Below, in pieces: positions 1 to 64,000 of a stretch of 64,000 nucleotides of DNA (the first letter of the stretch is position 1; the number at the start of each line of letters is the position of its first letter). The notes below the pieces were generated by a model. It did not search any database, was not told where the DNA came from, and saw only the letters and a program-made list of their open reading frames with translations. This stretch comes from Effrenium voratum. Taxonomy: Eukaryota > Sar > Dinophyceae > Suessiales > Symbiodiniaceae. A program made the translations under genes and the position numbers. Location: positions 586,867 through 650,866 of the forward strand of contig CAUJNA010003013.1 in the NCBI GenBank assembly GCA_963377175.1, given 5' to 3'.

Positions 1-519
1 TGTCGCCTTCTAAACCTATGCTGGATCGTTTAAGTCAACTTGTCTCTCACCTAGCTCAGGTTTACCCGTTAGCCAGGCACAACGGGTCGTGGAGCGACGT
101 GCGAGAGCAAGGCAAAATCACATACCGTGCTGATTGAGCTGCTGCGGTGCCTAGTCGGTACTGTTGCGTAGGTGTTACAAGAGCACATCATTGCTGTTAG
201 GATACATTGCTGTTTCCCCTCGATTCTCCAATTAATCGATCTCTTGAACCAAGGAAGCGGCATCCCAGGCAAAGAATATGTTTTCTTACAGATTCTTCCG
301 TGGTCCGCTCCTTTGACAAATCCATGGAAAGCTGTCCAGAGTACTGACTGAGGTTCCTTCAGCCCACCTCGCTTCAAGTGCCCAGCATGTCTGCGCAGGG
401 CTCTTAGGCAGCCGAGATCTCCAGTCTGAAATCAATCGCGTGCGTTACAGCAAAATCTAGTGGCCTTCTTTGAATAAATCAGACATGGGGTGTGTTTGAG
501 TTTCCACTTAGCAGCGGGC
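1..519. other. No feature seen
   Basis: No exon-like frame, repeat array or RNA gene is supported here. Short open frames exist on both strands, but none has helical or repeat-like protein character or flanking splice signals. Confidence 0.5.
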
Positions 520-960
520 CTCGCCGTTTTTCTGAGTTTTTCTGAGTTTTTCTGATGTTTCAGACTCCGCAGTTTGGCCGAATTGTTCCGCCCAGTTTTG
601 CCGAGTTTTCCTACCTAGTGTTGCCGAGTTGCTCCGCCCAGTTTTCCGAGTTTTTGCAAAGTCTCGCCAAATTTGTTTGCCCAGTTTTGTCGAGTTTTCG
701 GAGCAATTTTTTCGGGTTTTGTCCTCCACGTTTGCCCCTGCCTGTCTTTCCGAGTTTTGCCCGCTCTTCTTCGCAGCGTTTCTGAGTTCTTCCCGTTTCT
801 CCAAGTTGTTTCCAGCTATATTTTCTGATTCCGGCATTCGGAGGTTTAGCTCTCCGCCCAGGTTTTTCCGCCAGAGTCTCTCCCCATAGTTTTTGCGTCA
901 GTTCCTCCGCGCCCTCCGGCCAGTTTGACCGAACAGATGTTTCCCGCACTCTACTGCCCT
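520..960. repeat. Degenerate T-rich minisatellite (CCGAGTTTT/CCCAGTTTT)
   Basis: About 20 imperfect units of roughly 20-25 bp share the core YCCGAGTTTTSC, for example around 600-700. The repeat leaves several frames open on both strands (up to about 150 codons on the minus strand). Those frames are low-complexity and are not called as genes. Confidence 0.75.
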
Positions 961-1245
961 GCCTAGTTGGCTGCCTAGTTGGTCGGTGTAACTGCGTTTG
1001 GGCTGATAACATCGCAGGATTTCTCTCTCCCGCAGAGTTTGTCGATGTTTTCCAGCATGATAGGGAACTTACCATCTTACTTCATGTCCCATTGGTGGAT
1101 CAATGGAACACGAAGCCCAAGTACAAACTTCGGGACCCCAAAGAAAAACCACGCCCAAGACATTGCGCACAGCGCGGACAACAAATTTTTGTTGTTGCTG
1201 TTAGACAAGGGGCTGCGCAATTTGTTTGTTCGATTGTTTCCATGA

Positions 1246-1425
1246 CTTTTGGCTGACATCTGGGTGGGGGACTTCAGGATGGGGGGACCTTTGAGGATGC
1301 AGATGCAGCCAGATCTCACGCCGTCTGACGGAAATCTACGTGGAATGGCAATGCCACAAATCCCGGCTTTGGCGCCTATGTACCAGCCCTACCAGCCCTA
1401 CCAGCCCTCGTGGCCTATGCCTTAG
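1246..1425 (+). CDS. Candidate 3' terminal exon, Met/Pro/Tyr-Gln-Pro-rich C-terminus
   Basis: A 59-codon open stretch follows a TGA and ends at TAG (1423-1425). The peptide is rich in Met, Gln and Pro and finishes with tandem YQP triplets (MYQPYQPYQPSWPMP), a low-complexity tail typical of disordered protein C-termini. No initiating context is visible, so this would be a last exon. Its acceptor would lie near 1,240-1,260, where several AGs are possible. No family is recognised. A frame just upstream (1,080-1,245) could be a preceding exon but has no clear donor. The YQP repeat may also be a chance trinucleotide-type expansion. Confidence 0.35.
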   Translation, partial: LLADIWVGDFRMGGPLRMQMQPDLTPSDGNLRGMAMPQIPALAPMYQPYQPYQPSWPMP

Positions 1426-2137
1426 TTCAAGATTCCTGCGGCCCCGCTTTCAGATGTCCAAGGCAACAGCTCCCCTCGTGCATGATTAAAATTCCAACAT
1501 GGTCGATTTGTGGTTTGGGGCTCACTGTATGAGTTTTGCCGAAACTGGATTCATTTTCCCAACATTGTTCCGCGCAAGACCAACCCTGACCCCGACCAAG
1601 GGCGGGGGAGGGGAGGAGAACTGATGGGCAACCAGGACCCCTGACATTTTATTTTTATATGAGTATTGCGCGAATCGATATTTTGACCATTGTCTCAAAA
1701 AAGGGGAAGTAAGAGCTTTTCCTTTCGGTTTTCAAAATAGCTCTCAAAATATCCTCTGGCTGGCCAGTGGAAGCGGACGTGCCTTGCCTCAGGCTTTACC
1801 CGAGCTGGCAAATGCAACCACAGCTCCTTGGCCAAAATAAAATGGTCGGCAAGGCCCAGGATTTCCAACGTTTCGTCTCATGTGTGTCACGGTCAAAACA
1901 TTTTTTTGTTTGAGGTTCACACTCATCAAGGGAATTTAGACAACCATTGTCACAGCTCGCATGGGTTTGTCTCTGAGGGACATGTGAAGTTGCTTGTTGT
2001 TGGCTTCCATGTCAAAAGCAAAGAAGGGCATTGGTACCTTCCACCGGGACTACCGGTGACTACCGAATTCTGCCTAGCATCATTCAAGTGAAGCGTTTCA
2101 CTTCATGTATAGCCTTCTGAGGAACTTCTACCGGCAG
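1426..2137. other. No gene seen
   Basis: Mixed-composition non-coding sequence. A short plus-strand frame at 1,828-2,091 is open but has no other support. Confidence 0.4.
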
Positions 2138-2656
2138 GATCTCGCCATAGCCTCACTCGGGACGAAGAGACAGTGAGTTTCCATGAGCTGTCGGACATCA
2201 TGTCCATCAAGCAGTTTGAAAGGGTTTCCTGTTCAATGCGCGTAGCCATGTTTTCACTCGGCGAGGGCGTGGCTTGCCTTTGGGAGCCCATGGGAGAGAG
2301 CTTTGAGCTTGGCAAGCCGTAGGTGTTGCAGGAGCAGCTTTCGAGCATGAACAAGGAGCTGCAGAGCCTGAAGCAACAGGACTGCAAGTCCGAGGGTCTG
2401 TTTTGTTTGACCCGAGGGTAAGCGCTGGAGTGAGAGGCCGAAGCCACATGCTCCGGCTTTCGTGAGCAGCACAGCTTGCTTGCCTGATTTAATGGTGTAA
2501 ATGTTGAAACACGACTACCCACGCAGCTTATCGCGGTAGGATGCGGTCCCTGCGCCCTCTGGCTTTCAGGAGCAGAAGGAAGCCAAGGATCTCGAGCTGA
2601 AGGCCATTCAACCAAAGAGAAGGTCCCTCGTATGGATAACTAGTGTTTTAAGATAG
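2138..2656 (+). CDS. Candidate three-exon fragment of a coiled-coil protein
   Basis: Three short plus-strand stretches look like consecutive exons. The first (about 2138-2223) follows GGCAG, reads RDEETVSFHELSDIMSIKQF and reaches an AGG|GTTTCC donor. The second (from 2332, after GTTGCAG) reads EQLSSMNKELQSLKQQD, a clear heptad-like coiled coil. The third (2570-2656, after CTTTCAG) reads EQKEAKDLELKAIQPKRR and runs to a TAG. All three are polar and helical and start directly after a pyrimidine-rich AG, which is the main support. Phase fits between exons one and two. The donor of exon two is uncertain (G|GTCTGT gives the wrong phase). A 170-codon open frame on the opposite strand (2103-2615) is Ser/Cys-rich and less protein-like. 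No family is recognised. Confidence 0.45.
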
Positions 2657-2984
2657 TCGAAGCCTTTTTTGCAAAAGTGGTCTCCGTTTGGATCCTGAAA
2701 CGGCGGGTTATGTTGCGCTTTCAAGCCTGAGAAAGAGTTGGCCGGTTGATTGGAAGTACGGTTGATCTGTGTGTTAAGAAAACCCCATGTTTTGACCAGG
2801 ACCTGGAATATGTCTTAAACATTTGATGGGAAAATAAGAAATGGTGGTCTTAATCCACAGTCTTGACCGGATTTCTATTTTTGGTTATTGAAAGAAGGTG
2901 AGCCCTTGTTAGTCTTGCTTTTGGTGCGTTGTGTTGTTGGGCTCGTTTTGACCCTGGTTGGGGGCTTGGGTGTGGTCGGGTTGG

Positions 2985-3105
2985 CTTGTGACCACCTTTC
3001 CTTTGCTCAGGGGCCTGAGAATTGGGTGTTCGCGCGTTCGGGGAGCAGCGCCACTCTCCACTGTCTGAGCCAGAGGTGTGGCAAGTTGTCAAAAAATGTT
3101 TGAGG
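2985..3105 (-). CDS. Candidate exon, inverted paralogue of 3,300-3,420
   Basis: On the minus strand this stretch reads ...SGSDSGEWRCSPNARTPNSQ and on into a Lys/Arg/Pro/His-rich tail. It is the inverted, diverged copy of the plus-strand exon candidate that begins about 200 bp away. The DNA arms match best over 2,998-3,034 against 3,381-3,418. The peptides share the SGS-acidic/Phe-x-Gly-x-Trp pattern and Arg-x-Pro spacing in the same frame. Shared protein-level pattern between inverted copies is better evidence for coding than an open frame alone. No function is recognised, and splice limits are not clear. Confidence 0.35.
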
Positions 3106-3211
3106 AAAGTTTGTAGGTAGCCAACCTTTATTTTCTTTGTGCTGCGTCTTTAGACGTAGAAGTCTTCGCAGGACTCGATCCCAACTCCCTCCTATGGCGA
3201 CACAGAGCTAG

Positions 3212-3455
3212 AGTGTCATACTATGAGACAAGCCTGCACAGGAATACTTCTTCAGATTGCGAAGTTTTCTGGATGGCCGTATGTGCTACATCGCAAGGCG
3301 CAGCGCACGGTAAACCAACATTGGTGACCTACAAATCTGGCTCAGAGTTTGGAAATTGGACACTGTTGCCCCAAAAGCGTGAACACCCAATTCTCAGGCC
3401 TCTGAGCGAAGGAAAAAGCGACCGCATTGCGGCTCGGACAGAACTAAGAAAGCTG
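3212..3455 (+). CDS. Candidate internal exon, about 81 codons, unknown protein
   Basis: An open stretch begins after AGCTAG and runs to AAGCTG|GTCAGT, a good donor at 3456. The peptide is mixed and soluble-looking. It includes SDCEVFWMAVCATSQGAAHG, then YKSGSEFGNWTLLPQK, and a charged end (KSDRIAARTELRKL). Its second half has an inverted homologue at 2,985-3,105 on the other strand. No ATG with context is evident, so it is probably an internal exon. No family is recognised. The inverted pair may have come from a fold-back duplication or a small mobile element that carried this exon. Confidence 0.45.
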
Positions 3456-3877
3456 GTCAGTTTCAGTGTTTTTTGATTTTGGGAGCATTCGAGTGTCTCA
3501 AAGAATTGATTTCTGGACATTTGAGGGTCTACTTTTTTGCTTCACAAAACTTCTTAACACATTGACGGACCGTAGGAGATCAGTAGGGGACAGCCTTGAC
3601 CATACACAGCGTAATATGGTGCAGATATCCGCCCTGTGGACGCGTCTGACATCGTCAGGTTGTGGATGGCCAGAGCAGCGCATAAGCAACGACTCGCTTT
3701 TGCTCGCAGGCCACAGAAGTAGGGGTGGCAGAAAAGCACTTGCGTGAGGCGGGCGGCGGAAGGCAGTCGTTTGTCCAACGAACGCCTGAGCGAACCTGAC
3801 GTATCGCAAGCTAGGGCTTAAAACTTTGCGAGGTGCATTTTTTGCAGAGCGAGGGGGGAGGATGCTCACTTTAAGGG
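3456..3877. other. No gene supported
   Basis: Mixed sequence. A minus-strand frame (3,498-4,031, about 177 codons) is open but Ser/Arg/Pro-rich and overlaps better plus-strand candidates, so it is not called. Confidence 0.35.
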
Positions 3878-4096
3878 TTGGCATGTGGTCAATTTTCTCA
3901 GGGCTTACGTCGACCAGCGCCTGCGCCTTCTGGCCCCTGGATCCGCAAGGCAGAGCAAAAGATGAAGGAGTGGCGCGGAGTGGAGCACGATGCGCCATGT
4001 TGTTTGCTTTGCAAATTTGCATGGAACCCAAAATGGGATTCCCCGCGGGAAGATTCCACTGAATTTGTCGGGTTTGTTGTTGATCGGTTTCGATAG
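3878..4096 (+). CDS. Candidate exon with Cys-rich, Trp-rich segment
   Basis: The plus-strand open frame ends at TAG (4094-4096). Its second half (from about 3,938) reads GPWIRKAEQKMKEWRGVEHD, then a Cys cluster (APCCLLCKFAWNPKW), then an acidic end. The abrupt change from a Pro/Ala-rich start suggests the true exon begins inside the frame, after one of the AGs near 3,920-3,945. The CC-x2-C-x-FAW cluster is not a zinc-finger pattern I can name. Exons of the same possible gene may continue at 4,501 and 5,095 on the same strand. Confidence 0.35.
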   Translation: MACGQFSQGLRRPAPAPSGPWIRKAEQKMKEWRGVEHDAPCCLLCKFAWNPKWDSPREDSTEFVGFVVDRFR

Positions 4097-4500
4097 CAAT
4101 GATAATCCAAGGCAGTGTAATCCCCCAGGCTCACCAGCTTTTGCGGCCACCTCCCTTTCCATCTCTTTCTTGTTTTGTCTCTCTGTCCCCCTTGGACACC
4201 GAAGTGCAATATGCAACGTTGTGTGGACTGCCAAGCCCAGACATGCATCCAGCTCATTGTGATAACTAGCAACGCCAAAGCGAGCGAAGCTTGAGCGGCT
4301 ACTCTATCTGGCTCAAGGAGGATAATGGGGCCTGAAAGAGCGTGTTGAGCCACAATCAAAATGAGGGTAATGGGAGGATAGCAAGGCAGAGCCCCAACTA
4401 AATAATGTGTTCGACATTCCTTTTTGACGCAGCAAGCAAAATAGGTAGGAGTCACCATCAACCAGTTCATTCGGTTGTTGGCGGCACCTCTGTTCTTTGC

Positions 4501-4583
4501 TCGGCAGCTGCAAAGGACGCAGATGTTGCTGCTAAGCAGCTGCAGGATCGAGAGCAGAATGTGGAGGACCAGGCAAAGCGTGC
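4501..4583 (+). CDS. Candidate coiled-coil exon
   Basis: The frame reads SAAAKDADVAAKQLQDREQN and then VEDQAKR, strongly helical and heptad-like. A CGGCAG acceptor lies at 4503-4507 and possible GTGCGTGA or GTGAAG donors at 4580-4585. It resembles the coiled-coil exon at 5,095 and probably belongs to the same gene. No family assignment is possible from a generic coiled coil. Confidence 0.45.
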
Positions 4584-5094
4584 GTGAAGCTCTCAGCACC
4601 CGTCGGGTGACTGTTTGCGCCGTCGCCTGGTCATTGGATTCATTATGGTACTGCATGCAAAGTTCAGTAGCTGGAAGAACTGGGGAACTCACATTTCCCA
4701 CGTCGATTACTGGCTCCTGTGTGTCCGGCCAGCGGGTGGATGCACGGTTCTTCTGTGCATGAATTCGACAGTCTGGACATAAAGGGCTGTCGGTGTACTG
4801 CGGAAGTACAAGTAGTCTAGGTGCATAGAAGTAATGTATGTGCTAGGAAATTGGGGCTCCCAACAAAACACTCCCAGCAACAGCGCCTCTACGGGCAGGC
4901 AATTTCGGCAGTGCGAACGGCCAAGACACAGGTTGCCCAGGCCTGGACGCCCGAGCCTAGCTCTTGTCAGACTCCTCTAAGACACATCAACGTAGTAAAC
5001 CATTGATTTTTGTGATGACCATGGCTCAGACTTCCCCAATGACACATGATGGAACTCATGGCTGTCTTGAGCATGCTCCCACTTTGGGCGCCAG

Positions 5095-5205
5095 GCCCAG
5101 AAGGAGGTGAAGGACATGCAGGACGAGCTGCGGCAGGCCTTCTCAGAATTAAAGAAGCCATGGGCCAATCAGCCTCTTCCAACCGCAAAGGTTCCAAGGA
5201 GGTAG
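5095..5205 (+). CDS. Candidate terminal coiled-coil exon
   Basis: After GCGCCAG (ending 5094) the frame is open for 36 codons to TAG at 5203-5205. It starts AQKEVKDMQDELRQAFSELK and ends in a Pro/Lys/Arg tail. The composition is typical of the end of a coiled coil. A plausible gene would join this to the exon at 4,501-4,583. The antisense frame here is open too (to 5,323) but low-complexity. Confidence 0.5.
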   Translation, partial: AQKEVKDMQDELRQAFSELKKPWANQPLPTAKVPRR

Positions 5206-5744
5206 CCATGTAGGTTTCTATTTGGGTGTGTGCATGTGTGTGCTGTTGGAGTTGCAAAAGAACTAACAACCAAAGGAAACCAACCATTGGAGGCATCCAG
5301 TTCTCACGTTTATGGCATACCAATTTCTCGAGCCAACCTTGGGTAAACGTAGCAAACCCTTAGTGTCCAAATGGGATTAGTAAATGCACGCGCTATAAAG
5401 ACAACTGGGGGGCCCAACAGGATTAGTAAATGCACCTGGAATAAAGACAAGCACCCGCCACCCGCGCCAAAAAAAACAGTCCCCCCCCAAAAAAATAAAA
5501 GGAGAGGACGAAACAGAGATAAAAGAGAGGAGAGATAGCCAAGCCAACACCTGGTCCTTGGATCTTTGGTACCTTGTTCCTCAAATCCAGAATTGTCAGC
5601 TTTACCAATCCCGTGTTTTCTTACATGTCTCTTGTTTAAAACCTGCAAACAATCAAACCCACAAAGGGGGTAGTACTTCAGCCCCCAACTTGACATTATT
5701 TCAGGGGCCCCCGAAATAAAGTCTTGTTGCCTGGCCCCCAAAAA
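5206..5744. other. Non-coding stretch with homopolymer runs
   Basis: It contains poly-A and poly-C runs near 5,465-5,500 and purine-rich GAGAGGA motifs. The minus-strand open frame (5310-5750) spans these runs and is hydrophobic low-complexity. No exon is called. Confidence 0.4.
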
Positions 5745-6055
5745 AAGCAAAAGGAAGCTCCAGCAATACTAAATCAAATGGAAACTCAAGTCTACCAATA
5801 CTAAACAAATGGAAACTCAGTTCCAAATCTCAAAAGGAAGCTCCAGCAATACTAAATCAAATGGAAACTCAAGTCTACCAATACTAAATCAAATGGCAAC
5901 TCAGTTCCAAATCTGAAAAGCTCCAGCAATACTAAATCAAATGGAAACTCAGCTGCAAATTTCAAAAGGAAGCTCCAGCAATACTAAATCAAATGGACAG
6001 TCAAGTCTACCAATACTAAATCTAGTGGAAACTCACCTCAAGATACTATTCCAGA
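5745..6055. repeat. AT-rich minisatellite (AATACTAAATCAAATGGAAACTC)
   Basis: About eight units combine CCAGCAATACTAAATC or TACCAATACTAAATC with AAATGGAAACTCA. Two alternating sub-units build a higher-order repeat of about 80-90 bp (for example 5,754-5,830 and 5,840-5,915). It ends near 6,055. Confidence 0.85.
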
Positions 6056-7294
6056 TACAAAATGGAGGTATTTGGGGGTCTCAGGGTGGGTATCCATCGT
6101 TGGGGGGGGGGGACTCCCGTTTACTAATCCACATTGGACATTAAGTCGCACCCTTTCTCGCGCAACAAATGAACATCAGGCAACTCTAGCGCCAGAGCAC
6201 ACAACAGTTTTTCCGTTTAAGCAGCCACTACACAGCATACCAAGAGCCTGTCTCTGAAAAAGCATAACGCTAAGGCTATGTTTTTACGCAGGACGAGCCA
6301 ATTCTACTGCTAAAGCGTACAACAATATGTTCCGGCGACAAAGCAGCAGCTAACCAGAATTCCAAGAGCCTGTCCGAGAAACCAACATGACGCTACAGTT
6401 TCACGGAACAAGCAGGGCGAATGAGCGTCAGGCGCTTCTACAGCCAAGTTATGCGGGCAAGAGGCCCCAAATAGTAGCGGATAGCAAGGAAAGACAAACA
6501 TCTTTGGCTAGAAGTTGCGACGCCGGGTTTAATTTGGTGACGGGGCTGCAAAACTCTTTAAGTTAAGAATTCCATTTTTTTGCGTAAACGGGAGAGATTA
6601 CGCAAATATTTGTTTACAAGGCGCTGAGTAATTACATTTCTAGTTTGCTCCCCATAACCAAATTTGGCTGTTGTGGCAAGAATGCAAGGCCCCCATCCCC
6701 CCACACTTACGCACGCCGAAACAAGGCCCGTACATGACAACACGTGGCCGCCCAAGATTTTGTTTTACCAAGTTTTTGCCTTGCCCCGTACCATTGACGA
6801 TTGTGAATTTGATATTGCAAAGACTTCATCTTAGATTTCCAGAACTTAATTTATAATTGCCAGTCCTAAGTTTAGTATTGCCAAGACCAAATCATCGATG
6901 TCCAGTACCTGACCTAGTATGGGGAATTTAACATGTAGCGCAGCCAAGACATAAATCGCAGGTTCCTACTTGTTATATTTGACCCTGGTCAACCTGTATG
7001 TGATTGTCATGTGTTTTTTGCGGTTGTCCGTGAATGTTCCATGGGTCTTCCGTGATTCCCTATGAGTGTATTTGTCGTTTATACGCGTTGCACTTGCATT
7101 TTCTTCGCACTTCTCATAGCACCAATTCGTGCACTGTCGATTATGAACTCTCTATGTATGTCTGACGCACGTTCCCATCAATTCAATGCATTATCTGTTC
7201 GCCTTTTAAAATGTGTAGAACAAGTACACAACAAGTGCAAAGAAAATGCGTAGGAATAAATTCATAGATAATTCATGAGCACGTCCTAAGAACA
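6056..7294. other. No gene seen
   Basis: A G-run lies near 6,100-6,110. Between 6,790 and 6,960 there are weak repeats of the type 'ATTGCCAAGA / TTGCCAGTCC' with TTTAGTATTG-like phrases. No exon is supported. Confidence 0.4.
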
Positions 7295-7648
7295 TCAACA
7301 ACATATCTTCAGAAACTTGGTTTTGGCCAGCCGCAAGGCAGCACGAAGACTTGACTTTGCACTTCTTTGCATTTGTTCTATTCCTTTCTTTCGCTGTTGC
7401 CTTTGGTTAATGTTTCGCACTTGGACCAGGGCCAAGCCCTGCAACTCTCCTGTTTCCCCAGCATTGCCCTGAGATTGTGCAATTACGTGGCTTTTCTCTT
7501 GTTCTGCTTGACTTCCTTTGCATCTTTGCAGGTGCCACCTGGTAAAAATTCCGTTGTTGTTTTCAGACAGCATTGCAACACCTTGGTGTTTCCATTTTCT
7601 CCAGGGAAATTTGGTATCTTCATTGATCTGCCCTGAGTTTGGTGGCAT
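7295..7648 (-). CDS. Candidate basic, Gln/Lys-rich protein of up to 117 aa
   Basis: The minus-strand frame is open for 117 codons with an ATG at 7646-7648 and a stop at 7295-7297. From the N-terminus it is mixed, then becomes Gln/Lys/Asn-rich and helical: SQAEQEKSHVIAQSQG, then NINQRQQRKKGIEQMQ and a basic C-terminus (ALRLAKTKFLKICC). The composition is much more protein-like than the complementary frames, which are T-rich hydrophobic. Whether it is intron-free is unknown. No family is recognised. Confidence 0.4.
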   Translation of the reverse strand: MPPNSGQINEDTKFPWRKWKHQGVAMLSENNNGIFTRWHLQRCKGSQAEQEKSHVIAQSQGNAGETGELQGLALVQVRNINQRQQRKKGIEQMQRSAKSSLRAALRLAKTKFLKICC

Positions 7649-7889
7649 GGTCCGGTTGGTTCCTTGAACAGGGTGGATGGCGCTAGAACAGCTAGAGCTC
7701 TGGCAAATGGTATGAGTTTATGTGCGTGCAGGCATCCCAGCTACAAAATGAACTTGACTAAACTTGGCCACTTTGACCCCTTCGGAGAGAAAGGTGTCAG
7801 CATGATGTTTATTGTCAACATTTTCACCAATAGAAAGACGCAGTCACCGCTTTACCTGACAAATATGTGTGCTGTAGTCCAGATATATT

Positions 7890-8032
7890 TCTTAACTTTG
7901 AGTTTCCAAAGTATGTCCACCTACAACGAGGTTGTAATCATCAATTTGTTTGTCAACCAGTTGGCCTGCAACATCTTGCGGCCACAGGACATTGTAGTCC
8001 AAAAACATTCCTTGACTGAAGTTCTCCATCTG
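7890..8032. repeat. Dispersed repeat family R1, copy 1
   Basis: The phrase TTGGCCTGCAACATCTTG, then CGGCCACAGGACATTGTAGT and a following TTCCTTGACTGAAG recur in diverged form at 11,775-12,300 and 28,880-29,130. The unit (about 50-60 bp) always joins a 'GGCCTG..A..TTTTGA/CTTGAGGCCGCAG' half to a 'GTTGTAGTCCA.AAATTCC' half. Confidence 0.6.
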
Positions 8033-8419
8033 TGTTGACCCATAAAACATGAGTCTTCGGTTTTTACGTTTTTGCTGTCGCCGGTTTGGATGACGGGGGG
8101 TGAGGGGTTCTTGCGTCTGCGATGCCGCTTTTTGTGCTACGTCGCCTGCCTGCCTGCCTTTCTTTTTTTCCGTCCTTGTTTGCCTGTTGCTTGTTTTCCT
8201 GGCTGCTTGTTTGCGTGCCTGCTTTTTTGCGTGTGTTTGGTTTTTACATAGCCCCGGGTGGCTATAACCCCACGGAAACAACCGCGCAGCCAATATTTTT
8301 GAGTTTTTTGCTTTGGGGGATTCCGAGCTGGTTTTCTTTGTTTTTGTCAGCTCCGAACAGTGCTCCAGGTGGCGCCCGTGCCAACTATGAGGATGTTTCC
8401 GATCTTTCACCTGGCTGCA

Positions 8420-9060
8420 CCATCATCATCATCATCAGCATCATCATCATGGCCCTCATCGTCGTGACACGGATGGTGACAATTACCATAGACGGCGCTC
8501 TGCATCACCAAGCGTGCCTACTGGCACACTTGAAATGTCAATGTACAAAAGGAAGAAGAAGACCTGATAATAACTATGGTGATGACAATGACGATCACCA
8601 TGATGGCGAAGACTATATAAGCAAAGAAAGAGGTGATGACTCTGAACTTGTGCTGTAGACATATACTATCATCGCACCCGCTGATGCAGGGGATGCCACG
8701 ATGGAAGTTATCATGGTCACCGTCATGATGCTTGTCGTTGATGACCATGACCATAATGATCATGATAATGGCGACTCTGATGAGAACTATCATCGTGGCA
8801 CCCCCTGCCCACAAGGGTGTCTAACGGCAATTATCATACGCCGCTGGGGATGCAGGGCATGCTACAGTGATATCGCACATCACTTGTGATGCGCCATAAG
8901 GATGATACAATGATGCCTCTGACGCTAACCATCATCGTAGAACCCGCTGCGTCCTACCGGCACGCGTTTAGAAAAGAAAGAGATGATGGCAAAAGAACTT
9001 TCACCTTGCTACATAATCATCACCCCCATCATCCTCATCCTCACGGTCATCAGCTTCGTG
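8420..9060. repeat. ATC/GAT-rich degenerate minisatellite, block 1
   Basis: Trinucleotide-rich sequence (CATCATCATC...GATGATGAC) is organised in units of about 100-130 bp, each ending in a phrase like CTGATGCAGGGGATGCCACG followed by a GTTATCAT. Long His/Asp- or Ile/Met-rich frames open on both strands as a consequence and are not called. Confidence 0.75.
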
Positions 9061-9900
9061 ATGCAGACCACTTGCAGGTCTGCCACCGCATTTCCTCATC
9101 CACTGGTTATAGGACCAGGAATCTGTAGAATTCAGCTTGTCACGTGGGAGAGGGCTACTAGCCAGCCGTGGCCAATGGAAAAGTTCAATCCCTGAGGACA
9201 GCAGCCCGGCAGCCCGTTGACAAGGACGTCCCACCAACCCCTTGCGAGCTACAGTAAGATGCTGTTTCCAGCAAGGCCACCCTGGCCAGTGGACAAGTTC
9301 AACAATCCCCAAGGATAGCAGCTCGGGCGCCTATGGCAAGTGCATTTCATTCACAGGGAAGTAAGGGAAGGGCCGCGTGACTTCATACCACCAACCCCTT
9401 GCGAGCTACAGTCATGCAAAGTGGGAATCCAAGATGCTGCTTCCAGCAAACAGGGGTGTGACACGGCGCTCCGCTGCGTTTCATAGTTGCTTCCAAGGAG
9501 GGTGCAAATTGGACAACCTTTCTCACCTGCTATATCAATTTTGCGCACGACTAGTTTGCGTGGGGAGCTGGAGGGCGTTCACCGCCCCACTACCCGCTTG
9601 GAGGTGGCCTGCCTCAGCCCTCACATGTCCGGAATATCTGTTGCACGTATGAAGTTGCTAGCCTACGGTAGGCTCACACAAACAGATGCTATGGGGGTCA
9701 GAGAACTACTTATCCTACTTGCACCCTCCACAGGTCGTCAAAACAATGTCTGATAAGCAGGTCTTATATTTGCCAGCCGCAAAAACCTTAACAAGCAATG
9801 GAGCAGAGAAATGCTTGTGCTACACGAAAGCCTACGTGATGAAACACGCATATTTCACTGCATTTCTGGTGTGTGCTAAACTCTCCATGTTAATCAGTAG
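9061..9900. other. No gene supported; a duplicated phrase
   Basis: The phrase CCACCAACCCCTTGCGAGCT occurs at about 9,231 and 9,391, with similar GATGCT-TTCCAGCAA text after both, so a segment of about 160 bp is duplicated. No exon with credible borders is seen. Confidence 0.4.
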
Positions 9901-10147
9901 CGAGCTGGCAGCCTGATGACACTTCGGCCTTGCTAGTTGCAGAGAATATTGTAGCTAACACTGTTTTTAGCAGCAACTTCCAAGCTTGCGTCGCCAGGAG
10001 CACCAGAAGCTTGTCATACGTACCAGTTGTTAAGATGCACACCTTAGTTTGTAAGTATCGTGACCTACCGGGAGCTAAACCTACAGGTGACCCAAATTCT
10101 GGACAACCTGCTGGGCCCCAGTGATCGTGGGCTGAGTGTGGGAGTTC

Positions 10148-10172
10148 GGGGGGGGCGGGGGGGGGGGGGGGA
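10148..10172. repeat. Poly-G tract
   Basis: A long G run, nearly uninterrupted, just downstream of a GGGCTGAGTG context. It creates glycine or proline runs in overlapping frames. Confidence 0.9.
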
Positions 10173-10344
10173 AATGCAAATTTAGAAGACTGATTCCGTT
10201 TTTCCACATGTCGAGACTGGAAGATGTAACGCAACATCTTAATTTTTTCCTGGAACCGACAATGCCCAACCATTTTGTATTGAATTTTCGGGAGAAGCGC
10301 TGCGGAGGCCATAGACGTTTGCGCTTGAAATAAATGTCTGAAAA

Positions 10345-10348
10345 ACAC

Positions 10349-10400
<52 letters not shown>
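10345..10400. repeat. (AC)n microsatellite
   Basis: An almost perfect AC/CA dinucleotide repeat of about 55 bp with one G interruption near 10,353. Confidence 0.97.
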
Positions 10401-10439
10401 GTATGTGAACAACGCCGGCCTCCCAAATTCCCTTCTGTA

Positions 10440-11295
10440 TAAAAAGGAACAGAAAGAGATGATGTTAATGATGCTCATCATGATGAGGAAGAGTTCATAA
10501 GCGGAAAGAGATGTCGGCAACTATGAGGATGATTCAGAGCTACACATGGCTTATCATCGACGCGGCTGGGGACGCTGGGTGCCACGATGATAGTTATCAC
10601 CGTCATCATATATTTTAGCTTGTCAAAATCCATGTGACGATGATGATGACCAGAATGATGATGATGGTGATGATGATTGCGACCCTGGTGATATTATCAT
10701 CGTAGCTTCCCCCGCATCACCAAGGGTGTCGATCGGCGCTCCTGAAATTCACACAGAAGCAGATAAGCAAAAAGATGGAGATGATGGCAACCATGACGGT
10801 GATAATGATCATCGTGACACGGATGATGACAATTTTCATACGCCCCTGGGGATGTAGGGGATGCTACGATGCTAGTTACCATCACGCATGACTGCGGCCG
10901 CTGCTAATGATGCCTCTGATGATAGTCGTCATTCTAGCATTCCCTGCATCGCCAGAATTACCTAAAAGCACGTGAAATCCAAACTTGTTTGGTTAACCTA
11001 GGATGTCTTGGGGCCAATGCAGCTTGAACCGTTTGGTGCTTTCTCAGACGTTTCTCTTCTCAAGTGTTGACTCCCTTGATCCTTGAGCCGGTGACTGGGT
11101 TCGCTGCACTCCCCGCCTGCAGTTTTGGAATGTTTTACCCACTTTCTCGGCCTTAAGGAAAAGATTGTGCTGCGTGCGAAGTGGGCTGCGCTGAGACATA
11201 AGAAAAGAAAAAGGTGATGACACTTATGATGATGATAATGATGATGACCATGATGAGGAAGATCATGTCAGAAGAGAAAGAGATGATGAACGACT
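10440..11295. repeat. ATC/GAT-rich degenerate minisatellite, block 2
   Basis: Same family as 8,420-9,060: GATGATGATGACC runs with GGGGATGCTACGATG-type phrases near 10,570, 10,720 and 10,860. A more ordinary segment at about 10,930-11,190 interrupts it. The two blocks flank 1.4 kb that lacks the repeat. Confidence 0.7.
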
Positions 11296-11354
11296 GCTTT
11301 AGCAGGCGAAGCATTTCACCCAAGATTTCACGATAAGCGTCAACCTGCACGTGC

Positions 11355-11774
11355 TTGCCGCCACGCAAAGTGGCAACGCATTATGTTGCAAGCCCAGCAA
11401 GCGCGCCGCTCCTTTTTTGTCCTTGCAAATTCACAAAACCACACCAGCGTCCAAATCCACACATCCGAGACTCAGCGCCCAGGTTCCAACGTGACATGAA
11501 AACCCCGAACGTAAAAGTCATCAAAACATCGTTGCGTCCCAGCTTTTTTTTGCGTCTGGGCCTTTGCCATGATCTGAAAAGCATCATCCCACTCAAACAC
11601 AAACGTGCTTGTCCGCGCGCAAGTAATTCACGCACCGCAGCGTCACAAGTGCCTGACACGACATCTAAGCCCTATTCCAAAATCGCCATAGCATCCCAAC
11701 ATTACGAGAACGCACTTCGCGAGCGCCTCGCCTTTGCGGACAAGGTGTCGGCGGATATGTTCCAAATATTCTAG
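11355..11774 (+). CDS. Candidate intronless gene or long exon, 139 aa, unknown
   Basis: The ATG at 11355 opens 139 codons to TAG at 11772-11774. The N-terminal half is basic and mixed (a Cys-Pro-Cys near residue 23, then Pro/Arg-rich). The C-terminal third is polar and helical: SKPYSKIAIASQHYENALRE and RLAFADKVSADMFQIF. It is among the most protein-like frames in the first 12 kb, with balanced composition and no repeat. No family is recognised and no signal peptide or membrane segment is evident. The antisense frame (11,381-11,659) is shorter and Arg/Gly-rich. It ends about 250 bp before the segmental duplication starts, so it has no second copy here. Confidence 0.5.
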   Translation: MPPRKVATHYVASPASAPLLFCPCKFTKPHQRPNPHIRDSAPRFQRDMKTPNVKVIKTSLRPSFFLRLGLCHDLKSIIPLKHKRACPRASNSRTAASQVPDTTSKPYSKIAIASQHYENALRERLAFADKVSADMFQIF

Positions 11775-12300
11775 CTACTAAGCGTTCTGTCAACCATGTG
11801 GCTTGCAAACGTTGGAGGCCGCAGGAAGTTGTAGTGCGCAAAGTTCCTTGACCATGTGTTCAAACTATGTTCATTAGTTGAAAAATGTAGACACATGTTT
11901 GCGTGGCAAGTATTTGGCCTGCCAAATCTTGAGGCCGCAGCAAAGTGTAGCCCGGACATATCCCTTAGTTCTATTTTCAGCACATTTCGGCCCATAAAGT
12001 TTGTAGCAGCCATTTTCTCTGTGAAACATGTGGCCTGTGATCTGTATGGTCAAACTATGCTCGCCCACAAGAACATGTAGCCAGACTGTTTGTCAAAACT
12101 TTGGCCTGAAAACTTTTGACTCCGCAGGAAGTTGTAGTCCACAAAATGTCCCTCAACAATAAGTTCATACATGCTCTTCGATTCAAATTTGTAGTGCGGG
12201 CCACATTCTTGAGGCCGCCGACATGTGTAGTCCAGAAGTGTTCCTGAACTGCAACATTGTTTCACTAAACACTAAGCGTGTGCGGCCCCCATATGTTGTA
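11775..12300. repeat. Dispersed repeat family R1, copy 2 (spans left edge of copy A)
   Basis: At least four diverged units, for example GGCCTGCCAAATCTTGAGGC (about 11,917) and GTTGTAGTCCACAAAATGTC (about 12,132). The left boundary of the segmental duplication (12,019) falls inside this array, which suggests the array mediated the rearrangement. Confidence 0.65.
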
Positions 12301-13756
12301 TCACCCAATTTTGTCCTGTCGCAGAGTTTTCCTCAAACTGGGTTTCTTGAACCCGTCCAGAGCTAGGTGTCTGAAAAGTATCTGGCCTTTAAATCTCTTG
12401 GGGAACCAATAGTTGCGCTTTTCCTTGTTCCATTTTTTCAAGCATCCTGTTCACTGGGCCGTCCGCGTTTTGTCACGGTGGTGTTTGTATTGTCCCGCGG
12501 GCGTCCAGAAATTGGAAAAATGTGTTTTTCAGTCCGCAGATTTACTGCTCACTGGGACTCTCCAGGTTGACTTCATAGTTCTCCAGTTTTAACATGGTTT
12601 TTGGTTCTGGGCCCACCAAAAAATTTGGGCTTCCAGCTTACTAGGCATCAGCAAAGGGGTCCTCAACTTGTAGGTCAAGCTGTTTGTTTTTGCCCGGGTC
12701 CCATCAGGGAAATAGCACTGTAGCAGACCCATGTGTAACTGATTTTGATGGACAGACATTTCAACATACATTAACGCAAACACCCGTAAACCAACGACGT
12801 GTTGTCACACATACACACATACGAAATGTAAACTATCCTTAGTATAACCTTCGCATAGACATTTGCATGTTTTTCCATATGTAGTGTTTTTGATGTATGT
12901 AGTTTTGGAAGTGAACAAATCCAAAGCAGATGCCGTGGGAAGATTATGTCGAGAAGCATGGCCTTGTGTCAAGTCACTAGAGGAATGCGCCGGCCAAACC
13001 AATAGAAAATACACAATGCCAAATCAATAAAGTTTGTCAAGCCCAGCTTAAAGCGTATATTGATTCTCTCAATAGACACGGACCAATCAATGCCAAGATA
13101 AACACATTGATTAGAATCAATTGCCGGTGCCCAGGGCTCAAAGAGCGCAGCTCTGAAGCAGCGCGCTGAAACTACCCATAGTCGCTCTCCTATAGCTTTC
13201 ACGACACCTGCAAGGCTGCGAGCCGCGCCCTGCAACTTCCCTGCAACAGCAGCAAGCCGCAGTGTTTGAACCGCACTCGTAGCCTTTCACGCCAGCCTGC
13301 GCCAGCGCCCTGCAACAGCACCCTGCAGAAGAATGCCGCAACGGCGACAACACCGCCCGACGCAACTCTGAGCTCCTCGGCCTGCAGCGCTGCCCCTTGA
13401 TTTCCCTTGACATCCCTTGCCTTCCCTTGCTTTCCTGTTGCTTCCCCTTAAGGTTTCCCTTGTTTCCCCTTGTTTTCTTTGTTTCCCCTTGTTTTCCCTT
13501 CGTGCCCATGCTCCCACAGATTAAGGGAGTCGCAATCTGTTGTCGCCCTGGTTTGCAGACTCAGAGTGAGGCCTGAAGTGGCCACACAGTCACGCGAGCG
13601 TGTCAAACAGTTTGCGCAGCAAAGAGCATGCAAAACGCTAGGCTGGGCTCGGATGGACCGAAACCCCTAGCAGCGCCCGCGGTGCAACTGCGCCGCGCTA
13701 AACACAGACCAACTTGGGCAGCAAGTTGTTGCGCAGGATGCGCGTTCCAGAGCTCT

Positions 13757-14345
13757 GTTCAACGCCGATCCCCGCAGAGGGTCGCGCGGGCGCCGCAAAA
13801 AACGCAAAACAAACCTCGAGTTTTTGCACCGCAAAAACGCAAAAAATCCTCGAGTTTTTGCACCTCGACCACGCCGATTCCCGCAGAGGGTCGCGCGGGC
13901 ACCGCAAAAAACGCAAAAAAAAACAAAAACAAAAAAAACCTCGAGTTTTTGCACTGCAAAAACGCGAAAAATCCTCGAGTTGTTGCACCTCGACCACGCC
14001 GATCCCCGCAGAGGGTCGCGCGGGCACCGCAAAAAACGCAAAAAAAACACCTCGAGTTTTTGCACTGCAAAAACGCAAAAAAATCCCTGAGTTTGCGCAC
14101 CTCGACCACGCCGATCCCCGCAGAGGGTCGCGCGGGCACCGCAAAAAACGCCCAAAAAAAACTCGAGTTTTTGCACCGCAAACGCAAAAATCCTCGAGTT
14201 TTTGCACCTCGACCACGCCGATCCCCGCAGAGGGTCGCGCGGGCACCGCAAAAAACGCAAAAAAAACCTCGAGTTTTTGCACCGCAAAAACTCAAAACAA
14301 AACCTCGAGTTTTTGCACCTCGACCACGCCGATCCCCGCAGAGCG
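13757..14345. repeat. GC-rich minisatellite, copy A version (about 110-125-bp unit)
   Basis: Six units carry GATCCCCGCAGAGGGTCGCG (starting near 13,767, 13,876, 14,001, 14,112, 14,220 and 14,331), then a GGGCACCGCAAAAAACGC run and one or two CTCGAGTTTTTGCAC modules. Copy A units have two such modules. All six frames stay largely open across it (up to about 250 codons), giving RVARAPQKTQ-type or ARATLCGDRR-type repeats. These are treated as repeat artefacts. Confidence 0.92.
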
Positions 14346-14504
14346 TCGCATTCCCGATCGTCGGCAACATCCCCACCCCCCCGCCTTAAAAGAGATTCTT
14401 AATACCGAGCTCTTTCTCTTTCCTTCCCGCGCGTTAAGTACTTAACCTAACTTACTTAACCTAGCTTACACAGCTGCTCCCGCCCAGCCTCTACACCTAG
14501 CTTA

Positions 14505-14760
14505 GCTTAGTTAGCTCTATGCACCTAGCTCTTTGCACTTGGCTCTATCTATGCACCTGGCTCGATGCACTTCGCTCTTTGCACTTGGCTCTGTGCACTT
14601 AGCTCTGTGCACTTGGCTCCTTGCACCTCGCTCTTTGCACTTCGCTCTGAGCACTTGGCTCCATGCGCTTGGCTCTTTGCACTTGGCTCTGCGCAAGTAA
14701 CTCTATGCTGGTGACTCCATGCTGGTGACTCTGTGCAAGTATCTCCATGCTGGTGACTCA
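14505..14760. repeat. 14-bp tandem repeat (CTCTGTGCACTTGG), copy A
   Basis: At least 15 units of exactly 14 bp with variants CTCTTTGCACTTCG and CTCCATGCTGGTGA. The same 14-mer family forms 34,470-34,745 (copy B) and a separate array at 32,855-33,318. Confidence 0.9.
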
Positions 14761-15530
14761 ATAAAACAAAAAACATTGAGAAAACCAAAAACAAAAAATG
14801 AGCCCAAACCAAACATAGGTCTGAGAATTTTGGATTTTTGGATTTTTGGTTTTCTCGGGGGTTTTTTGGGCTTCTATGAGTTCAGCTGAAACATGGTATA
14901 AAACTGTAGACAAACTATTGAATGTTGCTATAAATCCATAAAACAGTGAAATTCGCACAAAACCTAGGTTTTGCAGCAGTTTCCACAAGGTGTGTTAGGT
15001 ACCATCTACAGAAAACACTGTAATTTACAGTGTTGTGCGTCAAACCAGATACATAGCCAAGACGAAAATCATCAACTTGAGGCGTCACAAAGCATTCGAT
15101 CATTTATGGCTGTAACCAGCATAAAAACATCACAAAACACCGTAAATTACAGCCTTTTCTTAGGATTTCCCAGGCAAGGTAGTTCATAGGTAGTTCTAGT
15201 TCATGGGGGGGGGGTGTGACCATATATACATATATATATGCTACCCCCCCTTGAAATACTCAGGTTTTTGACCAGAACTGAGGTTTTTTGGCCAGACAGG
15301 GGGTGACAAACTCCTTGACTCTGAAATGAACTGACTGGGCGCTCAACGCCATGCAAATTCCAACCAAGCAGAACTTAAGCTCAACGTTGAAGGAGTTGTT
15401 GTGATCGTCACATTGGCGTGCGCGAGTGCACTTAAAGTCACATTGGAGTATGCAAAGCTCACTTTGGCAGCTCCTGCTCAAAAAACACAACTGTCCAGTA
15501 GCAGCTCTACTATTGTGTTTCTTATTTTTG

Positions 15531-16224
15531 TTTGGCAGCGAAATTCAGCAAATCATCAACTTGGGGAAAAGGAACTCATTCCTACTTCATGTCCTTGCGC
15601 AATTGCATTTTCATGTTAACTCGAGTTGCGCAGAATTCCATGTACATGCTAGTTCAGTCTGTTTGAAACATATGTTGCAAAGCAACTATCCCATGTGTGT
15701 GTGTGCGTTGCTAGTCTAACTTGGTTCAATCATCGCCAATAACAAGAATTGAAATTCAAGCAAGGGAAGGATATCCAGTTTAAAACGCTTTCGAGTTCAA
15801 GCCAAATTCAAGTTTACTCGTTTGGAGTTTCTTGTGCATTCAAAAATCAACTTGTCCTTATCGAACTCCATGTGGTTGAGCCAGCAAGAACTGAGCCAAG
15901 CCAATGCCTGGAACGTGCTTTCAATCATAGATCTTATTCTTGGCATAAATGCAGTAGAACGCAGTGTTTTTCAGCATTTGCTCAGATCGCGTTGCCCTGG
16001 ATCGAAGATCGAGTATACAATATTCCACAAACATATGTTTAGAACATCCTCAATCCTGGTCCCCTAAAAACTTGACAGTTTGTGCTAGACTCATTAAGGT
16101 TTTGCCCCCTGCATTGAAGATTGAAGCTCTACTATGTTTTCTATTGAGAATCTTCCCAACAACATTTTTCTTCCTGGCCAAATGCAGGCAGTGCAAGTGC
16201 ACAGCCACAATTTGACTCTGACAA
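15531..16224 (+). repeat. Internal direct repeat, first copy
   Basis: The segment starting GGCAGCGAAATTCAGCAAAT (about 15,534) recurs about 705 bp later (about 16,241). The two are nearly identical over AACTTGGGGAAAAGGAACTC, ACTTGACAGTTTGTGCTAGA and further. Each end shows small private insertions. Confidence 0.88.
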
Positions 16225-16235
16225 GGTGCGCTCCT

Positions 16236-16905
16236 GGTTTGGCAGCGAAATTCAGCAAATCATCAACTTGGGGAAAAGGAACTCATTCCTACTTCATGTC
16301 CTTGCGCAATTGCATTTTCATGTTAACTCGAGTGTTGTGCAGAATTCCATGTACATGCTAGTTCAGTCTGTTTGAAACATATGTTGCAAAGCAACTATCC
16401 CATGTGTGTGTGTTGCTAGTCTAACTTGGTTCAATCATCGCCAATAACAAGTATTGAAATTCAAGCAAGGGAAGGATATCCAGCTTAAAACGCTTTCGAT
16501 TCAATCCAAACTCAAGTTTACTCGTTTGGAGTTTCTTGTGCATTCAAAAATCAACTGGAGAAGATGGCTATTGTCCTTATCGAACTCCATGTGGTTTGAA
16601 CCAAGCAAGACAGATCGCGTTGCCCTGGATCGAAGATCGAGTATACAATATTCCACAAACATATGTTTAGAACATCCTCAATCCTGGTCCCCTAAAAACT
16701 TGACAGTTTGTGCTAGACTCATTAAGGTTTTGCCCCCTGCATTGAAGATTGAAGACCTGCTATATTTTCTATTGAGAATCTTCCATCCTGGCCAGCCCTC
16801 AAGTCCACAAAAACGTGCAAAGATGTCAACAACATTTTTCCTTCCTGGCCAAATGCAGGCAGCGCAAGTGCACATCCACAATTTGATTGTGACAAGGTGC
16901 ACTCC
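16236..16905 (+). repeat. Internal direct repeat, second copy
   Basis: Second copy of 15,531-16,224. It lacks the segment with AGCCAATGCCTGGAACGTGC and carries a private CATCCTGGCCAGCCCTCAAG insertion near 16,785. The joint product is a longer open frame at 16,454-17,011 with no protein support. Confidence 0.85.
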
Positions 16906-16959
16906 CGGTCTGCGTTTTAGATTCTTCAAATTCGCACTTAGGGCAATCCAGGGTCTGAA

Positions 16960-17352
16960 GATTGAAGATTCTCTGACAACTCTTTCTGAAATTATCCAAA
17001 TTTGTACTTAGGGCAATCCAGGATGTGCTAGCACGTGCTAGCACATCCTGGATTGAAGATTGAAGATTCTCAGGCCACTTGTTCTGGAAATCTTCAATCT
17101 ATCCTTTGGACAAACTGATATGTGCTAGCACGTGCTAGCACATCCTGGATTGAAGATTGAAGGTTGGAGAATCCCAGAGAGAGTTGTCAGAGAATCTTCA
17201 ATCTTCAATCTTCAGTTCAGGATGTGCTAGCACATGCTAGCGCATCTCAGTTTGTCCTAAGGATAGATTGAAGATTTCCAGAACAAGTGGTCTCAGAATC
17301 TTCAATCTTCAATCTTCAATCCAGGATGTGCTAGCACATCCTGGATTGACCT
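16960..17352. repeat. Nested palindrome cluster (GTGCTAGCACGTGCTAGCAC)
   Basis: The perfect palindrome GTGCTAGCACGTGCTAGCAC occurs at about 17,025 and 17,113, and degenerate or half versions at about 17,224 and 17,325. They lie between blocks of AATCCAGGATG / CATCCTGGATTGAAGATTGA and its complement CTTCAATCTTCAATC. The sequence from about 16,940 is repeated in inverted order up to about 17,350, so single strands can fold into several alternative hairpins. Confidence 0.9.
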
Positions 17353-17743
17353 AAGTACCGATGCTAGAGTTTAAGTCTACGGCGGAGTGCATTTTTGGAG
17401 CCTCATTTTTAGAACCTGGAACGTGTGTTTTGCATGCATTTTTACCCCCAACATGTCAATTTCTGGCCAAAAACCTGAGTATTCCAGGGGGGGGGTTACC
17501 ATATATACATAAATATATATATATATATATATAAGTTTACATAAATAGTGCACGTTCTGTGTCATTCTATACAGCCGCGCTGTTTACGCGGCATGGCTGC
17601 GCAAGCGCCTTTTGTACTCCAGGCGCAGCAGAGATTGATCCGTCTCCCACAGCCACCAGCACGGGTGCAAAGCCTCCCGGACGCACAGCTCCGTCACGAC
17701 GCGCCGTCTGAAGCGCACCTTACAACGCAGGCATGCGTGAAGC

Positions 17744-18196
17744 ATGCTTACAACTTGCAACAACACATGTGGTTTAGAAAGAAAGAAGGGTAGCAAAAGC
17801 CGCCAGTTGCATGCATGGGTCGAAGCGCAGCTCTTGCACGATGAAGAGAAGGTTGCCGTTGTCGCAGCAAGCTCGCGCTACGCAAGCTTCGTCGCGCGTG
17901 CGAAGCACATTGCCGCATGTGAGCGAAACGTGCGGCAAGCGGGCCTCTTTGGCCGCAAGAGGCACGCTGCGATCCCCGCGCGGCAAGTGCTGCTGCAGGG
18001 CTGAGCACTCCGTCGGCTTTCGCAGGCCCAGCTGGAAGACGTCATGCTGATCAAGCTCGTGCACATGCGAGAGCAGCAAGCGCGGCGGAGAATCCCCGGG
18101 AATGCCTCCGCCCGCAAACTGGCCGACCCTGTCCGCAATGCAGTTCTTGAAGACGCGATGCTTGGCCTCCATGGACTCACATCCGCAAACCACTGA
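17744..18196 (+). CDS. Candidate two-exon coding segment, copy A (Ala/Arg-rich, helical)
   Basis: Frame 17,744-17,986 contains HAWVEAQLLHDEEKVAVVAA and GLFGRKRHAAIPARQ. It then meets an in-frame TGA (18,002-18,004). After CTTTCGCAG the same frame resumes at 18026 with AQLEDVMLIKLVHMREQQAR and NAVLEDAMLGLHGLTSANH, stopping at 18194. A 39-nt GTGCTG...CGCAG intron (17987-18025) would remove the stop and keep phase. Copy B shares the stop and the 39-nt length. Compared with copy B, a 7-bp deletion at 18,194 ends copy A's frame early. Other frames are also open: a 272-codon minus-strand frame (17,774-18,592) is a real alternative. No family is recognised. Confidence 0.35.
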
Positions 18197-18384
18197 GAAG
18201 CTTGCAGCGGAAGGTGCATGCGATGGTGGTGCTTTGGCTTGCACGCAGCGCCATGACGCAGCTGCAGCTCTACCAGGTACCTTTTTGCGGCGCTTGTGTG
18301 TTTCAGTTGGCTCAAGTATATATAATCCCTTTTTCTCGGTCGGATTTTGCTGCAGAAGCCCCGCAGAAAACAGTAACGTGCCGC

Positions 18385-18535
18385 GACGTGCCGCGATGTG
18401 CCGCGGCGTTTGCCCGGAGCGTTGTTTTTGGACCTGCCCGCGGCCAAGTTTGCTTGACAACATGTAGAGGCGCATTATTTTTTGGGGCCGCCGTGGAACG
18501 TGCCGCGACGTGCCGCGACGTGCCACGACCTGCCG
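18385..18535. repeat. 10-bp tandem repeats (ACGTGCCGCG), copy A
   Basis: Two short arrays (about 18,380-18,410 and 18,494-18,535) of a 10-bp unit separated by ordinary sequence. Copy B keeps one array at about 36,548-36,597, consistent with loss of the intervening 110 bp by recombination between arrays. Confidence 0.85.
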
Positions 18536-18621
18536 CGTGTTTCCTGCAGAGCAGCCCATGTCCAGAAAAATCCTGAGACTAGAAAATTGCAAACGGAGTC
18601 AAAAACAAACATCTCGGCCAG

Positions 18622-18852
18622 AAGAAATTTGTCGCAGCCGAAAGGGGGAAGGTGGAAGGCAAAATGAACTACTTCGCAGAACAAAGCAAGCAGATTGCAC
18701 CAAAGCTTCGTGCAGCATGTGCTGCCCGGAAGGCCTCGTGGAACCAGTAAGCCTTTGCGTGAGCTTTTTACATTTGGCTGGGCCAGTTTTCTCCAGGCCA
18801 GTTTTTTTGGGCAGCTGCTTCTGCTGAACCCGACTGCGCGCCAAGTTTCATG
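18622..18852 (+). CDS. Candidate exon pair with 40-nt intron, copy A
   Basis: Exon one (18622-18746, 125 bp, after CTCGGCCAG) reads KKFVAAERGKVEGKMNYFAE, then QSKQIAPKLRAACAARKASW, and ends AACCA|GTAAGC. A 40-nt GTAAGC...GGCCAG intron (18747-18786) would join it in phase to 18787-18852 (FLQASFFGQLLLLNPTARQV), which ends at TCATG|GTAAGC. Copy B has the same lengths, but its second donor is GCAAGC. Exon one changes Asn to Asp and Ala to Thr between copies, with no silent change. The lysine/alanine-rich helix is generic and no family is recognised. Confidence 0.45.
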
Positions 18853-18924
18853 GTAAGCGTACCTGCAGTGGGCTGCTGCAGCTAGAAGCTGGCTCTGCAG
18901 ACTCGTCTACTGGCGAGGGTTTGC

Positions 18925-19415
18925 GCGACGAGCGTTTCAGCAGCAGGATTTTTTCATGGGAGCCTTGCCTTCACTTCACAGCCATCACTACAAAAAAAGG
19001 AACCTTCGCGTTTCCAAGGCGAGCATTTCAGCAGCAGGATTTTTTCCCCACGGGAGCCTTCGTTCACTTCAGAGCCATGTCTGTAGAACGGAACACGCAG
19101 GTTTCCACGGCGAGCATTTCAGCAGCAGTATTTTTCATGGGAGCCTTCACTTCAGATGTGATGTCTGTAGAACGGTAGGCGTTTCAGCAGAAGGATTTTT
19201 TCATGGGAGCCTTCGCTTCACAGTAGAAAGAAACATTCAGCAGCAGTTTTTTTTCATGGGAACCTTCACTTCGCACGTGATGTCTCAGGCGCTTCCACGG
19301 CGACCATTTCAGCAGCAGGATTTTTTCACGGGAGCCTTCACTTCACATGTGATGTCTATAACATTATTTATACGAACGAAGGGTTTCCACGCCGAGCATT
19401 TCAGCAGCAAGTTCG
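18925..19415. repeat. Minisatellite with CAGCAGGATTTTTTCATGGG core, copy A
   Basis: About seven units of 60-90 bp: GCATTTCAGCAGCAGGATTT, then CATGGGAGCCTTCACTTCAC, then ATGTCTGTAGAACGG and GGTTTCCACGGCGA. It gives low-complexity frames (FHGEHFSSS-like). Confidence 0.9.
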
Positions 19416-19458
19416 AATGACCGGCCGCCCAATCAACTAGCACGCTTGCGAAGCGCAG

Positions 19459-19614
19459 GCTGCATGGACTCCTGCTTGTCAAAAACTCGCCGCAGAAGTC
19501 CGCAGTAGCAAGGCCCGTCGCCCAAAAAACACCGAGAAAGCGACCAGCATGAGCACAGAATCCCTTTGCCGCTTTTTCCGCGAGATGCGCGACCCTGCGG
19601 CGGCGCCGCGTTAA
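19459..19614 (+). CDS. Candidate terminal exon, 51 codons, copy A
   Basis: After GCGCAG (ending 19458) the frame is open to TAA at 19612-19614. It reads AAWTPACQKLAAEVRSSKAR, then RPKNTEKATS and SLCRFFREMRDPAAAPR. In copy B (from 37,640) the matching stretch has about 36 bp extra and a +1 change at an A-run (CCCAAAAAAC against CCCGAAAAAAC), so copy B reads into another frame that stays open to 37,996. The two copies thus propose different C-termini. No family is recognised. Confidence 0.4.
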   Translation, partial: AAWTPACQKLAAEVRSSKARRPKNTEKATSMSTESLCRFFREMRDPAAAPR

Positions 19615-19759
19615 TTATGCAGGTGTTTTCATGCCCGCGCAAATTTTACGGACTGTCAGCTGCGCAGATTTTTCATGCGCTTTACACAAACTCGATAATT
19701 TGCTGCGATTTCCGCAGTTTGTCGCTTCTGAAAACAGTGCAAAAAGACGTCTAAAAAGT

Positions 19760-20055
19760 TATTTCTATTTATTTTAATTAGTTTTTCCTATTTTAGCTAT
19801 TTACAGTTAGTTCGAGTTATCTTAGATACACAACTGCTAGTTCTGCTAACCTTGACCACAAGTCCCCTTATACCAATTAACGAGACCACGTTGTATGTTT
19901 TGGTTTGTTATGTACGCAAGCCCTCTCTTGGCAAGTGTGCTACATAGCCTAAGTTTCGGGAACGCCTCGCGTGTAGTCGTTTGCATTTCGACAAGATGCA
20001 CTTTGGTTTTGCGTGCGAAGGCTGTCTTCTTAAATAACTACGGTTTTTGCCCTGT
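19760..20055. other. AT-rich non-coding stretch
   Basis: TTATTTTAATTAGTTTTTCC-type sequence with TAGTTCGAG and TATCTTAGATAC phrases. Its copy B equivalent is about 37,978-38,270. It looks like 3' flanking or intergenic DNA. No polyadenylation signal is convincing. Confidence 0.35.
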
Positions 20056-20059
20056 GTAA

Positions 20060-20215
20060 AATTGGCAAGTAGCTGAAGGAATCTATGGGAAGGACGCAGT
20101 TGTGACCAGCCTTTGGAGTCTTGATGTTCAGGCCGCGCCGCGCCAGAAGACCAACCTGCAAGTTGTGCGCAAATTATTTTCCTGTTGTGTTGCAAACATG
20201 AAGTTTGCTTTGTAA
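20060..20215 (+). CDS. Candidate terminal exon, 51 codons, copy A
   Basis: Open from a TAA to TAA (20213-20215): NWQVAEGIYGKDAVVTSLWS, LDVQAAPRQKTNLQVVRKLF, then SCCVANMKFAL. The most likely acceptor is GGCAAGTAG near 20,063-20,072. Copy B (38,273-38,425) keeps the frame. Tyr to Cys, Asp to His and Val to Leu changes, with one silent change, do not suggest selection. A minus-strand frame of 133 codons (19,908-20,309) overlaps but is split by a frameshift in copy B. Confidence 0.4.
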   Translation, partial: NWQVAEGIYGKDAVVTSLWSLDVQAAPRQKTNLQVVRKLFSCCVANMKFAL

Positions 20216-20445
20216 TGCATCTTCTCTTTGTCAGTCGATTTCTACAACCTATCTGGCAAGTTTCCCTACGCACGCTTCTTACGCAAACGTGTTTGACCCT
20301 GCCAGTCAACTTCCCCGCCGCGTTTCCCTGTGCAGGTTCGATATATCAAATCCTGCACACAAAGGCTAGCAACGCGCTTTACTCCGTGCATTTTCGGCGC
20401 AAGCTTCACCGCAATAATCTTTATGAGAATCGTTTTGTAAGGTAG

Positions 20446-20769
20446 CGCGAAACTCCAGCGGAAGGACTCTCTGCGATTCTTCTGAGAGAAGCACTTCTGA
20501 GCGGTTTTTTCAGTTGCCTATGGTCAATTCGGGTTCTAGACAAGTATCGGGATGAGTTCCAAGCTTCAGCCACAAAAACAGGAAGATATTCAGACGATCC
20601 TCCAGAAAGGTTCGTAGAGAACAACCCTTCAAAAGTTGAACCCTTTTCCTCGAGCTTTGGATGTTGGCAGCTGATCGCAGGCGCAGGCCGATGCTATTCA
20701 GGCACGGGCGGCCCAGGCAGCCGCGGAGGAGCGGGGCGGGGTCGGCCCGCCGTGCGGGGTCTAGGGTGA
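20446..20769 (+). CDS. Open exon-like stretch, 107 codons, copy A; second frame encodes Ala/Gln helix
   Basis: Between TAG and TGA the frame reads LLREALLSGFFSCLWSIRVL, DKYRDEFQASATKTGRYSDD, FVENNPSKVEPFSSSFGCWQ, then a Gly-rich end. At 20681, just after GATCGCAG, another frame gives AQADAIQARAAQAAAEERGG, a textbook coiled-coil exon with possible donors near 20,741. The likely model is one exon ending before about 20,680 and a second starting at 20,681, but no good donor separates them. Copy B (38,777-39,061) keeps the frame through a 6-bp deletion and two compensating indels. Confidence 0.4.
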   Translation, partial: RETPAEGLSAILLREALLSGFFSCLWSIRVLDKYRDEFQASATKTGRYSDDPPERFVENNPSKVEPFSSSFGCWQLIAGAGRCYSGTGGPGSRGGAGRGRPAVRGLG

Positions 20770-21052
20770 ACTTTGCGATAGTTCGACCTTACATTACAAG
20801 GACAGCCGGGTCTCTGCGCCCTGCTATGACGTAAGGAATTAAAAGGGCAACAGCAACCTCTGTGCGCTGCCCCAAGCGCAAAACAAACGTACCCAATCCG
20901 TCAGACACAGGCAACGGAGCAGAGTTGGCCCCGGGTCATGCTGCTGTGTCCTAGAAGAAGGCTTTTGGAAAAACCCGTGCTGCTTGTAGCAAGTCCCTGG
21001 AAATGGTCCTCAACATAAAAGATAAGCCGGGGAGAATGCTGCCGCTTGCCAG

Positions 21053-21236
21053 GAGCAAGTGGCCAAGTCGGAAATGCTGCAGGCAGCGCAGGCTCAATGA
21101 CAAGAGAAGCTGCCTTGGACAAATCCTACAAAGTTCGTTCGAACATGGGTTTTTTTGCTTTCTCGCAAAAATTCACCTTGGCTGCCGATTTATGAGGCTT
21201 GAGGCAACCCCACCCAACCGGGGATGGCAAATGTGG
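21053..21236 (+). CDS. Candidate coiled-coil exon with in-frame TGA, copy A
   Basis: After TTGCCAG the frame EQVAKSEMLQAAQAQ is clearly helical, then meets TGA (21098-21100) flanked by Gln codons. In copy B (39,370-39,564) the same TGA is followed by an open, protein-like stretch (QEKLPWTNPVDQAFRKVRSN) to GGATGGCAAATGTGG|GTAAGC, an excellent donor. Copy A keeps that donor (21237) but has a frameshifting replacement around 21,130-21,200. The shared stop predates the duplication, or an unrecognised intron covers it. Confidence 0.35.
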
Positions 21237-21357
21237 GTAAGCGCCCGCAAACATGCTGGGCTTCTTGGTCCAAAAGGCTGCGCCCAAAAAAACATTCAAT
21301 TGAGTTGGATTTCTGTATTATCTGGGCGTTCCCTCTTTTCATCGTGCCGCCCTACCA

Positions 21358-21456
21358 GGGACTGCGCCTTGCAATCACCGACAGTGCGCGCAGGCTTCAG
21401 ACAAGCAACTTGGGTCCAGCCGGTCTGTTTAGACAAAGCTGTCTAAATCGGAATGG
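21358..21456 (+). CDS. Candidate exon with GC donor, copy A
   Basis: After CCTACCAG the frame reads GLRLAITDSARRLQTSNLGP and AGLFRQSCLNRNG, then AATGG|GCAAGT, a canonical-looking GC donor. Copy B (39,686-39,784) is identical in this stretch apart from upstream changes. No family is recognised. Confidence 0.33.
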
Positions 21457-21541
21457 GCAAGTTTAATTAGTAGCTGGTTCTACTACTTGGTTACTCTGGC
21501 TGATAGAAAGCTGCACATAAAGTGAAATCTTGACTTCGCAG

Positions 21542-21625
21542 GACGAAAGCCCAGTTTGAAGGGCATAAGGGAGACCGCCCGACGATGGCCCTCTTTTGGA
21601 GACAAACCCAAACGTCAAAACCTAG
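21542..21625 (+). CDS. Candidate 84-bp exon, copy A
   Basis: Bounded by CTTCGCAG| and CCTAG|GTAGAC. The only fully open frame reads TKAQFEGHKGDRPTMALFWR then QTQTSKP. Both splice sites and the length are conserved in copy B (39,870-39,953), but the three differences (Arg to His, Leu to Pro, Thr to Pro) are all amino-acid changes. Good boundaries, poor evidence for selection. Confidence 0.42.
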
Positions 21626-21867
21626 GTAGACAAAGGCTTTCGGCCAACGATCTGAACAGAAAACTGTGTAGCTCGTAAAAGGCATGCGCTGAGTTTCTGC
21701 GAGCTGCAGAAACGTGGATCAGCGGTCCTTGAACTGATGTTTCCACACAACGGTTTGCGTACACACCCGAGCGCTGATTGGTGATTGAGTTTGGCGCCGC
21801 CTCCTTGCACAGATGCTGCATTTTAAACTAGTCCAGGCCTAGGTGAATATCCGTGTCTCTCGTGCAG

Positions 21868-21953
21868 CTCTTGTCACTTGCGAGGGTCTGCGCCTGTTGC
21901 TCAAAGATGGCAGCAAGCAACTAGCAGAGAAGCGAACGCATGAAGCTGCCCTT
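21868..21953 (+). CDS. Candidate 86-bp exon, copy A
   Basis: After TCTCGTGCAG: LVTCEGLRLLLKDGSKQLAE then KRTHEAAL, ending at a weak GTTTCT donor. In copy B (40,196-40,281) the same frame has CGA to TGA at about 40,261. A second frame (GSAPVAQRWQQATSREANA) is open in both copies, so the frame is ambiguous. Confidence 0.3.
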
Positions 21954-22042
21954 GTTTCTCTCATTGACTTGCCCCTAACTGCATTTTCTTCAACCCCACC
22001 CACTCGCTATTTGCCAGGTGGATGTCCCAGTGAGAACGGCAG

Positions 22043-22126
22043 GGACCCCCGACGTCTGACACGGATTTGCTTGCTGACGACCTTGCTCGGCAGCGCGAGA
22101 AAAAAGCCATGGCTTGCTGCTCGCAG
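22043..22126 (+). CDS. Candidate 84-bp exon, copy A
   Basis: After AACGGCAG the frame reads GPPTSDTDLLADDLARQREK and KAMACCSQ, ending TCGCAG|GTGATA, in phase 0 at both ends (28 codons). Copy B (40,371-40,454) keeps both sites and the length, with Gly to Glu and Arg to Trp changes. Helical charged composition fits the coiled-coil character of the neighbouring exon candidates. Confidence 0.45.
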
Positions 22127-22936
22127 GTGATATGAGCAACAGAAAAAAGACACCTGTACTTGAAGGCTGTTGCGGCTCTGGCGAAAGGAAGGCTTCAAAA
22201 AAGAAGTCAGAAACGAAGAATAAACCAATCGCACCGTGTCTGCCTAAACCAGCACAATTATAAACAAAACTACCACCCCACACTGCCCATCTTTCCAGCC
22301 ATATATTCCCCGAACACTTTTTACAAGTGGCCACCTTCAATTTTCCATACTCAAGGTTTGTTTTTGTTTCATTTGATCTTCATGTGCGCGAATCTCATCA
22401 TTTGACAGGAATGGACAAGACGCCCTCTGACCGTAGAACGGTTAAGGTCGGTAACCTGTAATCAGGGAGTTGTTTGACAAGAGTGTTCTACAGTTTTGCA
22501 GTTGCAATTATTGGAAGAGGGGCAAGGTATTCATTATTGGCCCCCTAGCGTGGGGGGGGCTTATTGGGCAACCCTTGGTGGGGGGACACCCCAAATTTAA
22601 TGCCACGGGTTCTGTCTCAACATTCCCGTGTCCTCTTGGAGAAATTAATCTTCTTCTGTGTTGTATTATTTTGTCTTTGTTTCTCTGTGCATGAACCTGG
22701 GCCCCGCCGGCTCAAGTCAAGCAGCGGGTTGGGGCGCGAGGCGCCGGAGCCCGCGTGTGGCTGCAGAAGGTTGGCCGACAGGTCGCCCTTGCTCTCTGAA
22801 AACACGGGCGTCTAAACGAAAGTAGCATGTGTTCCAGGGGGCCTCTTTTTCAACGCAAATTCAGCTCGGCTTCCGGGTTTCCATGGCCCAGAAAGGGCCT
22901 TGTTGCGGGGTCACTAATGAGAATGCTGACCTGCAG

Positions 22937-23217
22937 CTTCGCGCTACCTTTTCTACCATTGTGGAGGCGTGGTGTTGGGGAGCGGTGTTCGTCGGAATCG
23001 GAAGCACGTGCAGTTGGCTGAGATGATCAATGAGGCCCAAGAGAGCGTGTTCACTCTCATCAGCAAAGTGTCAAGTGTAAGCAAGCTTCTCCGTGATGCC
23101 ATCTCTTAGCAGACCCCGGTTCTCCAGGACACAGGCGCCAGTCAAGCTGGACAAGTTCGCAACCATACTGATCTCCATGACTTAAAGGACGGGCGCGTAC
23201 TTGGCTTGAAAATCTAG
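22937..23217 (+). CDS. Candidate last two exons with a 36-nt intron, copy A
   Basis: Exon one (22937-23076, after GACCTGCAG) reads SRYLFYHCGGVVLGSGVRRN, then RKHVQLAEMINEAQESVFTL and ISKVSS, followed by GTAAGC. Exon two (23113-23217, after CTCTTAGCAG) reads TPVLQDTGASQAGQVRNHTD then LHDLKDGRVLGLKI and TAG. Phase is 0 across a 36-nt intron (23077-23112). Unspliced, the same frame gives VSKLLRDAIS then TAG, so a single C to T stop is the alternative. Copy B has identical lengths but a GC donor. This is the best-formed gene end in the duplication. Function unknown. Confidence 0.5.
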
Positions 23218-23589
23218 GGGTTTACGGAAAGCTCTTTGCCCCAGCAAAGAAACCCTTACTGAGACAAATCTGTACATTGCAAGGGACCTGCAGGCTTATC
23301 CTTATCAGCTATCTCCCACTTATCCCACCCCGGACAGCGCCAAGCGGGGATTTTGATTGCAAGTCGCTCGGCAGGCTTGGGGGCAAGCTTTTCGTCCCGA
23401 CTCACTGCGTGCTTTGGTGCGATAACGGAGGTTGCGAAGCATGTCACACAGAATTTTCTTTTCATCCTTGAACTTGGCCAGGGCATCCCAAACGACATTG
23501 AGTCTGTTTACCCCAGGGGGCAACAAAAACCTAAATCTTCTGAGTTACCGTACTTTCCTTCGCGATGGCGTAGTTGACTCGCTGCCTCT

Positions 23590-23870
23590 TTTCAACTGAC
23601 ATGGCTTGTCTGCAGCAGGCCGGGCGGGTGCGTCGCACAGTTGCTTGGAGACAATCACAAGGGCTGCCTTATCAATATGAAGCTCGCCAAAACCCGGCTC
23701 TTGGAGCCCCGACAAGCCCATAGGCTTTTCAAGCCGGAGACAACGCGGCGCGTTGCCCGCCTCGGCCCAGCCAAGCGTGCAGCGACAGTGGTTCGACTGC
23801 GAGCAGCAGAGCTGGTCAAGCGGCGATTCAGGAATGGACAGTTTCCAATTGATGTCATGGGCAAAAATTG
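23590..23870 (+). CDS. Coding-like segment, copy A, ends at loss of homology
   Basis: Frame 23,641 onward reads LEPRQAHRLFKPETTRRVAR, LGPAKRAATVVRLRAAELVK, RRFRNGQF. Just after this a 15-bp block present in copy B is replaced, shifting copy A out of frame, and homology to copy B ends near 23,870. A different frame (MACLQQAGRVRRTVAWRQSQ) is open over the first half. Copy B (41,897-42,576) has the longer, better version. Confidence 0.35.
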
Positions 23871-24568
23871 CGCAAAAATCCCCGACAAGTGCAAGGCAAT
23901 GCGTAGGACCAGGAGTGAGCCATGGAGCCAAGAGTGTGTGGCGCGCTGGCGCAGTGGATGGACAACAAAAGCAAAATGGGGGCTGGGCTGGGGTTGTGGC
24001 TGGGCTGGGCCCAGTATTTCTTGATATCGGATGATGCCCGCGCCCCGCAACCGCCACAAGGCTATGGCCCAAGGGTTGGAGAGTCCGTTGCGATCTTATC
24101 TAGCCTGTGAGCGTGCCCCAACATGACGGACGGAGGCTACCTCATTCTCAATCCACGAATTCATTCCTTGCGCGAAGGTTGCTTTTGGGGGTTACGGAAA
24201 TTACCTCAACCTTTCGATCCTTAGTTTTACTACCTTTGACTGCAAAGCACTGTTCTAACAATATCTGGCGGAAGCAGGGTTATTGGTTCATCAACAGGTG
24301 CAATGCTGGGACTTCCCTTTGCATGAAGCAACAAAAGAATCTTTGCGGTATTTAGTTTTGGCGCAAACCTGCTGAACTGGCACCTGGCCCAAGTCACTGG
24401 TTCGGGTCAACACAACCCCCCCCCTCCCCATGTCCCAGGTTGGGGCACGCTGGAACCACTGGTTGAAGTGTGGGACAACCGACAATAACTCCACTTACTT
24501 GACGCGCGCGTCACATCCAACCAGCCAGTCTCTCTGATTTGTTTGTGACTTCTTCAACCTTGGCCACA

Positions 24569-25061
24569 GGTGGAAGAAAAACTAAATCGGCCGAACCCTC
24601 TAGATTTATCAGGGGCCAACGCAGCAGCTCGTCCAGTCGTTTTCCGTGTTCTCCACTCCCTGTGTTCGTCTATTCATTCTTCTTTGCGGTGGGAGTGTTT
24701 TCGGGTTCGTGCGTCAGATGTTGCGACGCTGGCAGATGCCGGACGCTGCAACGCTGGCTGGCTCCAGGGTCATGTCGCTTGCCTCCCTGTGTCTCCCGTC
24801 CTTTCTGTGACTAGACGCTGACGCCAAGCTTGTTTGGGGCCTCCAGAGTCTGGCACTTGGGCTGCACGCAGCTGTTGTTGCCGGACAGTTCAGCTGACAA
24901 TGGCTTTCATGTTTGCGCACGCGCTGCGAGATCCTGAGTCAGGCTTCAGAAGCCTGAAGCCGCCAAGCCTGCTTCATGGCGTACCTGCCGAAGTCACGAA
25001 GCCACTCTTCAGAAATGCAAGAATTTCATTAGCCCAGTGCGACATGAACGTCAGCAACTGA
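24569..25061 (+). CDS. Candidate coding stretches private to copy A
   Basis: After TTGGCCACAG the frame reads VEEKLNRPNPLDLSGANAAA and ASDVATLADAGRCNAGW (to TAG, about 24,821). A second stretch to 25,061 reads LTMAFMFAHALRDPESGFRS then LKPPSLLHGVPAEVTKPLFR. An overlapping frame (KLVWGLQSLALGLHAAVVAG) is as plausible for the middle. The region has no counterpart in copy B. It may be unique host DNA or retroelement sequence lost from copy B. Confidence 0.33.
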
Positions 25062-25196
25062 AAGGTAACGCAGGCGCATTCGGAAGCAGGAAGCAAAACA
25101 AAAATCAGCACGGGTATATCCTCATCGGCTCTGCCAAAAATCTGGCTTGCATTTAGCGTCACTTCAAAATGAAGCCGCTTGACGCCGAGGCGCTAG

Positions 25197-25198
<2 letters not shown>

Positions 25199-25252
<54 letters not shown>
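25199..25252. repeat. (CT)n microsatellite, copy A
   Basis: About 25 perfect CT units. In the frame of the following reverse-transcriptase motif it encodes (SerLeu)n. It marks the point where homology to copy B resumes. Confidence 0.98.
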
Positions 25253-25255
<3 letters not shown>

Positions 25256-26105
25256 CATGTTGATGATCTTCTAATAGTTGGTGACAATGTGCTTGAGGAG
25301 GGGATCGTGGGACGACGAAAGACTTCCAAGTTGCCTCAGAACATAAGAATGATTGCCTTCTCGTAGGTCAGCGCCCCCAGTAGAAAATCACGGTTGGCGT
25401 ATCGATGCCCATCAGAATGTTGCCATTGATGGATTTCAGGAGATCACCTTGGACAAGAACCTGAAGGATGGCACTCCCTCAACACCCTTAACACTGCAGA
25501 TGCATAACACCTACAGGACCGTGTGGGGTCGGATGGGTTGGTTTCAGCGCCCAATCCAGTTTGACCTTGGTTATCAGTTCTCGCGCTGCGCGTCCAGCTT
25601 CGCTGACCATTGTGGCACCACCAAGAGTGTGCCGCTCAGCGCGCGTCTCTCGCCACTTCACGAAAGCGAAATTTTTTGGTTGCCCTGATGCGTCCTACCA
25701 ACCATGAGGTTAAGTCATCGTTGCTTTCTTGCTGAAGAACGAGATCTTTGTCGGTTACGAGACAAACAAGACCACAGCAGCCGCAATGTCAACGACCGTT
25801 GCTGAACTTCACACTCACACGGGTCTGTCATGAGTTGTCTTGGCCCGTCTCTTTTCTTCGCTGTCTCTGGGTCAGATACTACAGGGGTACAACTTGCAGA
25901 CGTACACATCAGAACTGATGCAACTAACCTTGTAACAACAGCGTCAACAACCCATCAGCCGAAACAGAAACCACGCATGTGGTTCACATGTGGCGGCAGG
26001 AAAGCAACAGCGGCCAGACGCGCGACCTTGCGCACCCACTGCCTTGCTGACTCCTTGGCGAAGCTCAGCCAAAGCAGACGAGTTGATCAAGGCAGTCCTC
26101 ACTGA
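25250..26105 (+). mobile_element. Decayed Ty1/copia-type retrotransposon Pol remnant, copy A
   Basis: FLHVDDLLIVGDN (about 25,252-25,290) matches the catalytic Tyr/His-Val-Asp-Asp box of copia reverse transcriptases. About 200 bp on, TYRTVWGRMGWFQRPIQFDL resembles the conserved 'YR..VG.L.WL...RPD' segment between reverse transcriptase and RNase H. FFGCPDASY (about 25,675) resembles the RNase H 'DAS' motif. VHIRTDATNLVTTASTTHQP then CLADSLAKLSQ (to 26,105) resembles the C-terminal RNase H region of dinoflagellate copia elements. These pieces lie in different frames with stops between, so it is inactive. No integrase or long terminal repeats were found. The dinoflagellate likeness is from memory. 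Confidence 0.65.
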
Positions 26106-26405
26106 ATCGTGACGCACATCCACTGTCCCTGCCTGGCCTGCGCGAAATACAGCACACGGTCCGGACATCATTGCCCCGCACAGCCGGGCGTATGGGCACG
26201 CGTGCGTCACGCCGCCAATGCGCTGACAACTTTGCATGACCATGCGTGAAACTCGAGACGTTTGCGTTTCTGTCCGCAGCCCGCTTGGCCACTCAAACCG
26301 TTCTGACTTTCACGATTTTGTATGCAAATTGGCTACAAAAGACCTGCCACTTTTCTCGATGGATTTGAAGGAACTCCGAAGTGCCAACATCCTTGAGTAA
26401 GAGAC

Positions 26406-27128
26406 GTGCCTCGCGCACCTGAACCCGAGGACACAGGAGTAGAAGGGTTCCCGGCGCTTGCATCAAAGGCCAGTGAAGACCCGCATCTCCAAGATGATGA
26501 TGATGAGGTGGAACTGGAAGTAGAGAACGTTGACTGGGATGACAAATCAGAATCGTCAGGGCGCTGCAAGTATGATAAGGAAGAAGAGGCGGAGATGGAG
26601 ATTGATGAGCGCATGGATGAGGGGCCTCGACATCCCATACATCATGTGCCGAAGAAGAAGGTGTCGCCAAACAAGAATACGGATGATTACTTCTTCAAAT
26701 CAGCGATTTATCCTCCTCAGCAGGAACGGCCACCATTGCAGAGAAGGACAACAGCCAGGGAAAGGTCATCGTTCAGCAGACCGGATCAGCTGAGTGCTTT
26801 GTTCAGCGCCAGAACATCAACCACGCTCCGACAATCCATACACCAGGTTCTTGCCAGAAATAGATCCAGAGACTCAGGTCCACCGTTTAGTGACAACCCG
26901 CACGCGTGCGGGACGCCTGGGCCCGAGGCTGTGTTAGACGAAGAGGTCCTGGAAGCGTTCAAACTCTTCAACCAGGCAAGGTACCAGGTATTTACCCGCC
27001 CGCATGTCCGAGTGGCTTCCACCCCTGCACACCTGCTCGCTCACGCGCGTGACGTCAGAGCTAAACGCACGCTAGCGCACCCGCTCACGCGCATCGCGTC
27101 TGAGTGCACGCACGCTGGCGCACAATAA
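26406..27128 (+). CDS. Acidic, disordered open reading frame, 240 codons, copy A
   Basis: The first codon ATG at 26406 is open to TAA (27126-27128). Residues about 20-70 are strongly acidic (DPHLQDDDDEVELEVENVDW, KEEEAEMEIDE). Residues 80-150 are basic and Ser/Gln-rich (KKKVSPNKNTDDYFFKSAIY, RERSSFSRPDQLSALFSART). A helical end (EAVLDEEVLEAFKLFNQARY) stops at a possible donor, TACCAG|GTATTT (26988). The last 45 codons run into the minisatellite and are probably not coding. It lies 300 bp after the copia remnant and may be its passenger or a separate host exon. Copy B is frameshifted. No family is recognised. Confidence 0.5.
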   Translation: MPRAPEPEDTGVEGFPALASKASEDPHLQDDDDEVELEVENVDWDDKSESSGRCKYDKEEEAEMEIDERMDEGPRHPIHHVPKKKVSPNKNTDDYFFKSAIYPPQQERPPLQRRTTARERSSFSRPDQLSALFSARTSTTLRQSIHQVLARNRSRDSGPPFSDNPHACGTPGPEAVLDEEVLEAFKLFNQARYQVFTRPHVRVASTPAHLLAHARDVRAKRTLAHPLTRIASECTHAGAQ

Positions 27129-27605
27129 GCGCACGCTGTCACGTGCGTCACGTCAGAGATGCACGCTCGTTGGCCACCCGCTCACGCGCCTCACGTCAGA
27201 GCTGCGCGTTGACGCCTGCGCAACCGCTCACGCGCATCACGTCAAAACTGCACGCCTGCTGGGGCATGACAAGCGCTCCCTGTCACGCGCATCACGTCAC
27301 GTCAGAGCTGCGCGCTAGTTGCCGCATGCTCAGGCGCGTCACGTCAGAGCTGCGCGCGCTAGTGCGTCCTTCTCACGCGCGGCGCGCTGCAGCGCATGAT
27401 AAGCACAGCCGCTCACGCGCATCACGTCCGAGCTGCACGCTCGTTGACAACTGACAAGCGCACCAGCTCACACGCATCACGTCAGAGCTGCTCGCTAGTT
27501 GCCGCACGATAAGCACACCCGCTCACGCGCGTCACGTCAGAGCTGCGCGCGCGCTAGTACATGATAAGCACACCTCCTCACGCACGGAGCTGCACGCTCC
27601 GCTGG
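27025..27605. repeat. Minisatellite rich in TCACGTCAGAGCTG, copy A
   Basis: About eleven units of roughly 45-65 bp: GCTCACGCGCATCACGTCAG then AGCTGCACGCTCGTTG and variable GCATGATAAGCGCACCC. Every unit carries a CACGTCA core, which resembles a CRE/bZIP half-site; that is not evidence of regulation. Copy B contains only its first units (44,725-44,899) and ends inside it. Confidence 0.9.
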
Positions 27606-28876
27606 CGCATGAAAGAGCCAAAAAGATGGTGTTTCACGCGACAAGCCTCTATTCTTCGACTCGGCGCAGCTCATGTTGGAGCACGCTTAACAGATTCACA
27701 ATGCAAATGGCCAAGGCCCAGAGCAGGAGAATAGTTCTGTACAAGTTCAAAACTTCACACCTTGGTTCAGAGCTGGTTCAGGTTTGGAATCGGCCTGAAT
27801 GTACCAGCCAATGCAGCGCAATTGACCAATCCAGCTTACACATTGCAATGTTAATCCTGTGGATGCAATATCTATCAACAATAATAGTTCTTGTTGCTTG
27901 GCGGGTCAAGGGGGGCCGATATTTGCAAGCATGTGCCTGGGACGGCAGCATCGCAGCGTGCCGTGATTGAAAATGCACACGGGTTAGATTCACAGCATAA
28001 AAAGCGACAAGGGCGAAGCTGAGCGCTGAGCTTTGGACCAGTGAAGCATGCTCAGGTTAGTATGGCATCAAGTAAGATTCTGATGAGTGTATGTTGGTAA
28101 ATGGCACATGTTGGCGCGAGCAGTGGTGGCATGGTGTGAGGTATGCAATGGGTGTACATCGGATTGTCCATAGCTGCGTTGCAGGTCTTTCAGGTGTGCG
28201 TCGACTTGTTGAGTGTCCTTGCAACACTTGCCAGGGATGCTGCGTGTGAGAGATGGCCACAACTGTTACCCCTTCTGGGGATGGATGGTGACGTCATGTT
28301 TTGCAGGTTGAACATGTGTGGTTGACTCAAGAGAGTGGAAACGACTCCCCAAAACCAGCCCCCAAAGGGAAAATTGGGAAATATCACGTTTATACAGCGG
28401 CTATGTAGTCGTAATACACCTCACTTTTTCTTTGGGTTCTAGGGTTGTTGAGGGCACAAATATGGAAGCCCCAAATCCCACAAGCCCAGCCCCAAGGCCT
28501 TAGTGGACACCCTAAGGCCTTAGTGGAAGCCATGGCCAGGATGGCTCGCAGATCAAGATCAAGGACAGCCGTGTGCCAAGACGCTGCTTAAGCGGCAAAG
28601 CCTCTCATGGATGGAAGTTGGAAGTGACGATTTTGGGTTCGGCGCAGCATGCTTGCAGAAGACGTGGAGAAACAAAGCAAGCCGGCAGGCCTTCGGGATG
28701 TAAAGTGTTGGGAGCTGAGGAACAACCCGCAGGATTTTTCAATCGGAAAGTGAGGCATTTTCATCACACAAGGACCCCTTTTTGATGGAATCCGGGGTTT
28801 CCACTCTTTGAACCCCTGGTAGACTGGTAGGACTCAGCCTTCGTGCTGTTTCCGGACTTTCTGAGCTATTCCCATA
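27207..28876. other. Unique spacer between copies A and B
   Basis: The first 400 bp continue the CACGTCA array. At 27,625-27,780 two alternative plus-strand readings look partly coding: KPLFFDSAQLMLEHA followed by TAA and then QIHNANGQGPEQENSSVQVQ, or an uninterrupted 114-codon hydrophobic frame (27,626-27,970). At 28,530-28,785 a short basic frame is open. None has good borders on both sides. Confidence 0.4.
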
Positions 28877-28879
28877 CTG

Positions 28880-29130
28880 TGAAACATGTGGCCTGTGATC
28901 TGTATGGTCAAACTATGCTCGCCCACAAGAACATGTAGCCAGACTGTTTGTCAAAACTTTGGCCTGCAAGCTTTTGACTCCGCAGGAAGTTGTAGTCCTC
29001 AAAATGTCCCTCAACAATAAGTTCATATATGCCCTTCGATTCAAATTTGTAGCGCGGGCCACATTCTTGAGGCCACAGACATGTGTACTAAACACTAAGC
29101 GTGTGCGGCCCCCATATGTTGTATCACCCA
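28880..29130. repeat. Dispersed repeat family R1, copy 3 (left edge of copy B)
   Basis: Equivalent to 12,022-12,300 in copy A with a 37-bp deletion (after GACATGTGTA). It forms the left edge of copy B. Confidence 0.75.
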
Positions 29131-30719
29131 ATTTTGTCCTGTCGCAGAGTTTTCCTCAAACTGGGTTTCTTGAACCCGTCCAGAGCTAGGTGTCTGAAAA
29201 GTATCTGGCCTTTAAATCTCTTGGGGAACCAATAGTTGCGCTTTTCCTTGTTCCATTTTTTCAAGCATCCTGTTCACTGGGCCGTCCGCGTTTTGTCATG
29301 GTGGTGTTTGTATTGTCCCGCGGGCGTCCAGAAATTGGAAAAATGTGTTTTTCAGTCCGCAGATTTACTGCTCACTGGGACTCTCCAGGTTGACTTCATA
29401 GTTCTCCAGTTTTAACATGGTTTTTGGTTCTGGGCCCACCAAAAAAGGGTCCTCAACTTGTAGGTCAAGCTGTTTGTTTTTGCCCGGGTCCCATCAGGGA
29501 AATAGCACTGTAGCAGACCCATGTGTAACTGATTTTGATGGACAGACATTTCAACATACATTAACGCAAACACCCGTAAACCAACAACGTGTTGTCACAC
29601 ATACACACATATGAAATGTAAACTATCCTTAGTATAGCCTTCGCATAGACATTTGCATGTTTGTCCATATGTAGTGTTTTTGATGTATGTAGTTTTGGAA
29701 GTGAACAAATCCAAAGCAGATGCTGCGGGAAGATCATGTCGAGAAGCATGCCTTGTGTCAAGTCACTAGAGAAATGCGCCGGCTAAACCAATAGAAAATA
29801 CACAATGCCAAATCAATAAAGTTTGTCAAGCCCAGCTTAAAGCGCATATTGATTCTCGCAATAGACACGGACCAATCAATGCCAAGATAGACACATTGAT
29901 TAGAATCAATTGCCGGTGCCCAGGGCTCGAAGAGCGCAGCTCTGCAGCAGCGCGCTGAAACGACCCATAGTCGCTCTCCTATAGCTTTCACGACACCTGC
30001 AAGGCTGCGAACCGCGCCCTGCAACTTCCCTGCAACAGCAGCAAGCCGCAGTGTTTGAACCGCACTCGTAGCCTTTCACGCCAGCCTGCGCCAGCGCCCT
30101 GCAACAGCACCCTGCAGAAGAACGCTGCAACGGCGACAACACCGCCCGACGCAACTCTGAGCTCCTCGGCCTGCAGCGCTGCCCATTGATTTCCCTTGGC
30201 ATCCCTTGCCTTCCCTTGCTTTCCTGTTGCTTCCCCTTAAGGTTTCCCTTGTTTCCCCTTGTTTTCTTTGTTTCCCCTTGTTTTCCCTTCGTGCCCATGC
30301 TCCCACAGATTAAGGGAGTCGCAATCTGTTGTCGCCCTGGTTTGCAGACTCAGAGTGAGGCCTGAAGTGGCCACACAGTCACGCGAGCGTGTCAAACAGT
30401 TTGCGCAGCGCCGCAAAGAGCATGCAAAACGCTAGGGTTTTGGCAGCTGGGCCCGGATGGACCGAAACCCCTAGCAGCGCCCGCGGTGCAACTGCGCCGC
30501 GCTAAACACCTAGACCAACTTGGGCAGCAAGTTGTTGCGCAGGATGCGCGTTCCAGAGCTCTGTTCAAGCTTTCTTGACTGCTCTTTCTGCAAAGCTTGC
30601 TACACAAGTCCTCTTTGAAAGGTCTTTGTGTAAGTTGTGTTTCTTGCAAGCTGATTGAACTCTGTGCAGGTTTCTGGAAGTCCGAGCGGCAAGTTCTCTA
30701 CAACATGGGTTCGCTAACA

Positions 30720-31065
30720 GTTCTGCAGTTATAGTCTACTACTATATCAGTTAGCAGCAGTTAACTTGACTTAGCATTTTCTCGTTTTAGTTATTTTAGT
30801 TACTTTAGTTGTCCGAAATTTGGGCATTTCTGCCAAAAGTGTGTTAGCTTGAAAAACGCTGCGAAAAGCATGAGTTTTGAAGCAAAAATGCTTTGTCGCG
30901 CGTAAATGATGACGTTTGTATATGCGTATATTTCTAGTGTTTTGATTTTTGTTGGAGTGTGTACAGTTCGTGTTAATGCGCGGCTGAGCCGCGCATTTCG
31001 GCAGCAGAAAATGCTTGCTTTATAATACTAACAATAAATATATATGCTCACACCCCCCATGAACT
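30720..31065. other. AT-rich stretch with inverted CATATATA/CCCCCC motif
   Basis: TAGTTATTTTAGTTACTTTA-type sequence. At about 31,040-31,063 it ends TATATATGCTCACACCCCCC then ATGAAC, the reverse complement of the GTTCATGGGG...TGTGACCATATATA motif seen at about 15,199 and 35,497. Confidence 0.6.
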
Positions 31066-31072
31066 TCTTTTT

Positions 31073-32315
31073 GGGTGAAAAAGCAATCTACTAAGGCAAT
31101 TTACCGAAAAAACCTGCACAGATCTGCTCAAAGCAAAAAAGCCTGCTTCTGTGAGAATGCGCCACAATGAAATTCTACATCTGCATCAAGCAATGAAATC
31201 TTCCATCTGTGCGCATCTCCGTCATATAACGACATTTGAGGGACCAGCAACCGAAGTTCCTTGTTGCAATCAACATGAGTGGCAGCATGTGCTGAGCATG
31301 GACATAGCGAGCACTGCTCTTGCACTTATGCATGCACAAGGTGTATGCTAGCATTCAGGCTCAAGCGCTCACTCTCTTTGTCTTGGCTAACAAGCTTTTG
31401 GGCAGATGGCCGCGCTTGTCTCGGGTGATGTGTCTCTGGAGAACGTTCAGGAGACGCTGTCAAGGCTTGTCCTGTACCCCACAACCAAGCATACGTTCCA
31501 TGAAGCCAGTGAGGGCCGTTGGGCGCGCTCGACCTCCCTGCGCACGAGATGACAGCAGCAGGGGTGGCAAAGTGTGTGGTGGAGATTATCATGGACGTTG
31601 CCAGGCCAGTGCCTTGGGGGCAAGTCAAGGAGGTGCTTCTTTCTGGCAAGATGGACAGCCCCCTGCCAGAACCTTACGGGTTGAAGAAGTACCATGGCGC
31701 GCCTTTCCAGTTGGACATTGCCATCTTGAAGCAGGAGAATGACAAATTCTGCCTCGTCAAGATCATTAACTTCAAGCACGAAGATCAGCGACGTAGCACC
31801 TCCTTGGCTTGCCCCCAAGGCACTGGCCCGGCAACGTCCATGATAATCTCCACCACACACTTTGCCACCCCTGCTGCTATCATCTCGTATGTAGGGGGGT
31901 CGGTCCCGCACTGGCTTCATGGAACGTATGCTTGCTCGTGGGGTACAGGACAAGCCTTGACAACGTCTCCTGAACGTTCTCCAGAGACACATCACCCGAG
32001 ACAAGCGCGGCCATCTGCCCAAAAGCTTGTTAGCCAAGACAAAGAGAGTGAGCGCTTGAGCCTGAATGCTAGCATACACCTTGTGCATGCATAAGTGCAA
32101 GAGCAGTGCTCGCTATGTCCATGCTCAGCACATGCTGCCACTCATGTTGATTGCAACAATTATATGACAGAGATGTGCAGATGGAAGATTGCATTGCTGG
32201 ATGCAGATGTATAATTTCCTTGTGACGCATTCTCACAGAAGCAGGCTTTTTTGCTTTGAGCAGATCTGTAGGTTGTTTTTGAGGAAATTGCCTTAGTAGG
32301 TTGCTTTTTCACCCC
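31073..32315. mobile_element. Foldback element with 0.55-kb inverted arms (1.24 kb)
   Basis: The left arm (31,073-31,637) starts GGGTGAAAAAGCAATCTACT. The right arm (31,795-32,315) ends with the inverted equivalent AGTAGGTTGCTTTTTCACCC. The arms are almost fully complementary and surround a 157-bp unpaired centre (31,638-31,794). The right arm lacks about 40 bp found in the left. This is the structure of a foldback or long-TIR MITE-like element. No target-site duplication is obvious. The mirrored arms make near-identical open frames on both strands (31,519-32,094 plus; 31,447-32,100 minus). Confidence 0.88.
31405..31785 (+). CDS. Possible captured gene fragment inside the foldback element
   Basis: In the left arm, after TTTTGGGCAG, ATG opens MAALVSGDVSLENVQETLSR then LVLYPTTKHTFHEASEGRW. 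In another frame, across the centre, CVVEIIMDVARPVPWGQVKE, LPEPYGLKKYHGAPFQLDIA and KQENDKFCLVKIINFKHEDQ follow. The second peptide is strikingly protein-like and crosses the non-repeated 157-bp centre, which the mirror-image effect cannot explain. It may be host coding sequence captured by the element, or a relic of the element's own gene. A frameshift or intron near 31,540 would join the parts. No family is recognised. Confidence 0.4.
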
Positions 32316-32518
32316 TCGGTGCATGCATGTAGCCAGCATGGAAGTTTTGCAGAGAGGCGCAGAGTTCTGATGAGAAAGAAGCTGTGCGCCGCACTGATGC
32401 TCTGCAAGCATATGCTGACTACGCATGCGCCTAGCTCTTCCAAGAAATCATCCGAAATAGAATTCATCGGAAATATAACAATGCAACTTATATGAAAACA
32501 CCGAAACAAAAAAACAAT

Positions 32519-32546
32519 AAAAAAAAAAAAAAAAAAAAAAAAAAAC
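32519..32546 (+). repeat. Poly-A tract
   Basis: About 27 A residues preceded by AACAAAAAAACAATA. It could be the retained tail of a retroposed transcript or LINE/SINE insertion on the plus strand. No target-site duplication is obvious. Confidence 0.85.
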
Positions 32547-32854
32547 AACTAGAGGACGATTGGCCCGAAAGCCTTTTTCCCCAGGTGCTCATCCAGCCGC
32601 GGAGACACCTTTTTACATCGCTGCGGCGAGCGTGTCTGCGCGCGGCGATGCTCAATGTGTATTGTCACACGAGAGCTCCATCTCATCGTCCTACGAGAGG
32701 AAACATGGCAGTGCTCGATCCCACATATTTACATCCGTTAAAACAAGAAGAGTAAATCGCGTAAAGCTCGAAACGAATTACAAGCAAAAGGAAAAGAAAT
32801 CAATAGCAAAGCTTACACGACGGCCACAGTTTCTGCAAAGCACGCTCGCGCAAC

Positions 32855-33318
32855 TTAGCTCTGTGCAAGATGGCTCTGCGCAGCTTGGCTCTGTGGAAGT
32901 TGGCTCTACGCAGGCTACTTTTCGCGAGTGGCTCTGCGCAACTGGCTCTGTGCAAGTTGGCTCTGCACGAGTCTGCTCGGCGCAATGTGCTTTGCACGAA
33001 CTGCGCCGCGCGATTTCTCACGAAAGTGGTCTGCGCAAGCTGCGTTGTTCCAGGCTGCTGCGCGCAAGTTGCTCTCTGCAAGCTGCTGCACGCAAGTTGC
33101 TCTGTGCAAGTTACTCTGCGCAAGTGCTCTGAGCAAGTTGCTCTGCGCAAGTGCTGTGCGCCAGTTGCTCCGTGCAAGCGCTTTGCGCATGTGCTCTGTG
33201 CAAGTTGGTCTGTGCAAGTTGCTTTGCGCAAGTGCTTTGTGCAAGTGCTCTGTGCAAGTTGCTCTGCGCAAGTTGCTCTGCGCAAGTGACTCTGCGCAAG
33301 TTGCTCTGCGCAAGTGCT
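32855..33318. repeat. 14-bp tandem repeat (CTCTGCGCAAGTTG), copy B-private array
   Basis: About 33 units of a 14-bp repeat, same family as 14,505-14,760. Because 14 is not a multiple of three, the translated pattern has a 14-residue period, and all frames on both strands are mostly stop-free. This feeds the longest open frame in the window (493 codons from 32,928), which is therefore not called. Confidence 0.92.
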
Positions 33319-33319
33319 G

Positions 33320-33560
33320 CCGGAGCTGTGGGAATGTACTTCGCGTACTATTTTTGTACTTGAAAGTTGCGATTTTCCAGCCGGAGCTGCGGGAGTGTGC
33401 TCCGCGTACCACGTTTGTACTTAAAAGTTGCGATTTTCCAGACGGAGCTGCGGGAGCACGCTCCGCATACTTAAGAGTTGCGATTTTCCAGCCGGAGCTG
33501 CAGGAGCACGCTCCGCGTACTACGTTTGTACTTGAGAGCTGCGATCTTCAAGCCGGAGCT
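33320..33560. repeat. 66-bp tandem repeat (AGTTGCGATTTTCCAGCCGG)
   Basis: Four units of about 60-66 bp: GTTGCGATTTTCCAGCCGGA, GCTGCGGGAGCACGCTCCGC, GTACTACGTTTGTACTT. It directly abuts the tRNA-like sequence. Confidence 0.9.
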
Positions 33561-33564
33561 GCCG

Positions 33565-33637
33565 CGGACCAGGGGGGAATCGAACCCACGACTGCGGGAT
33601 TGCGAAAGCAGGCGCGCAAACCACGAGACAACTTCCA
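33565..33637 (-). tRNA. tRNA-like sequence, probably degenerate or a SINE head
   Basis: On the minus strand the sequence has a perfect B-box (GGTTCGATTCC) in a T-arm with four of five stem pairs, and an A-box-like GTCTCGTGGTTTGCGCGC upstream at the right distance. A CTGC/GCAG pair could be an anticodon stem with an enlarged loop. The acceptor ends (GGAAGTT and CTGGTCC) pair poorly, and no anticodon can be assigned. It fits a tRNA pseudogene or the promoter part of a tRNA-derived SINE better than a working tRNA. Confidence 0.4.
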
Positions 33638-33770
33638 AAGGCCATTTCGCGAGCAACAAAATCGCACGGCGCCACAGCGAGAGCGTTTCGACACGCGCTA
33701 TTTTTGCAGAGGGTTCGCCGAGACTAAGAAGAATTCGCGTGGCGCCACAGCGAGAGCGCTTCGACACGCG

Positions 33771-34312
33771 CGATCTCCGCAGAGGGTCGCGCGGGCACCG
33801 CAAAAAACGCAAAAACAAACTCGAGTTTTTGCACCTCGACCACGCCGATCCCCGCAGAGGGTCGCGCGGGCACCGCAAAAACCGCAGAAAAAACCTCGAG
33901 TTTTTGCACCTCGACCACGCCGATCCCCGCAGAGGGTCGCGCGGGCACCGCAAAAACCGCAAAAAAAAAACCTCGAGTTTTTGCACCTCGACCACGCCGA
34001 CCTCCGCAGAGGGCCGCGCGGGCATATCAAAAAACGCAAAAAAAAACGAGTTTTTGCACCTCGGCCACGCCGATCTCCGCAGAGGGTCGCGCGGGCATAT
34101 CAAAAAAGCGCAAAAAACTTGAGTTTTTGCACCTCAACCACGCCGATCCCCGCAGAGGGTCGCACGGGCATATCAAAAAACGCAAAAACCTCGGTTTTTT
34201 GCACCTCGACCACGCTTTTTCCGCAGAGGGTCGCGCGGGCGCCGCAAAAAACGGTTAAAACAAAAAAACTCGAGTTGTTGCACCTCGACCACGCCGATCC
34301 CCGCAGAGGGTC
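33771..34312. repeat. GC-rich minisatellite, copy B version (about 75-bp unit)
   Basis: Eight units with GATCCCCGCAGAGGGTCGCG and GAGTTTTTGCACCTCGACCA but only one CTCGAGTTTTTGCAC module per unit, giving a shorter period than copy A. Several units replace GGGCACCGC with GGGCATATC. The right flank (GATCGTCGGCAACATCCCCA) equals that of copy A. Confidence 0.92.
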
Positions 34313-34469
34313 GCATTCCCGATCGTCGGCAACATCCCCACCCCCCGCCTTAAAAGAGATTCTTAAGACGGAGCTCTTTCTCTTTCTTTCCCGCGCGTTA
34401 AGTACTTAACCTAACTTACTTAACCTAGCTTACACAGCTGCTACCGCCGAGCCTCTACACCTAGCTTAG

Positions 34470-34745
34470 CTTAGCTCTATGCACCTAGCTCTATGCACTT
34501 GGCTCTATCTATGCAGCTGGCTCGCTGCACTTCGCTCTTTGCACTTGGCTCTGTGCACTTAGCTCTGTGCACTTGGCTCCTTGCACCTCGCTCTTTGCAC
34601 TTCGCTCTGCGCACTTGGCTCCATGCGTATCTCCATGCTGGTGACTCTGCGCAAGTATCTCCATGCTGGTGACTCTGCGCAAGTATCTCCATGCTGGCAT
34701 CTCCACGCTGGTGACTCTGTGCAAGCTACTCCGCGCAAGTTGACC
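34470..34745. repeat. 14-bp tandem repeat, copy B
   Basis: Counterpart of 14,505-14,760 with expanded CTCTGCGCAAGTAT / CTCCATGCTGGTGA units. Confidence 0.9.
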
Positions 34746-34749
34746 AAGA

Positions 34750-35110
34750 GCTCCGCACGGAAGAGCCCTTCGCAATGCTTTCGGGAAAAAAACTCGAGAA
34801 AACCAAAAATCCAAAAATCCAAAATTATGAGACCTATGTTTGGTTTGGGCTCATTTTTTGTTTTTTGTTTTCCCAATGTTTTTTGTTTTTGTGGTTTTCC
34901 TTGGTTTATTTGGATTTTTGGTTTTCTGGGTAACATACCTCGTAAAAACAAAAAATCTTGTGTTTTTGTTGGATTTTTATGGCCATGACATAGAAAAAAC
35001 AAAATTTCCGTTTTTTGTTTTTGTCAAAAATCTAGAAAAAACCAAACGAAAACCCAATAAAACAAGAAACGTTGAGAAAACCAAAAACCAAAAAAATTAG
35101 CCCAAACCAA
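34750..35110. repeat. Phrase duplicated in copy B (AAACCAAACATAGGTCT region)
   Basis: The phrase AACCAAAAATCCAAAAATCC and its inverted form TTGGATTTTTGGTTTTCT occur on both sides of 34,800-35,160, and ATTATGAGACCTATGTTTGG near 34,825 is the inverse of CCAAACATAGGTCTCATAAT near 35,105. Copy A has only the right half (14,790-14,860). Copy B therefore carries an extra inverted segment of about 300 bp. Confidence 0.7.
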
Positions 35111-35803
35111 ACATAGGTCTCATAATTTTGGATTTTTGGATTTTTGGTTTTCTCGAGGGTTTTTGGGCTTCTATGAGTTCAGCTGAAACATAGTATAAAA
35201 CTGTAGACAAACTATTGAATGTTGCTATAAATCCATGAAACAGTGAAATTCGCACAAAACCTAGGTTTTGCAGCAGTTTTCACAAGGTGTGGTAGGTACC
35301 ATCTACAGAAAACACTGTAATTTTCAGTGTTTTTGTAATTTTCAAGTTTTTGTGTCAAACCAGATACGTAGCCAAGACGAAAATCATCAACTTGAGGCGT
35401 CAAAAACCATTCGATCATTTATGGCTGTATCCAGCATAAAAACATCACAAAACACCGTAAATTACAGTCTTTTCTTATGATTTGTAGATCAGAGGTAGTT
35501 CATGGGGAGGGGTGTGACCATATATATACATATAGATATAGATATATATATATATATATATATCCATATATTTACATGAATTGTGCACGTTCTATGTCAT
35601 TGTATACAGCCGTGCTGTTTACGCGGCATGGCTGCGCGAGCACCATTTTTTACTCCAGGCGCAGCAGAGATTGATCCGTCTCCCACAGCCACCAGCACGG
35701 GTGCAAAGCCTCCCGGACGCACAGCTCCGTCACGGTCTTCACGTTGGAGCACCACGACGCACCATCTGACGCGCGCGCCTTACAACGCAGGCATGCGTGA
35801 AGC

Positions 35804-36500
35804 ATGCTTACAACTTGCAACAACACATGTGGTTTAGAAAGAAAAAAGGGTAAAAGCCGCCAGGTGCATGCGTGGGTCGAAGCGCAGCTCTTGCACGATG
35901 AAGAGAAGGCTGCCGTTGTCGCAGCAAGCTCGCACTACGCAAGCTTCGTCGCGCATGCGAGCGCATCGCCGCAAGCGAGCGAAACGTGCGGCAAGCGGGC
36001 CTCTTTGGCTGCAAGAGGCACGCTGCGATCCCCGCGCGGCAAGTGCTGCCGCGGGGCTGAGCACTCCGTCGGCTTTTGCAGGCCCAGCTGGAAGACGTCA
36101 TGCTGATCAAGCTCGTGCACATGCGAGAGCAGCAAGCGCGGCAGAGAATCCGCGGGAATGCCTCCGCCCGCAAACTGGCTGACCCTGTCCGCAACACAGT
36201 TCTTGAAGACGCGATGCTTGGCCTCCATGGACTCACATCCGCAAACCACTCCCAGGTGAGAAGCTTGCAGCGGAAGGCGCATGCGATGGTGGTGCTTTGG
36301 CTTGCACGCAGTGCCATGACGCACTTGGCGCACACCACTCCCTCACCTGAAGCTGAAGATGCAGAAGGAGGATCCACCGTCATCCGCAAGGTGGCGCATC
36401 CTCAGCGTCCACTGCCGCGGTGTCAGCTGGCATGGTCTGCGGGGTCTTCGAGCTCATGGCGCGGCCGCGCAGCTGCAGCTCTACCAGGTACCTTTTTGCG
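35804..36500 (+). CDS. Copy B counterpart of 17,744-18,196, longer downstream
   Basis: It shares AWVEAQLLHDEEK and, after the conserved 39-nt candidate intron (36043-36081), AQLEDVMLIKLVHMREQQAR. A 1-bp deletion near 35,957 relative to copy A shifts the frame upstream of the intron. Downstream, copy B stays open where copy A stops: SANHSQVRSLQRKAHAMVVL, then a 155-bp stretch absent from copy A with an acidic segment (SPEAEDAEGG). CCAG|GTGAG at 36,250-36,258 is an alternative donor. The two copies are broken at different places, so neither gives one intact frame. The continuous 354-codon frame from 36,076 runs on into a minisatellite and is not one protein. Confidence 0.35.
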
Positions 36501-36547
36501 GCGCTTGTGTGTTTCAGTTGGCTCAAAAATATATAATCCCTTTTTTT

Positions 36548-36597
36548 CGTGGAACGTGCCGCGACGTGCCGCGACGTGCCGCGACGTGCCGCGTGTT
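36548..36597. repeat. 10-bp tandem repeat (ACGTGCCGCG), copy B
   Basis: Four to five perfect units. See the two-array arrangement in copy A at 18,385-18,535. Confidence 0.88.
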
Positions 36598-36677
36598 TCC
36601 TGCAGAGCAGCCCATGTCCAGAAAAATCCTGAGACTACAAAAAAAACAAACGGAGTCAAAAACAAAATCTCGGCCAG

Positions 36678-36908
36678 AAGAAATTTGTCGCAGCCGAAAG
36701 GGGGAAGGTGGAAGGCAAAATGGACTACTTCGCAGAACAAAGCAAGCAGATTACACCAAAGCTTCGTGCAGCATGTGCTGCCCGGAAGGCCTCGTGGAAC
36801 CAGTAAGCCTTTGCGTGAGCTTTTTACATTTGGCTGGGCCAGTTTTCTCCAGGCCAGTTTTTTTGGGCAGCTGCTTCTGCTGAACCCGACTGCGCGCCAA
36901 GTTTCATG
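36678..36908 (+). CDS. Candidate exon pair with 40-nt intron, copy B
   Basis: Same structure as 18,622-18,852: exon 36678-36802, intron 36803-36842 (40 nt), exon 36843-36908 and then GCAAGC. Because the donor is GC here, the frame can also be read straight through into QVSWQAYLQWAAAARSWLCR, a plausible helix. In copy A that reading hits TAA. Both a GC-AG splice and an unspliced reading therefore remain possible. Confidence 0.4.
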
Positions 36909-36974
36909 GCAAGCGTACCTGCAGTGGGCTGCTGCAGCTAGAAGCTGGCTCTGCAGACTTGTCTACTGGCGAGG

Positions 36975-37510
36975 GTTTGCGCGACGAGCGTTTCAGCAGC
37001 AGGATTTTTTCATGGGAGCCTTGCCTTCACTTCACAGCCATCACTACAAAAAAGGAACCTTCGCGTTTCCACGGCGAGCATTTCAGCGGCAGGATTTTTT
37101 CCCATGGGAGCCTTCATTCACTTCACAGCCATGTCTGTAGAACGGAACACGCAGGTTTCCACGGCGAGCATTTCAGCAGCAGCATTTTTCATGGGAGCCT
37201 TCACTTCAGATGTGATGTCTGTAGAATGGCACGCAGCGGTTTCCACGGCAGGCGTTTCAGCAGAAGGATTTTTTCATGGGAGCCTTCGCTTCACAGTAGA
37301 ATGAAACATTCAGCAGCAGTTTTTTTCATGGGAACCTTCACTTCGCACGTGATGTCTCAGGCGCTTCCACGGCGACCATTTCAGCAGCAGGATTTTTTCA
37401 CGGGAGCCTTCACTTCACATGTGATGTCTATAACATTATTTATATGAACGAAGGGTTTTCACGCCGAGCATTTCAGCAGCAATATTTTTCCTGGGAGCCT
37501 TCAACTCACT
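36975..37510. repeat. Minisatellite with CAGCAGGATTTTTTCATGGG core, copy B
   Basis: Same array as copy A with about eight units. One extra terminal unit (37,460-37,530) continues into CTTGCAAGCATGTTTGTAAT, which is absent from copy A. Confidence 0.9.
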
Positions 37511-37639
37511 TGCAAGCATGTTTGTAATAAAAGTAGTGAAGCGCGTGGGAATTCGCCGCAGATACTCAACAAACACACATGCCAAGAAACAATTCGAATG
37601 ACCGGCCGCCCAATCAATTAGCACGCTTGCGAAGCGCAG

Positions 37640-37832
37640 GCTGCATGGACTCCTGCTTGTCAAAAACTCGCCGCAGAAGTCCGCAGTAGCAGGCCAAACC
37701 GCCCACCTGAAACCTGGCCACAATCAAAGGCCCGTCGCCCGAAAAAACACCGGGAAAGCGACCAGCATGAGCACAGAATCCCTTTGCCGCTTTTTCCGCG
37801 AGATGCGCGACCCTGCGGCGGCGCCGCGTTAA
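37640..37832 (+). pseudogene. Frameshifted copy B counterpart of 19,459-19,614
   Basis: The acceptor GCGCAG and first 16 codons match copy A. A 36-nt insertion and one extra base at the A-run then shift the frame before the original TAA (37830-37832). The alternative frame continues (KFYGLSAAQFFHAVYTNS). In copy A that same frame also stays open, to 19,754, so the assignment of 'correct' frame is uncertain. Confidence 0.35.
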
Positions 37833-38272
37833 TTATGCAGGTGTTTCCATGCCCGCACAAATTTTACGGACTGTCAGCTGCGCAGTTTTTTCATGCGGTT
37901 TACACAAACTCGATAATTTGCTGCGATTTCCGTAGTTTGTCGCTTCTGAAAAAAGTGCAAGAAAGACGTCTAAAAAGTTATTTCTGTTTATTTTAGTTAG
38001 TTTTCTCATTTTAGGTATTTACAGTTAGTTCGAGTTATCTTAGATACACAACTGCTAACCTTGACTGCAAGTCCCCTTATACCAATTAACGAGACCACGT
38101 TGTATGTTTTGGTTTGTTATGTACGCAAGCCCTCTCTTGGCAAGTGTGCTACATAGTCTAAGTTTCGGGAACGCCTCGCGTGTAGCCGTTTGCATTTCGA
38201 CAAGATGCACTTTGGTTTTGCGCGCGAAGGCTGTCTTCTTAAATAACTATGGTTTTTGCCCTGTGTAAAAAT

Positions 38273-38425
38273 TGGCAAGTAGCTGAAGGAATCTGTGGCA
38301 AGCACGCAGTTTTGACCAGCCTTTGGAGTCTTGATGTTCAGGCCGCGCCGCGCCAGAAGACCAACCTGCAAGTTGTGCGCAAATTATTTTCCTGTTGTGT
38401 TGCAAACATGAAGTTTGCTTTGTAA
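38273..38425 (+). CDS. Copy B counterpart of 20,060-20,215
   Basis: Open frame WQVAEGICGKHAVLTSLWSL to the same C-terminus ending MKFAL and TAA (38423-38425). One extra A upstream changes the residue before Trp. Same uncertainties as copy A. Confidence 0.38.
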   Translation, partial: WQVAEGICGKHAVLTSLWSLDVQAAPRQKTNLQVVRKLFSCCVANMKFAL

Positions 38426-38776
38426 TGCATCTTCTCGTTGTCAATTGGTTTCTACAAACTATCTGGCAAGTTTCCCTACGCACGCTTCTTACGCAAACGT
38501 GTTTGACCCTGCCAGTCAACTTCCCCGCCGCGTTTCCCTGTGCAGGTTCGATATATCAAATCCTGCACACAACGGCTAGCGACGCGCTTTACTCTGTGCA
38601 TTTCTCCATTGAATATTTTTGTTTGCGTGTCTGCGCAAGCTCTTTATTTGTGCAAGTTCTTTGCGCAAACTTTCCCTACGCAAAGTTCTCGGCACAAGCT
38701 TCACCGCAACAATATTTATGAAACTCGTTTTGTAAGGTAGCGCGAAACTCCAGCGGAAGGACCCTCTACGATTCTT

Positions 38777-39061
38777 TTGAGAGAAGCACTTCTGAGCGGT
38801 TTTCTCAGTTCCCTATGGTCAATTCGGGTTCTAGACAAGTATGAGTTGCAAGCTTCAGCCACAAAAACAAGGAAGATATTCAGACGATCCTGTAAAGAGG
38901 GGTTCGTAGAGTTCAACCCTTCAAAAGTTGAACCCTTTTCCTCGAGCTTTGGATGTCGGCAGCTGATCGCAGGCGCAGGCCGATGCTATTCAGGCACGGG
39001 CGGCCCAGGCAGCCGCGGAGGAGCGGGGCGGGGTCGGCCCGCCGTGCGGGGTCTAGGGTGA
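38777..39061 (+). CDS. Copy B counterpart of 20,446-20,769
   Basis: LLREALLSGFLSSLWSIRVL then DKYELQASATKTRKIF and the same SKVEPFSSSFGCRQLIAG. Relative to copy A, CGGGAT is missing (in frame), and a +1 near 38,870 is compensated near 38,893, so about eight codons differ completely while the rest stays in frame. The coiled-coil exon candidate is at 38,973-39,032. Confidence 0.38.
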   Translation: MREALLSGFLSSLWSIRVLDKYELQASATKTRKIFRRSCKEGFVEFNPSKVEPFSSSFGCRQLIAGAGRCYSGTGGPGSRGGAGRGRPAVRGLG

Positions 39062-39369
39062 ACTCTGCGATAGTTCGACCTTACATTCCAAGGACAGCCG
39101 GGTCCCTGCGCCCTGCCAAATCCTGAAGCGTTTTCCGGACCTATGACGTAAGGAACCAAAAGCGCAACAGCAACCTCTGTGCGCTGCCCCAAGCGCAAAA
39201 CAAACGTACCCATTCCGTCAGACACAGGCGACGGAACAGAGTTGGCCCCGGGTCATGCTGTTGTGTCCTAAAAGAAGGCTTTTGGAAAGAACCGTGCTGC
39301 TTGTAGGATTTCCCTGGAAATGGTCCTCAACATAAAAGATAAGCCGGGGAGAATGCTGCCACTTGCCAG

Positions 39370-39564
39370 GAGCAAGTGGCCAAGTCGGAAATGCTGCAGG
39401 CAGCGCAGGCTCAATGACAAGAGAAGCTGCCTTGGACAAATCCTGTGGACCAGGCATTTCGCAAAGTTCGTTCGAACATTTCTTGGAGCTCTTTCTCGCA
39501 AAACATCACCTTGGCTGCCGTGAGGCTTGAGGCAACCCCACCCAACTGGGGATGGCAAATGTGG
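39370..39564 (+). CDS. Copy B counterpart of 21,053-21,236
   Basis: Same EQVAKSEMLQAAQAQ start and the same TGA (39415-39417). The continuation VDQAFRKVRSNISWSSFSQN then LEATPPNWGWQMW is open up to the GTAAGC donor at 39565. This copy has the better frame. Confidence 0.38.
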
Positions 39565-39869
39565 GTAAGCGCCCGCAAACATGCTGGGCTTCTTGGTCCA
39601 AAAGGCTGCGCCCAAAAAAACATTCAATTGAGTTGGATTTCTGTATGATCTGGGCGTTCCCTCTTTTCATCGTGCCGCCCTACCAGGGACTGCGCCTTGC
39701 AATCACCGACAGTGCGCGCAGGCTTCAGACAAGCAACTTGGGTCCAGCCGGTCTGTTTAGACAAAGCTGTCTAAATCGGAATGGGCAAGTTTAATTAGTA
39801 GCTGGTTCTACTACTTGGTTACTCTGGCTGATAGAAAGCTGCACATAAAGTGAAATCTTGACCTCGCAG

Positions 39870-39953
39870 GACGAAAGCCCAGTTTGAAGGGCATAAGGGA
39901 GACCACCCGACGATGGCCCCCTTTTGGAGACAACCCCAAACGTCAAAACCTAG
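39870..39953 (+). CDS. Candidate 84-bp exon, copy B
   Basis: Counterpart of 21,542-21,625 with the same acceptor (CCTCGCAG) and donor (CCTAG|GTAGAC) and three non-synonymous differences. Confidence 0.4.
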
Positions 39954-40370
39954 GTAGACAAAGGCTTTCGGCCAACGATCTGAACAGAAAACTGTGTAGC
40001 TCGTAAAAGGCATGCGCTGAGTTTCTGCGAGCTGCAGAAACGTGGATCAGCGGTTCTTGAACTGATGTTTCCACACAACGGTTTGCTTACACACCCGAGC
40101 GCTGATGGGTGATTGAGTTTGGCGCCGCCTCCTTGCACAGATACTGCATTTTAAACTAGTCCAGGCCTAGGTGAATATCCGTGTCACTCGTGCAGCTCTT
40201 GTCTCTTGCGAGGGTCTGCGCCTGTCGCTCAAAGATGGCAGCAAGCAACTAGCAGAGAAGTGAATGCATGAAGCTGTCCTTGTTTCTTTCATTGATTTGC
40301 CCCTAACTGCATTTTCTTCAGCCCCATCCACTCGCTATTTGCCAGGTGGATGTCCCAGTGAGAACGGCAG

Positions 40371-40454
40371 GAACCCCCGACGTCTGACACGGATTTGCTT
40401 GCTGACGACCTTGCTTGGCAGCGCGAGAAAAAAGCCATGGCTTGCTGCTCGCAG
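40371..40454 (+). CDS. Candidate 84-bp exon, copy B
   Basis: Counterpart of 22,043-22,126, starting EPPTSDTDLLADDLAWQREK, with the same CAG|GTGATA donor at 40455. Confidence 0.43.
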
Positions 40455-41261
40455 GTGATATGAGCAACAGAAAAAGACACCTGTACTTGAAGGCTGTTGC
40501 GGCTCTGGCGAAAGGAAGGCTTCAAAAAAGAAGTCAAACACGAAGAATAAACCAATCGCACCGTGTCTGCCTAAACCAACACAATTATAAACAAAACTAC
40601 CACCCCACACTGCCAATCTTTCCAGCCACATATTCCCCGAACACTTTCTACAAGTGGCCACCTTCAATTTTCCATACTCAAGGTTTGTTTTTGTTCCATT
40701 TGATCTTCATGTGCGCGAATCTCATCATTTGACAGGAATGGACAAGATGCCCTCTGACCGTAGAACGGTTAAGGTCGGTAACCTGTAATCAGGGAGTTGT
40801 TTGACAAGAGTGTTGTGCAGCTTTGCAGTTGCAATTCTTGGAAGAGGGGCAAGGTATTCATTATTGGCCCCTAGCATGGGGGGGCTTATTGGGCAACCCT
40901 TGGTGGGGGGACACCCCAAATTTAATGCCACGGGTTCTGTCTCAATATTCCCAAGTCCTCTTGGAGAAATTAATCTTCTTCTGTGTTGTATTATTTTGTC
41001 TTTGTTTCTCTGTGCATGAACCTGGACCCCGCTGGCTCAAGTCAAGCAGCCGGTTGGGGCGCGAGGCGCCGGAGCCCGCGTGTGGCTGCAGAAGGTTGGC
41101 CGACAGGTCACCCTTTCTGAAAACACGGGCGTCTAAACTCTGGAAAGTAGCATGTGTTCAAGGGGGCCTCTTTCTCAACGCAAATTCAGCTCGGCTTCCG
41201 GGTTTCCATGGCCCAGAAAGGGCCTTGTTGCGGGGTCACTAATGAGAATGCTGACCTGCAG

Positions 41262-41542
41262 CTTCGCGCTACCTTTTCTACCATTGTGGAGGCGTGGTGT
41301 TGGGGAGCGGTGTTCGTCGGAATCGGAAGCACGTGCAGTTGGCTGAGACGATCAATGAGGCCCAAGAGAGCGTGTTCACTCTCATCAGCAAAGTGTCAAG
41401 TGCAAGCAAGCTTCTCCGTGATGCCATCTCTTAGCAGACCCCGGCTCTCCAGGACACAGGCGCCAGTCAAGCTGGACAAGTTCACAACCATACTGATCTC
41501 CATGACTTGAAGGACGGGCGCGTACTTGGCTTGAAAATCTAG
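41262..41542 (+). CDS. Candidate last two exons with a 36-nt GC-AG intron, copy B
   Basis: Exon one is 41262-41401 and exon two 41438-41542. The donor reads GCAAGC where copy A has GTAAGC. Differences are Met to Thr, Val to Ala, Arg to His and one silent change. The stop codon is conserved. Confidence 0.47.
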
Positions 41543-42012
41543 GGGTTTACGGAAAGCCCTTTGCCCCAGCAAAGAAACCCTTACTGAGACACATCTGTAC
41601 ATCGCAAGGGACCTGCAGGCTTATCCTTATCAGCTATCTCCCACGTATCCCACCCCGGACAGCGCCAAGCGGGGATTTTGATTGCAAGTCGCTCGGCAGG
41701 CTTGAAGGCAAGCTTTTCGTCCCGACTCACTGCGTACTTTGGTGCGATAACGGAGGTTGCGAAGCATGTCACAGAATCTTCTTTTCATCCTTGAACTTGG
41801 CCAGGGCATCCCAAACGACATTGAGACTGTTTACCCCAGGGGGCAACAAAAACTTAAATCTTCTGAGTTACCATACTTTCCTTCGCGATGGCGTAGTTGA
41901 CTCGCTGCCTCTTTTCAACTGGCATGGCTTGGCTGCAGCAGGCCGGGCGGGTGCATCGCACAGTTGCTTGGAGACAATCACAAGGACTGCCTTATCAATA
42001 TGAAGCTCGCTC

Positions 42013-42576
42013 TTGGAGCCCCGGCAAGCCCATAGGCTTTTCAAGCCGGAGACAACGCGGCGCGTTGCCCGCCTCGGCCCAGCCAAGCGCGTGGCGACTG
42101 TGGTTCGACTGCGAGCAGCAGAGCTGGTCAAGTGGCGATTCAGGAATGGACAGTTTCTGGCGTCGTTGGGCCAATTGATGTCACGGGCAAAAGTTGCTGA
42201 GTTTGATGCAAGACAGCGGCATGCAACCATGTGTTCATCAGTTCACAACTCAGGCACAGAGGCCGCGCCTGTCAAGCCGCCGTCCATCACCACGGATGAT
42301 GAGGTTTCAAGACCGGACCCGCCGGATCAGCCAATCCTAGGGCGCCAGCCAACCCAGTATGTCACACCTAAGCCACAGGACAAATGGCCAAAAGCAGTTC
42401 AATCGCCGGTGATGTTTCTTCGCCGACTCCGCCACACCCCACACGGCCAATTGTGCCGACTGTTGTGGTGCCACGAAGGTGATTCGAACTGCCTGATCTT
42501 GAGCAAGAAGAACACAGGAACCTCAATTACAGAGCATTCCTCCGAAGAAGTAAAAGGTTGGGAAGAAACCAAATAA
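42013..42576 (+). CDS. Candidate coding region, 187 codons, copy B, perhaps retrotransposon-derived
   Basis: It begins with the basic Arg/Ala/Val segment shared with copy A (RVARLGPAKRVATVVRLRAA), then QLMSRAKVAEFDARQRHATM, then a Pro/Asp/Glu-rich linker (KPPSITTDDEVSRPDPPDQP), then QYVTPKPQDKWPKAVQSPVM and a Cys/His-containing end to TAA. The linker followed by basic segments could be a Gag-Pol spacer of the copia element whose reverse transcriptase lies 300 bp downstream, but no Gag or protease motif is visible. It continues past the point where homology with copy A stops. Confidence 0.4.
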   Translation: MEPRQAHRLFKPETTRRVARLGPAKRVATVVRLRAAELVKWRFRNGQFLASLGQLMSRAKVAEFDARQRHATMCSSVHNSGTEAAPVKPPSITTDDEVSRPDPPDQPILGRQPTQYVTPKPQDKWPKAVQSPVMFLRRLRHTPHGQLCRLLWCHEGDSNCLILSKKNTGTSITEHSSEEVKGWEETK

Positions 42577-42882
42577 CCAGACACCTGACTCTCCCAGAAA
42601 CGATCCAGCTTCCTCGTCGAGAGAAAATCCGAACAACCCAGCCACATGAGTCATTTGCCAGGTCCCTCCTGAAATGCGATATCCATCATACACTGGTGCG
42701 CGGAAAAGAATCCTGACTCAGGTCTTATGGACTTGTGCCTAGAAGAGCATACCAGTGTACATATGTGCGCCCTAGTAAGACTCCTCCTCGACCAGCGCCG
42801 ACCATGAAAAACACAAAAATGTTTGAAAAAGCCGTTGGTTCCTGTTTCTGGAAACAATGCCCAGAATAGACAAGTTCATGGA

Positions 42883-42884
<2 letters not shown>

Positions 42885-42940
<56 letters not shown>
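42885..42940. repeat. (CT)n microsatellite, copy B
   Basis: About 27 CT units directly upstream of the HVDDLLIVG motif, as in copy A, but preceded by unrelated sequence. Confidence 0.98.
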
Positions 42941-42941
<1 letters not shown>

Positions 42942-43796
42942 ATGTTGATGATCTTCTTATAGTTGGTGGCAATGAGTTTGAGGAGGAGATCGTGGGACGA
43001 TGAAAGACTTCCAAGTTGCCTCAGAACCTAAGAATGACTGCCTTCTCGTAGGTCAACGCGTCCAGTAGAAGAAAGGTGGGAATCACGGTTGGCGTATCGA
43101 TGCCCATCAGAGTGTTGCCATTGATGGATTTCAGGAGATCATCCTGGACAAGAACCTGAAGGATGGCACTCCCTCAACACCCTTAACACTGCAGATGCAT
43201 ACCACCTACAGGACCATATGGGGTCGGATGGGTTGGTTGCAGCGGCCAACTCAGTTTGACCTTGGTTATCAGTTCTCGCGCTGCGCGTCAAGAGCAGCAT
43301 CGCTGACCATTGTGGTGCCACCAGAAAGACCGTCAGAACGAAGAGTATTACCGTCAGAACCAAGAGTGTGCCGCTCAGTGTGCGTCTCTCGCCACTTCAC
43401 GAAAGCGAAATTTTTTGGTTGCCCTGATGCGTCCTACCAACCATGAGGTTAAGTCATCGTTGCTTTCTTGATGAAGAACGAGATCTTCGCAAAGGCCCAT
43501 CGATCTCAAGCGGCCCTTTGGTCGATTACGAGACAAACAAGACCACAGCAGCCGCAATCTCAACGACCGTTGCTGAACTTCACACCCACACGGGTCTGTC
43601 ATGAGTTGTCTTGGCCCGTCTTTTTTCTTCGCTGTCTCTGGGTCAGATACTACATGTACAACTTGCAGACGTACACATCAGAACTGATGCAACTAACCTT
43701 GTAACAACAGCGTCAACGACCCATCAGCCGAACCTTGCTGAGTCCTTGACGAAGCTCAGCCAAAGCAGACGAGTTGATCAAGGCAGTTCTCACTGA
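42938..43796 (+). mobile_element. Decayed Ty1/copia-type retrotransposon Pol remnant, copy B
   Basis: Same motif order as copy A: HVDDLLIVGGNEFEEEIVGR (then TGA), TYRTIWGRMGWLQRPTQFDL, FFGCPDASY and VHIRTDATNLVTTASTTHQP. Copy B has an extra imperfect repeat near 43,320-43,365 (ACCGTCAGAACGAAGAGTAT and kin), a longer segment at 43,485-43,530, and a deletion of about 85 bp after CATCAGCCGAA. It is inactive. Confidence 0.65.
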
Positions 43797-44099
43797 ATCG
43801 TGACGCACATCCACTGTCCCTGGCCTGCGCGAAATACAGCACACGGTCCGGACATCATTGCCCCGCACAGCGGGGCGTACGGGCGTGCGTGCGTCACGCC
43901 GCCGACGCGCTGACAACTTCGCATGACCGTGCGTGAAACTCGAAACGTTTGCGTTTCTGTCCGCAGCCCGCTTGGCCACTCAAACCATTCTGACTTTCAC
44001 GATCTTGTATGCAAATTGGCTACAAAGACCTGCTGACCTGCCACTTTTCTCGATGGCTTCCAAGGAACTCCGAAGTGCCAACATCCTTGAGTAAGAGAC

Positions 44100-44821
44100 G
44101 TGCCTCGCGCACCTGAACCCGAGGAGACAGGAGTAGAAGGGTTCCCGGCGCTTACATCAGAGGCCAGTGAAGACCCGCATCTCCAAGATGATGATGATGA
44201 GGTGGAACTGGAAGTAGAGAACGTTGACTGGGATGACAAATCAGAATCGTCAGGGCGCTGCAAGTATGATAAGGAAGAAGAGGCGGAGATGGAGATTGAT
44301 GAGAGCATGGATGAGGGGCCTCGACATCCCCTACATCATGTACCGAAGAAGAAGGTGTCGCCAAACAAGAATACGATGATTACTTCTTCAAATCAGCGAT
44401 TTATCCTCCTCAGCAGGGACGGCCACCATTGCAGAGAAGGACAACAGCCAGGGAAAGGTCATCGTTCAGCAGACCGGATCAGCTGAGTGCTTTGTTCAGC
44501 GCCAGAACATCAACCATGCTCCTACAATCCATACACCACGTTCTTGCCAGAAATAAATCCAGAGACTCAGGTCCACCGTTTAGTGACAACCCGCACGCGT
44601 GCTGGACGCCTGGGCCTGAGGCTGTGTTAGACGAAGAGGTCCTGGAAGTGCTCAAACACTTCGACCAGGCAAGGTACCAGGTATTTACCCACCCGCATGT
44701 CCGAGTGGCTTCCACCCCGGCACACCTGCTCGCTCACGCGCGTGACGTCAGAGCTAAACGCACGCTAGCGCACCCGCTCACGCGCATCGCATCTGAGTGC
44801 ACGCACGCTGGCGCACAATAA
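44100..44821 (+). pseudogene. Frameshifted copy B of the acidic open frame
   Basis: Frame one (from 44100) matches copy A through KKKVSPNKNT. One base is then missing (AATACGATGATTAC against AATACGGATGATTAC in copy A, about 44,374), sending it into a new frame. The original frame resumes in another register (RRTTARERSSFSRPDQLSAL to NPHACWTPGPEAVLDEEVLE). Other differences (Asp to Glu, Ala to Thr, Lys to Glu, Arg to Ser, Ile to Leu, one silent) also suggest relaxed constraint. Confidence 0.6.
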
Positions 44822-44899
44822 GCGCACGCTGTCACGTGCGTCACATCAGAGATGCACGCTCGTTGGCCACCCGCTCACGCGCCTCACGTCAGAGCTGCG
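44725..44899. repeat. CACGTCA minisatellite, truncated in copy B
   Basis: About three units identical to the start of the copy A array. Homology ends exactly at GTCAGAGCTGCG, so this array holds the right-hand duplication breakpoint. Confidence 0.88.
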
Positions 44900-45470
44900 A
44901 CTTTCTGAGCTACGTCAAGAGAATGGAGAACGTTGAGGCAGCTGCGGCATGAACCTCATGTCAGGGAATGAGTGTTTGCAAGATCGGAGGGATCGGTTTT
45001 TTTTACTGCCCTCGAGCTTTGGAAACTCCCATGTGCCGTTATTCGACCTGGCTGCAAAAAAATGCCCAACAAACAATCTTGACAGTAGAGGTTCCGTCCG
45101 TGGTTTCAAGCCAACCGCTGCTGCTTTCTGGGAATCTCACGCTCGCTGATGTTACTCTTGTCAAGCACAGGAGTTGAACTTTGTACTGAGTTCAACACGT
45201 TTTCTTTTTGTTTATCAAGTTTGGTCAAGCACGTGGTTTTGGCTGGCACCCCCCCCCGGCACATTTGTAGGTGTTCAAGTCGGGCAGCCCGCCTGCAAGA
45301 GACTGCGCACGATGACAGCGTATTCAGCTGAACGTAGTACAGCATCCCATGTTGATGATCATTCAATCAGGGTTGCCCCGCGCTTCCAGAAGACGACCAA
45401 CCCCCAAGGCTAGAAGTTAGGGACGGCGCTCCGCCCCCGCGGAAAGAGCAAATCAGCTAGCTCCGTTGTT
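44900..45470 (+). CDS. Two weak coding-like frames right of copy B
   Basis: ATG at 44949 opens 66 codons (MNLMSGNECLQDRRDRFFLL, then FDLAAKKCPTNNLDSRGSVR, to TGA 45149). A second frame (45,174-45,413) ends RSTASHVDDHSIRVAPRFQK then TTNPQG and TAG. Both are balanced in composition, but no splice signals or family likeness support them strongly. Confidence 0.3.
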
Positions 45471-46600
45471 TATTGCTTTGTCGCCCTCGTTTGCGGTACT
45501 TTCTCAGCATCTTTTTTCCAAGCTATGATGTGTGTGTTTTTCCGCGGCGGCTCAGGCTGGTTGAGTCTTGGATTTCGGAGAGCCCTGGCATTTATTGGCG
45601 TTTCCAACTACTTCCCCTCGTGTTTCCCTGCGAACAAACAAATGAATCAGGTGCAATGGTGTTATACTAGTGTTTGCGCGGCGCGGGTTGGAAGATTCGA
45701 CAATGGCGGCATTGGAGGAACAAATCAAAACTTGATCCACCTCTTGAACGAACCCCAATCACCCTAAACCTACCCAGGTCGAATAGAACGACATGAAGAA
45801 CTGCGACCCAACCATTGCTAAAGCCTTGTGTAACGTCCTCGTGCGCAGGCAAACAAGCACGTTGAGATGGCGGGTATGAAGGCAGCTGTTTGCCCATGGT
45901 GCTCAAAAGTTTGAGGTGCTGGTCGTGGATGCTTTAGAGGTTCCTTTGCTGCCTCAGCCACATCAAAACCCCCAACCATAAATTCCTGCGGCCGCCGTCT
46001 TATTTCTCCACATGGTTCTGGACAGACCACATCAATACAGGGTTTTGATTCAGACTCCCATGGCAAATTTGCACGGAGCCCAAAAAGAGAGATCCGTTCC
46101 TAAACATTTGATTCCATTGGTTGGAGTTCAATGTGAATCTGAATAGTAGACAGCGCGGAAAAGGATTCCCAGATGGTAGGCTTCGTTTGGCAGTTCTTAC
46201 GGTTGATGTGCAGAAGATTGCGCGCGCGAATAGCGTTCGGCCGGCGAGTGGTTGCAAATTGCCCGACAATGTTGGCTGCAATGGCCCCCGCCCACTGCAC
46301 AGCTAGAGTGTTTCTTGCTGCGAGATTCTTGCCTTCTGGCTTGTTTGCTTTCTTGATTCTTGATTACCTGCTGGTTTGCTTCCCTTGCTTTCTTGTTGTT
46401 TTTTGGCTTTTCTTCTTTAATCCTGAGCTATTGCCTATTTGACGGCAGGTTGGCCTCCTTTACTTCTTCGACAAGGCGCAGACATGTGCTGCATGCCAGC
46501 CGCACGAAAGTTGCAGTTTGGAGAAAAGGCAGCCCATAGCATCAACTTTCAAAGGCGGCGGCTTGTTGGCTCTTGGGCCTGTAACCTTTCACGGCTCCGG
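45471..46600. other. No gene supported
   Basis: Mixed sequence with T-rich patches near 46,370-46,420. Several overlapping short frames of about 60-90 codons, none convincing. Confidence 0.35.
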
Positions 46601-47032
46601 TCAATGTAAGGTTTCCCACGAATCACCAACAAGTGTTGCCGCTTGGGCGTGTCTGTTGAAGGTGGGCCTGCTCAGGCGGTTTTGAACCGCAGGAAAACTG
46701 TCCGATTCCCATAGTTTAGAGACAAGCCCAGAAGTAAGCACATGCCCAAAGCGGAGACACGCAATTTCACATGATCTGACAGACGCAGTTGGCCCAAGGT
46801 CACTTTTCCACTTAACGATGACGTAGAAGCATAACGATGTGGCTCTGGATATTAACGGGGAACACCCTGCAGAACGGTAGGTGGTCATAAATTCAGCCAT
46901 GTCCCAACCATGTTCACCCAATGTCAACGGGCCCAACCGATTAAACATGATGCGACTCATACTCTTGTGAACCCGACTTGAGGTAGAGGCGTCGGCAGCT
47001 CGCGGGCGTTTGTGCGAAGCAAGAAGATCCAT
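46601..47032 (-). CDS. Candidate protein of 143 aa, unknown
   Basis: The minus-strand ATG (47030-47032) opens 143 codons: MDLLASHKRPRAADASTSSR, then MFNRLGPLTLGEHGWDMAEF, then CFYVIVKWKSDLGPTASVRS and SKLWESDSFPAVQNRLSRPT. Composition is balanced, with hydrophobic/polar alternation and no repeat. It may be an intronless gene, long exon or retroelement fragment. No family is recognised. Complementary frames are shorter. Confidence 0.42.
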   Translation of the reverse strand: MDLLASHKRPRAADASTSSRVHKSMSRIMFNRLGPLTLGEHGWDMAEFMTTYRSAGCSPLISRATSLCFYVIVKWKSDLGPTASVRSCEIACLRFGHVLTSGLVSKLWESDSFPAVQNRLSRPTFNRHAQAATLVGDSWETLH

Positions 47033-47125
47033 GCAGAGATCAGACCTCCCGATGTCCGCACGATTAGATCTTCCAATGCATGAGATGGGAGTTCTTGTTG
47101 GAAAGCGTCTTTTCGTTGCCTACTC

Positions 47126-47680
47126 CTATGCACCAGGACGAACCGACAACCGCACAAACAAGTCCTGCAGAGGTATGTTTTGCCAACACGGCTTTCTTGA
47201 GTTTCGAATGCGCCATGTCCCGGCTTGCCGTGAGCCACAAATATTGTCACGTACCGCACAAGGTTCCAGCTGATCAGCGCAAAGCACATCTTTTAAAGGA
47301 TTTGTGCAAGATGTTAAGCGAGATCTAATCTTGTGGAGAATCTCTGCAAGGTCTGTGTGCAAAATCTTCCCAGGCTTCTTTGCGAGACCTTTGCAGATCC
47401 CTTGGAGAACCTCTGCAAGACCCTTGCAAAAGATCTCTGTTGAACAAAAAATGTACTTGCAATCTCTGGAAGGCCAGCTCCCGTCAACGTTTGGGAGCTT
47501 TAAGCCGGGTGAAAATTGATTAGCCTGCTTGGGGCAGCCTGCACGAATGCAAGCCCAAAAAAAGAAAGTGCAATCACTATGAACACCACTGCCTTGAAAC
47601 ATTGTTTGGGCATGTTTATGTGCCAACCCCAGCAAAGGGCGGGTTTTATGTCGGTTCCTTGCAAACAAGCTCGGTACCAA
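47126..47680 (-). CDS. Candidate 184-codon frame with internal repeat, unknown
   Basis: Open on the minus strand. Its middle holds two related helical repeats (FCKGLAEVLQGICKGLAKKP and GKILHTDLAEILHKIRSRLT), produced by a short minisatellite at 47,305-47,440 (plus-strand CTCTGCAAGACC-type units). The N-terminal part (FFFWACIRAGCPKQ) and C-terminal part are ordinary. An 87-codon plus-strand frame at 47,010-47,273 (GVLVGKRLFVAYSYAPGRTD) overlaps, with an AGAG|GTATGT donor, and is an alternative. Both are uncertain. Confidence 0.3.
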   Translation of the reverse strand: MVPSLFARNRHKTRPLLGLAHKHAQTMFQGSGVHSDCTFFFWACIRAGCPKQANQFSPGLKLPNVDGSWPSRDCKYIFCSTEIFCKGLAEVLQGICKGLAKKPGKILHTDLAEILHKIRSRLTSCTNPLKDVLCADQLEPCAVRDNICGSRQAGTWRIRNSRKPCWQNIPLQDLFVRLSVRPGA

Positions 47681-47932
47681 GCGTCAGAGGGTTCCAAGTT
47701 TTGAGACACTGTTGTACGCGGTTGCTTTGCTGAGCTTTCTTTAAGTTCTGAAGCTGCCCGCATGCAAACCAAGGCACGTCATGTCCTCCCTTTGCAAAAA
47801 GATGGCAGAGGAGTGGCAAGCGTGACGCCACCACAACTCTGGGCAGGCGAGAGCCGAGTTGTGCTGAGGATGTGGCTCACTCACCTAAACTCACATGCTG
47901 CTAACACATACCAGAACAGAAGTACCTTTAGC

Positions 47933-48385
47933 CTACTCAATCCAAAACGTCATAGTTAGTAAGTTCTTGACTGCGGCACAAAGAATGTGAGAAGCTGATC
48001 GCACTTTTACATCCGGGCAAGGGACAAGAGCTAGGCCTGTGTGACAGGCTGAGATGCAATGACAATCGTTCGGCGCGAAACCATTCTCAGGTTCCCATTT
48101 ACTGTCTTTTCTCTGTTTACTTTTTTGAGACCTGGCCACGGAATCCAAGCAAACGTTTCGCAGATGAGACCCTTTAGACATTCCGCCATGACGCCATGAT
48201 GAAATGCGCGCGGAGCCTGGGCGTAGTGGGCCTGGCGTGCAGCGCTGAGATCGGGATGGACTGATGCGCCATGATTTGCAAATCCGACTGACTGAGCCAC
48301 CATCAAAGCTGTGCCAGATCAAGAAGCTTGTGTAGAGGACAATTTTTACCAGAAAATGGGAGCCGATGTCAAGAAGCCCCTGCAT
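47933..48385 (-). CDS. Candidate coding region, up to 150 codons, unknown
   Basis: Minus-strand frame MQGLLDIGSHFLVKIVLYTS then VCLDSVARSQKSKQRKDSKW, PENGFAPNDCHCISACHTGL and a C-terminus ending KNLLTMTFWIE. A second minus frame (48,031-48,306: MMVAQSVGFANHGASVHPDL, ETFAWIPWPGLKKVNREKTV) is as protein-like, so a frameshift or intron may join parts of both. No family is recognised. Confidence 0.35.
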   Translation of the reverse strand: MQGLLDIGSHFLVKIVLYTSFLIWHSFDGGSVSRICKSWRISPSRSQRCTPGPLRPGSARISSWRHGGMSKGSHLRNVCLDSVARSQKSKQRKDSKWEPENGFAPNDCHCISACHTGLALVPCPDVKVRSASHILCAAVKNLLTMTFWIE

Positions 48386-48679
48386 TTCCTTACATGGCGT
48401 TGTGTGGGCTCTATTTCTGCCAGACTGTGTTCATGTCATGTTGGTTGTTTGAGACGCCCGTCTTTTGTAACCCGATGTCGCACAACGACAGCTCAAGCCG
48501 ACACAAAATGACTGAAGCATGCATGGAACATCAAACAATGCAGAAGTCAGGGAGGCTCGCATGATCTTATTTCGAAGAACAGGGAAATGTTTGTATATCA
48601 ATTGGCGCCTCTCAAAACCCGACGCTTGGCATACCTCGCGCTGTTTTGGGCCGAGGCCCCCCCCCCCCCCGAAAATAGC

Positions 48680-48866
48680 ACGTAAAGATAGCTGTTGGGA
48701 TCGCCCGCGCTCGCTTCGGCATGCTGGGCATGTCCCCCGGAGCTGGAGTTCGAGGTAGATGACTTCAAAAAACAGGCATTGCCCGTGGATGCAGCGGAGA
48801 CTTCGCTAGTGGAGGCGGCAGGGAAGATGCTGGATGTTGGGTTCATTGTGTATGTGATACTGCAGT
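48680..48866 (+). CDS. Candidate exon with acidic helix, unknown
   Basis: After GATAG the plus frame is open: LLGSPALASACWACPPELEF, EVDDFKKQALPVDAAETSLV, EAAGKMLDVGFIVYVILQ, then TGA near 48,867. The acidic/helical central part is convincing as protein. It could be a last exon. The antisense frame (107 codons, 48,598-48,921) is Ser/Thr-rich, i.e. the complement of this composition, and less likely. A poly-C run (48,658-48,671) lies just upstream. Confidence 0.42.
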
Positions 48867-49280
48867 GATACTCCGTCAAGGGTAGGTAAAGACGGTTTTC
48901 GGTTGACATGACGTCTGGCATGTTAGCGCGACAGGAGTAGATTCTCGCCCAAACAGGCGAATTCCCGCTCGTGAAGCTCTGAGGATTGGCGTAGTTTGTT
49001 TAGGGTTGGTTTGGGCCTTAAAGTTTTGGTTTTGGGGCTCTAGTGCTCTGGGGGCTTGAGGGCTGGTTGATGGTTACTTGAGGATTGGTTGAGGGCTAGG
49101 CGTTTGCTTTTCGGGTTGGAGATAACCCCACCACCAAATTGGGTCTCTTTGTTGCTGTCACGCAGTCAGCCGCGCCATCCATATTTCCTTTGTTTTTGTC
49201 CTTCCTTCCGTGGTTTCTTGCTTCTTTCCTTCCTGTCCTATCCGTCAACTCCGTCTCCGTTTCTATAATCCGTATCAATT

Positions 49281-50102
49281 GTGGTTTTAGAGCATGATTA
49301 TTTTATCGTCGCATTTGTGCAAAACTGCCCTCGGCCAATGCGCAGATTGGCTCAAGTTCTATTCCCGGCACGACCCCTTTGCCATCGTTCATCGGAGCCG
49401 AACCAACGGCGCTGCGCCCATCTCGCACTATGGCAGTGGTTCTGGAGGTGGGTCATTGGGTCTTTTTTTGCGAATTCCGCTTGTGCTCACTTTGCTCTGC
49501 TTGCTCGCTTCGCTGGTGCTGCTGCTCTGCTTGCCGTGCTTTCTGCCCTGCTCGGCTTGTTCTTCTTTTGTTATTCAGCGACCCTTTCGGCTCTTGTTGC
49601 GCCAGCTGGGGGCACCGCTTTGCCCTCTTGTTGGTGGGCCTGGGTCCGTTTAATGGCCTTGTTTCAATCCCTTGCGCAGGTTATCAGCTGTAGGGTTCGT
49701 CCCCGCTTGGCGCCACGAACCCCTTTTAATAACAACCCTGCAGGTGCCGTTTTACACGACGTATTTGTAGGCCTCACGGTGGACACTACGAAGGGCCTTC
49801 CCTCGGCCAGGCGATCCTGGACGCAGCGAGTTGCGAAGTCCGGATCGCTGGCCAACCGAATTGTACTGTCCCAACAACCCTTTTCCGACGCGTTGTCGCC
49901 CGAGAGGCCCGGTGCTACACGCGCAGGGGCATCTAGAGCCTCAGGAGAGATTCGCTCCGAGAGCCGTAGGACTAATCGTCCTAACCAGAGCGATTCAACT
50001 GTTGCGTTTAATCATGCCAAACCCCATTATTGCGCGGGGGGCTGCGTCTTCATCATTTCTGGAGTGGATGAAAATTGGCAAGCCCGAGCCAACAAGCAGT
50101 AG
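49281..50102 (+). CDS. Long plus-strand open frame, 273 codons, with one hydrophobic segment
   Basis: ATG at about 49281-49292 leads 273 codons. The first 60 residues are mixed. About residues 68-118 are strongly hydrophobic (ANSACAHFALLARFAGAAAL, LAVLSALLGLFFFCYSATLS), enough for one or two membrane spans. The rest is Ser/Arg/Ala-rich and ends QARANKQ. Overlapping frames are also open: 49,294-49,653 and 49,831-50,424, the latter with IIARGAASSSFLEWMKIGKP then EPTSSRKRD at a GTATGT donor. A real gene probably uses parts of more than one frame. The family is unknown. Confidence 0.33.
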   Translation: MVLEHDYFIVAFVQNCPRPMRRLAQVLFPARPLCHRSSEPNQRRCAHLALWQWFWRWVIGSFFANSACAHFALLARFAGAAALLAVLSALLGLFFFCYSATLSALVAPAGGTALPSCWWAWVRLMALFQSLAQVISCRVRPRLAPRTPFNNNPAGAVLHDVFVGLTVDTTKGLPSARRSWTQRVAKSGSLANRIVLSQQPFSDALSPERPGATRAGASRASGEIRSESRRTNRPNQSDSTVAFNHAKPHYCAGGCVFIISGVDENWQARANKQ

Positions 50103-50914
50103 GAAGCGAGATGTATGTAGCATTTTGCTGCTGATGCGAGAAGACCATTTGAACTTGATTGGCTGGACTGGAAAGCCGTGTGGCCGTCAGGTGATAATAT
50201 CACTGGCGTTGGTTCTTCAAAAGGGGTACCCAAGCCACTCCGGCCAAGTTCCCGCAGTTCCGAGGCCCTACTTGAGCTCTGGGAGCGAGCAGTGTACACC
50301 GCCACTATCTCTTGAACATCTCAATCCAAGTAGTGTGACAGAAGGGCGTGCGAGGCCTAGACCGTCGGTAAACCTGGCCTCTCGAAACATAGGACAAGAC
50401 GCCGGAAGAACGCACTTTTGTTGACGGGTTGGGTTTGTCACCCACGCACCCCTGCTTTTAGCAAACGTTCCAGGTCAGACGTGTAAGCCAAACGCGAATG
50501 TCCCTTCCCTATAAAATCAAAGCATTTTCCAACGTGAGGCGCGTCAATCTTCGGGAGGGGCCAATCCCAGTCCATCTACCCGCAACTAGCGACGGAATGT
50601 GCAACGCGACCGATCTGCAATAGGCGTTGCAGCCGGTGAACACGTGTGCGCAAGCAGCGTCCACTGCTATGCAAATGTGTCAGGGAACTGCCTGGCCAAC
50701 ATGCAAAGCTCATATCAGGTGATACGCCCTTCCTGAACCATTGCCTAAGTCCAGGGAGGTGTCGAGTTCCTGTCCGATAGTTGATGAGCTAGACACGCGT
50801 TTGGCCGTGACTGGTAAACTAGTACTTCGAGGTCGACCAGAGAGACGAATGTTCAAACCGGTTGAAAGTCAGCGTGAAACTCAAGCATGTTTGGATAGAG
50901 CTTTTTGAGGTCCT

Positions 50915-51193
50915 ATGTGGCAAGCAGGAGCCATAGGAGTGAGACCAGGATGCCCGGCAATGCCACAAGCAGCGGTCTACACGACCCACACAGGGCTACA
51001 CGCACGCCATCTAGGGTGTTGGAGAAGCCCGCCGCTTCTGGATAGGCGAAGCCCTGCGCGCGGAAAAAGAGCGGAAAGCGCGTCAAAGGCTAAGTTCGAT
51101 GGAAGTATGATGACGATGATGACCGATCTCATGGTAAGCCCGAAATTTGTGCGCAAGGGTTGCAAAGCCGACGTTTGCGCACGCTGCTTCTGA
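50915..51193 (+). CDS. Coding-like frame, 92 codons, upstream piece of a decayed gene
   Basis: ATG-initiated frame ending KFDGSMMTMMTDLMVSPKFV then RKGCKADVCARCF and TGA. It is followed at once, in another frame, by the 51,147-51,584 stretch. Together with 51,578-52,330 this looks like one long coding region broken by frameshifts. Confidence 0.33.
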   Translation: MWQAGAIGVRPGCPAMPQAAVYTTHTGLHARHLGCWRSPPLLDRRSPARGKRAESASKAKFDGSMMTMMTDLMVSPKFVRKGCKADVCARCF

Positions 51194-51584
51194 CCTGAGG
51201 AAGACCTGCGCGAGGAATGTTTCCTTGATGGGCCACATTGCGGCGTTTGCAGGGGAAGCTCGTTGTTTCCTGGAGGAAGCAGTTGTCAGTTTCGCAACAC
51301 GTTCTATTGCACTAGACACCCGGCAGGGCAGAGGATGGGAAAGCAGCTTTGGGTTTGTTAAGGGCCGATGTTGTGGCCTGCCCCAGGGGTCAGAACCCCA
51401 AGTCATACTCATGCCCGACAAAGGTCTTACTACTCACAAAATGGATAGGCGACGACCCAAGCCCTTCACAGGCCTGGAGAATGTCGCACACGCCCGACTT
51501 GTGCTCTCTCATGTGGACAGTCGCAAGTTTGACCCAACATTTTCGGTACCGGCGGAGGTTCATATGGCGGGCACGAATTGCTAG
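51147..51584 (+). CDS. Coding-like frame, 145 codons, middle piece of a decayed gene
   Basis: Open from 51147: AKPTFAHAASDLRKTCARNV, GHIAAFAGEARCFLEEAVVS, DRRRPKPFTGLENVAHARLV, LSHVDSRKFDPTFSVPAEVH, to TAG. At about 51,540-51,580 the next piece takes over in a different frame. The composition is soluble and balanced. No family is recognised. Confidence 0.4.
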   Translation: MCARVAKPTFAHAASDLRKTCARNVSLMGHIAAFAGEARCFLEEAVVSFATRSIALDTRQGRGWESSFGFVKGRCCGLPQGSEPQVILMPDKGLTTHKMDRRRPKPFTGLENVAHARLVLSHVDSRKFDPTFSVPAEVHMAGTNC

Positions 51585-52141
51585 GAAATATACTACCTGA
51601 CGCGGCAGGGCTGCGAGTGTGGATAGGTAACATGAAGGAAGCTGTTAGCAACGCCTACAGCCACATCAGATCTGATTTTTATTACTTGCCTGCCCAAGAA
51701 GGCGGCAATGATACATTGGAGCTTCCCAGGGTCGTAAAGGCAAAGCCCTCGACAACATCAGTACGAATAAACGACGACCTCAACTCAGGAATCACAGATC
51801 TTACGCGTCGCCATGTTTGGGGAGAATGCCAGAATGAGTACCGTCAACAGGTGCCGCTCAATGGGCTAGACTTTGTTGACTCAGGACGCCTCAAGCGCCT
51901 GGATCCTCGAGTCTTCGACCTGGCTGGGACATACGACGTTTTAAGTTTTAACAGGCCATCGCCCAACTCATGGCTGGAAGGGCTCTTTGCAGACGACGAA
52001 GAGTGTTGCCGGGATTCAGGGCAGAGTCGCCGCGCGTGTAGAATCTTTAGGTCATGCTCGATAATCTTGATGGGGGGAAGATGTTTTGAGTATGGGTGTA
52101 GTTGTAGATGGCAGGAGTACGACATGCGTATTCTTATCTAA
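51545..52141 (+). CDS. Coding-like frame, main piece of a decayed gene of unknown family
   Basis: After a TGA the frame reads NIFGTGGGSYGGHELLGNIL, AGLRVWIGNMKEAVSNAYSH, VVKAKPSTTSVRINDDLNSG, LNGLDFVDSGRLKRLDPRVF, DLAGTYDVLSFNRPSPNSWL. Near 52,010 protein character moves to another frame (SVAGIQGRVAARVESLGHAR). A Gly-rich loop followed by a helix is visible, but I do not recognise a nucleotide-binding or enzyme motif. This is the most gene-like stretch outside the duplication. It is broken by frameshifts on both sides, so it is probably a pseudogene or fragmented retroelement protein. Confidence 0.5.
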   Translation, partial: GTGGGSYGGHELLGNILPDAAGLRVWIGNMKEAVSNAYSHIRSDFYYLPAQEGGNDTLELPRVVKAKPSTTSVRINDDLNSGITDLTRRHVWGECQNEYRQQVPLNGLDFVDSGRLKRLDPRVFDLAGTYDVLSFNRPSPNSWLEGLFADDEECCRDSGQSRRACRIFRSCSIILMGGRCFEYGCSCRWQEYDMRILI

Positions 52142-52142
52142 T

Positions 52143-52330
52143 GCAAACTAGCCCGCTGGAGGCCGAAGCGCCTGGAGGGGGGCGAAATAGTAGACGTGAA
52201 ACATCCTGAAGGATATAGTGCAGAAGCACAACTACGGGCTGAAGCTAAAAAGCTCAAGCGCATGATGACACATCATCTGAAGAACCTGCGAAGATGGAAA
52301 ACGAGCCATTGTCCCAGAGCACAAGCGTGC
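52143..52330 (+). CDS. Coding-like frame, C-terminal piece of the decayed gene
   Basis: After TAA the frame reads KLARWRPKRLEGGEIVDVKH, PEGYSAEAQLRAEAKKLKRM, MTHHLKNLRRWK, then runs into a GGATG repeat. The helical, basic composition fits the end of a long protein. Same strand as the preceding pieces, within 5-10 bp, consistent with one original gene over about 50.9-52.3 kb. Confidence 0.42.
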
Positions 52331-52339
52331 GAAAAAATC

Positions 52340-52620
52340 GGAGACAGATGGATGGATGGACGGATGGATGGGCTGGGAGAGCGCGCAGGACACACACACA
52401 CACACGCACCACACAACCCCCCCCCCCCCCCAACGCCCGCCCACCCACACCCACCCACCCGCACACGTCCGCGCCCTTGCAGGCTCCCCCCCCTTCCGCG
52501 CGCTGCGCATGCGCGTTCGCGCTCGCGCAGGCATGCGTGCACGGCGCGGCGCAGCGCCGCGCCGCACCGCACCGCACGCGCGCGCGCACGCAGGCACGCA
52601 CGCGCGTCATGTGGGAGGGG
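52340..52620. repeat. GGATG, poly-C/ACCC and GC-rich simple sequence
   Basis: Successive simple tracts: GGATGGATGGACGGATGG, ACACACACACACGCACC, a C-run, CCACCCACACCCACC, then CGCGCACGCAGGCACGCAC. Long Pro/His/Ala/Arg-rich frames on both strands result and are not called. Confidence 0.88.
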
Positions 52621-52654
52621 TTGTGGAAGACTGGCGACGCGTGAGACACAGGGG

Positions 52655-52745
52655 TTTCCGAAAGTGCGCTGCCGGGTTGCTTCTTTTTTGCAGTGTTTTG
52701 AGCTTTGCCCAACTCGAGCTCCAATGGCCCCGCGGGCGGTGGCGT
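52655..52745 (+). repeat. Shared cassette with 60,015-60,110 (TTTTGCAG...CCCAACTCGAGCTCC)
   Basis: GCTGCCGGGTTGCTTCTTTT, TTGCAGTGTTTTGAGCTTTG, CCCAACTCGAGCTCCAATGG. The same order occurs at 60,040-60,105 (TTTTTGCAGAGTTTTGAGCC, CCCAACTCGAGCTCCTATGG). Both copies are preceded by GGATG repeats and contain a splice-acceptor-like T-run/GCAG and an ATG after GAGCTCC. Confidence 0.75.
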
Positions 52746-52986
52746 GGACAGGCTGCTGAAGATGGAGCAGCGCATGGAGTGCTGGCAGGCGCTGCGGGTC
52801 TTTGCCCTGAATTTCAGATCCTGGACGAGCAGGCCTGTGGGTTTGTCCATTTGTGCGCCTGTGTCCGCTAGACTGGCCGGGCAGGCGGGGGCCGACGCGC
52901 AGCGGCCGGGAAGAAGGTTGGATGAGGCTCAGCCATCGATGCCGACGCGCGCGTTTGCTGCCTCGCCCCCACCGCCAACCACCTAG
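52705..52986 (+). CDS. Candidate exon downstream of the shared cassette
   Basis: The frame from 52705 reads RLLKMEQRMECWQALRVFAL then NFRSWTSRPVG and later an Ala/Pro-rich end to TAG. The first 40 residues are protein-like. The overlapping frames are Arg/Pro-rich. The exon start and end are not clear. Confidence 0.32.
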   Translation: MPNSSSNGPAGGGVDRLLKMEQRMECWQALRVFALNFRSWTSRPVGLSICAPVSARLAGQAGADAQRPGRRLDEAQPSMPTRAFAASPPPPTT

Positions 52987-53352
52987 AAGCCGAGCGGGTG
53001 CACGGAGGTCAAGCAGCGTAGGTGAGCAACTAATTTGCTTGCCGACCAGCCCAGAGCAGCGTGGAGGCATTGTTTTGCCGGGAGGGCTGGACGTGCCTCA
53101 ACAGACCTCCGATGGCGCGCTGCGACGCAACAGGCCCTATTTGTTTGGAGTTTGGGGGTTCCGTGGCGGTCAACTGACCTGGATAAATCGGAGGTCGGCT
53201 GCAGCCAACACAGCTCCACGCAAGCCCTAGTCAGAAGCTGCTCGCTTGGATTTGGACACTGCTGGCCTGAAGGAATTTGAGTCTGCACGCTGGTTCGCCA
53301 GCGCACCAAAAAGCTCGAATAGTTCGGTCGTTACTGCAGCTCATGTCTGCAT

Positions 53353-54258
53353 TTGTTGCACTGCTGCAACTTGTTGTGTCCACAATGCATCAGCTTGCGT
53401 GTGGTGTTGTTGAAGCATTTGCGCAGTCAGCAGCAGTTTGCACGGTTCGCAATCGTAGCTCTTTGGCCCTTGGCTTGCCTCATTGACTCATATCGTCGCT
53501 GCCCGAAGTTCATCGAGGGTGCCCGCTCACAAGCTGTGAGTGCGGCAGCGAGTTGCCGCTGGAGTTGGGCGAGGCCGTCCTGGCCAGTCTGGCGCACAAC
53601 CACGGCGCCGCGCGGCGCGGCGGCCACGCAGGGGAAGGAGGACATCGTTCCCCACTTGAAGCTCGGCCGAGACTTGCGACACTTGCGCCGCGCTACGGGT
53701 GGAAACCTGAAGCTTGCAGGCAGGGTTGCGTCCGTCCAGCTCCCTCTCACTCTTCACGGCCATGCCGTGCCCCAGAAAGCCCGCCTTCAAGAACCGGCGG
53801 AGCTAAGCTTCGGGCAGAGTTCAGACTCCGCACGAGGACTGTGTAGGCGCAGGCGCATTAGGTGGGTGAAGAGTCTGGATGAGTACTGGTGCAACATGGA
53901 TGCCGACACTATGCCAGAGCTGCGGGCCCTCTGTCACGATGACGCTTGTCATCCCCGACGGTGTGCCAGCAAGCGCGTCCAAATCAGCGCTCTCAGCAGA
54001 AGGTTGGAGTTCCCGAAGACTTCCTTCAACTTGTCAGCAGCTGAGATGTCTCAGTAATTGCAAGTAGGCCATCCGGGAAATGAAGCTGTGGCCTCGCAGC
54101 TTCTACACACGCGAGGTTCTAGCATCACGGAACTGCTTGGGCGGGCTGGCGTCAAGGAGCAAAGCCAAGAGGCGCTCCGACGAGACTCCGCCTTGAGCGC
54201 GCAGCAGCAACAGTGGCGCAAGCGCCTTGCAGCCCTAGGGAGCCCTTGCCGCGTGTAG
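53353..54258 (+). CDS. Candidate gene region of about 0.9 kb, two coding frames
   Basis: Frame one (53,353-54,057, 234 codons) includes GKEDIVPHLKLGRDLRHLRR, GNLKLAGRVASVQLPLTLHG and WVKSLDEYWCNMDADTMPEL. It ends at TAA. The next frame (54,058-54,258) reads GHPGNEAVASQLLHTRGSSI, TELLGRAGVKEQSQEALRRD, SALSAQQQQWRKRLAALGSP and ends at TAG. Alternative plus frames (LPLELGEAVLASLAHNHGAA) and a minus frame (53,527-53,790) compete between 53,530 and 53,850. No family is recognised. Confidence 0.38.
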
Positions 54259-54324
54259 TCAGAGAACTTGTGCCGCTGCGCGCTATGATGTTTATCGGTG
54301 CTTGCTTGCGCGGCTGTGTGCTAG

Positions 54325-54390
54325 ATAGATAGGTAGGTAGATAGGTAGATAGACACATAGGTACCTAGGTGGATAGATGGATAAATAGCG
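54325..54390. repeat. GATA/GGTA tetranucleotide repeat
   Basis: TAGATAGATAGGTAGGTAGA and variants, an imperfect tetranucleotide tract. Confidence 0.9.
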
Positions 54391-55010
54391 CTTGCTTGGT
54401 TGTTTGCCTGGTTGGTTGATTCATTCATTGGTTGGTAGATTGGCTAAGCGTATCCTTTGGCTTGGTTTGGCTTGATTTGATTTGCTTCGGTTCACTTTGC
54501 GTGGCGTTGATTGTTTTGTTTTGTTACTCGGTTTTTGTTTGTTGGTTGGTGGGTTGGTGGGTCGGTAGGGGGGCTGCTTGGCTTCCCTGCTGTCTTGGTT
54601 GCTTGTTTCCTATGTTGTGTTTGTTTCATTGTTTTGCTTGCTTGCTCGCTGACTGGCTTGCTTACCTTCTTGCCAAGTTTGTCCGTTCGTTGATGAGTTC
54701 CGTTTGACGGACCAGTTGATGTTCTTCAAAGTTTGACTGTCGCACGGGGCCCCCACAGGCTGGCGCAGGCCCACGGACTCGGGATGGGGCGCGGAATCAC
54801 CTTTGGCGCCCAACCTGATTGCACGCGTCCTTGCAAAGTGCACATGTATCATCGCGACAATCAAGCACAAGTTCCACAGTAGCTAGCAGGACCTCGCCTC
54901 AATCCAAGGTCATCCTCCAAACAAGACTTTCTCTGGATGAAACTGCAACATGCGCATTCTTCGGAAGGAAAACCTTGGCATTGCGGGAGTTCCTACCATA
55001 TAAATTGTAG
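54391..55010. other. T/G-rich simple sequence, then weak frame
   Basis: 54,400-54,700 is built of GGTTGGTTG, TTTGGCTTGG and TTGCTTGCTTGC-type phrases. 54,819-55,010 has a 63-codon frame ending ALREFLPYKL with no further support. Confidence 0.4.
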
Positions 55011-55250
55011 ACTTAAGAGTTATCTAGGTTGAAAAGGCCTGTGGGTCTGATTCTGAGGTTCTTGTTCCGTCGCGAACGTGCGCGGTGCGCGGGGGGTGCG
55101 CGAGGGGGGGCGCGCGTGTGTGCCCGCGAGGCGCGTGGGTACGGGATGCGCATGCGTGCGCGTGGGGCGTGCGCGCCTGTGTGCGGGGCGTGCGCGCGTG
55201 CGTGCGCGCGTGCGTGCGTGCGTGCGCTCGTGCGTGCGCGCTGGCACGCA

Positions 55251-55302
<52 letters not shown>

Positions 55303-55375
55303 TGTGCGCGTGCGCGCAGGCGGGCGGGCAGTGGGCGGGTGGGCAGGCGGGGCCTCCAAAGATTCCAAGGCGTAA
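55005..55375. repeat. GC-rich element with (GCGT)n core
   Basis: The core 55,195-55,310 is an almost perfect GTGC/GCGT tetranucleotide repeat inside a wider CG/GCG tract. The left edge, CTTAAGAGTTATCTAGGTTG then AAAAGGCCTGTGGGTCTGAT, resembles the inverted right edge of the GC-rich tract at 61,500-61,880, suggesting one family. Ala/Arg/Cys-rich frames of 90-190 codons on both strands are artefacts. Confidence 0.75.
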
Positions 55376-55439
55376 AAGACACTTCCAACATACAGGCTGG
55401 GAGGACCTTAACTTAAACCTTTGTGATGCTTGACCATTT

Positions 55440-55530
55440 GCACCTCGAGGACCTGGAAGCAAGTTCCCTGAAAAGCAAGGAACTAGAAAGAATGACCTGG
55501 AAGCAGGGACTTGGAAGCAATGACTTTGTC
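55440..55530. repeat. CTTCCAGG-type repeat in reverse orientation
   Basis: GACCTGGAAGCAAGTTCCCT and further units are the reverse complement of the array at 59,140-59,680, indicating two oppositely oriented copies 3.7 kb apart. Confidence 0.7.
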
Positions 55531-56049
55531 CAAAAAGCGAGCAATAAAGGATGATCCGCAAGCCATGGCACATACTTTGGGTGGATAAACGCACGAATGA
55601 CAGGCGAACAGCAGCGAGCCAGCTGCATACTTCTTGCTGCGATCCGCCCTAGACCAAATGGATCGGCGAGTCCGCCGTAACCGTCCACAAGCTGCGGATC
55701 ACAAAATGCGACTTGCCCAGGTCCACGAAGCGATCACTGCTTTCAGCATGCCCAGACTTTGCGAACTGCCCGTCACCGCTTGCAAAGCCTGATGCCTGTG
55801 CAGAGCCAACTTGCACAGCGCTTGCCCTTGAGTAGAAGAAAGGTTGCCACCTGTTTGCGACTTTCGAGCTGGAACTGCGGAAGGAAGTGTCAAGCACTGT
55901 TCTCTCGTTACAGACTAACAAGGAGCCCCCGCTACACACCTCCGTGCCAATATATAATCCTAATCCGAACAATGGCATCATCCTTGCGCAATAAGACAAG
56001 TAACTGGTGCAGTAAAATAAGTAAAATAGGAGGGAAAGCCTGGCCTTGC

Positions 56050-56510
56050 AAAGAAGAGGTCTGGAGGGGCTTTGGTTGCTGGTTTGGAGGGGGCTGCTGT
56101 TTTTTTCATTTAGTTTGGGTTAGTAGTTTGGAGGGGCTCGCTGTTTCTACTCTGTTTGGGTTGCTGGTTTGGAGGGGCCGCTTGTTTCATTCCAGCTTCA
56201 TTAATGTTGTGTTGGTGGTTTGGATGGGGCCGCTTTTGTATTTAGTTTGGGTTGGTGGTTTGGAGGGGTCCGCTTTTTCCAATTGGTTTGTGTTGCTGGT
56301 TTGGAGGGGCCGCTTGTTTCATCTAGTTTGCGTTGGCGCTTTTCCACCTAGTTTGGGTTGGTGGTTGTAATGTCATCTAATTAATTGTTGTTGGCGGTGT
56401 GGAGGGGGCCGCTTTTTCCATTTACCATAATTTGGGTATGTTTGGGTTTGTGATTTGGATGGGGCCGCTAGCTTGGAGGGGCCGCTTGTGTCATGTAGTT
56501 TGGGTTGGCG
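56050..56510. repeat. 45-bp minisatellite (GGTTTGGAGGGGCCGCTT)
   Basis: About nine units of GGTTTGGAGGGGCCGCTTGT plus TTCATCTAGTTTGGGTTGCT, with unit-length variants. Confidence 0.9.
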
Positions 56511-56699
56511 GAAGTTGCGAAAGACAAGCCAACGGTCAAAATCCAGGGCCTAGTTCCTGATTTAGGGAGACCAACCAAGTTCAAAACGTTGAAAGTCCCA
56601 GGTCCCCCAAAGTGATGTTTCTGCACACAGGGCCCAATCCAGGGCCCTCGCAATAGTCTTTCTGTATTTAGGGAGGTCAAACAGTTCAAATGCCTGTCG

Positions 56700-57985
56700 T
56701 TGGATTCTTTCAGGGCCTGTCGGCGGCCTGCTTGGTCGGGCTGCTGCTTGTTGCGAAGTCCAATTCGTAGCTTGTTGTGTGCGCCTGCCGATTTTTTGTG
56801 CAGCGCTGGATTGTGTTCAAGGCCTGTCCAGCCTGCTTATTTTCGCGAAGTGGGACATTTTTTGTAGGGCGTCTAATTTGCTTATTGTGCGGGGATGCTG
56901 CTTTTTGTGCGCAGCTGGATTTTTTCAGGGCCTGTTACTGGCCTGCTTGGTCGGCCTGCTGCTTTTCGTGAAGTGGGATGTGTTTGCTTGTTGTGCGCGG
57001 CTGCGTGTTTCGAGTGCAGTTTGGTTTTTGTTCAGGGCCTGTCACTGGCCTGCTTGGTCGGCCTGCTGCTTTTCGTGAAGTGTTATTTTCCGTTGGGCTT
57101 CTAGTTTGTCGTTTTGTGTGGCTGCCGTTTTCTTTTTTGCGCAGCTGGATTTTGTTCAGGGCCTGTCACTGCCCCGCTTGGTCGGGCTGCTGTTTTTCAT
57201 GAAGTTGTTTTTTTAGTAGGGCTTCTAATTTGTTTTTTTCGTTTATCTGCTTGGTCGGCCTGCTGCTTTTCGTGAAGCGTCGTTGTTGTTGTTGTTTTTC
57301 AGAAGTGCTTCTAGTTTGCTTGTTGTGCGCGCCTGCCGTTTTTAGCGCAGTTGGATTTTTTCAGGGCCTGTCACTGGCCTGCTTGGTCGGCCTGCTGCTT
57401 TTTGTAAGTGGGATTTGTTTGAAGGGCTTCTAGTTTGCTTGTTGTGTGCGCCTACCGGTTTTTGTAACGCAGTTGGATTTTGCTCCTTGCCTGTCGCCGG
57501 CCTGCTTGGTCGGGCTGCTGCTTGTCGCGAAGTTCAAGTAGTAGAGCTTCAATTTTGCTTGTTGCGTGCGCCTGCTGCTTTTTGTGCAGCGCTGGATTTT
57601 GTTCAAGGCCTGTCACTGGCCAAGCATGTCACTGGCCTGCTTGGCCGGCCTGCTGATTTTCGCAAAGTGGGACATTTTTGTAGGGCTTCTAGTTTGCTTA
57701 TTGTGCCTGGATGCTGTTCTTTGTGCGCAACTGTTTTTGTTCAGGGCCTGTCGCTGGCCTGCTTGGTCGGCCTGCTTCTTTTCGTGAAGTGTTATTTTCC
57801 GTTCGGCTTCTACTTTGCTTTGTTTTTGGGTGTGTGGCTGCCGTTTTCGTTTTTGCGCAGCTGGATTTTGTTCAGGGCCTGTCACTGCCCTGCTTGGTTG
57901 CGCAGCTGGATTTTTTTCGGGGCCTGTCACTGGCCTGCTTGTTTGGCCTACTGCTTTTCGTGAAATGAGATTTTTTAGTAGAGCT
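56700..57985. repeat. 100-150-bp satellite-like array (CAGGGCCTGTCACTGGCCTG)
   Basis: About eleven units: CAGGGCCTGTCACTGGCCTG, CTTGGTCGGCCTGCTGCTTT, TCGTGAAGTGGGATTTTTTG, GGGCTTCTAGTTTGCTTGTT, GTGCGCGCCTGCCG, TTTTTGCGCAGCTGGATTTT. Hydrophobic frames (FFRACHWPAWSACCFS-like) run through the array on the plus strand. They repeat with the DNA and are probably not proteins. Confidence 0.92.
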
Positions 57986-58055
57986 TGTCATAACATCAAA
58001 CAATAAGGAAAACATTCCATCAAAGTGAGGAAGGCCACGCATCACAACAACACTG

Positions 58056-58238
58056 ATGTGCCTCTTAATAGTGGCAAAGTCCTTTTGCTTGGAAAGTGCA
58101 TTTGATGCGCTATCTAAACTTGCAAAACTAGCAAACCAGACCAAACATAGCAAAGCAGATAAGAACACAAAATACAAAAGCAAGATAAACACAGATGCAC
58201 AAACAGATGCTTTATTATCTTCAATTTCTTTTGGTTAG
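58056..58238 (+). CDS. Weak coding-like frame in an AT-rich island
   Basis: 60 codons with VAKSFCLESAFDALSKLAKL then ANQTKHSKADKNTKYKSKIN. The island 57,990-58,440 is clearly more AT-rich than its surroundings. Lys/Asn content may simply reflect base composition. Confidence 0.22.
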   Translation: MCLLIVAKSFCLESAFDALSKLAKLANQTKHSKADKNTKYKSKINTDAQTDALLSSISFG

Positions 58239-58441
58239 AGATGTGGAAGGTACAAAGATGTCTTATCTTTTATTTTCCTGAGTAGCTATGCCTAAGTCTA
58301 CTATATCCCCGGCGGAAAATAACCAACCGCATCTGATAAGAAAAAATAATATGTTAACCACCTCAAAAACAGACTTATATCTGACTTACTATCTTCTATT
58401 TCAATCCATTTCCAAGCTGTCTGACTCCGAGCCTTCTTACA

Positions 58442-59137
58442 ACTGGAAGCAACTGCATTACGCATGGGGCTGACTCGTTTAACCACTGTACATGCGCGCG
58501 CGCCCGCTCACCCCCGCGCGCGCCCGTGCCCCCCGCGCGTACACACGTACACCCCGCCCGCGCGCACGCCGGGCACGTACGCGCACCGGGCACGTATGGC
58601 CTCATTTTTGAAAAAAACTAGCCCTTATTTGTGTACGTGCCCGGTGCGCGAGCGGGCGCGCGGGCGGGGTGTACGTGAGCACGCGCAAGGGGAACGGGCG
58701 CGCGCGGGGTGTACGTGCGTGCGCGCGGAGTGCCGCACGGGCGTGCAAACGTCGCGCGCGCGCGCCAGGCGCGGGCCTGGCCTTATTTTGCAAACTAGCC
58801 CTTTTTGTCTACATGCCCGGCGTGCGCGCGGGGCGCGCCGGCGCGCGTGCGAGAGTGCACATGTGTACGCGCAGGGTGGACAAGCACGCGGGCGCGCGAA
58901 GCGTGAGTGCGTGCGTGCAGGGCGCGCGCAGGCGTGCAGGCGCCGTAGGTCCTAGTTTTTGGAAAAATTAATTCTTGAACAACAAGCCCTTATTGGTGTA
59001 CGTGCCCGGCGTGCGTGCGGGGCGCGGGCGCGGGCGGGGTGTATGCGCGCGGTTGCGGGGTGAGCGGGCGCGCGCAGGCGCACGTGCACGTACAGGGGGC
59101 AAACGAGCCAGCCCCACGCATGAAGCAGTTACTTCCA
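58442..59137. mobile_element. GC-rich inverted-repeat element with conserved outer arms
   Basis: The left outer arm (about 58,442-58,480), CTGGAAGCAACTGCATTACG then CATGGGGCTGACTCGTTT, is matched in inverse by the right outer arm (about 59,096-59,137), AAACGAGCCAGCCCCACGCA then TGAAGCAGTTACTTCCAG. Inside lie CG/GCGC-rich segments separated by AAACTAGCCCTTATTTGTGT-like AT-rich spacers at about 58,617, 58,794 and 58,980, with CGTGCCCGG and CCGGGCACG in both orientations. This is the architecture of a MITE or foldback element of about 0.7 kb. No coding capacity. Confidence 0.75.
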
Positions 59138-59139
59138 GG

Positions 59140-59680
59140 GGCCTCGCGCCCAACTCCCTGCAGCTCCCTCTTTTCCAGTTTTTTGCTTCCAGTTCCTTGC
59201 TTCCAGGTCCTTGCTTTCAGTCCAGGTCTCTGCTTCCAGCCCCTGCTGCCAGTTCCTGCTTTCAGGTCCTTGCTCCTTGTTCCATGCTTCCAGATTTGTT
59301 GCTTCCAGTTCCCTGCTTCCTGTTTCCAAGTCTTTGCTTCCCTGCTTTCCAATTCCTTGCTTTCAGTCCGCTGCTTCCAGTTCCCTGCTTCCAGCTTTGC
59401 GGCTTCCACTCCATACTTCCAGGCCCCTGCTTCTACGTAGCTCCCTGCTTCGCCTGCCCTGCTTTTCAGGTCCAGTTCCGCCAGCTTTCCTTGTCCAATT
59501 CCGTGCTTCCAGTTTCCAGTTCCTGCTTCCAGGTCCTTTCTCTGCTTCCAGATCTTTCAGGTCCTTGCTTCAGGACCAGGACCTCCGTGCTTCCAGCTCT
59601 GCTTTGAGGTCCTTGCCTAGCTTTCTAGTTCCTTGCTTCCATTCCCGGCTCCAGTTCCCTGTTTTCAGTTCCACCATAGA
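59140..59680. repeat. Short tandem repeat (CTTCCAGTTCCTTG)
   Basis: Around 40 degenerate units of about 12-15 bp mixing CTTCCAGTTCC, CTTGCTTTCAGG and CCTGCTTCC. Frames rich in Leu/Pro/Ser/Phe run through on the plus strand, and Glu/Lys/Trp-rich frames on the minus strand. Both are artefacts. Confidence 0.92.
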
Positions 59681-59839
59681 GGTTCTATATAATGTCTTGC
59701 TTTGGAATCGTTGGAAACGAAAAGGACAACGGCACTTCCTAAAACGCCTCCACAATTTGCGTCTTGTAAGTGAAACCAATTCGGCCAAACATCAGAAAGG
59801 CAGATGTTAGACCGTTCCGCACGCTCGCACGTCCGCCGC

Positions 59840-59955
59840 GCGGGATGGATGGATGCCTGGCGGGATGGCTGGATGGACGGGTGGGTGCATGGCTGGGAGG
59901 GTGGGCGGGTGGGCGAGTGGGTGGGGTGGGTGGGGTGGGTGGGGTGGGTGATGGA
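59840..59955. repeat. GGATGGATG / GGGTGGGTGG tract
   Basis: Tetranucleotide-like sequence directly upstream of the cassette at 60,015, mirroring the arrangement at 52,345-52,385. Confidence 0.88.
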
Positions 59956-60014
59956 TGAGAGCGCGCGCCCGCCCCATCAAGACTGGTTCGGGGAAGGCTG
60001 GCTCCGAACGCGGG

Positions 60015-60110
60015 GTTGCGGGGTGGCGACACTGCCGACGCTGCCGGGATGCTGGGTTTTTGCAGAGTTTTGAGCCTTCCCCCAACTCGAGCTCCTATGG
60101 CCGCGTCCGC
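60015..60110 (+). repeat. Shared cassette, second copy
   Basis: CGACGCTGCCGGGATGCTGG, TTTTTGCAGAGTTTTGAGCC, TTCCCCCAACTCGAGCTCCT, ATGGCC. Homologous to 52,655-52,745. Confidence 0.75.
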
Positions 60111-60114
60111 AAAC

Positions 60115-61345
60115 GTTTCCCGCAAAGCAGTATGGGTGAGAAATCGCATCTCGAGCAAAAAAACATGGTCGTCCAAATCAGACCACGTCCAACCGTCCTG
60201 TTTCGCGGGCAAATCAGTGCGGGTAAGAAAGCGCAGCGCGTCGAACAACTCAGGCTGGGTAAGAAAAGAACCCGGCCTGTTTCTTGGTCAGAATCAGGAC
60301 CGGCAAGAATCAGGGTATAAAGAATCGCAGCTCGTCCGACCCGTCCTGTTTCACAGAAAACAGGGCGGGTGAGAAATCACGGCTGGTCCAACCCGTCCCG
60401 CTTCTCCGGCGAATCAAAACGGCCAAAAAATCACAGCTCGACAAGGGCTGTGCGGTTTCCTGGCCAAATCACAGGTAAAAAGCACGCAAGAAACCATAGC
60501 TGGCCCAACCTTTACTGTTTCCCGGCTCGCGTTTCAGAACTTGCCCAACCCGCCCTATTACTCTTGTTCGTCGAACCCGTCCAATTTTTCGAGGAAATCG
60601 CAGCCCGTCCTGCTATCAGGACCCGGAATAACTACTGCTAATTAAGAACTGTGATGCAATGCAGCCGCTTTCCGAGCTAATGCGAGGACAAGCAAAAGCA
60701 CCGCCCACTCCTAGTTGAGTGTGAAGGAAAAGCGCGCCCTGTTTTTTGAGCAAATCACGCCCGTCCTGTTTTTCAGGCAAATCAGGACAGGCTCAGGAAA
60801 GCAAAAACGTCGTCCACCCCACTCCCCCAGTTGAGCCTGAAGGAAAAGCATTGCTCGTCCAACCAGTCCTGTTTTCGAGCAGATCAGGGCGGGAAAGAAA
60901 TAGCTTGCCCAGCCGGCCCACCCCGTCCTGTTTTCCCGGCAACTCGGACAAGCAAAAACATCGTCCACTCCAGTCCAACCCATCCTGTTTTTCAATTCAG
61001 GATGGGCTTGCCGTGTCCAACCCGTCCATCAGAACGGGCTCAGCACAAGCAAAAACGTCGCCATTGCACCCCTGGTTTGGGCCTGAAGGAAAAAGCGTTG
61101 CTCGTCCAACTTGTCCAGCCGGCCCAACCCGTCCTGTTTTCCATGCAAACTCAAGGAAAAAGTATCGCTCGTCCAACCAGTCCTTTTTGAGCAAAATCAA
61201 GACGGGCACAAAGCCAGCTCGTCCAGGCTCAGGGCAAGCAAAACATCGTCCACTCCTAGCTCCCCTGAAGGAAAAAGTATGGCTCGCCCAACCCCTGCTT
61301 TTTTCAAGCAAACCAAACAGCTTGTCCAGCCAATACGCAAATCAG
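60115..61345. repeat. Minisatellite (CGTCCAACCCGTCCTGTTTT)
   Basis: About 14 variable units with CGTCCAACCCGTCCTGTTTT, then a GGCAAATCAGGACGGGC-like module and AAGAAATCGCAGCT or AAAAGCATTGCT. The unit is about 60-110 bp and degenerate. Ser/Pro/Lys-rich frames of 100-250 codons are artefacts. Confidence 0.88.
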
Positions 61346-61499
61346 GACTAGAATCGGCTAGGGCTGGGACCAGGGGAAACCAGGAATCCATCCGGGGTTC
61401 ACAGCGAACGCAAACAAAAACAACAAATACCACGCTACTCCGCTCTGCAGTGAGCTTGAGAAGAGGAAGCAGAGAGGCTGGGCGGATTCTAGAAGTGAT

Positions 61500-61860
61500 T
61501 CGGAAATGCGCGCGCGTACGCGTGTCCGCGCGCCCGCCTCTCCGCGCGTACGCCCGCGCGCCCGCGCGTGCGACCCGCACACACCCGCGCACGCACCTGG
61601 TCGCCCGGCGAGCATGCGCGCGCACCTCGCGCGCACGCACGCAGGCGCGCCTCCCCCGCACGGCCGCGCGCGCCCGCGCACAACGGACGCGCGCCCCACG
61701 CACCCTGCGCGCACGCGCGCGCGCGCGCCCCGCGCTCACGCACGCGTGCCCTGCGCGTACGCACGCGCGCCCCGCGCGTACGTGCGCGTGCGCCCCGCAC
61801 GCATGCACGCGCGCGCGTGCGCGCCCTACACGTGCGCATATTCAGATCCTCCTCACACAG
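61500..61860. repeat. CG/ACGC-rich low-complexity tract
   Basis: Dense CGCGCGC, GCGTACGCA and CACGCGCGC sequence over 350 bp. The right edge, CAGGCCCCTTGGACTTAGCT then AACTTAAGAG, resembles the inverted left edge of 55,005. All frames are open and artefactual. Confidence 0.85.
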
Positions 61861-61924
61861 GCCCCTTGGACTTAGCTAACTTAAGAGTTTTCACACACAT
61901 GTACATGTATATGTCCATATTATC

Positions 61925-63136
61925 GTGCAACAGGTAGGCGCTCCGGTGCCGCTCCTGTGGACTAGCTCCATGCATCAAGCGCAGGCAGAGAAGATTCTCC
62001 ATGCACTCCAACGCCGGCGGCCGTGTCCAGTAAACAAAGTTGTTTGGTGCTGCTCAAAGCCAGTTCGACCCCAATTTTCCTGCAAAATGGTACACGGCAC
62101 GGAGTTTCAGATTTCCATGTTGGGCGCACATTCGTGCAGGGCCGTGGAGTGAGACGTGACTCCAAGGCCACAGCGCCGGAACATGTTTCGGGCGCTTCTG
62201 AAAAGAGCCTGAAAACAATACTCATGCAAAAGCCAGGTTCTGCTTGCAGTTTGCAGTTGTCGCCTACTTCTCGACCGGACATGTCGTAGAGGCCGGTCAT
62301 ATGTAGATAGTTTGTTTGCGCTTGAGCCAGCCTGAAAAGCAGCAACCAGCCAGCGTCCTTCGACATGGTGCTGCTCTGCAAAGGGTTCCTCAAAGAGGGC
62401 TCCTTTGCAAGCTTGCTTCAGCTGAGCCACAATCAACAATTGAGTGCTTGAAGCTTGGTAGGAGGCAGGCCCAGCCACATTTCTTGGGCATACCAGGCAG
62501 GTGTGGGTTGTGACTCAGATGACGAGTGGTTTAGCACGACGCGTCCTCTCCAATTGCAGCCAGCGAGGCTCTTGGCCAAAGAAGTTGCGGGCGCCCGAAA
62601 CATTGAAATTTGCCACCTCGATGCTGCGAACATGATCGGGACCCTCCTTCCAGGTTTGCATTTGATTGCTGGCAGGTTGGGCTATGTTCAGTGCCGGCTT
62701 TTGGCTGCCTTTGGGCAACACGGAAAAGGCGGGTTTTGCCACATTTGACCACATGAATGCAGCCTTTCCCAACAGGATTCACGCTGCCCCGAACACTGCC
62801 TACAAGGCGTCACTGGCAAGAGCCTGTCAGAAGGGAATCTATGTGGCCTGCCAAAAGCAGCCAGTTGGAAACAGAAGTGTGTGCTGCTTGGATGGATTTT
62901 GCGTGCGCTTTGCACAGTGCCCGCTTCCTTCATTATAGGCAGTGGACCATGGAGAAACTGAATTCTGGCCATGTGCTCTGAACCGAAGTTGCCATGGCCG
63001 AAGGCGCCCACACACGGCTCGCCGCGCAGCGGAGAGCGCAGAAAATCAGACTGATCAGGACCTGAGCAGCGCAGCGTTTTACAAGCTTATGTTGTTCTCC
63101 TGTGTGTTCTCCGAAGCAAGACAACGGCAAGGCTAG
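61925..63136 (+). CDS. Coding-like patch: several candidate exons, strand not settled
   Basis: Plus-strand candidates: SSMHQAQAEKILHALQRRRP to a CCA|GTAAAC donor (about 62,030); NQPASFDMVLLCKGFLKEGS then FASLLQLSHNQQLSA to TGA (62341-62451); LLAKEVAGARNIEICHLDAA then NMIGTLLPGLHLIAGRLGYV (62,455-62,748); FDHMNAAFPNRIHAAPNTAY then KASLARACQKGIYVACQ (to 62,938); AAESAENQTDQDLSSAAFYK to 63,136. Minus-strand frames are also protein-like, notably 62,107-62,478 (LIVAQLKQACKGALFEEPFA) and 62,688-63,011. The patch is free of repeats. No family is recognised. Confidence 0.4.
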
Positions 63137-63425
63137 ACTTTGTGATGTTGCAAAGTATTCACCTCCAGTAAACACTAAATGCTCAGAGTTGGCCGGCTTG
63201 AGCCGGAAAGTTCCTCCTGTTCGCTTTGGGCAGTGGCTTCTTCGCCTTCCACCAGCCGTCTTCGCGGGTCATCGCGAGCCACATGGGCAGTGATGGAGAT
63301 AAAGGGGCGAGACATCTGCCTTCCGATTGTATCGCTGGCTCCTTCGAAACTTCATGACTGGGCCGTATGAAGCCTGTCCCGACACCTGTTTTCATCTGCT
63401 GTGTGTAGCTCGGGTCGGTTTGTCT
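63137..63425. other. No gene supported
   Basis: Mixed sequence with three overlapping open frames of about 60-70 codons and no clear splice borders. Confidence 0.35.
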
Positions 63426-63640
63426 GTCTTTTGGTTTGTTCGCCTGTCTGGTCTGTTTGTTTGTTCGGTTGCCTGCCTCCCTGCCTGCCTGTCCTTGTTT
63501 TCGGCCATCTGTTGTCTGTTTGTCAGTCTGTCAGTCAGTCTGTCAGTCAGTCTGTCAGTCAGTCTGTCAGCCTGTAGTTAGTCAGTCTGTCAGCTCGTTT
63601 GTCCGTCTGCCAGTCTGTCTGTGAGTTTACTTCTCTGCCT
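63426..63640. repeat. CTGT/CAGT tetranucleotide repeat
   Basis: TTTGTCAGTCTGTCAGTCAG and neighbouring TGCCTGCCTCCCTGCCTGCC. An imperfect tetranucleotide tract. Confidence 0.92.
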
Positions 63641-63659
63641 GTCTGACTGCGCCCGTGCG

Positions 63660-64000
63660 GGCGGCTTGCTGCTGCTGCTGTTGCTGTTGCAGTTGTCGTT
63701 GTTGCTGCTGTTGTTGCGGTGTCCGTTGCTGCTGCTGTCGCTTTGCTGCTGCTGCGTTGCTGTTTCTGTTGGTGTGGCTGTCACTGTTGTTGTCGTTGGT
63801 GTTGTTGGTGTTGATGATGCCGATGTTGTTCTTGATCATCTTCCTGCTCTCGCTCTTGTTCTTGTTGCTAGTTTTGGTGTTTGTGTCGTTGTTGCTGTCG
63901 TTGCTGTCGTTGTTTGTTGCTGTCGCTGTTGTCGTTGTTTTTTCGGTCTTGTCGGTGTTGTCTGTGTCGTCGGTAATGTTGGTGGCAGCGGTGTCATTGT
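63660..64000. repeat. GTT/GCT trinucleotide-rich tract to window end
   Basis: GCTGCTGCTGCTGTTGCTGT grading into TTGTTGCTGTCG and GTTGTCGTTG units. The minus strand reads poly-Gln/Asn. The tract runs off the window. Confidence 0.9.

Follow-up and report, generated by a model that had tools for sequence, protein, structure and literature searches.

The palindromic segment at positions 31073 to 32315 of a 64,000-nucleotide stretch of Effrenium voratum DNA (hereafter the window) very probably belongs, as its core, to a non-autonomous element derived from a dinoflagellate DNA transposon with two genes. The interior of a founder element would have been replaced by an inverted copy of the element's left end, after which the founder moved. 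The two genes of the parent are termed here ORF1 and ORF2. Relatives of the segment were sought in a genome of 1.16 Gb and 3,699 contigs (designated below by C and a number).

Architecture of the palindrome

The palindrome proper (31073-32314) consists of two arms of about 0.5 kb around a 157-nt centre (31638-31794) in the repeat search. The initial annotation had described such arms, and they proved real by repeat search, by alignment, and by a count of the 15-mers that have their reverse complement within the segment (556, whereas none of 200 single-base shuffles had more than 2). The description of the arms as almost perfectly complementary suits their middle, but not their outer and inner parts: the repeat search resolves blocks of 255 nt at 98%, 137 nt at 89%, and 115 nt at 91%, plus a 20-nt block at 90%, while a global alignment gives 496 identities among 518 aligned bases, with 22 mismatches and 49 gap columns. 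The centre, which had been thought unique, is matched by other copies of the element, to 31754 in C3130 and to 31792 in C112. C3130, which lacks a right arm, aligns unbroken to 31039-31754 at 92% identity, and so left arm and centre form one continuous piece of an element. The outer junction of the right arm joins the element's left end to DNA lying just past the ORF2 stop codon; in C1350 and C112 the 32315 side of this junction follows the stop codon uninterrupted.

Table 1. Features of the palindromic segment and of the transposon derivative enclosing it (positions in the window)
Feature	Position	Strand	Basis
Whole transposon derivative, 4,474 bp, in (TA)n	31046..35519	+	Homology to other copies and both terminal repeats
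Left terminal inverted repeat, GCTCACACCCCCCATGAACTTC	31046..31067	+	Pattern scan of ends
Left arm, holding the element's 5' region and the beginning of ORF1	31073..31637	+	Repeat search and arm alignment; unbroken with C3130 up to 31754
Start of ORF1 in the left arm (MAALVSGDVSLENVQETLSRLVLYP...)	31406..31520	+	Comparison with C3130, from whose frame that of the window departs after about 31515
Centre: ORF1 continued, second half of the predicted Rep-like N-terminal domain	31638..31794	+	tblastn; matches of C3130 and C112
Right arm: left end of the element copied a second time, inverted (31637 back to 31073)	31795..32314	-	Repeat search and arm alignment
Outer junction CACCC/CTC/GGTGCATG, left end joined to DNA just past the ORF2 stop codon	32314..32315		Identical in C803
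3' region of the element after ORF2	32315..32541	+	32315-32537 is 92% identical to C1350
Tandem-repeat-rich DNA, 2.24 kb, without match in other copies	32542..34785		Repeat search and copy comparison
Right subterminal region	34786..35494	+	Matches C803, C112, C3157, and C1350; partly C3363 and C3669
Right terminal inverted repeat, a mismatched inverse of the left repeat	35495..35519	-	Pattern scan of ends

The enclosing transposon and its ends

Other copies of the element are homologous from 31034-31039 on the left to 35539-35560 on the right (35560 being the end of the query), and both limits fall within TA tracts. The sequence GGGTGAAAAAGC at 31073 had been taken for the end of the element; both the homology and the terminal inverted repeat begin at least 27 nt further out. 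A foldback (FB) transposon, whose ends are its long inverted arms, was considered and rejected, since here 27 nt of the element lie outside the arms on the left and 3.2 kb on the right.

Terminal repeats were scanned by pattern in 17 loci (for the window copy, in its two end regions), yielding 14 left and 11 right ends, one of the latter from extra DNA, or 13 and 10 distinct ends, as C213 repeats C1350. The left ends of C803, C3669, and C757 were missed by the pattern; those of C803 and C3669, copies whose ends are decayed, are visible with a looser one. TATA stands at the border of all 14 left and all 11 right ends found, and the ends start with GG (10 of 11 right) or GC (12 of 14 left), counts that include C213 as a repeat of C1350 and in which the outer limit is blurred by the TA tract. 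A target site duplication is not legible in the (TA)n, where a duplication of TA only would be indistinguishable from the target. Every pattern-found end lies in (TA)n, so either the element strongly prefers such targets or the TA repeats are part of it.

The 2.24-kb tract 32542-34785 is probably a later insertion; it holds 14-30-bp GCTCTGCGCAAGTT-like tandem units and a 73-bp array. A further inverted repeat, with 81-nt arms at 93%, lies at 34786-35164 and occurs several times, in both orientations, in C1350. No Rfam family reached the gathering score in 30900-35700.

ORF1 and its predicted fold

The centre does continue a protein-like frame, as had been noted (ORF 31519-32094, + strand), and in a tblastn search residues 22-110 of ORF1 match 31513-31782. 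The parent gene that the initial annotation had envisaged was found by translated search: 19 stretches, distributed over 16 contigs with the window included, match the 80-aa text, and on 13 of the 15 other contigs the matched stretch is free of stops (the exceptions being C112 and C1129). The text of the centre matches the N-terminus of open ORF1 frames, the longest being 604 aa at C3265, 512 aa at C3370, and 385 aa at C3102; a homologous gene thus exists, and its frame is conserved in other copies.

ORF1 is predicted to adopt the fold of the Rep proteins of CRESS-DNA viruses, with a nuclease-like domain followed by an SF3-type ATPase. The fold comparison matched 373 viral models at E<=0.001, and among the best 50 of these all 23 with a name are Rep proteins, 22 from CRESS, circular-DNA, or uncultured viruses and one from a giant virus; the best PDB match by fold is the Vientovirus Rep (E 7.4e-05). 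CRESS Rep proteins are marked by an HUH motif and a motif-III tyrosine. In an alignment of 36 ORF1 sequences (the query and 35 of the 70 relatives found), the Walker A motif and the motif C Asn are retained in most, but, unlike in CRESS Rep, the HUH histidines and the conserved motif-III (catalytic) tyrosine are absent from the aligned motif regions. A second difference from CRESS Rep is that the Pfam matches are weak and point to general ATPase families, among them PF01695 (weak, in 9 of 36). On the strength of this last family an IstB-like ATPase was considered, and set aside for the Rep fold; no IstB chain is among the PDB matches listed. PDB searches by sequence gave weak matches, which for ORF1 fell mostly on Lon protease in the region of the Walker A motif. 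No useful match to the window frames, or to single ORF1 or ORF2 sequences, came from Pfam or NCBIfam.

ORF2 and the two-gene parent

With the window and C3669 set aside, 11 of 14 ORF1 places have ORF2 downstream on the same strand: it is present in C3130, C47, C3102, C3265, C3370, C646, C3112, C3101, C112, C1613, and C3345 and absent from C757, C3282, and C1129. This count starts from the ORF1 places, and it includes pieces of ORF2 in C3130 and several other places where the gene is split by frame changes. Terminal repeats of the same kind, together with (TA)n, adjoin most of the ORF1 loci examined, and in C3265:58297-64138 both terminal repeats occur with ORF1 and ORF2 frames of 604 and 409 aa. 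The ORF1 frame of this copy departs from its relatives near its end, so the element need not be active.

Because ORF2 follows in 11 of 14 places and terminal repeats stand beside most of the loci examined, the mirrored gene is the transposon's own ORF1. The earlier suggestion of a gene fragment captured and mirrored by a foldback transposon is therefore right as to the mirroring, but not as to capture (the gene being the element's own) or as to foldback (the arms falling short of the ends); a Pack-MULE-like capture was dropped on the same ground, the relatives found being the transposon's own ORF1. Exon-like text is indeed present, in interrupted form, as would be expected if a foldback or Pack-MULE-like transposon had taken up part of a host gene. 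This origin is nonetheless extremely improbable, given the association of the ORF1 relatives with ORF2, terminal repeats, and (TA)n, and given that the protein relatives with an organism name are unnamed products of dinoflagellates.

ORF2 folds like a DDE transposase/integrase and is distantly IS1595/Merlin-like. It has an RNase-H-like core, and in an alignment of 53 sequences (the query and 52 of 167 relatives found) each of four zinc-ribbon-type cysteines occurs in 51-53 sequences, the presumed third catalytic residue is Asp in 52, and PF12762 (DDE_Tnp_IS1595) is weakly matched in 6. DUF1936 is matched in 7 of the 53 (best E 6e-05), and further Pfam families are matched too. Among the 120 relatives listed of the 167 found, six bear the UniRef label 'ISXO2-like transposase domain' and 17 an organism name, all of these being dinoflagellates (Symbiodinium, Prorocentrum, and Polarella). 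In the genome ORF2 has at least 127 matching stretches, 104 of 286 candidates having been scored. Twelve near-full-length matches lie in 446-aa frames (one with a TGA) and have nearly equal protein-match scores, which suggests a recent spread of this subfamily; it may have been active recently.

Merlin-like transposases have been published from Symbiodinium (PMC8101967), and ORF2 resembles the Merlin/IS1595 group in its cysteines and its RNase-H-like core, PF12762 being weakly matched in a few sequences. Elements of that group have terminal repeats that start with GG and target site duplications of 8-9 bp. The parent differs in its presumed third catalytic residue, in the insertion in (TA)n, and in a left end that mostly starts with GC; and whereas the Merlin/IS1595 group has a single transposase gene, here ORF1 precedes ORF2 in most ORF1 places. 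The section of the Symbiodinium paper on these elements describes transposase genes, with one family having an overlapping antisense ORF that was judged to be due to chance, and mentions no accessory gene (PMC8101967). In its gene content, and in showing no obvious target site duplication, the parent resembles the geminivirus-like transposon of the truffle Tuber melanosporum, which is described as having a Rep-like gene and transposase genes between terminal inverted repeats (PMC3198968). The truffle element is fungal, however, and its Rep is geminivirus-like by sequence, whereas ORF1 is Rep-like by fold alone.

Copies in the genome and the founder

A DNA search with the segment found at least 27 matching stretches on at least nine contigs, the window's included, and these represent at least eight distinct sites, because C1350 and C213 are identical across 9,261 bp. 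The latter identity reflects either duplicated assembly sequence or a very recent segmental copy. The 600-nt flanks of the eight sites are unrelated, save for one 58-nt match of 79% (the right flanks of C3130 and C3363 being left out). The palindrome is present at three of the sites, namely the window, C803, and C3669, while C3157, C3363, and C1350 carry plain internal deletions of the same element, with the end of ORF2 retained in C1350.

With some duplicated sequence in the assembly (C1350 and C213), one might ask whether the palindrome was falsely joined from two copies. Such an artefact is hardly credible: 22 aligned bases distinguish one arm from the other, three contigs with unrelated flanks have this layout, and the outer junction is common to two of them. 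In the window and C803 this junction shares a C before GGTGC, where the uninterrupted C1350 and C112 have G or A; as the junction, including that C, is common to both, these two copies descend from one founder. In C3669 the right arm has no outer part, and the 32315 junction is missing with it, so that its descent from the same founder would follow from a few shared bases and the arm layout. From these comparisons we infer that one founder palindrome formed and then moved. The centres differ in size, from 157 nt in the window to about 30 nt in C3669 and 12 nt between unequal arms in C803 (where the inner ends are about 50 nt apart), and two of the three palindromic copies have lost the greater part of the centre as well as portions of the ends. 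The smaller centres of C803 and C3669 are consistent with the trimming of an unstable palindrome.

Single bases of the arms bear on the same history. A derived base at 31106 is common to the right arms of the window and C803 (the site is missing in C3669), and another at 31186 occurs in all three right arms and in the left arm of the window; the base at 31366 is common to both window arms and the right arm of C803, and absent from the right arm of C3669. At 31161, 31436, and 31587 the two arms of the window share bases private to that copy, and a simple simulation gave 0.00015 for at least three such coincidences; these few sites suggest sequence exchange between the window arms. The left-arm marker bases 31116 and 31220 are weak evidence, because they occur also in some non-palindromic copies. 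Recent exchange had been considered from the high identity of 31261-31515 as well, and this argument was dropped, as much of the block is nearly invariant in all copies; the support for exchange thus comes from the three private shared bases. The part of the block upstream of ORF1, 31261-31386, is almost invariant in every copy that has it, more so than the adjoining coding part, and is perhaps a promoter or a protein-binding site.

Origin of the palindrome

We propose that the founder lost its interior (the rest of ORF1 and all of ORF2) and received in its place an inverted copy, about 0.55 kb long, of its left end, leaving the 157-nt piece of ORF1 as a loop. The duplication may have arisen from interrupted repair, in which synthesis proceeding inward from the left end would have switched back onto the same end and then been joined to the other side. 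Having retained both ends, the founder could have been mobilised to new sites by the transposase of a related copy, with the centres of the two other copies trimmed later. The derivative would then have no function of its own and would be a passive element with two ends and no gene.

Some viruses with proteins related to CRESS Rep replicate through hairpins, and the predicted Rep fold of ORF1 raises the question of whether palindromes arise from fold-back replication by the ORF1 protein and not from break repair. We give this origin little credence, as ORF1 lacks the HUH histidines and the conserved catalytic tyrosine, and a single founder event is evident. A bolder version is also very unlikely: the parent would be a hybrid of a DDE transposase and a Rep-type helicase with a decayed nuclease centre, the helicase would copy the element and sometimes fold back to yield palindromes, and these might give hairpin RNA against ORF1, so that the element would have bred its own mobile repressor.

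Comparison with Mu killer

In layout, the closest match to the window copy is Mu killer, described as a derivative of maize MuDR in which part of the interior is deleted and one end, along with the start of the gene beside it, is duplicated in inverted orientation; it silences MuDR by way of proposed hairpin or antisense transcripts (PMC3440606). The window copy is likewise an inverted duplication of one end and a gene start, with the interior lost. It differs from what is described of Mu killer in that its right arm stops 27 nt short of the outer end of the terminal repeat and the element's own right end is kept, in that its arms are about 0.5 kb long (about 1.3 kb in Mu killer), and in that the palindrome is present at three sites; the silencing is described for Mu killer.

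A transcript through the palindrome would fold into a hairpin of about 0.5 kb directed against the start of ORF1, and the segment could accordingly be imagined as a mobile silencer whose hairpin is processed into small RNAs that silence ORF1-bearing relatives, as was proposed for Mu killer and MuDR. The shared layout (PMC3440606), arms that span the 5' region and the start of ORF1, the hint of exchange between the window arms, and the presence in the genome of one Piwi-domain stretch above the Pfam cut-off would all agree with this role. Against it, the arms have diverged by their mismatches and gaps, the two other copies retain little of the centre and have incomplete ends, and the ORF1 copies with the longest frames (C3265, C3370, and C3102) are not among the contigs matched in the DNA search with the segment, so that small RNAs from the arms may match them poorly. 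The long hairpin is a proposal in the case of Mu killer too, for which antisense transcripts are favoured as the cause of part of the effect (PMC3440606). A silencing role is thus unlikely, and we retain the passive derivative of a two-gene transposon as the preferred reading.

Significance

Parts of this picture are in print: the plan of Mu killer, the Merlin-like transposases of Symbiodinium, and the truffle element with Rep and transposase are each described in the papers cited above. In open-licence PMC, covered partly through best-ranked matches, no publication came up that describes a dinoflagellate element carrying the two genes, or palindromic derivatives of such an element.

The palindrome indicates that a transposon in a dinoflagellate, a member of the lineage that includes coral symbionts, can give rise to a long hairpin locus and carry it along; such loci are a raw material for RNA silencing. 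The parent, with its Rep-like gene and transposase, is more interesting than the palindrome: an abundant transposase family is often paired with what is predicted to be a remote fold cousin of the replication protein of single-stranded DNA viruses, and the pairing of ORF1 with ORF2 bears on how Rep genes and transposases combine.
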